From: a virus
Strand: one strand, 5' to 3'
DNA: 27,133 nucleotides
IMG/VR virus record: IMGVR_UViG_3300030406_000206
Location: 1 to 27,133 of that record
Shown here: piece by piece, positions 1 through 27,133 of the stretch
Layout of the letters: each line of letters begins with the position of its first letter
Position numbering within the stretch: the first letter of the stretch is position 1
Program-made: the position numbers and the translations under genes
Notes under the pieces: generated by a model
Told to the model about the DNA's origin: nothing
The model's input: the letters and a program-made list of their open reading frames with translations, nothing else
Database searches by the model: none

Positions 1-1028
1 ACACAGAGTGGTTGCTAAATTACTGGGACACCGGAGAGATAGGAGATGTCTTTAGGACTAATGTACGTCAGGCTCTTAGAACAGCTGAACCGGGCTTCAG
101 TTTCAACTTCTTCGACAAAGAAAACGAAACTCTCAGGAACGCCTGCACCGAAGTCGTCAGCGACAAAGATAGTGACGTATGTAATCTTGGCAGCTGCAAC
201 CTTGGACGCATTGATAACCTAGAGGACTTCAAAAAGGTTGTAACCTTGGCAACCAAATTTTTGTTGTGCGGTACTGTCAAAGCTGAGTTGCCATATGAGA
301 AGGTCTACGAGGTCAGGCAGAAGTACCGACGACTTGGCCTTGGGTTGATGGGTATGCATGAATGGTTAATCAAACGAGGTAGTCGCTATGAAGTTACGTC
401 AGAACTTCACCGCTGGTTGCGGGTATATAAAAGCATGTCTGATGCTACTAGCTCTAGCTTCGCTAACACTCTTAGCGTGTCCGTTCCTGTTGCTAACAGA
501 GCTATTGCGCCAACGGGGAGTATTGGTATCCTTGCTGGTACTTCTACTGGCGTTGAGCCTATATTTGCTGTGGCCTATAAACGCCGATATTTAAAGAATG
601 GAACTAAGTGGCACTACCAGTACGTTGTGGACAGTGCCGCCCAAGAACTGATTGATCTATACGGGGCAGACCCGGAAAACATTGAGTCGGCCCTAGACTT
701 GGCAGGTGATTACAAACGTCGTATAAAATTCCAAGCGGATGTACAAGACTATGTTGATATGTCTATATCCAGTACAATCAATCTTCCCCAGTGGGGCAGT
801 AAAGAGAACAATGAAGATACTGTCAGTGATTTTGCTGCTACTCTCGCAGACTATGCTCACAGGTTGCGGGGCTTTACTGTTTACCCTGATGGTTGCCGGG
901 GAGGACAACCCCTCACCCCAGTCCCCTACTCCGACGCTGTGGGAAAGCTGGGGGAAGTCTTTGAAGAGTCAATCGAAACCCATGACATCTGCGACATCAC
1001 CGGACACGGTGGAAGCTGTGGGGTATGA
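1..1028 (+). CDS. nrdJ: Ribonucleotide reductase, class II (adenosylcobalamin-type), C-terminal part
   Basis: This gene is cut by the left edge. The frame is open from base 3 and the TTG at 12 is not a real start, so only about the last 340 residues are here. Ribonucleotide reductase converts ribonucleotides to deoxyribonucleotides and supplies phage DNA synthesis. Visible marks, numbered from the TTG: the radical-site motif NACTE at 43-47 (N43, C45, E47), then CNLGSCNLGRI. Near the middle is APTGSIGILAGTSTG followed by VEPIF, the phosphate-binding loop in its class II form; class I enzymes read differently there. YPDGCRGGQPLTP lies near the C-terminus. The tail ends in GHGGSCGV, with cysteines that could serve reduction. 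The usual NPCGE motif reads NACTE here. The stop overlaps the next start (ATGA). The family call is firm; the class rests on motif wording. Confidence 0.9.
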   Translation, partial: TEWLLNYWDTGEIGDVFRTNVRQALRTAEPGFSFNFFDKENETLRNACTEVVSDKDSDVCNLGSCNLGRIDNLEDFKKVVTLATKFLLCGTVKAELPYEKVYEVRQKYRRLGLGLMGMHEWLIKRGSRYEVTSELHRWLRVYKSMSDATSSSFANTLSVSVPVANRAIAPTGSIGILAGTSTGVEPIFAVAYKRRYLKNGTKWHYQYVVDSAAQELIDLYGADPENIESALDLAGDYKRRIKFQADVQDYVDMSISSTINLPQWGSKENNEDTVSDFAATLADYAHRLRGFTVYPDGCRGGQPLTPVPYSDAVGKLGEVFEESIETHDICDITGHGGSCGV

Positions 1029-1585
1029 CGATGTACGGTGAGGTCTTTTACTCTGGGGAAGTACTGCCTGATTTAACGCCTGATTTCTGCGAAGCAATAA
1101 TGCAGCTGTCCGGTAACATAGGCGAGCAAGAATCCAAAGTTCTTGGTGGTAAAGACAATGTTAGAACTAACTCTATATTCCCCATTGAAAATGAAGACTT
1201 TAAAAAGGTAATGTTTTCTTGGATACAGAAAGCCAACTTTCAATGTGGATGGTGGTTTGATCTTTTAGGCATGGAGAACTTACAGCTTAGTAAATACACT
1301 GAAGGTGAGAAGTATGGTTGGCATTATGATATGATGCCTGGTAATAAAACGAGGAAACTCACCTTTACCGCTTCTCTAAATGATGACTATGAAGGGGGAG
1401 ACTTTCAATTCAGCTGGGGCCAGCCAAACTGGAAATACAAAAAAAGAATAATTGAGGAACCAGCTTTGAAGACCAAAGGGAAGTTTATTGTCTTCCCCAG
1501 TTATTATTTCCACAGGGTCATGCCAGTGACTAAAGGCACTAGGTACAGCCTTACTGGTTGGGCATATGGTCCACCTTTTCGGTAG
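1025..1585 (+). CDS. 2-oxoglutarate/Fe(II)-dependent dioxygenase, prolyl 4-hydroxylase-like (PKHD type)
   Basis: A 186-aa soluble oxygenase. The double-stranded beta-helix iron site is readable: HYD at 100-102 supplies H100 and D102, H163 lies in FPSYYFHRV, and R173 in GTRYSLTGW is placed to bind the 2-oxoglutarate carboxylate. The EGGDF segment before the distal histidine is typical of the PKHD/P4H branch. Such enzymes couple 2-oxoglutarate decarboxylation to hydroxylation of a protein or small molecule; the substrate cannot be read from sequence. Related genes are common in marine myoviruses, next to other auxiliary genes. The start ATG at 1025 overlaps the nrdJ stop by 4 bases, suggesting translational coupling; a second in-frame ATG lies at 1031. 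The TAG stop forms part of the -35 box of the hsp20 promoter. Confidence 0.9.
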   Translation: MTMYGEVFYSGEVLPDLTPDFCEAIMQLSGNIGEQESKVLGGKDNVRTNSIFPIENEDFKKVMFSWIQKANFQCGWWFDLLGMENLQLSKYTEGEKYGWHYDMMPGNKTRKLTFTASLNDDYEGGDFQFSWGQPNWKYKKRIIEEPALKTKGKFIVFPSYYFHRVMPVTKGTRYSLTGWAYGPPFR

Positions 1586-1611
1586 ACAATGTTGTACAAC
1601 TGTGGTATAAT
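1583..1611 (+). promoter_or_regulatory. Sigma70-type promoter with extended -10, for hsp20
   Basis: TAGACA (1583-1588, one mismatch from TTGACA), a spacer of exactly 17 bases, then TATAAT (1606-1611, perfect). TGG directly precedes the -10, giving the extended -10 form TGnTATAAT. The -35 box overlaps the TAG stop of the oxygenase gene. Transcription would begin near 1618 and leave a leader of about 50 bases before the hsp20 ATG at 1670. The match is read directly; activity is inferred. Confidence 0.8.
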
Positions 1612-1669
1612 TAGTAATGAGAAGTGCCAATTGTGGGCTTCTCGATTATCTCGCCATAGGGAGAAAGTT

Positions 1670-2071
1670 ATGTTTCCAAGTAATGCTACACTAGGTTTTG
1701 AGCGTCTGTTAGACAATGTTCTAAAGGTCCAAGACGTTATGTCAGGCGACCACTACCCACCCCATAGCGTTGTTAAGACGGGACAAGACAGCTTTGAAGT
1801 GACAATGGCAGTTGCGGGCTTTTCTGAAAACGACGTAATTGTAGAGGTAAAGGAAGACATCTTACACATATCTTCCGAGGGGTTGGAAAACAAAGACGAG
1901 GGCAAGGAAGTTCTATTTAATAGAGTAGCTTCTAGGCCCTTTAAAAAGATGTTCCTGTTGGGTGAACATATATTTGTCAAAGCAGGTACGTTGAAAGATG
2001 GTATGCTCAGGATTGAATTAGAACGTAAGCTACCATATGAAAAGAAACCTAAACGTATAAAACTAAATTGA
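1670..2071 (+). CDS. Small heat-shock protein, Hsp20/alpha-crystallin family
   Basis: A 133-aa ATP-independent holdase chaperone of the IbpA type. The alpha-crystallin domain covers about residues 38-122. It opens with SFEVTMAVAGFSENDVIVEV and carries the family signature A105-x5-GML (AGTLKDGML, 105-113). The C-terminal I-x-L motif (I130-K-L132) that docks onto neighbouring dimers is present. An in-frame ATG at 1589 would add 27 residues, but the ATG at 1670 was chosen because GGGAGAAAG lies just upstream and because 1589 lies inside the promoter, upstream of the expected transcript start. Hsp20 genes are well known in T4-like cyanophages. Here the gene has its own strong promoter and is the last plus-strand gene. 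A role in virion assembly or host proteostasis is inference. Confidence 0.93.
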   Translation: MFPSNATLGFERLLDNVLKVQDVMSGDHYPPHSVVKTGQDSFEVTMAVAGFSENDVIVEVKEDILHISSEGLENKDEGKEVLFNRVASRPFKKMFLLGEHIFVKAGTLKDGMLRIELERKLPYEKKPKRIKLN

Positions 2072-2160
2072 CGCTGCCCCGTTAGCTGACGGGTAGTCGC
2101 AGAGGCGCTGCGACGAAGAAACAGAATAGCTGGCGACTTAGCGACCGTTAGCGAAACTGT
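2072..2160. other. Structured gene-free convergent junction
   Basis: No gene is visible between the hsp20 stop and the end of the late module; this is the longest gene-free part of the window (2072-2261 in all). It holds two compact inverted repeats: CCCGTTAGCTGACGGG at 2078-2093, almost fully palindromic, and a perfect 7-bp stem GTCGCAG/CTGCGAC (2096-2102 with 2108-2114) with a 5-base loop. After them comes a direct repeat TTAGCGA at 2138 and 2148, exactly 10 bases apart. No T-run follows on the plus strand, so neither hairpin is a canonical intrinsic terminator for hsp20. They could be a Rho-type or 3'-end-protecting structure, a small RNA, or a protein site. Confidence 0.5.
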
Positions 2161-2200
2161 AAAAAAGCCCAGTCCATGTCAGACTTAAATCATGGCGGCT
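2161..2200 (-). terminator. Intrinsic terminator ending the minus-strand late module
   Basis: Read on the minus strand, AGCC and CCATG pair with CATGG and GGCT (inner stem 2174-2178 with 2191-2195, outer stem 2166-2169 with 2197-2200). A run of six T follows (plus-strand A-run 2161-2166). The stem has an asymmetric internal loop, so it is not ideal. It lies about 60 bases past the last late-gene stop, where a terminator would keep late transcription from running into hsp20. Confidence 0.65.
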
Positions 2201-2261
2201 CTGAGTGGTCGATAGGGGGTCTTGTGGAGAAGAAATTCTGAGAAGCAAGGCCCCAACTCTT

Positions 2262-2693
2262 TTATATCCCCAGTATGCCCCGTGGCTTCTCTTGTTTTTC
2301 TTCCTCCTCAGTCTCCCCTGCACCAGCTGACAGCAAACCTCTGGGAGGAACCTTGCGCGTTTCCTCAACCCTTTCGGCAGGGCTTTGGAAGAATTTTTGA
2401 TCAGCTAAATCTGCCAGTCTTGCCTCTATCTGTCTTTGATCAAGCCCTTGCTTAATCAGTATCTCAATCATTTGTTTACGCTTCTCGTCCTCTTTGGGGT
2501 CTTGCGCGACTTGAGGAGCTTGCTGTTTTGCACCTGTGTTTACAATAGGAGCTTGCTGGGCCTGCACACCGGGAATTTGAGGGGCCTGTGCCGTTGCTGC
2601 CCTAAAAGCTGGAGGCGCAGGTTGTGCGGGTCCAGGAGCGACTGAAACACCGCCTCCACCACCAAGCATACCTCCCAATATCAAACTTGACAT
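2262..2693 (-). CDS. Uncharacterised Gly/Pro/Ala/Gln-rich protein (143 aa)
   Basis: This is the last gene of the late module. I do not recognise it. The N-terminus MSSLILGGMLGGGGGV is a short hydrophobic, glycine-rich stretch. A low-complexity linker rich in A, P and Q follows (about 12-58). The part after it is a charged, probably helical segment (about 59-100) containing KRKQMIEILIKQGLDQRQIE. The tail is acidic then basic. A longer frame opens at 2801, but that extension runs through the 3' end of the putative holin gene. The ATG at 2693, with AGGT just upstream and only 2 bases after the previous stop, is preferred. Position suggests a lysis accessory or minor virion protein, but nothing in the sequence decides this. 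Confidence 0.6.
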   Translation of the reverse strand: MSSLILGGMLGGGGGVSVAPGPAQPAPPAFRAATAQAPQIPGVQAQQAPIVNTGAKQQAPQVAQDPKEDEKRKQMIEILIKQGLDQRQIEARLADLADQKFFQSPAERVEETRKVPPRGLLSAGAGETEEEEKQEKPRGILGI

Positions 2694-2695
2694 AA

Positions 2696-3136
2696 CTACC
2701 TCGCATTCTTGACCATAGATGCTCCAAAGTAGAGACCTATAATCGCTGATAATAAATGTGTGTCCAACGGTGTAAGAACAAGGCCCTTCATATGCTGCCA
2801 AGTAACAGATTCAGAACCTTCTGTAAAGAATAAAAATCCTGGGTTCCACTGTGTATACCCGACAACTACGGGAACATCTGGGAACAAAACAGGAACAATT
2901 TTGGGCCATACTATGACGGCAAAGACAGCTGACAGTGCTATGATGCGCCTCGTTACTTGGAAGCCTTTGTTGTCGTACTTCCTAGCCAGATCAGTAGCTT
3001 TAGATCGGGCGGCTAATCCAGTTATAGCACGATCAAACGCTGCTTGCTTTGCCTTCTGACTTTGGCTCCACAATGTCATAATGCCTGACATCAACCCTGA
3101 GCCTAGCATCGTTATAAGTTCAAATGGCACGGGCAT
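2696..3136 (-). CDS. Putative holin (three hydrophobic segments)
   Basis: A 146-aa membrane protein. Hydrophobic segments are visible at about residues 6-23, 64-86 (IIALSAVFAVIVWPKIVPVL) and 127-142 (LLSAIIGLYFGASMV). A basic amphipathic stretch (about 28-63) separates the first two. The overall plan resembles the three-TM holins of gene transfer agents and marine phages (GTA_holin_3TM); this is a topology-based comparison, not a search result. A holin would form inner-membrane lesions that time lysis. The gene lies directly after a single-TM coiled-coil protein and close to the lysozyme gene, as in a lysis cassette. Its ATG overlaps the preceding stop by one base (TAATG). It could instead be another small virion membrane protein. 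Confidence 0.6.
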   Translation of the reverse strand: MPVPFELITMLGSGLMSGIMTLWSQSQKAKQAAFDRAITGLAARSKATDLARKYDNKGFQVTRRIIALSAVFAVIVWPKIVPVLFPDVPVVVGYTQWNPGFLFFTEGSESVTWQHMKGLVLTPLDTHLLSAIIGLYFGASMVKNAR

Positions 3137-3498
3137 TAGTCGGCCTTTCTGGTTTGACTTACAGGAGGATGGACAGTATTGTGCATCTTTTCTAAATGGT
3201 TTACGTCTTCTCTTATTTGCTTCACATTTGCCATTAGCTCTGCCAATGTCATATGATCCCTACGGAGGTTGTCAGGAGACATCATACCGGACAGGACAGA
3301 CATTCGCTGTTCCAATGTTTCAATACTGGTTTCCTGTTTGTCAGTGGTGGAATCCAATACGCGAAACCTAGATTCCATGTCATCTAACTTTTCTAGGATA
3401 ACCTTAATCTGCATCTTAGCCACTGCACTGGCCCCAGCAACAGACACTAGCATACCGACCAGTGTCATTACCAGTCTGAGATCAATAGAGCCGTCCAT
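3136..3498 (-). CDS. Membrane-anchored coiled-coil protein, possible inner-membrane spanin
   Basis: A 120-aa protein. It has one N-terminal transmembrane segment (about residues 7-27, LRLVMTLVGMLVSVAGASAV) followed by an almost wholly helical charged region with heptad-like spacing (about 30-72 and 83-107). A short proline-containing tail follows. This is the layout of Rz-type inner-membrane spanins, which link inner and outer membranes at the last step of lysis. It sits between the lysozyme and the putative holin, which fits. Against the call: I see no partner lipoprotein (o-spanin) nested in or after it, and small anchored coiled-coil proteins of other roles look the same. Both ends overlap neighbours by one base. 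Confidence 0.5.
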   Translation of the reverse strand: MDGSIDLRLVMTLVGMLVSVAGASAVAKMQIKVILEKLDDMESRFRVLDSTTDKQETSIETLEQRMSVLSGMMSPDNLRRDHMTLAELMANVKQIREDVNHLEKMHNTVHPPVSQTRKAD

Positions 3499-4175
3499 TA
3501 TCTTATCTGTTGTGAAAATTTACGAGCGGATTTTAATCTTCTGTTAAGATGAGGTTTTCCCGGACGTAAAAACCGTTTTGAAAATTCTTTTGTAATTAAA
3601 TCAACATTTCCAGTTTTAAAGGCAGCTTGTAATTTTTTACGATTGCCACTTCCGATATCGTACACGCTGTCATCTTTTAATGCTTGCATTACAAAATTGA
3701 TTTGAGAACCGCCTGTATTGGGCATGTTGTTATTTTTTATGTATTGTTGGTACGCAGTAAACATCGGGCCTCCTATTTCCATTTGAAATAGCCCCCTTCC
3801 CTTGCCTATCGTTCCATCGTTTAATATTTGTTTTTTATTCGGGTCAAAACCGCTTTCAACATCTATATTACCCATAATTCCAGCAGCTACTTCGGGAGAA
3901 TAGTTTTTAAGCAACTCGTTTTCTACAAATTTTATTCGAGTTAGTAAATTTGGTTTTTCTTCGGATGGTTTTTCTTTAGGCCTTGGAGCAATATTAGAAT
4001 CACCAAGTAGTCTTAAACTTCTTGCTATATCTTCTTGGCTTTGTAATGATGCTCCCTTTGGGCTATCGTCACCCAACAAGCTCTCGTATCTTAAACGATT
4101 ACGAGTTTGTCTATCCAACGTTGTTTCTGAAGACGGAGGACCTTGTTGGAGCAATCCTAGTAGTGACTCAATCAT
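3498..4175 (-). CDS. Tail-associated lysozyme (phage tail lysozyme-like)
   Basis: A 225-aa protein that would cut peptidoglycan. The catalytic region is about residues 85-220. YSPEVAAGIMGNIDVESGFD matches the opening of phage tail lysozymes, with E107 as the likely catalytic acid. GKGRGLFQME at about 125-133 is the second family block. An unrelated polar, proline-containing N-terminal region (1-75) may be an anchor or linker. A longer frame reaches 4232, but ATG 4175, with GGTAGGT upstream and one base after the preceding stop, is the better start. It follows the 993-aa ejection-type protein, so it may travel in the virion and open the wall during DNA entry. It may also double as the endolysin, because no other lysin is visible here. 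The gene looks richer in A+T than the genes around it. Confidence 0.8.
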   Translation of the reverse strand: MIESLLGLLQQGPPSSETTLDRQTRNRLRYESLLGDDSPKGASLQSQEDIARSLRLLGDSNIAPRPKEKPSEEKPNLLTRIKFVENELLKNYSPEVAAGIMGNIDVESGFDPNKKQILNDGTIGKGRGLFQMEIGGPMFTAYQQYIKNNNMPNTGGSQINFVMQALKDDSVYDIGSGNRKKLQAAFKTGNVDLITKEFSKRFLRPGKPHLNRRLKSARKFSQQIR

Positions 4176-4176
4176 G

Positions 4177-7158
4177 CTACCTACCCCTTGCCATTTCCGC
4201 ACCTTGGGCCAATGCTGACTCACCTGTGCCACCCAGCATCTGTGCTATCTGTTGTATCGCAGCTATGCCTACGTCCTGTTGTAGTTGCTGCATTGGTGGC
4301 TGTGGTGCTTCTTGTTGTACCTGTATCTTTTGAGGCCTAACAGTTGGCACCTCGTCCTCTGTGGGAGACGCTTGGTTTGATTCGTCTAGGTAGTGCGCTA
4401 TAGATGCAGCAACTAGACCGTCCCTAGCGTTCATAACTCCCTGAGCATAGTCTTGAGCTTTCTTCGCCATTTTCAAAGCAGCGCCTGATTGTTCTTTAGT
4501 AATCTCAGCTGGTGTTTTACCAGACTGTAAACCCTGTACCACTTTTGTATGCACCTTTGATCCAGGAGCAAACTGTCGAGTAAAGAAGATAAAGGAGAGG
4601 GGTTTACGCAAAGCGCCTATGCTGCCATTTATAACATTTCTGAAAATACTTACGTTGTTTTCAGCTACAGACAATGCTCCAGCAACGGGGTCTATGTTCA
4701 AAGCGCCTTTCATATTTAGGGCAAAGTCATCCACACCTTCAAACAACTCGTCTCCAAATATGTAACGCATGTTTTCAGCATTGTTCAATTTAGCTGCTGC
4801 CCAATCATCTGCCCATTGTTTGATACCCAATAGCCTAGCCTTGGGGTCTTGTGCTTCTACAGCCTTAAACAACCTGCTATAGTTATCTGCAAACAGCATG
4901 TCACGGACAAACTTGGCACTGTCAGGAGACACTTCTTCCAATGCTCTCAACTGTGCAGCAAACCCGTCTAGGTCAGCTTTGGACAAATTCATGGCAACAT
5001 TGTTTACAGAGTTGACAAATTGACCAGCTTCCTTAAAGCTCATAGTCATGCCAAGTTCAGCAAGAGCCTTGTCAACCTGTGCAGGACGCCCATTGGCAAC
5101 ATCGTTCAGCAACTTCTTGTACTCTGTAAGCGCGTTGCCTCTGAAAATCTGATCGGTCGCCTGTTTAGCTTTAGCACCGCCGCCCATTTGCTTTTTAATT
5201 GTGGTCTCTATGCTGTTAATCCGTTTAAGAGCAGCTTTAGCAGCAACTGAAGGATTAACGGCGTTTACAATGTCAAGTTTGTTTTCTCTAATAAAGTTAA
5301 TACCAACAGCTGACAGAATCTCGTCCCTTGTGTCTAACCCAAGCTTACCGCCCACAGCGTTAGGACCAAAAGCTTTGTCAAGATCATCCATTAGTTTTGA
5401 AAACTCTGCGCCTTCTCTACCAGAAACAAAACTGTTAAGGTACTTTTGGGCGTCTGCCTGTGGCCTTTCAGCAATCTGTGCAAACAACCCGTTTTTGCCA
5501 CGGTATGGGGTGACAAACTGAGAGTACTCGCTGTTTACTTTTTGCAGCTTGCTTCTAAAACCTGCTGGTACAATATTAAGTTGTTCAATTTGATCAAGCA
5601 AGGACTTAGACATTTCCAAGTTTATTCGCGTTTCGTTAGGAGAAGATGCCTTGTAAGATTTTTGCCGCATTCTACGATCTGCCTCTAGCAAATCTCCAGC
5701 AGTAATCGCAGTGCCTCGTCCCTTGTCAGGACGTTCGCCAGTCTTTTTACTTTTCTTTCCCTTTACTGGTTTAAGACGGCCCGTTTTTTTATCAAGTTTG
5801 ACGCGAGATGTAATACGGGAGTGCAGAGGGTTTCCAGGACCGAAACCATTTACAACGTCATCTATCAGCATCCCTGTGTCGTCTGATACACGATTTAACA
5901 AGGTAGCTAGTTCTTTATTGGTGACATCCCTGCCGCCCATAGAAGCAAACTGACCGTAGTACTCAGGACCGTCAAACGCCTTCTGACCAGCTTTATATTG
6001 CTCTGAAAGTTTTTGCTGTGCAAAGTTTTTAAAACCCCTCAGAGTTTGCCCTGCTGTACCAACCTTGCCCAAAGCTGTTTCATCAAACTGCTCAATACCA
6101 CGCACAGTTTTCTTGAGCATGTCCTGTTCGCTTTTGCTAAGAGTGGCTTTCAGCTTTTGCAGCGTAACAATCTCATCATCACCTGCTCTGATAGATGCTA
6201 GGTAAGTGTTTCGGTATTTGTTTACTATGTTGGCGGCACGGGCAGCAAACTGATCTCCTGCTTGTTTGGCCCCAACACCTTCCATCTTGCTCAACAGGTT
6301 TCCTACAATAGCTCCATCTTCGTTGATCAAAGTACGAACACTCAACAACATGGCATCCTCTTTGCCAACCCGTCCAGCAACCCTTTGCTGCGCCTCTACC
6401 ATTTCCTGTACAGTTGTGTTCTTAACTGGCACCACACCCGGATCAACTTCTTTAGCAGCTGACTTTACCCTGTTGGCAATAGCGCCATATGCGCCAAAGG
6501 GAGCGCCTAGGGCAAACGTAGCGGCACCTATAAGCGCCCCTTCTGTACCAGCGTCCTTCAAAACCTCAACTGCTGACTCTCTATTGTAACCCTGTAGTTC
6601 TTGTAGTCCTTCAAGACCTAGAGAGGCAATAGTGCCACCAGCGCCAGCAGCAGCAGACCTAGCTCCCAACCCTAGCAGAAAACTACCGGGTACAGGTATG
6701 GCCAGTTCAGCCCCCAGTGCAGCGGCACCTATGGCTATCTCTCTAGTAGCATCAACAGTAAGATCGTAAAAAGATGTTTTTGTACCGTCTAAAAGTACTT
6801 TACGTTCATCTGTAGGTTCAATGTTTCGATTTCTAAGACCTTGTGGAGTCACAAATGGTTTTTTAGTAGAAGGCTCAATGCCCCAGTTGCCCGGACCTAC
6901 CAAGTCATCAAAAACAGCTTTTATTTCTTTAGGATTTCCAGCGGTAAGTGCTTCTTTAAATCTTAATTCAAGATCAGGCACACCGTCTCTGATGTTGTAC
7001 TCGCGTTCTAAATTTGGCAAAAACCCAAGGCCAGCCATTTTACCAGGCAAGGCCCTTATTAAGGCACTTGTAATTTCACTATCGGTCATGTTATCCATGC
7101 CGGGAACTTTAACAATAGAGCCGTCATCCAAGGTAACTGTTTCGTTTAATTCAGACAT
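4177..7158 (-). CDS. Large internal virion / DNA ejection-type protein (993 aa)
   Basis: The second-longest gene of the window. Most of the protein is predicted helix rich in A, K, Q and E (for example 240-860). It has no signal peptide and no recognisable enzyme motif. Two strongly hydrophobic Gly/Ala stretches at about 135-180 (EIAIGAAALGAELAIPVPGS and following) and 205-230 could insert in a membrane. The last 80 residues are a Pro/Gln-rich low-complexity tail. Size, helix content, membrane-capable patches and position directly before a lysozyme match ejected core proteins such as T7 gp15/gp16 and counterparts in marine podoviruses, which build a channel across the envelope during infection. 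This is an architectural analogy. Specific homology is not claimed. Confidence 0.7.
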   Translation of the reverse strand: MSELNETVTLDDGSIVKVPGMDNMTDSEITSALIRALPGKMAGLGFLPNLEREYNIRDGVPDLELRFKEALTAGNPKEIKAVFDDLVGPGNWGIEPSTKKPFVTPQGLRNRNIEPTDERKVLLDGTKTSFYDLTVDATREIAIGAAALGAELAIPVPGSFLLGLGARSAAAGAGGTIASLGLEGLQELQGYNRESAVEVLKDAGTEGALIGAATFALGAPFGAYGAIANRVKSAAKEVDPGVVPVKNTTVQEMVEAQQRVAGRVGKEDAMLLSVRTLINEDGAIVGNLLSKMEGVGAKQAGDQFAARAANIVNKYRNTYLASIRAGDDEIVTLQKLKATLSKSEQDMLKKTVRGIEQFDETALGKVGTAGQTLRGFKNFAQQKLSEQYKAGQKAFDGPEYYGQFASMGGRDVTNKELATLLNRVSDDTGMLIDDVVNGFGPGNPLHSRITSRVKLDKKTGRLKPVKGKKSKKTGERPDKGRGTAITAGDLLEADRRMRQKSYKASSPNETRINLEMSKSLLDQIEQLNIVPAGFRSKLQKVNSEYSQFVTPYRGKNGLFAQIAERPQADAQKYLNSFVSGREGAEFSKLMDDLDKAFGPNAVGGKLGLDTRDEILSAVGINFIRENKLDIVNAVNPSVAAKAALKRINSIETTIKKQMGGGAKAKQATDQIFRGNALTEYKKLLNDVANGRPAQVDKALAELGMTMSFKEAGQFVNSVNNVAMNLSKADLDGFAAQLRALEEVSPDSAKFVRDMLFADNYSRLFKAVEAQDPKARLLGIKQWADDWAAAKLNNAENMRYIFGDELFEGVDDFALNMKGALNIDPVAGALSVAENNVSIFRNVINGSIGALRKPLSFIFFTRQFAPGSKVHTKVVQGLQSGKTPAEITKEQSGAALKMAKKAQDYAQGVMNARDGLVAASIAHYLDESNQASPTEDEVPTVRPQKIQVQQEAPQPPMQQLQQDVGIAAIQQIAQMLGGTGESALAQGAEMARGR

Positions 7159-7170
7159 TTTACATTTGCC

Positions 7171-8331
7171 CTATTGTGATTGTTGATTTCTTACAAATCC
7201 AGCACTAGACGGACGTTTGTTAGTAAAGTCTGTTTGCATACCAAAAGCTTGTAGTCTGTTAGTTATATTAAAACTTCTTTTTTCAGCCTGCTTTGTCAAT
7301 GCATCTAAAGCATTTAATATTTGAGTTTTGTTTGTAGTAAATCCTGGGCCTTGTACTAATTTATTAAGAATTTCTAATTCTTGTTTGTTTGCTTCTCGTC
7401 CAAATACTTTACCTTCTAATATCATTCTTTTTAACTCTGCTGTACGGAGATTTATATCATCGACTTCCACTTCAATGTTTGCTCCGAACATAGCAGCAAC
7501 TGCTCTAAGCCCTTCTGCTGCAACGCTAGGACCACCAGTAGCAGCAATACTTTTATCAAGAGAAACCCGAATCTTGTCTCCAATCTCAGCCATACTTTGA
7601 GATGCTGCCAATTGATCGTACATTTTATTAACTTCGGCAGTAAGCTTAGGCATCTTAGAATAATCAGGCATTAGTGCCTTCATTCGATCTGTCTTAGCTT
7701 TATAGTCTTCCAGTCCAGCTTTCTGCTGTGCGGCCCTAGCAGTAGCTTGCGCTGTACGGTCAGCAGCAGCAGCGTTGATAAAGTTAGTCAAGGGTGACTG
7801 ACCTGGACCCATTGGTGCGACAAACTCTGGCCTTGCCAAAACCCGGAACAACCCTTTGAAATCAACATTGCCTAACAATCCTGATATTGTGTCAGAAGCT
7901 TGGCTAATTAGTCCTTCTTGGTTTTGAGCTTTTGCTAAATCCGAACCGTACTTTAAACCTTTTGCCGCATCAGCTTTTGCTTGATTAGCTGCCCTTGCTG
8001 CTGGGTTGGCTGGCAAGTCTTGCAAAAGTGATAGAGCAATGTTGTCAGCATCTAGTTCCTGCCCAGCTGGAAATTCCCTTCCTGTATTGGGGTCTATGGA
8101 AGACGCGACAACATTATTTGGACCCATCAAAGGCTGTGCTTGTGGTACAGTGCGTGCCTCAAAGTTTTTAGGGCGTATGTCAATAGCAGTTGGATTTTGC
8201 TGCTCATTAAGCAACCTATATACAGCATCTGCATATTCTAAAGGAGCAAACCCGCCCTCCCGCATCTTATCAGGAGCATCCCGAAAAGCTCGGCCAATTC
8301 TTTGTACTTTTTCTCTTTGTGTTTCAGCCAT
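7171..8331 (-). CDS. Putative internal virion protein (386 aa), unrecognised
   Basis: A soluble, mainly helical protein. No enzyme motif is visible. Residues about 100-230 are Ala/Gln/Lys-rich with coiled-coil-like stretches; the C-terminal third is mixed charged helix ending in RPSSAGFVRNQQSQ. Two adjacent ATGs (8334 and 8331) are possible. GGAG lies 3 bases before the first and 6 bases before the second, so the second is favoured; the difference is one methionine. The gene sits between the acidic 179-aa protein and the 993-aa ejection-type protein with only a few bases between them, so it very probably belongs to the same virion or ejection set. Specific function unknown. Confidence 0.7.
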   Translation of the reverse strand: MAETQREKVQRIGRAFRDAPDKMREGGFAPLEYADAVYRLLNEQQNPTAIDIRPKNFEARTVPQAQPLMGPNNVVASSIDPNTGREFPAGQELDADNIALSLLQDLPANPAARAANQAKADAAKGLKYGSDLAKAQNQEGLISQASDTISGLLGNVDFKGLFRVLARPEFVAPMGPGQSPLTNFINAAAADRTAQATARAAQQKAGLEDYKAKTDRMKALMPDYSKMPKLTAEVNKMYDQLAASQSMAEIGDKIRVSLDKSIAATGGPSVAAEGLRAVAAMFGANIEVEVDDINLRTAELKRMILEGKVFGREANKQELEILNKLVQGPGFTTNKTQILNALDALTKQAEKRSFNITNRLQAFGMQTDFTNKRPSSAGFVRNQQSQ

Positions 8332-8340
8332 CATTATCTC

Positions 8341-8880
8341 CTAAATTAAGGACCGTATTGTGGGTTTTCGTATGTTTGTTTTAAATACATCACTCAAAAG
8401 TCCGGAAACCATTTTTTGAAATTCCACTGATCCTCGCGGAGAGTAATATTTAGGGGCCGCATATGGGCTTTCCATTCCTCGAAAACCCTTGGCAGCTACT
8501 AAACCGTCATCGGCACCCTTCAAACTCCCACTGCTGCCCAACGACTGTGGCCCAGAGCCTTTACCGCCTAGTCCTTCAAGATTATCTTTGTCTAACTTGC
8601 TAACAAAATTTTTAAGCTTGTCCGAAAGGTTTGCTTCTAATAGATCAGAACCCTCACCTTTGGTAGGGTTGCTGAAATCGAGCATGTCGTCGTCTTCTTC
8701 TGACCCTGACCCAAAACCCTCAATTCCTATGTCTAATTCTCTCTCGCTTTCGGCGTCCGCTATTTCAGCTTTTCTGTTCATTTCCAGAATAGCACTAACA
8801 TCATCACCTACTAGGTCATAATCTTCACTTAGCACCATATCAGCTGTTGATGGATCAAAACTTGTAGAAATACTACCCAT
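8341..8880 (-). CDS. Acidic small protein of the virion module (179 aa), unrecognised
   Basis: The N-terminal half is strongly acidic, with an EEDDDMLDF cluster near residue 65. The middle is Gly/Ser-rich and probably flexible (about 100-130). The C-terminus is basic and contains RGSVEFQKMVSGLLSDVF followed by KTNIRKPTIRSLI. An acidic-then-basic layout of this kind suits a small assembly or chaperone-like partner of a larger virion protein, but no family is recognised. The start is well supported: AGGAG lies 7 bases before ATG 8880. It lies between the S74 protein and the 386-aa protein. Confidence 0.65.
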   Translation of the reverse strand: MGSISTSFDPSTADMVLSEDYDLVGDDVSAILEMNRKAEIADAESERELDIGIEGFGSGSEEDDDMLDFSNPTKGEGSDLLEANLSDKLKNFVSKLDKDNLEGLGGKGSGPQSLGSSGSLKGADDGLVAAKGFRGMESPYAAPKYYSPRGSVEFQKMVSGLLSDVFKTNIRKPTIRSLI

Positions 8881-8882
8881 GT

Positions 8883-10025
8883 CTAAGCTCCTACCTCGTT
8901 ACAGCAAACGTGATCGAATGACTCAGCATGGTCATACAGTGTTTCATAGCTAACTCTGAGGTAACCATCGTTGTCCTCAATGACAGCTTCTGGTACAACC
9001 TCCATAACTTCTTGTGCAATGACGCCATACTCAACTTGATCCCCGACAATGCCCTTAGCCTCTTCTGTCCAGTTCCAAGTGTACAACTTAATGCCATTAT
9101 TAAGTTTACCAACTTGTTTAATGTTGGTTTTAAGTCGGATATCTGAACTACCGTAGCCCGGAAGAAACGGAGCTATTGCGCCAACTGCGCCTATTGTTTG
9201 CTGGAACGGACTTGCGCCACCTGAGAACGCTTGTGAGGTAAAGCCAGAGCTTTGGTTCTGGAAGGTTGTAGAAGTACCAAGGCCAGCCAAGCCACCTAAA
9301 AGGTTGGACAAGTTAATCAACTGTTCTCTCTGTGCCTCTTGAGGCTGTTGTGTCAACCGTGCTTGGTCAGCTAATCTTGCAGCTTGTCTGCTTTCAATAT
9401 CCCTGCCCACTGCTTCCTGCAACGATGGCTGTGCCAACTGTGCCTGTAGCTGCTGTTGAGCAAATTCGGGCGCTCTGTCAGCAGCACCTATGCGCCTCTG
9501 CTCTGCTCGACCAAGTGACTCTGCCAACTGCCTCTGTACAGTTTCCTCTCTCAGTCTCTGTTGGTTTTGTTGTAATTCTGCAAGGGCTGTACTACCTAGG
9601 CCAAACTGTCCTGCCTGTATGGCTTGCTCTTGGGCAAGGAGCTTATCACGTTCTGTAAGCCTACGGGCTTGGTCTGCAATAGCACCTGTTTCAGCCAAAA
9701 ACAATGGGTCTTGACTAGGGTCTGCCATACCTCTGGCTAAATCAGCTTGGTACAACTGTTGAAAATCCGGAGCAAAACCTGCTGCCGTTTGTCCAAGATT
9801 GGCAAAACCCTGTCTAGCTGCTAAAGTTTCAGCAGTGTCCTGTGGTACTAAAGATTGTTGAAACAATACAGGATCAGCTGAAAACTCTTCCTCAATTCTT
9901 GGAAGCAATTCTTCAATAAAAGGCTCTACAGGAGCATATGGTTTAACTTCTCCGCTACCGCTTGCTGCAACCTGTTGCGGCTGTTGTATAACTACCGGAG
10001 GAGGACTACTAAAAAAACTGGTCAT
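8883..10025 (-). CDS. Virion protein with C-terminal S74 intramolecular chaperone domain
   Basis: 380 aa. Residues 1-290 are Gln/Ala-rich and helical, with long stretches such as 110-235 that look like extended helix or coiled coil, then a Gly/Ser segment (240-290). Residues 293-368 are a peptidase S74 domain: SDIRLKTNIKQ at 294-304, YTWNW at 315-319, YGVIAQEV at 333-340, GYLRVSYETL at 354-363. In this family the domain trimerises a folding protein and then cuts itself off just before the Ser of SD-x-RLK, with S294 and K299 as the Ser-Lys pair. Release would leave a virion protein of about 293 residues. S74 normally finishes tail spikes and fibres, but the body here lacks obvious beta-helix repeats and is flanked by internal-protein genes. 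Confidence 0.85.
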   Translation of the reverse strand: MTSFFSSPPPVVIQQPQQVAASGSGEVKPYAPVEPFIEELLPRIEEEFSADPVLFQQSLVPQDTAETLAARQGFANLGQTAAGFAPDFQQLYQADLARGMADPSQDPLFLAETGAIADQARRLTERDKLLAQEQAIQAGQFGLGSTALAELQQNQQRLREETVQRQLAESLGRAEQRRIGAADRAPEFAQQQLQAQLAQPSLQEAVGRDIESRQAARLADQARLTQQPQEAQREQLINLSNLLGGLAGLGTSTTFQNQSSGFTSQAFSGGASPFQQTIGAVGAIAPFLPGYGSSDIRLKTNIKQVGKLNNGIKLYTWNWTEEAKGIVGDQVEYGVIAQEVMEVVPEAVIEDNDGYLRVSYETLYDHAESFDHVCCNEVGA

Positions 10026-10026
10026 C

Positions 10027-10479
10027 TTACAGTATCTTTCTCAAGGTTATACTTTTAAATTCATATCCTAAAGGTGCCATTACCTTTTCCCAACCTTTTC
10101 GACCTGTCATTTCCCAAAACTCGTATCCTAAATCTTTGTAATATTCTTCAATTTTAGGAACAATATTTTTAAAATCAAAATCAGGACTATCTGTACTCAT
10201 AGCTTCTGCAAGTATTCCTGTTTTTTGAGGATAGTAGGCAAACCCTATTACAAAGCATCCTTTAATGTTATCTTCCTTGTCGTAGGCAATCCACAAGTCG
10301 CTTTCTCCTTTAGAGACTCGTTTAACCAAATCATTAGCATTATAAATATCAGAGCATAGGCCCCGTTGTATTGTTTTTTCAAAGTAGTCATAACATTTAG
10401 ACAACTTTAACCACAAAGAACTGTGTTTGTAATTTGCAAATTTATAGTTTAACCCATGCTCCAGCGGAATTTCTAAAAT
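10027..10479 (-). CDS. GNAT-like virion protein (T7 gp13-type position), probable AUU start
   Basis: About 150 aa. Residues from LEIPLEHGLNYKFANYKHSS onward look like the small acetyltransferase-fold proteins found in short-tailed phages beside the tail hub. A central strand pair (DLWIAYD, then IKGCFVIGFAYY) and GYEFWEMTGRKGWEKVM fit a GNAT-like core, though the acetyl-CoA loop is not clear, so catalysis is doubtful. The start is unusual. The first ATG (10563) lies deep inside the preceding 85-aa gene and its extra residues read like an out-of-frame copy of that gene. AGGAGAGGG ends 5 bases before an in-frame ATT at 10479, just where the family-like sequence begins. There is no in-frame ATG near that point. 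The gene looks more A+T-rich than its neighbours. Confidence 0.6.
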   Translation of the reverse strand: MLEIPLEHGLNYKFANYKHSSLWLKLSKCYDYFEKTIQRGLCSDIYNANDLVKRVSKGESDLWIAYDKEDNIKGCFVIGFAYYPQKTGILAEAMSTDSPDFDFKNIVPKIEEYYKDLGYEFWEMTGRKGWEKVMAPLGYEFKSITLRKIL

Positions 10480-10699
10480 AAATTCCCTCTCCTGATCCGG
10501 GGTTCCAGGTACTGCCATCAGCATATCTAATATCGCCTTGTTGTGGTTTGTCGGGTTCTTCATAAACTACGTCTAGGTGGCCGTCTCTTAACAAATCTGT
10601 TACAATTTTAACCTGCAAAAGCATTTCGTCTACAAATTTAGGAATGCTTTCTAAATCTTGGGGACAAGTCGAAGGGTCAAATCTTAAAAACTCCGTCAT
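10442..10699 (-). CDS. Small tail-module protein with C-terminal beta motif (85 aa)
   Basis: A small soluble protein. Residues 1-48 are acidic helix. The C-terminal part GDIRYADGSTWNPGSGEGIY (about 55-74), ending in GAWVKL, is a short glycine-tryptophan beta motif that often ends small phage tail proteins; I recognise the motif style but not a named family. The ATG overlaps the stop of the tail-hub gene by 4 bases (ATGA), so it is coupled to it. The well-formed C-terminus shows that this frame, and not the overlapping one, is the coding frame between 10480 and 10563. A role in tail assembly is inferred from position. Confidence 0.7.
   Translation of the reverse strand: MTEFLRFDPSTCPQDLESIPKFVDEMLLQVKIVTDLLRDGHLDVVYEEPDKPQQGDIRYADGSTWNPGSGEGIYFRNSAGAWVKL
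10485..10493 (-). promoter_or_regulatory. Strong Shine-Dalgarno before a putative AUU start
   Basis: AGGAGAGGG on the minus strand is the longest Shine-Dalgarno match I noticed in the late module. Its GAGG core sits 6 bases before ATT 10479, inside the coding part of the upstream 85-aa gene. The upstream gene encodes Gly-Ser-Gly-Glu-Gly here, so a purine-rich run could also be incidental. Confidence 0.45.
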
Positions 10700-12264
10700 C
10701 TCTCCGACACCATTTCTGCCTCTATAGCCATTCCCGATAGGTCAAATTGTGTATCAGCACTGCTTTCTATTTTGATAGCAATGTACCTACCCTTAACCCT
10801 ACAGTCTACTTTAAAGTCTGTACCTATCTCAAAAGCTACTGGATCACTATAGGACACACCTTGAAACGGCTGTAACTCAGCGCCGACACTTATATTAACA
10901 CTACCCGTTCCTTCTATTCTAGGAAACACCCTAGTAACAGATTTAACAGCATCTGTGCGACCAGAGTGCAAGCCAATGCGTTCTAATTTTGTTAGAAAAC
11001 TAGTCCCGTCAAACGTAGTTGAGGAATCGGCTAGGTAAAATTTAGTGTCATTTGTGCCGCACATTAGTAGCGAGTTGATAACAGGGTTGTACGGCGCTTG
11101 CGCCCAATTAAGAGTAGACTTTTCCCAAGTTGCTGTGGATGCTGTCCAAGTATTAGCTAAGTCAGGGTTTACAATGCCTTTGGCAATGTAGTTGACGTTT
11201 GGTAAATCTCTAGTAGACCATGTGTTATCTTGATAGTTCCATATGACAGCAGAATCAGGAAAATTATTTGTAGCATTAGTTGCGGGGTAACAAATCCAAA
11301 CTTCTGATTTGTGTTTGTTGTGTACTAAAAATGTTTTATCAGCGGCACCAGAATCAATCTCGCCAAACAAGAAATCCTTAACTCTGTCCTCAATCACGCT
11401 TTTGATGCTGTTACCATTATGTAAAACAACATCGTCAGTGGTCATTAAAACATGACTGCCGTTACCAAGATCGACTACAGCCTCTTTTGCAAACAATCCT
11501 GTATCTTTAAACTTTTGTCTAATTTGAAAGGTAAACGCACCGCCTACAAAATTGAGAGCGTATATGCTGTCCTCTAGGTAAATTATTAACTCGTTGCCCA
11601 GTTGTAAGGCGTTTAGGATATGACCTTCTGCTGACGATATAGAAGTTTCAGCAGATTGCGAAGCTGCACTTCCAGTGTTCCAAGTGTTTGTCCCGTTAGT
11701 TGCTGCACCTGCTGGTATAGCATCACTCCACCTAATTGTAAAAGGTTTTGCCGTACCAGAGTCAGTAAGATTGAGAGCAATTAGATGATTCTTAAACGGA
11801 ACAATAGCTTTGCACTTTAGAGTAGCTGGCCAATCTGGCAAATCTGTAAACAAACTACCAGTTTGGGTTAAGCTTTGGGGTACGTCTAAACCATTGGTCA
11901 AAACCAATACGCCGCCCAAAACACCACCGCACCAATTGTTTGAAGTACCTGTCAAAGTGGTGTACGCTCCACTACTGCGCGTTACAGCTGCGTGTGTAGT
12001 GCCTGTAATTTTGTGTAGGGAGGTAGCACCACCATATATCCAGAGGCTATTACTACCTTGTAAGAAGTCAATAGCCCACAGCGGAGCTACTGTTGGGGTT
12101 CCTAACACCTGAGAATGACCTAAAATTTTACCAGCTTTGCCGTCTACAAATCTAGCGTTTTGAGCATCGCTAAAAAACGATGGTGGCATGTCATACGGAG
12201 ACAAGTCCTTGTTTAAGGAAAAAGCCCCCTGCTTGGATGATATGTCAAATATTTGTTTAGCCAT
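10696..12264 (-). CDS. Tail hub / DNA-stabilisation protein, P22 gp10-like propeller
   Basis: 522 aa, almost entirely beta-strand in character, with repeated short W/Y-containing blades: WAIDFLQGSNSLWIYGG, NNWCGGVLGGVLVLTNG, NELIIYLEDSIYALNF, AVIWNYQDNTWSTRDLP. The N-terminus (FSLNKDLSPYDMPPSFFSDA) is the usual opening of podoviral tail-hub proteins that line up trench-like under the adaptor. Blades and position after the adaptor gene point to the P22 gp10-type hub that closes the portal vertex and holds packaged DNA. The ATG at 12264 overlaps the preceding 75-aa gene by 8 bases. Homology is inferred from pattern; a structure-based comparison was not possible. Confidence 0.75.
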   Translation of the reverse strand: MAKQIFDISSKQGAFSLNKDLSPYDMPPSFFSDAQNARFVDGKAGKILGHSQVLGTPTVAPLWAIDFLQGSNSLWIYGGATSLHKITGTTHAAVTRSSGAYTTLTGTSNNWCGGVLGGVLVLTNGLDVPQSLTQTGSLFTDLPDWPATLKCKAIVPFKNHLIALNLTDSGTAKPFTIRWSDAIPAGAATNGTNTWNTGSAASQSAETSISSAEGHILNALQLGNELIIYLEDSIYALNFVGGAFTFQIRQKFKDTGLFAKEAVVDLGNGSHVLMTTDDVVLHNGNSIKSVIEDRVKDFLFGEIDSGAADKTFLVHNKHKSEVWICYPATNATNNFPDSAVIWNYQDNTWSTRDLPNVNYIAKGIVNPDLANTWTASTATWEKSTLNWAQAPYNPVINSLLMCGTNDTKFYLADSSTTFDGTSFLTKLERIGLHSGRTDAVKSVTRVFPRIEGTGSVNISVGAELQPFQGVSYSDPVAFEIGTDFKVDCRVKGRYIAIKIESSADTQFDLSGMAIEAEMVSER

Positions 12265-12484
12265 CGCCAGTAGTTTCGTCAGTTGTCCACACTACATTTT
12301 TAAATTCTGCTCTAGCAATAAATTTGTTATTTTCAGTTAGCAAGTTCCCACCTTCTTCTTGTATAATATTAAAATTATCAAGAACCCAGTTAGTTCCTCC
12401 GGTTTTACTAACCTTACGTCCCACACCGCCGTCGATTTCAATTTCGGGAAATCTATTATTAAATACAGAAGACACCGCACCCAT
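12257..12484 (-). CDS. Small conserved-position protein between adaptor and tail hub (75 aa)
   Basis: No family is recognised. The sequence is polar with alternating strands: NRFPEIEIDGG near residue 10, then KTGGTNWVLDNF and a C-terminal ARAEFKNVVWTT. It begins 2 bases after the adaptor stop and overlaps the tail-hub start by 8 bases, so it is translated as part of the neck and tail block. Its size and place are those of small head-completion or tail-connector proteins, but this is only positional. Confidence 0.6.
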   Translation of the reverse strand: MGAVSSVFNNRFPEIEIDGGVGRKVSKTGGTNWVLDNFNIIQEEGGNLLTENNKFIARAEFKNVVWTTDETTGDG

Positions 12485-12486
12485 TT

Positions 12487-13137
12487 TTACGCACCTCTAC
12501 GAACTAAAGAACCAGGATCGCCTTGGACTGTCATGGTCATAACATTACCACCGTACCTAGCTTTTTCTTCTGACTGCTTAATGTCTTCCAGGGTTCTGTT
12601 AAAGATAGCGTCAAATCTGGTAATTTCGTCAGAGTCGTTTAAAAATATAGCACCTTCTAAACACGCGCCGTAAAGATACAACGCTGGAAACTCTGTTAAA
12701 ATATTGTTGGTAGTAACACTGTCTGACAAACTGGACAATGTGTTATAGTAAATTAGCTCTACAGTGTACGCTGCATCAGGTGTAGGAATAATTTTTATTG
12801 TTTTGCCTAAACTAGAGTAAGATCGTGGCGCACCGTTTGCGGTAGTGCCGTATTCCCTAGTTCCAGATTCTGGAGTCATGTAGGATAGAGCAGTTTTATT
12901 ATTTCCAGAAACATAGCTAACACTTCTAAGCTCAATAAGGTCAGCTGGAAAATCATAGATGTCTGTTCCAGAAGTAGTGGTAGTAGTCACCCTACTTACA
13001 TTAGCCCTTGCTCTCAGTTCTCTATTGATACGGTTTTCTGTAAGCGTTATAAAATCAGGGATGACGCTTGTAAGATCGTCCCTGTTAAGGTAGTTTGCTA
13101 CAGATGTTTTGAGTTCTGAAAACGTAGAAAGAGCCAT
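12487..13137 (-). CDS. Head-tail adaptor protein (SU10/P22 gp4-like connector)
   Basis: 216 aa. The N-terminus MALSTFSELKTSVANYLNR and the following IPDFITLTENRINRELRAR are the typical helical opening of podoviral adaptor proteins. A beta region follows (about 47-130: DIYDFPADLIELRSVSY, GKTIKIIPTP, VELIYYNTL) and then a helical C-terminal arm (145-195: LYLYGACLEGAIFLNDSDEI). Proteins of this pattern form a ring below the portal and join it to the tail hub. The gene is followed within a few bases by the tail genes. Its ATG overlaps the preceding stop by one base (TAATG). Confidence 0.8.
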   Translation of the reverse strand: MALSTFSELKTSVANYLNRDDLTSVIPDFITLTENRINRELRARANVSRVTTTTTSGTDIYDFPADLIELRSVSYVSGNNKTALSYMTPESGTREYGTTANGAPRSYSSLGKTIKIIPTPDAAYTVELIYYNTLSSLSDSVTTNNILTEFPALYLYGACLEGAIFLNDSDEITRFDAIFNRTLEDIKQSEEKARYGGNVMTMTVQGDPGSLVRRGA

Positions 13138-13445
13138 TATAGTCTGCCTTCTCTAGTCCTAAAAAATCTATTTTCTGGATCGTTCAGAAGCTGTTTAATT
13201 TTAGGCCAGTCGTTTTTGTTCATAATATCGACACCTAGTTCTCGCTTCCACTTTTCAATTACAACAAGCGGAATGCTGGCTACTTTACGCATACCAACTG
13301 CGTTGTCACCAGTGCCGTACATCGAGTCTCCCGTTAGTTCTTTTTTGTTAAGTTCTAAAAGAGGCTCAACGTCTTGCACATTTTGCAATACGACTTTATC
13401 TTCGCCGTGATCGTATTTAAATTTTGTTTTAACAGGATCAGTCAT
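13137..13445 (-). CDS. Uncharacterised protein downstream of capsid (102 aa)
   Basis: A charged soluble protein with a predicted helical second half (VIEKWKRELGVDIMNKND) and a basic end (FFRTREGRL). No family is recognised, though small genes of this length often sit between capsid and adaptor in short-tailed phages. A GTG at 13451 also opens the frame. ATG 13445 is preferred because GAGAG lies about 6 bases upstream. It follows the hairpin after the capsid gene, so its expression may be lower than that of capsid. Confidence 0.65.
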   Translation of the reverse strand: MTDPVKTKFKYDHGEDKVVLQNVQDVEPLLELNKKELTGDSMYGTGDNAVGMRKVASIPLVVIEKWKRELGVDIMNKNDWPKIKQLLNDPENRFFRTREGRL

Positions 13446-13461
13446 GTTCACTCTCTAAGGT

Positions 13462-13486
13462 GGGGGAGAGCAATTAGCCCTCCCCC
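13462..13486 (-). terminator. GC-rich hairpin after the capsid gene
   Basis: GGGGGAG (13480-13486 read on the minus strand) pairs perfectly with CTCCCCC (13462-13468) around an 11-base loop, beginning 8 bases after the capsid stop. No T-run follows. It may be a partial or factor-assisted terminator, or a 3' structure that protects the capsid message, so that capsid outnumbers downstream products. Confidence 0.5.
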
Positions 13487-13494
13487 TGTTTAGA

Positions 13495-14451
13495 CTAGCC
13501 GATGTCGTACACAGCGCCGAGAGCCTTCTCGTTTTTAACTACGAGAGTGTACTCAGCAATAATTGCACGCTGTTCGCCATCAGACGTACTGGCAACTTCA
13601 CGCTGGAAGAACGGACGCAGATAAGCTACTCCGTAATACTCAGGGTCAAGCAACCAGACATCACGGGCGCGCTGGAAGCGGTTAGGAACAACGGCCATTT
13701 CGCCAAAGTCACTAACATAAACATCCATGCCACCGATGATGCGCTGATCAGCTGTATCGGTAAAGTTGGAAACGCCACTAGCACCACCTACGCCAACAAA
13801 GCTAGAGAACGTCTGCTTTGCCGAGGGAGCCATCATCAGGTATTTGATGTCAGCGCCTTCATCATAGGCCGAAACAATTGCCGCCTTTAGCAATGTTTCC
13901 GTAAACGCACGGGCAGAACCGTCCGAACGAGTTGCGGCACCTGCGCCTGACCCGTTAGAACCGTTCGATGCTTTGGAGATGTTCGTATTGACCCAAGTGG
14001 TCAACGAGCCAAGCTTACGAACTGTGCCGTCAGCTGCCATCGCAGCTTTAGCTTGGTTGACACCAACCATTGCACGTTCCATGTCGCGCTTGAGTTCTTT
14101 GGAACGCTTGGACATTTGGTAGGCAAGCTCTTCCTTACGGCCTGCTTTCGAGACCGCATCAAGCGTACCGGATACCAAAGTCGTTTTCAGACTGATCTGA
14201 CAAATGTTACCGACACGGGTGGTAGCCGCTGGCTCTGCTGCCGTAAGCGTAGCACCTTCTTCGTTAAAGTTGTCAGCAGCTGCCGCTAGAGAGTCAGTCT
14301 GCCATTCGTGATTGACTGCAATCGCGTCTGAGCGACCGCCCATCGACATGAAAGGCGTATCAGTCGGGGAAATGTCGTAAATTACATTCTCCAGGTCTTC
14401 CCGAAGACCGGCTGAGGAGAACGTAACGTATACACCAGTTGGCTGTGCCAT
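13495..14451 (-). CDS. Major capsid protein, SU10-type HK97 fold
   Basis: 318 aa. It reads like the SU10 major capsid family (DUF5309-type): VTFSSAGLREDLENVIYDIS at the N-terminus, then PTDTPFMSM, EWQTDSLAAAADNFNEEGA and ISLKTTLVSGTLDAVSKAG. The long helix EELAYQMSKRSKELKRDMER (about 107-126) is the spine helix of the HK97 fold. The C-terminus (LRPFFQREVASTSDGEQRAI) matches the axial domain end. The scaffold gene sits just upstream and the start is backed by AGGAG at a good distance before ATG 14451. No long N-terminal delta domain is present, so the scaffold is separate. High expression is expected from the promoter near 16570 and the hairpin after the gene. Confidence 0.9.
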   Translation of the reverse strand: MAQPTGVYVTFSSAGLREDLENVIYDISPTDTPFMSMGGRSDAIAVNHEWQTDSLAAAADNFNEEGATLTAAEPAATTRVGNICQISLKTTLVSGTLDAVSKAGRKEELAYQMSKRSKELKRDMERAMVGVNQAKAAMAADGTVRKLGSLTTWVNTNISKASNGSNGSGAGAATRSDGSARAFTETLLKAAIVSAYDEGADIKYLMMAPSAKQTFSSFVGVGGASGVSNFTDTADQRIIGGMDVYVSDFGEMAVVPNRFQRARDVWLLDPEYYGVAYLRPFFQREVASTSDGEQRAIIAEYTLVVKNEKALGAVYDIG

Positions 14452-14470
14452 GTGTACTTACTCCTAAAGG

Positions 14471-15454
14471 TTATGAGATTAAATCCAGAAAAACATCTGC
14501 GGCATCTCTAGCATGACCTGTTTTCGACAATCTCTCTCGTTTAACTTGGGCAACCTTTTTGACTCTTTGTGATTTAGTCTGAGGCGTTCCTGATTTAACG
14601 ACTTTGGGAGCAACTTTAACTTTTTTGACACCTTTAGCTGCATTGTCCTGCAACATAGCTTTGTGCAATACCAATACAACTCTGTGGTCAGTGATGCTAT
14701 CTATTTCATTGGCTGGAAAACCAAGACTAAGCGCATAGTTCCTAAGATCAGTTTTTAAAGTCGATCCCGGCTCAGAATATTCTGGTAAAGCTTTAGCTAG
14801 AAGTTCTGCCTCTTGCTGTACCTTCTGAGTTACTATTTCATTAAACTCTTGCTGAGACTTCTGCTGCACTCTGGCGCGTTCGTTATTCAGCTGAGTTACT
14901 CTGTCCTTAGCTTCTTGATACTCAAGACGCTTCTCCATGTATTCCATTGGGTCTTCGTCTTTTAGTTCCTTCCAGTCAATATTCTCAAACCGTTGTAACT
15001 CATAATTTTGGTTTTGAGCCATCTGCTCCAAAACTTGAGAATACTGTTGACGCTCGTTTTGGACTGCTTGTAGATTAGCCTCGTAAGCTTTTCGCTGCTC
15101 TGCTAAAGATTGCGATTTACGGGTATAATCCGCTTGCCGCTGGTAACCATCTCGTAGCTCGTCCAGTGTAACCTCAAACTCTTCACCGTCTACTTTAACA
15201 GTGTAAGCTTGTGCGGTCTCTGTAGGAGTTTCCTCGTCAGCTACCTCGTACTCGTCTACCTCTTCAAACTCTTCGGAAACTTCTTCTTCGGCCTCGTCAA
15301 AGGCTTCAGCTTCATACTCTTCTGAGTTATCAATGGCAGGTTCTTCGATTGTTTGTTCCGGATTAGTGTTTTCCTCACTTCCAAACATGACATCGAACAT
15401 TGTAAGCTGTGGCTGTTCGACTTCCCCTTTGGGATTGGTCTGTGCCTCACTCAT
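14471..15454 (-). CDS. Capsid scaffolding protein
   Basis: 327 aa. The first 80 residues are extremely acidic with runs of E and D (about 42-78), then a small strand region (AYTVKVDGEEFEVTLDEL, about 83-100). A long charged coiled coil follows (about 105-225: RKSQSLAEQRKAYEANLQ and onward). The C-terminal 60 residues are strongly basic (KKVKVAPKVVK and a later RVKKVAQVKRER), the usual capsid-binding end. This acidic-coil-basic layout with position directly before the capsid gene identifies a scaffold that shapes the procapsid and leaves before packaging. The start overlaps the preceding stop by one base (TAATG), so translation is coupled. Confidence 0.85.
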   Translation of the reverse strand: MSEAQTNPKGEVEQPQLTMFDVMFGSEENTNPEQTIEEPAIDNSEEYEAEAFDEAEEEVSEEFEEVDEYEVADEETPTETAQAYTVKVDGEEFEVTLDELRDGYQRQADYTRKSQSLAEQRKAYEANLQAVQNERQQYSQVLEQMAQNQNYELQRFENIDWKELKDEDPMEYMEKRLEYQEAKDRVTQLNNERARVQQKSQQEFNEIVTQKVQQEAELLAKALPEYSEPGSTLKTDLRNYALSLGFPANEIDSITDHRVVLVLHKAMLQDNAAKGVKKVKVAPKVVKSGTPQTKSQRVKKVAQVKRERLSKTGHARDAADVFLDLIS

Positions 15455-15693
15455 TAGTTTTCTCCGTTTTCTATTTTATCATTATGGATAAGAGCTTGCA
15501 GGTCTTCCTTAACGGAACTCAAAGCGTTTAGCTTCATCCAACAAAGTTCTCTTTCTTCTACAGTATCAGCTATTGTCCATTCAGATATTAGCCTGTTACT
15601 TATATTTTGCAGTGTCTCTTTAAACACTGGGTTTTCAAGAATCATACTAGCTTGACTAGCTTGTTCTCTTGATAAAGTTGATGGGTTAGGCAT
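15454..15693 (-). CDS. Small helical protein before scaffold (79 aa), unrecognised
   Basis: Mostly helical: EQASQASMILENPVFKETLQ near residue 10, then TVEERELCWMKLNALSSVKE. No transmembrane segment and no known motif. It lies between the 28-aa lysine-rich gene and the scaffold, 4 bases after the former and overlapping the latter by one base. No strong Shine-Dalgarno precedes ATG 15693, so translation probably depends on the gene before it. A helper in procapsid assembly is possible but unproven. Confidence 0.65.
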   Translation of the reverse strand: MPNPSTLSREQASQASMILENPVFKETLQNISNRLISEWTIADTVEERELCWMKLNALSSVKEDLQALIHNDKIENGEN

Positions 15694-15697
15694 TAAT

Positions 15698-15784
15698 TTA
15701 TTTTTTCTTCATCTTCTTTTTCATCATTTTTTTCTTAGGCTTCATCATGCCGTTTCCGTTTTTCTTTCCGTAATGTCCAGGCAT
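15698..15784 (-). CDS. Tiny lysine-rich protein (28 aa)
   Basis: A very short frame with clear translation signals: AGGAG lies 6 bases before ATG 15784, and the stop falls 4 bases before the next start. The product begins MPGHYGKKNGNGMMKPKKK and ends in blocks of lysine and methionine; nearly half the residues are lysine. Comparable tiny Lys/Met/Gly-rich genes occur beside structural genes in marine phages, as far as I recall. The charge suggests binding to DNA, RNA or the acidic scaffold. Gene status rests on the ribosome site, the tight packing and the strong composition. Confidence 0.65.
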   Translation of the reverse strand: MPGHYGKKNGNGMMKPKKKMMKKKMKKK

Positions 15785-15793
15785 AGCATTCTC

Positions 15794-16045
15794 CTACCAT
15801 TTTTTACATGACCAGTATCTGGCCGTTAGTTTACTAGGGGGGCTAGAGTCGCAACGGTGCCTAGCCCGAAAACTTTTGCGTCGTTTTGGTTGGTCCTTCT
15901 TAATAGACATATTAGGATCACCGTAACGTATTAGGCGAACCTTATTGCCTTGCTTTGCCAGTACAGCAAATTTTTTATTTTTACCCGGCGTCCGCTTTGG
16001 TTTGTTATACCCGGAAAACTTCTCGCCTCTGTAATTTATTGCCAT
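15794..16045 (-). CDS. Small basic protein with C-terminal Cys/Trp motif (83 aa)
   Basis: Strongly basic: FSGYNKPKRTPGKNKKFAVL near residue 12, a strand VRLIRYGDPNMSIKKDQPKR, and the C-terminal SFRARHRCD and ARYWSCKKW with two cysteines. The FRARHRCD plus WSCK pairing looks like a conserved small-protein family in marine phages, whose role I do not know. A metal or nucleic-acid contact by the Cys and His residues is possible. It begins just after the collar gene stop and is followed by the lysine-rich 28-aa gene. Confidence 0.7.
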   Translation of the reverse strand: MAINYRGEKFSGYNKPKRTPGKNKKFAVLAKQGNKVRLIRYGDPNMSIKKDQPKRRKSFRARHRCDSSPPSKLTARYWSCKKW

Positions 16046-16046
16046 G

Positions 16047-16535
16047 TCAGGTCTTTATAATAAAGTTAATAGGTTGTACTTTGAGAACAGCCGTTCCAGA
16101 GGATGCGGTAGCTGTTTGAGATGTACCTAGAACAAATCCACTTCCTACACCTGCGGGAAAAAATGTTCTAAAATCTGGAACATTAAAGTTACTTCCCGAA
16201 CCGCCAAAGGTGGTTCCTATCACGCCAAACAAAACAGAATAGGTAGAAGTAGAATAAGATGAACCATCGCACAGTAAGAAATCGTTTATGCCACTAATTG
16301 TTTGAGTGGTAGGTATTGAGTTAGATGCGAACATCATAACCGTACCCGTTTCAAACCCCAATTTATTTAACTGCGCTGCTGTTGGATTAACAGCGGTGGT
16401 TCCTAAATTTGGAAACTGCGTCTGAAGGACAGTCTTTACAAGGCGAATATGATCGTCACCTTCGGATATGTTATCACCAGCAGCAGGATTGGATGCACTT
16501 AGCTGGCTAATATAGCTGGCAGATTCTACTGTCAT
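16047..16535 (-). CDS. Tail collar domain protein
   Basis: 162 aa. A collar domain covers about residues 62-130: ETGTVMMFASNSIP, then FLLCDGSSYSTSTYSVLFGV, IGTTFGGSGSNFNVPDFRTF and FPAG. That is the Phage_collar pattern, although the usual PxGW before the LCDG motif is altered to NDF. The N-terminal SASNPAAGDNISEGDDHIR with LVKTVLQTQFP is a common lead-in for this class. The product would be a short fibre or fibre tip. A strong promoter sits directly upstream, and AAGGA lies 8 bases before the ATG. The expected transcript start falls within this AAGGA, so the promoter may serve the following genes better than this one. Confidence 0.85.
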   Translation of the reverse strand: MTVESASYISQLSASNPAAGDNISEGDDHIRLVKTVLQTQFPNLGTTAVNPTAAQLNKLGFETGTVMMFASNSIPTTQTISGINDFLLCDGSSYSTSTYSVLFGVIGTTFGGSGSNFNVPDFRTFFPAGVGSGFVLGTSQTATASSGTAVLKVQPINFIIKT

Positions 16536-16553
16536 TTGCCTAGTCCTTAGTTT

Positions 16554-16582
16554 ATTTTACCATTATTTTTAACAATTGTCAA
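16554..16582 (-). promoter_or_regulatory. Sigma70-type promoter with extended -10 inside the late module
   Basis: On the minus strand: TTGACA (perfect; plus coordinates 16577-16582), exactly 17 bases, then TAAAAT (one mismatch; 16554-16559), with TGG before the -10 (extended -10). It fills the 48-base gap after the signal-peptide gene, the largest gap in the late module. Transcription would start near 16547 and cover collar, small ORFs, scaffold and capsid. It has the same design as the hsp20 promoter at 1583-1611. Confidence 0.8.
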
Positions 16583-16583
16583 G

Positions 16584-16964
16584 TTAATGTGATGCCTCAC
16601 GATCACTGAGCGGTACGCCCGCTGCTATTATGTAACCAGCTTTTAAGTTTGTAACAGGGTCGTACAATTTTAAAATAGTTGTATTTTTTTCCTTGTGGTC
16701 TCGGTACTGAGATACTACAGACTTAACACGTAAAACAACAGGTGGAAAAATTCGACTGCACGCACCATCAAGGTGTTTAGTATTAAGGACAGTAATGTAT
16801 TTTGATACGTTTTTAGAATCTGCGAGAGCCACATCCAGTATGTCTTTTTCTTCACGGCACATATAAAATACACTGACTTTATCGTCTTTGCCCCAAGTAT
16901 CCTCTGCAATAGCTGGGTGCAAAATTGCAACAAGAAATATTAGAGTTGTAATGAGTATACGCAT
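16584..16964 (-). CDS. Secreted or periplasmic protein with signal peptide (126 aa)
   Basis: A classic Sec signal peptide: M-R, a hydrophobic core (ILITTLIFLVAIL), then PAIA with likely cleavage after residue 20 before EDTWG. The mature part of about 106 residues has two cysteines (C36 and C69), suitable for a periplasmic disulphide, and strand-like stretches (KYITVLNT, VVLRVKSVVSQY, GYIIAAGVPL). No lipobox and no second membrane segment. No family is recognised. It lies between the DUF4376-like gene and the collar gene. Possible roles are superinfection exclusion, receptor masking or adhesin assembly; none is shown by sequence. Confidence 0.7.
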   Translation of the reverse strand: MRILITTLIFLVAILHPAIAEDTWGKDDKVSVFYMCREEKDILDVALADSKNVSKYITVLNTKHLDGACSRIFPPVVLRVKSVVSQYRDHKEKNTTILKLYDPVTNLKAGYIIAAGVPLSDREASH

Positions 16965-16965
16965 T

Positions 16966-17610
16966 TTAATCTTTCAAAGGTATATCGGCCCATCCAGATG
17001 TTAAATTAACCTGGCGCAGGGCGGCAATGTCATTAGCAGCATTGATTGCTGTTAAAAGTTCTTTTTCTTTGGCGTAAGCATTTGCAACGTGGGTAGCAAC
17101 AGCAGACTTTAAAGCATCCATGTCTGTGTCAACAAACTCAGAATCAGAAATAAAAGTTGTTTCTACTGTTGACTCGTCTTCCTGCACAACGTCTTTTACA
17201 ACTGTAGCAGCTGCTTTCCAACTAACTGTGCCTGTCATGCGACTGATGGCAGACTGCGAGTCCCTGTCCGTTGCATAAAACTTATTGTTTAAAAATATGC
17301 CACCTGTTTCTACCTCAAACCGTTTTTGAGATATTTCAGATTTTGCTTGTTCCTTAGCAACTTCTATAGAAATGTCTTTTGCCGAAACGCTAATAACCCA
17401 TGCGTCTCCCGATACCTGACCAGTTTCGGAACCGTCTGTTTGATATTTTTCTAAAGTTGGTTTATTGTATTCTATGTTTCTTAAAGTACCAACGGACGTT
17501 TCAAACGGTAGCCTTGGTTGTTTGTTGCCAACAAGTCCTAGCATTTCTTGTAACCTGTTATTCCAAAACCCTTGGTAAACAAGTTGTCCATTGAGTTCTA
17601 GTGCGATCAT
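16966..17610 (-). CDS. DUF4376-like protein, tail-fibre accessory (214 aa)
   Basis: Residues about 88-205 follow the DUF4376 pattern: SQKRFEVETGGIFLNNKFYA, TDRDSQSAISRMTGTVSWKA, then a helical end VATHVANAYAKEKELLTAIN. The N-terminal half is different and beta-rich (MIALELNGQLVYQGFWNN). Proteins with this domain usually sit beside tail-fibre genes and are thought to help fibre assembly or attachment. GGAAGG precedes ATG 17610, 5 bases after the long adhesin gene, so it is probably the adhesin's partner. Confidence 0.75.
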   Translation of the reverse strand: MIALELNGQLVYQGFWNNRLQEMLGLVGNKQPRLPFETSVGTLRNIEYNKPTLEKYQTDGSETGQVSGDAWVISVSAKDISIEVAKEQAKSEISQKRFEVETGGIFLNNKFYATDRDSQSAISRMTGTVSWKAAATVVKDVVQEDESTVETTFISDSEFVDTDMDALKSAVATHVANAYAKEKELLTAINAANDIAALRQVNLTSGWADIPLKD

Positions 17611-17615
17611 TTTGT

Positions 17616-20600
17616 TTACCTTCCGTAAATTGGTGGCAGCGTACCATTACCGCCTATATCTGCCATAGCCAAGTAAATATATGTTTCACCGCTTGCATTT
17701 GAATTTGCAGCAGTGTCTCTAGGCTTAAAGCCATCAGCTAAAATATCAAATGCTCCTATTTGTCCAGGCGTATCAACAGCAGTTGAATTTGGCAAGAGTA
17801 TAGAAGGGCTGGCAATATTAGTTGGATTTCTTGTTGTGTCTAAGGTGTTCCAATTTCGATTTGCCGCTAGACTTCTAACCATAACCCATCTTGGTTTGAA
17901 TCCTAAATTTATATACGGACCATCATTAACGCCATTTCCAGTATATTTGCCCACTTTACAAACACCGGGAACACTTCTAAAACAATATGCAATCATACCA
18001 TTTGTGCTGTTACTTTGAGGCGCTGCGCCAAGTCCAATTAAGGTAGAAGACATTGCAGACTCATCCCATATTGTTGTGCCAGCAGTTCCTTGAACCTCAT
18101 TATCGTTAATTTTTAAATGGTCATTGTCACTTGTCATAAACTTGTGATAAACAGGTTTATTTTCTCCACTTTCTGCTCTGGCAATCGCTATGATAAATTC
18201 TGGTGTTCCTCCCATTCCATGCCCGATAGTATCACCATGACTCGCACTTCCTGTCCAAGATACTACAGAAAAGTGTCCAGCATCTGCTGTTAGTGCAGTG
18301 CTGGCTATACTTGGAACACCTGTTGATATTGAACCTGCTCCAATAGAAGAACCTGTCGTAGCACTGTCTCCAACAAGCCACTGCCAAAGCACATAGCTTT
18401 CATTAGCAGTATTTACCTGTACATCACTGCCAACCTGTACACCTCTTTGAAGAAAGCGTTGCACAGTGTTGATATTCGTAGTTTCTGGTGTGGTAGTTGT
18501 TCCATCTGTATGAACTTCAACACCAACTCCTCTGACTCTGTCTACTAACACATGAGAGTCAGTAGAATCTCTATTCTTAATCCATGCCCAAGCTGTAAGT
18601 TTAGATGCAGTATCATCTAAATTATCTTGGTTGACTGCTTTGTATCCAGTTGGTGGTGTATAAACAAAGTGACCATTTGCGTCAGCATTAAATGTTGTAG
18701 AACTACCAGAGAATGTATTAGGGTGTTGTCCAAAGTTAATGGCATACGTTTCAGCACTACTGCCACCTCTGCCAAGCAAAAATCTGCGCTTTACACCAGT
18801 CTTAAAAATTGCTTGACCGACTGTAGTTGCATTTGCAAATGAGTCTCTTGCACCACCTGCTCTAAACCAAGTATTATTATTACCTATAAAGAGTGTTCCT
18901 GCATCTTGATCTAAAGCAAATTGTAATATATCTCCGTCAGCATTAAAGTTGTTACTACCCGGTGTATTACACCATGCTGTTCCTAAGCCAGCACTCGATG
19001 AGTTTGAATAAACATAAGCATTTCCAGCAAAATTATCAAATATCACTTGCTTTGTAAGACCACTGATTGGGTTATTTGATGTTACTAACTCGTCAAATTC
19101 TACTACTCCTAAATAAACTGAACCACCGGTATTATAATTTACTACATCAAGTTCCCAATACCACTTGCCAGTAGCAGGAATGTCCATAGTCGTATAGGTT
19201 GTTCTCTGGTCAGTTGCAGTAACAATCTGTGTGTTACCTTCACTCAATGTTCCAGCACCGTTTAAACCACCATCGAACACATTAAAGTTTTTAGTAGGTG
19301 TATCTGCACTTTGATCAGTTGAGTTAAAGTTATTTTCTGCCCAGTGGTGGTTTTCACCAGATGTGTCAGTTCCAGCACCGTTACTTGTCCCCGGTGCAGT
19401 GCCAAAAGCTAGTTTCCATCCGTTGTCGTTAAAGTTTCCAGAATACGCTTTAGGAACCCAGCGATTAGTGCTTGTATCTAACTGACCAAAATCTGATGCT
19501 TGTTTCTTTTCGCCATCTATAAAATAATAGTTTGCAAGGTAGCCATCTAAGGGACCACCAGATGTTAGAGTCCGTCTGCCAATATTATAAACAGCACTGT
19601 CTTTATTTAAATTCATATCTTGATTAGGTGATGGTTCTGTTGGTAAGGCAGAACCACCTTGATTGTTCTGAAGTAAAGAACCTGCCGTTGCAGAAGGTTG
19701 TCCTTGATCTACACCATCTATTTCTACTTTTAAACGAGAGCCAGAACTTGCTGTAGTATCTATCCCCATACAAAAGTGTACCCAACTACTTGAATCTGTA
19801 AATTTTCTTTGAGTTCTAAAGCCAAAACCAGAACCATCATTAGGATCAGCATACCAAAGTTCACCGCCACCCGTACTATGATCCAGGTAAATATTTCCGT
19901 CTGGAGCGCCTCCACCCGGTCCTGTTGACAAAAGATATTGGTCGCCTGTGCCTGCACCCGCTTTAAACCAAAATGATACTGTAAATTTTTTAGCATTTGT
20001 TGGAGTGCCGTAAGTGCGGCTAAGATAAGCACTGTCGTCATCGTTAAAGATAACTGAATTTGCCACAGTTTCTGAATCAGTGAACGGAACAAAGTCACCT
20101 ACTCGCTGAACTCTGCCATTACCTTCGTAGGTAGTAGCATCAAAATAATCTATTCCTTGATAGTCTGGTGCTGTTAAAGTGGTACTGTTCAAAGATTCAA
20201 AACCTGACGGTATTGTGCCATCAAAATCGTTTTGGCCAAAATCACAAGTTAAATTTCCGCCGCCCCCGGCAAAATAAAGTGTTTCGGTACTGCTAATTGT
20301 ATAGGTAGGCGTAGCCCCAGTAGCGGGATTGCCCCCGCCCAAATAAGTATATCCACTTCCTGTATCAGAACCTAACCACAATTTTCCTGTATCAGCGTCA
20401 AAAGCAGCAATAACTTTGTTACCTGCACTTAAAGCACTTGTTGAATTGGTATCTGAGTTGTTTGTACGAGATAAAAGATTTACTCCCGTGTCAACAAGAG
20501 CAAAACCTTTTGCATCACTTCCTAACTTTGAATTTCCTACAGATTCTGTCGCAACTCCTAAAGTAAAGTCACCAGCACCAACCTCACCTGTTACTACCCA

Positions 20601-21575
20601 TTTTCCTGTGCTAGGTATGGCTTTTGTAGAAAGAACTGGACCATCACCGCCACCAAACTTTAGATTACCTTCAGATAACGTAACTGTACTACTAGCAAAG
20701 TTTCTAAGTGCATTCCAAGTTGTATAGACTTTACTTGGGGTATGCGTTGACTGATTAGCCGCTGCACTCATATTAGTAGCGGTGAAGTCTTTATTATTGT
20801 CACTTATATCATTACCAAGATCAGAAGCAGCAAAATCTAAACAAGCACTGTTTCCACCAGCAGACGTAGCTAGTGCAGCAATTTCACTGTCTTTCTTTGG
20901 AATAAACTGAGAACCGTTGGTTCCCATTGTAAACGTATCTAGGAAATCACTGACTGCAAAATCACCAGCTTGAATAGATTTGCCTTCTAAATAGCAAACC
21001 TGTGCATAGTACCCCTTGTAAAAATAACCTAAAGATGGATGTGTATTTCTGCCAAACCTTAAATCAACATTTCCAGTTAAAGACCCTCTTACATCTTGGT
21101 TATCTGGAACTGCTGTGAGAGAACCTGTTTGTAATTCACCATTAACATACAATTGTATACGAGATGTAGTAGGAAAAACTGAGGTATTTGAATTAAATGT
21201 AAACAGTAGGTGATACCAACCTATGTCTCTAAATAATCTAGCTGTTGTAATTCCTCCACCACTGCTGCCACCAGAGCCTACAGAAAACCCAATTGTGTTG
21301 TCAGCATTAAGAGTGCATTGCGTATCGTCGTTAAAAGATGCAATACCCGCTGAAGTGCCAAGAATAAATAATTGTTGCGCTCTTCCTAACTCACAAAGGT
21401 TTACCCACATTGAGATGATAAATTCTTTTTGACCGTCTGATGATAAAGTAAATCCTGTACGGTTAATGTCTTCATCAGATCCGTTTAAGAAAACTGAATT
21501 ACCAATCAGAGTTGAGTCAAATGCTCCCGCACCTGTTACAAGGTTGCTTCCTAAAAGTGGATTGATTAGCGCCAT
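17616..21575 (-). CDS. Giant adhesin with duplicated LamG and SPRY-like domains (1,319 aa)
   Basis: The longest gene here. The sequence repeats an architecture twice. First come LamG-like residues 26-215 (SVFLNGSDEDINRTGFTL; EFIISMWVNL; YHLLFTFNSN; IQLYVNGELQTG), then a SPRY-like region about 300-463 (GKWVVTGEV to DFGQNDFDGTIPSGFESLN). The second copy is LamG at 507-690 (SVIFNDDDSAYLSRTYGTP; FTVSFWFKAG) and SPRY-like at 775-982 (GKWYWELDVVNYNTGGSVYL to NFGQHPNTF and TPPTGYKAV). A distinct C-terminal region covers about 990-1319 (HFSVVSWTGSASHGDTIGHG; GFKPRWVMVRSL). Such lectin-like domains bind glycans or surface proteins, so this is the likely host-recognition fibre. There is no signal peptide. 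It overlaps the preceding stop by one base. Confidence 0.85.
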   Translation of the reverse strand: MALINPLLGSNLVTGAGAFDSTLIGNSVFLNGSDEDINRTGFTLSSDGQKEFIISMWVNLCELGRAQQLFILGTSAGIASFNDDTQCTLNADNTIGFSVGSGGSSGGGITTARLFRDIGWYHLLFTFNSNTSVFPTTSRIQLYVNGELQTGSLTAVPDNQDVRGSLTGNVDLRFGRNTHPSLGYFYKGYYAQVCYLEGKSIQAGDFAVSDFLDTFTMGTNGSQFIPKKDSEIAALATSAGGNSACLDFAASDLGNDISDNNKDFTATNMSAAANQSTHTPSKVYTTWNALRNFASSTVTLSEGNLKFGGGDGPVLSTKAIPSTGKWVVTGEVGAGDFTLGVATESVGNSKLGSDAKGFALVDTGVNLLSRTNNSDTNSTSALSAGNKVIAAFDADTGKLWLGSDTGSGYTYLGGGNPATGATPTYTISSTETLYFAGGGGNLTCDFGQNDFDGTIPSGFESLNSTTLTAPDYQGIDYFDATTYEGNGRVQRVGDFVPFTDSETVANSVIFNDDDSAYLSRTYGTPTNAKKFTVSFWFKAGAGTGDQYLLSTGPGGGAPDGNIYLDHSTGGGELWYADPNDGSGFGFRTQRKFTDSSSWVHFCMGIDTTASSGSRLKVEIDGVDQGQPSATAGSLLQNNQGGSALPTEPSPNQDMNLNKDSAVYNIGRRTLTSGGPLDGYLANYYFIDGEKKQASDFGQLDTSTNRWVPKAYSGNFNDNGWKLAFGTAPGTSNGAGTDTSGENHHWAENNFNSTDQSADTPTKNFNVFDGGLNGAGTLSEGNTQIVTATDQRTTYTTMDIPATGKWYWELDVVNYNTGGSVYLGVVEFDELVTSNNPISGLTKQVIFDNFAGNAYVYSNSSSAGLGTAWCNTPGSNNFNADGDILQFALDQDAGTLFIGNNNTWFRAGGARDSFANATTVGQAIFKTGVKRRFLLGRGGSSAETYAINFGQHPNTFSGSSTTFNADANGHFVYTPPTGYKAVNQDNLDDTASKLTAWAWIKNRDSTDSHVLVDRVRGVGVEVHTDGTTTTPETTNINTVQRFLQRGVQVGSDVQVNTANESYVLWQWLVGDSATTGSSIGAGSISTGVPSIASTALTADAGHFSVVSWTGSASHGDTIGHGMGGTPEFIIAIARAESGENKPVYHKFMTSDNDHLKINDNEVQGTAGTTIWDESAMSSTLIGLGAAPQSNSTNGMIAYCFRSVPGVCKVGKYTGNGVNDGPYINLGFKPRWVMVRSLAANRNWNTLDTTRNPTNIASPSILLPNSTAVDTPGQIGAFDILADGFKPRDTAANSNASGETYIYLAMADIGGNGTLPPIYGR

Positions 21576-22579
21576 TAGGCGATCTCCAGAATCTCTAAAA
21601 CTTGTGTGCCGTCAATGACAGTTGAACGCATTAGGTGTTTAGCACTTGCAGCGTTGTTGTAGGTTCCAGATACTTTGTCATACCCGCTTGTTGTAATTGT
21701 GTATCCACCTGTCCCGTCATTGGTCGTTATCATTGCAATGACCGAGTTTGCAGTTTGAGGAGCAAGGGTAAAACTTCCGTTTATGGTAAGCGTTTTGAGA
21801 TTTTCTTTAGCAGTGGCAATTTCAAGTGTTTGCGTGCCTGTCCCACTGTTTCCAATTGCTTCAATGTCACTGCTAAATCCAGCGGTAAGGTTGTCGGTTA
21901 CGTCTGCAAAAAGCGTATCTGCATTGAAAGCAGCTACGTCTGACCCAATTGCAACTCCTAGATTAGTCCTGGCTGTTGACGCATCACTAGCGCCTGTGCC
22001 ACCATGCGTAAGAGCAAGATCAGTTGTTAATCCTGTCAGGGATGTAATGTCGGAATTTGCTCCTGATGCAGCAGCGCCTAGACTGGTCCTGGCATCTCCA
22101 GCTGATGTAGCATTAGTGCCGCCATTGGCTACAGGAAGAGTTCCACTAACTGCACTTGCCAAAGGAACCTGTCCATATGATGGATCAGTTCCATCAGAAA
22201 TAAGAACCCGATTAGCTGAACCAATTGCAAGTCTTTGAGTTGCAGAAGCTCCTCGAATTATAATATCTCCCCTAGTGGTTAAGGGGTCTTCAAAACCTCC
22301 CAATGCTGCCAAAGCTGCCGAAGCACTTGTAGCACCCGTTCCTCCAGATGTAATCGGAACCGTGTTCAAACTTACTGTTACAGACCCTGTAGACTGGTTA
22401 ACAGCCACTGGGGTAGTTGCCGCAAGAGTAGCCACACCTGCCAAAGCTGATGCCAAAGTTGACTTTCTAACTTTAAACGTCTCTCCAGCACTGACATCTA
22501 CAATTGCTAGAACATCATCATCTGCCAAATCAGCTTCAACTAGCTCCGTAAGCTCTGAGATTTTTTTGTTCGTAGCCAT
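21575..22579 (-). CDS. Tail fibre protein with GGT repeats (334 aa)
   Basis: The N-terminus (KKISELTELVEADLADDDVL, then AIVDVS) is a common virion-anchoring opening of phage fibres. Three imperfect repeats of the form GGTxATSAxxARxxLG appear at about residues 79-95, 153-169 and 193-209. These are typical of trimeric fibre shafts. The C-terminal region (230-334) is beta-rich (TLTINGSFTLAPQTANSVIA; GGYTITTSGYD). AGGAG precedes ATG 22579. It lies between the small 99-aa protein and the LamG adhesin, and probably connects that adhesin to the virion. Confidence 0.85.
   Translation of the reverse strand: MATNKKISELTELVEADLADDDVLAIVDVSAGETFKVRKSTLASALAGVATLAATTPVAVNQSTGSVTVSLNTVPITSGGTGATSASAALAALGGFEDPLTTRGDIIIRGASATQRLAIGSANRVLISDGTDPSYGQVPLASAVSGTLPVANGGTNATSAGDARTSLGAAASGANSDITSLTGLTTDLALTHGGTGASDASTARTNLGVAIGSDVAAFNADTLFADVTDNLTAGFSSDIEAIGNSGTGTQTLEIATAKENLKTLTINGSFTLAPQTANSVIAMITTNDGTGGYTITTSGYDKVSGTYNNAASAKHLMRSTVIDGTQVLEILEIA
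21953..22345 (-). repeat. Three GGT-type fibre repeats
   Basis: The coded repeats are GGTGATSASAALAALGG, GGTNATSAGDARTSLGA and GGTGASDASTARTNLGV, spaced 74 and 40 residues apart. They diverge at DNA level but share the frame and the pattern; this is a known shaft-type fibre repeat. Confidence 0.7.
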
Positions 22580-22591
22580 TGTAAACTCCTA

Positions 22592-22891
22592 TTAGCCTTC
22601 AAGCCAAGTAATATTAACCGTGGCAGTTCCGCTGGCAGTAATGGCAGCTATTTCGTCATTTTCAACAACGGTAAAAATGCTGGAGTCGCCTGAGTTAAGT
22701 AACACACCACCTGCAACCGTAGCCGTGGGGTCCGCACCGGGACCAATTTTGACGAATACATCTGCCGTTGTAGCAAGCCTTACCTTGGTAACCTGGGCAG
22801 GGCATCCTCCAGAGCGCGTTGCTCCAGATGTAGTTGTAGCAGACAAGTTTTCACTTGAATTTACTCTGTAAAAGTTATTCTGTCGAGCCAT
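22592..22891 (-). CDS. Small beta-rich structural protein after portal (99 aa)
   Basis: Predominantly strands: FYRVNSSENLSATTTSGATR, VTKVRLATTADVFVKIGPGA, GGVLLNSGDSSIFTVVENDE, TASGTATVNITWLEG. It resembles small jelly-roll-like head or tail decoration proteins, but no named family is claimed. GGGA lies upstream of ATG 22891, 10 bases after the portal gene stop. Possible roles are head decoration, collar or fibre base; the position between portal and fibre fits the last two as well. Confidence 0.65.
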   Translation of the reverse strand: MARQNNFYRVNSSENLSATTTSGATRSGGCPAQVTKVRLATTADVFVKIGPGADPTATVAGGVLLNSGDSSIFTVVENDEIAAITASGTATVNITWLEG

Positions 22892-22901
22892 TTGACTTTC
22901 C

Positions 22902-24920
22902 CTAAGCTTTAATGTTTTTATCCGAGTTCATTTCAAAACCTAGCTCTATACCTTTGAGCTTTAGTTCTTCTCTTTTCAACGCCATGTCGTGTTCTAGTTC
23001 AATTCTTTCGAGTTCCATCTTAGCAGATTTTAATTCTAATTCTTTAGCCTTTACTTGAGCTTCCAATTGAGATGCTTGAGCTTCTGTAATCATAGACTGT
23101 GCTTGAGCCTGCGCTAATTGTTCTTGTGGATTGAGCGGCATAGGCTCTGTAGAAGGCTGGCTAACAAACTTGTCTACATTTTTAATGCCCATCTCGCCTG
23201 CTATTTCCACAACGAGATTGTATATATTCTGGGGTCCAACAATACCTTTTGTTTGAGTAGCTACCTTTTCAACAAGACCAGCAAAATTGCTCATATTCTG
23301 CAACCTTACATCTTGGTCTCCGTAGCCAATACCAACCTCAATGTCTACGTCTAGGTCTTCTCTCCAACTTCCAGGATCAATTTCAAAATATTGATTGTTC
23401 AAGCGTACAATTTTTTTACGGTTTTCGTAGCGTTGAATAAGGTTATAAATTTGTTTAAATAGGTTTCTAACACCAGTATCAGCAAATATTCTAGCAACTA
23501 ATTCCAAACGCCCTTGTGCATTGGTCAAAGCAGCTGTGACTGCCCCCGTTGTAACATGCGTTTTTAAAACGTCAGCTGATAATCCCTGTGTCTTAGGGTT
23601 GACACCTGTGCGTCCACTTTTAATGTCTTCCCAGTATTGCAACATCTTAAAACTGTAGTCTTGCAACGCTGGAGTTTGTATTGGCGTTAAAGCATTAGGA
23701 CTGCGAGTACGAACAATGCCGCCCGGACGGTTTGTTAAAAGATCGTCAATGTTTACCTGACCCTCAACAACTTGGAATCTACCGTTGTTGGCAAGGTACA
23801 TATTATCTAGCAAATTACGAGTTAGGGTAGAGCGAATAAGCTGAATGTCTTGTACTGTTTCTGCAACGCTTAGACCAAAAAACTTGTGCGGGATTGGAAT
23901 TGGGCAAATTGTAGAAAACGGGATGTAGTCAATTGGCTCAACGTCTAGCAATTCGTTTCCAGCGTGACAAATTTTATGCAAGACGCTAATACCAGAGCCG
24001 TCCATGTCTATCTTCATGTACGACTCGTATATTTGCACAATCATTTCCGAGTCGGCAGCTGCCTGATTAGGATAAACATCCGTTGCATCGTAGGCATGAC
24101 GCGCCATGTACTCCTGAGACGTTGTAATGTCATCTGCGCCACCGACGTAACCCGGCAGGGAATCTACAATTTCTTGGTCGTACCCCATTTTTAACAAGTC
24201 GCTTTTAGATTTGTGCGAGCGATGGCAGATAAACCTAGCATCCTCCAACGTCTTAGCGCCTCTGTTTATCAAAAACTCTTCTGGTGGTACGTTCTCAACG
24301 GTAACTTTGCCAGTCATTACCGACCTTGCAAAGGTAACATCGTGCGAAATTTCTTCAACCTCTACAGGCTCACCCGTCATGGGGTCAATAGCTTGTTTTA
24401 TAACAACCGTCTCAGTATGCTCCAGTTCTTCCAGTTTTTCGTCTTGTATGAGAAGATTATACTCGTTTTGAGTTAAATTTTCGTATGTTTCAGTTGTTGT
24501 TTTTTCAATATCTTCCCAGTAATGCTTTACCACGCCTACTTTTTGCATTAAAGCGTCTAGGAACATATTGTACAAAACCATAAAACCATCGTTTTGCTTA
24601 TAGAAAACGTGATTTACATACTTGGTCGCTTGATCTGCAATGTCTTCGTCTTCTGGACCCTCTGGAACAAACTTAACAACCTTATCACCAGCTGTGAAAA
24701 TACGCATCAGTGACGGCATCATCCACATTAGGGTATCTTGAACGTCTGTTACAACAACCTGAGAGCGACCATCTTCTTCATTTCCGAAAGGCTCCCCGTA
24801 AAAGTACTCCATTGCCTTTTCACGTTGGGAACTAATTTCAGAATCCATATAGTCAGAGGAGCCGTTAATCTCCCCTTCGACCATTGCTAGAATTTCATCA
24901 TCGTCTAGGTTATAAGCCAT
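22902..24920 (-). CDS. Portal protein
   Basis: 672 aa, within the size range of podoviral portals. Readable family features: the N-terminal SQREKAMEYFYGEPFGNEED, then GRSQVVVTDVQDTLMWMMPS and LMRIFTAGDKVVKFVPEGPE. Next comes a wing and stem region (IPIPHKFFGLSVAETVQDIQ; RSTLTRNLLDNMYLANNGRF). The C-terminus from about 600 is a long Gln/Glu/Lys coiled coil (LAQAQAQSMITEAQASQLEA and on), matching a portal barrel. The ring sits at one vertex, docks terminase and lets DNA pass. It follows the small basic genes after terL, an order usual for terminase-portal blocks. ATG 24920 is one base after the preceding stop. Confidence 0.9.
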   Translation of the reverse strand: MAYNLDDDEILAMVEGEINGSSDYMDSEISSQREKAMEYFYGEPFGNEEDGRSQVVVTDVQDTLMWMMPSLMRIFTAGDKVVKFVPEGPEDEDIADQATKYVNHVFYKQNDGFMVLYNMFLDALMQKVGVVKHYWEDIEKTTTETYENLTQNEYNLLIQDEKLEELEHTETVVIKQAIDPMTGEPVEVEEISHDVTFARSVMTGKVTVENVPPEEFLINRGAKTLEDARFICHRSHKSKSDLLKMGYDQEIVDSLPGYVGGADDITTSQEYMARHAYDATDVYPNQAAADSEMIVQIYESYMKIDMDGSGISVLHKICHAGNELLDVEPIDYIPFSTICPIPIPHKFFGLSVAETVQDIQLIRSTLTRNLLDNMYLANNGRFQVVEGQVNIDDLLTNRPGGIVRTRSPNALTPIQTPALQDYSFKMLQYWEDIKSGRTGVNPKTQGLSADVLKTHVTTGAVTAALTNAQGRLELVARIFADTGVRNLFKQIYNLIQRYENRKKIVRLNNQYFEIDPGSWREDLDVDIEVGIGYGDQDVRLQNMSNFAGLVEKVATQTKGIVGPQNIYNLVVEIAGEMGIKNVDKFVSQPSTEPMPLNPQEQLAQAQAQSMITEAQASQLEAQVKAKELELKSAKMELERIELEHDMALKREELKLKGIELGFEMNSDKNIKA

Positions 24921-24921
24921 A

Positions 24922-25137
24922 CTATGTTCTCTTTCTACCAGAGGCTGTGACAGACCACTTGACGCGCCCCGGTCCAGTTTTTTTACGGGCTTCTGCCTTA
25001 GAAATCCTAGAGGCTACTCGTTTGGGTCTACAGGCTGGGTAGGGGCGATTTCCATTTTTGGAACGCCCGCACTTTTTGCCAGTTTTGACATCTCGCCAAT
25101 CCTCAGCAAACCACTTGCCCAGACCACCCTTAGCCAC
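24922..25137 (-). CDS. Small basic Cys-containing protein (71 aa), GTG start
   Basis: The opening KGGLGKWFAEDWRDVKTGKK, followed by CGRSKNGNRPYPACRPKRV, is a conserved small-protein pattern seen in phages and large viruses (DUF5872/DUF6321-like by memory; the label is uncertain). Two cysteines flank a Gly/Pro segment. The rest is Lys/Arg-rich. The start is GTG 25137, not ATG, with AGGG 8 bases upstream, and it overlaps the 59-aa gene by 8 bases. Function unknown; DNA or RNA contact is plausible from charge. Confidence 0.7.
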   Translation of the reverse strand: MAKGGLGKWFAEDWRDVKTGKKCGRSKNGNRPYPACRPKRVASRISKAEARKKTGPGRVKWSVTASGRKRT

Positions 25138-25309
25138 GTTTTTTTACCCTATTATCTTTACCCGACCAAGTACCGCCCATACGTTTGTATTCTTTTGAGG
25201 CCCAAGCGTTGGCATAAGCACTGGGATATACCTTAAACTTAGCCTTAGCTTTTGCCTTTGCCCGTGACCACTTGGCTGGATCGTTAGGTTTTGGTTTTCC
25301 TCTTGCCAT
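25130..25309 (-). CDS. Small basic protein with YPSAYANAW motif (59 aa)
   Basis: The frame runs from ATG 25309 to TAA. The product opens MARGKPKPNDPAKW; the middle is Lys/Ala-rich (AKAKAKAKF) and is followed by KVYPSAYANAWASKEYKRMG. The YPSAYANAW block is a recognisable conserved motif of small phage and viral proteins that I recall as DUF5872-like. AGGA lies about 7 bases upstream. It overlaps the preceding 42-aa gene by 26 bases and the next gene by 8 bases. Role unknown. Confidence 0.7.
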   Translation of the reverse strand: MARGKPKPNDPAKWSRAKAKAKAKFKVYPSAYANAWASKEYKRMGGTWSGKDNRVKKRG

Positions 25310-25412
25310 TTTTACTTCCTAATTTTTTTAAGTCAGCGGCGGTAATTTTATTTCTTGGTGGGGCTACCCGTGCTAGTTTCTTTTGCTTTGCACTATACTT
25401 ACTAAAAGGCAT
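25284..25412 (-). CDS. Tiny basic protein after terL (42 aa)
   Basis: Starts at ATG 25412, sharing one base with the TAA of terL (TAATG), so it is translationally coupled. The product opens MPFSKYSAKQKKLARVAPPR and ends in KRKTKT; about a third of residues are Lys or Arg. Similar MPF-x-KYS-type short proteins recur next to terminase or portal genes in marine phages, by memory. Overlap with the next gene is 26 bases, long for this tightly packed genome. Function unknown. Confidence 0.65.
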   Translation of the reverse strand: MPFSKYSAKQKKLARVAPPRNKITAADLKKLGSKNGKRKTKT

Positions 25413-26848
25413 TATACAATTCCTGCACTAGAGTATCTAATTTCTTGCTCAAATCCGTATTTTCTGTAATGCGTTTTGTTCTTCATTCGTTCGCCAAATC
25501 GCTCTATGGAAAGAGAAGCATACCTCATAGCACTTATAAGATCGTCTTTGATCGGCACCACTCGTCCATTTTTTCGATGGTAGAGACGCATTTCTTCAAG
25601 GGTTTCAACACAAGACATAAAAATTTGCAAGCGACCAGTTTCAAAGCGTTGCAGCATGATGCTAAGGCCCGCTTCAATAGAGTTATTACCATTTAGTTTA
25701 CCCTCCGTAGGTGGATTGCTGAAATGGTCAGGCAGCATATACACACCCAAGTCCCTGTACTGTTGTGCTAACTGTATGCCTGACCCTTTATCATGCTGTA
25801 ACCCATCGTGGGGAAACGCTACTGGTATTCCCGGTGTTCTTGAGTTTAATACAGCTGCGTGAGTCAGTGGTGTTTCTTTGCTTCTCCGGTGTTCGTCATA
25901 GATGTAAATGATATCATCATCTGGATCATACGCTGCCCAAGAAATTGCAGTGGGGTGGTCAAAGCCAAAATCAATAGCGGCCAATCTTGGATAATGATCC
26001 GGTATCTCGAAATCTTCACATACAACGTCATCCTCAGACACTGGAAATACCAATCCTGAGCCAAATACTGGTATTCCCTTGGAACGCATATCCCTCTCAG
26101 CAGGACTATAGACCGCTAAAAGTTGTTCCTTTGTTTTTTCGTCCAGATGTTCTACGTCGTCCCAAGTTGCCGTTATTAAGCTCTGCCCAGGTTTTAGATC
26201 GTTCATAAAACTGCTTACTACTGATGTCATCCCACGTTCTGGGGTAAAGGTCATGTAAACTATACCATCTGTATCGGCAGTCCGGGTTATGCACTGGGAA
26301 AATATCTCCTGTTTAGGCTCTTCGTCAAGCCAGACAACATCTATTGCCTCGCCCATAAATTTTTCAAAACCTTGTTCGTATGCTTTAAAACTGATCTGAG
26401 AGTTTCCTCCGCTACGGTGTTTGACCAGTACGCTAGAAAAAGCATTTGGCACTCCTGGTTTACGAATTGTTTCTACAATGTTGTCCAGTGGTATCGCGCC
26501 TGTGCCCTTTTTTGAAGGGTCTTGTGGATTGCCAAATAGCTCTTTTTGGATAATGTCCCGTGTAGTGTCATTCGACTCACCAGCTGCCCACGCCTTGATG
26601 GGCTTGTTAAACTTATAACCCTTCCACCATTTAGGATAGTTACCTGTTAGGTGGTAGGCTGTTTCAGCTGCTCCGCAATAGGTTTTCCCCACTCTGTTTG
26701 CGGCCATTAAAATTCTTTGAGCGCAACTGTTGCCTTCAGAATGAAACCTAGTCTGGTAGTCGTAGGGACTATACTGCTCAATACGTCTGGTTTCCACCCG
26801 ACGTTGTTTTTCTTGCAGTAGCTTTAAAATTTCTTCTTTAGTTGCCAC
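25412..26848 (-). CDS. terL: Terminase large subunit
   Basis: 478 aa. It packages DNA: an N-terminal ATPase motor and a C-terminal RNase H-like nuclease. The Walker A loop is AANRVGKT (49-56, a variant of GxxxxGKT usual for this group); Walker B is VVWLDEEP (171-178, with D175 and E176). The coupling motif TFTPE lies at about 200-204. The nuclease acids are D293 in AAIDFGFDHPT, probably D348 in FPHDG, and D435/D436 in KDDLISAMRYA. The start is GTG 26848, overlapping the terS stop by 11 bases. The order terS-terL-portal is standard. Confidence 0.95.
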   Translation of the reverse strand: MATKEEILKLLQEKQRRVETRRIEQYSPYDYQTRFHSEGNSCAQRILMAANRVGKTYCGAAETAYHLTGNYPKWWKGYKFNKPIKAWAAGESNDTTRDIIQKELFGNPQDPSKKGTGAIPLDNIVETIRKPGVPNAFSSVLVKHRSGGNSQISFKAYEQGFEKFMGEAIDVVWLDEEPKQEIFSQCITRTADTDGIVYMTFTPERGMTSVVSSFMNDLKPGQSLITATWDDVEHLDEKTKEQLLAVYSPAERDMRSKGIPVFGSGLVFPVSEDDVVCEDFEIPDHYPRLAAIDFGFDHPTAISWAAYDPDDDIIYIYDEHRRSKETPLTHAAVLNSRTPGIPVAFPHDGLQHDKGSGIQLAQQYRDLGVYMLPDHFSNPPTEGKLNGNNSIEAGLSIMLQRFETGRLQIFMSCVETLEEMRLYHRKNGRVVPIKDDLISAMRYASLSIERFGERMKNKTHYRKYGFEQEIRYSSAGIV

Positions 26849-27133
26849 GCAAAGGCACCACGTTTTCTGAAAGACGCTGAATCTGCTCGTCTAGCTCCTC
26901 GTCTGTAAGCTCAGAAATCTCCCTAACAACCGTCTCCTGTTTATGCACAGCATCGTACCCAGCCCGTGACAGGATGTCTCTGGCGGCATTCAACTTAACA
27001 TTTTCAGAATCAGCTTCTCGCATTAGGCTTTCCAAGACAGACAAAGCAAGTGTCGCTGTCTCTCCAACTTTTTCCTTAATGCGTTTTTCAATATGGAGCC
27101 AAAGGTGCCGCTGTAGCCGCTTTGCCCTGTGTC
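26838..27133 (-). CDS. terS: Terminase small subunit, C-terminal part (cut by right edge)
   Basis: The frame is open to the edge of the window, so the true start lies outside; the TTG at 27044 is only an internal codon. About 97 residues are present. They include a basic helix (RHLWLHIEKRIKEKV), then LMREADSENVKLNAARDILS and RAGYDAVHKQE, which is the helical repeat typical of small terminase subunits that oligomerise. An acidic tail follows (ELTDEELDEQIQRLSENV). It would recognise the packaging site and hand DNA to TerL. The N-terminal DNA-binding domain is not in view. Confidence 0.75.
   Translation of the reverse strand, partial: HRAKRLQRHLWLHIEKRIKEKVGETATLALSVLESLMREADSENVKLNAARDILSRAGYDAVHKQETVVREISELTDEELDEQIQRLSENVVPLRGN

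Follow-up and report, generated by a model that had tools for sequence, protein, structure and literature searches.

A promoter-like sequence lies deep within the late operon of an uncultured virus, a few genes ahead of the scaffold and capsid genes, and raises the question of whether those genes receive a transcript of their own. The window, i.e., the whole stretch of DNA that was analyzed, is a complete virus record of 27,133 bases, and DNA before the terminase falls outside it. Its long minus-strand module encodes terminase, an SU10-type portal, tail-fiber genes, a collar protein, two small genes, scaffold, an SU10-type capsid protein, and further virion proteins. From the sequence and its conservation, we consider it highly probable that the site, here termed P_L2, is a second, internal late promoter that is read by the main sigma-70 RNA polymerase of the host and raises scaffold and capsid mRNA. 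The relevant features, in the direction of transcription, are as follows.

16584..16964, minus strand: upstream gene, 126 aa, with a signal-peptide-like start, in a slot exchanged among relatives
16577..16582, minus strand: -35 hexamer TTGACA; TTGAC invariant, sixth base A in 92% of 49 distinct relatives
16560..16576, minus strand: 17-nt spacer with the TG of an extended -10 at its 3' end (TGG before the -10); exactly 17 nt and TG in 49/49 promoter-bearing relatives
16554..16559, minus strand: -10 hexamer TAAAAT; TAnAAT in 49/49
16547, minus strand: predicted transcription start, an A placed 7 nt past the -10; A in 48/49 relatives
16544..16548, minus strand: collar Shine-Dalgarno AAGGA, read from the sequence and overlapping the predicted start; its core at transcript positions 1-4 in most relatives
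16047..16535, minus strand: gene for a 162-aa tail protein with a collar domain, first behind the promoter (Pfam Collar PF07484, 2.5e-16)
15794..16045, minus strand: small conserved gene, 83 aa (phrog_7595, 4.8e-22)
15454..15693, minus strand: small conserved gene, 79 aa (phrog_8161, 1.2e-5)
14471..15454, minus strand: head scaffolding protein gene (phrog_3927, 1.4e-69)
13495..14451, minus strand: major capsid protein gene, SU10 type (Pfam SU10_MCP PF17236, 1.7e-84)
13452..13494, minus strand: post-capsid hairpin, GGGGGAGGGC-loop-GCTCTCCCCC (-27.4 kcal/mol, z -3.59)

The site and its setting

The sequence-only reading had described TTGACA-N17-TAAAAT with a TGG extended -10, and these elements are present exactly as claimed, running from 16582 to 16554 on the minus strand. 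Between 7500 and 27133, this is the best (score 11/12) of 48 promoter-like sites; most of the weaker ones can be put down to chance, because shuffles yield 33.4 ± 6.1 sites of ≥9/12. The TTGACA/TAAAAT pattern with TGG and a spacer of 15 to 19 nt has an expectation of 0.03 per window. The promoter occupies the 48-bp gap between the 126-aa gene, for which a family search gave no match, and the collar gene (16536-16583), its -35 beginning one base past the end of the former. A search of the region for known RNA families returned a chance-level match only. The site precedes the scaffold-capsid block, but the collar gene and two small genes, with no other strict motif among them, intervene, so that scaffold and capsid, encoded on the same strand, follow only after about 1.1 and 2.1 kb. 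No terminator-like site was scored in a scan of the minus strand between collar and capsid start.

The gap had also been called the only sizeable one in the module, which holds broadly, except that a 43-bp gap after the capsid gene also exists and contains a strong hairpin. Larger stretches free of ORFs in the list of ≥60 aa (25138-25411 and 15694-15793) are occupied by small same-strand ORFs. The ORFs that plug these apparent late-operon gaps (minus strand, at 25130-25412 and 15698-15784) are very short, at 42, 59, and 28 aa, and highly basic. Elsewhere in the window, on the plus strand, TAGACA-N17-TATAAT with TG (1583-1611) precedes an Hsp20-like (small heat-shock) gene that probably begins at ATG 1670, and similar sites stand ahead of the Hsp20-like gene in G001, G006, G032, G037, and G038.

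The nearest named phages share only 40 to 50% capsid identity with this virus, and a DNA-level search in named phages gave short capsid matches only, whereas IMG/VR holds many close relatives; the promoter-bearing family consists of uncultured, mostly marine phages. Bacterial genomes that encode related capsid proteins were uninformative about the host of this phage group, the best full-length match having 47% identity and the matches falling mostly in Alphaproteobacteria.

Conservation of the promoter and turnover around it

We scored 58 distinct upstream regions of ≥100 nt, drawn from 105 loci with a collar homolog (collar identity, 66 to 100%), selecting sites with up to two mismatches. TTGAC(A/T)-N14-TG-N-TAnAAT is present in 49 of the 58 regions, in each case with a spacer of 17 nt, and the other nine score 6 to 8 of 12. 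No region scores 9/12, and since the interval between 10 and 8 matches is empty, the all-or-none pattern was not created by the selection cut. The site has the features of the extended -10 class of sigma-70 promoters, namely, a TTGACA-like -35 and a TATAAT-like -10 at 16 to 18 nt with TGn ahead of the -10, and its hexamers are conserved over the spacer. Across the 49 relatives, the third base of the -10 is free (A in 29, C in 12, T in 7, G in 1), and an AA at -20/-19 is also retained (0.94/0.90). In 20 larger contigs (595 kb, both strands), the strict motif turned up 17 times, each time 45 to 65 nt ahead of collar, and none of the other genes tested is preceded by it.

Could the hexamers have been retained by chance, by recent common descent, or by coding or ribosome-binding constraint? 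The region is small and many sites come from related contigs, which lends this reading some weight, but substitution on the collar-gene tree makes it very improbable. Collar codon third positions undergo 10.2 changes per site on that tree, with 1.2% unchanged, whereas 12 of the 14 element positions show zero changes; the remaining two, the sixth base of the -35 and the third base of the -10, changed 3 and 7 times. Changes per column amount to 0 to 0.5 for the TG and the -35, 1.2 for the -10, 9.1 for the spacer, and 12.6 for the 20 nt upstream; the bases separating the two hexamers change freely. Hexamers lost among relatives that kept their flanking genes had been named as the outcome that would count against a promoter; the hexamers, TG, and 17-nt spacing are instead retained while the surrounding DNA turns over. 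The same alignment bears on the suggestion that the main feature is a repressor operator, a TTGACAATTGTTAA dyad around the -35. In the window, TTGACAATTGTTAA is a near palindrome, but most of the dyad falls within the spacer, and relatives have not retained it (e.g., TTGACAACTGCTTAA and TTGACAAACCTTTGT); we regard an operator as hardly credible. What began as a guess from a single sequence is now a well-supported regulatory element of a widespread uncultured phage group.

Upstream of collar, the promoter sits at a module boundary. The gene slot before collar is filled by 13 unrelated families among the relatives, the promoter lies beneath at least 10 of them, and the -35 is sometimes inside the 3' end of the upstream ORF. 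Several of the small genes in this slot have signal-peptide-like starts. Mapped on the collar tree, presence or absence of the promoter takes about 4 changes. Where the promoter is missing, the upstream gene directly adjoins collar or runs into it in eight of nine relatives (gap, -4 to 2), which suggests that the gap exists for the promoter. None of the nine has a displaced copy in the 0.2 to 3 kb of upstream DNA available, and two (G038 and G039) retain a promoter before terL. The existence of these nine distinct relatives indicates that P_L2 is not essential in every lineage, and lineages with and without it constitute a natural experiment. No such promoter precedes scaffold in the distant, pelagiphage-like phages of SU10 type Venkman, HTVC106P, and ct2t2046 (capsid identity, about 50%).

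The terminase promoter, the polymerase, and the collar leader

All 12 relatives' contigs containing the region before terL (G002, G006, G008, and G032 to G040), which lies outside the window, carry a separate consensus sigma-70 promoter there: TTGACA-N17-TATAAT or TATACT (12/12 or 11/12), with no TG, 512 to 719 nt before terL. It probably starts the late operon, and it fits the earlier proposal that the internal site gives a transcript apart from read-through driven from terS, in that relatives carry a distinct consensus promoter before the terminase genes. The internal promoter lies several kilobases downstream of it (about 9 to 10 kb in most lineages).

Host RNA polymerase had been named as the user of the site, and this is supported as likely. 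The T7-type polymerase domain PF00940 is absent from 15 virus records, which may be incomplete (the T7 control was positive), as is sigma-70 region 2, although the control for the latter was weak, the divergent phiEco32 sigma factor falling below the family cutoff, so that a divergent phage sigma factor or cofactor may have escaped notice. Classical sigma-70 elements in both promoters, together with the failure to find a phage polymerase or sigma factor in these records, make the host sigma-70 holoenzyme the most likely user. A near-consensus promoter of this kind might fire early unless the order of DNA entry or repression delays it.

Two other readings accept the site as a promoter and differ over its user or its purpose. 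By one, it only resembles a sigma-70 site, is read by a polymerase that the phage has modified or assists with an activator (compare the phiEco32 sigma factor), and would hence be active only late. The invariant TG and a -10 whose third base is not T in 42 of 49 relatives, in contrast to the terminase promoter that these phages carry, speak for such a factor, and the retained AA at -20/-19 hints at it. The -35 and -10 are nevertheless both classical and separated by 17 nt, neither a sigma factor nor a polymerase gene was found in the records searched, and the phiEco32 late motif AATGTATA looks unlike this promoter (PMC4281155) and is absent from the site; a modified polymerase is, in our judgment, unlikely. 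By the other, the promoter serves mainly the collar protein, a tail part, and not the capsid genes. The first gene behind the promoter is indeed collar rather than scaffold or capsid, which counts against a capsid function; collar is always the next gene, and the promoter's position is tied to the collar ATG (46 to 48 nt away in most relatives). A leader of 12 to 13 nt with the Shine-Dalgarno at its very 5' end, as most relatives are predicted to have, would, however, be an odd design for a dedicated collar promoter, and in L007, where the predicted leader is 5 nt long, the Shine-Dalgarno is lost. Scaffold and capsid also follow on the same strand with no terminator-like site scored before the capsid start, and we doubt that collar is the main target.

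The leader bears equally on how collar would be translated. The sequence-only reading had placed the transcription start within the collar Shine-Dalgarno, which is correct for the predicted start (A16547 lies inside AAGGA, 16548-16544), and had suggested that this transcript may be a poor template for collar translation. That suggestion stands in part: in nearly all relatives, the start coincides with the Shine-Dalgarno edge, but the core (AGGA/GGAG) is usually still inside the leader, and poor translation of collar from the promoter's transcript is plausible. In L016, L018, and L019, a longer leader containing a small hairpin (AGAGCT...AGCTCT) separates the promoter from the Shine-Dalgarno.

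A proposed capsid transcription unit and its known counterparts

With P_L2 as a host-read internal promoter, the late operon would first be transcribed from the consensus promoter before the terminase genes. Some 9 to 10 kb on, past terminase, portal, and an exchangeable tail-fiber cassette, P_L2 would start a second transcript covering collar, the two small genes, scaffold, and major capsid, which includes the proteins needed in the most copies, and the post-capsid hairpin would probably end part of these transcripts or protect their 3' ends. We propose that P_L2 plus the hairpin would make capsid messages more abundant than portal and terminase messages and that P_L2, standing where the exchangeable cassette meets the conserved head module, would keep head-gene expression independent of upstream swaps. 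The phage would then be a clean example of how a virus apparently equipped with only the host polymerase sets capsid dosage inside one long operon.

Mechanistically, the promoter has precedents; the phage group that carries it is undescribed. T7 has phi9 and phi10 before scaffold and capsid and Tphi after 10A, and double promoter knockout cuts 10A RNA by 84 to 86% (PMC6068830). In both phages, promoter sequences stand ahead of scaffold and capsid (here with collar and two small genes in between) besides upstream read-through, and a hairpin comes right after capsid, an arrangement that raises capsid mRNA in T7 and would do so here; T7 differs in using a single-subunit polymerase of its own with another promoter sequence, whereas here the elements are those of sigma-70 and no such polymerase was found. 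LUZ24-like phages (LUZ24, PaP3, tf, and UFV-P2) have the SU10-type capsid, a similar terL-portal-scaffold-capsid order, and sigma-70 consensus promoters before terS and within the late structural region (PMC3517423, PMC3890496), and in LUZ24 a hairpin annotated as a terminator directly follows the capsid gene. Their internal late promoter, however, is far downstream (before gp50/orf19) and not before scaffold and capsid, and all that is annotated between portal and orf5 in PaP3 is a weak site. In phiEco32 and SU10, which share the capsid family, several promoters likewise lie within the late structural region, but they depend on a phage sigma factor and the AATGTATA motif (PMC4281155); phiEco32 has no promoter just before its capsid gene, the nearest AATGTATA motif coming after it. 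We see about an even chance that, at the cassette boundary in this marine group, P_L2, scaffold, capsid, and the hairpin form a host-polymerase version of the T7 capsid transcription unit that insulates capsid dosage from swapping, the lineages that lost the promoter having joined collar translation to the upstream gene.

The hairpin directly follows the capsid stop codon, and its folding energies across all close relatives lie between -21 and -27 kcal/mol. It is present in 17 of 17 distinct contigs with a median of -23.4 kcal/mol; the positions behind other genes give about -6 to -12, and none of those tested comes near it in strength. In this phage group it mostly has no clear U-run, and it may therefore not terminate; it is probably an attenuator or terminator, or a protector of the mRNA 3' end. 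Strong post-capsid hairpins of unrelated sequence also occur in distant SU10-capsid phages (LUZ24, PaP3, Venkman, HTVC106P, and BA6). That a hairpin persists at this place in all close relatives and in very distant phages of the same capsid family, although its sequence differs, suggests a device of general use for capsid mRNA. In a rough alignment of 18 hairpin sequences, 4 of 8 pairs have two-sided changes. Just after the capsid hairpin, the pelagiphage-like relatives L039 to L071 have a conserved stretch, TTTTGTTTGGTCTTTGAAG.
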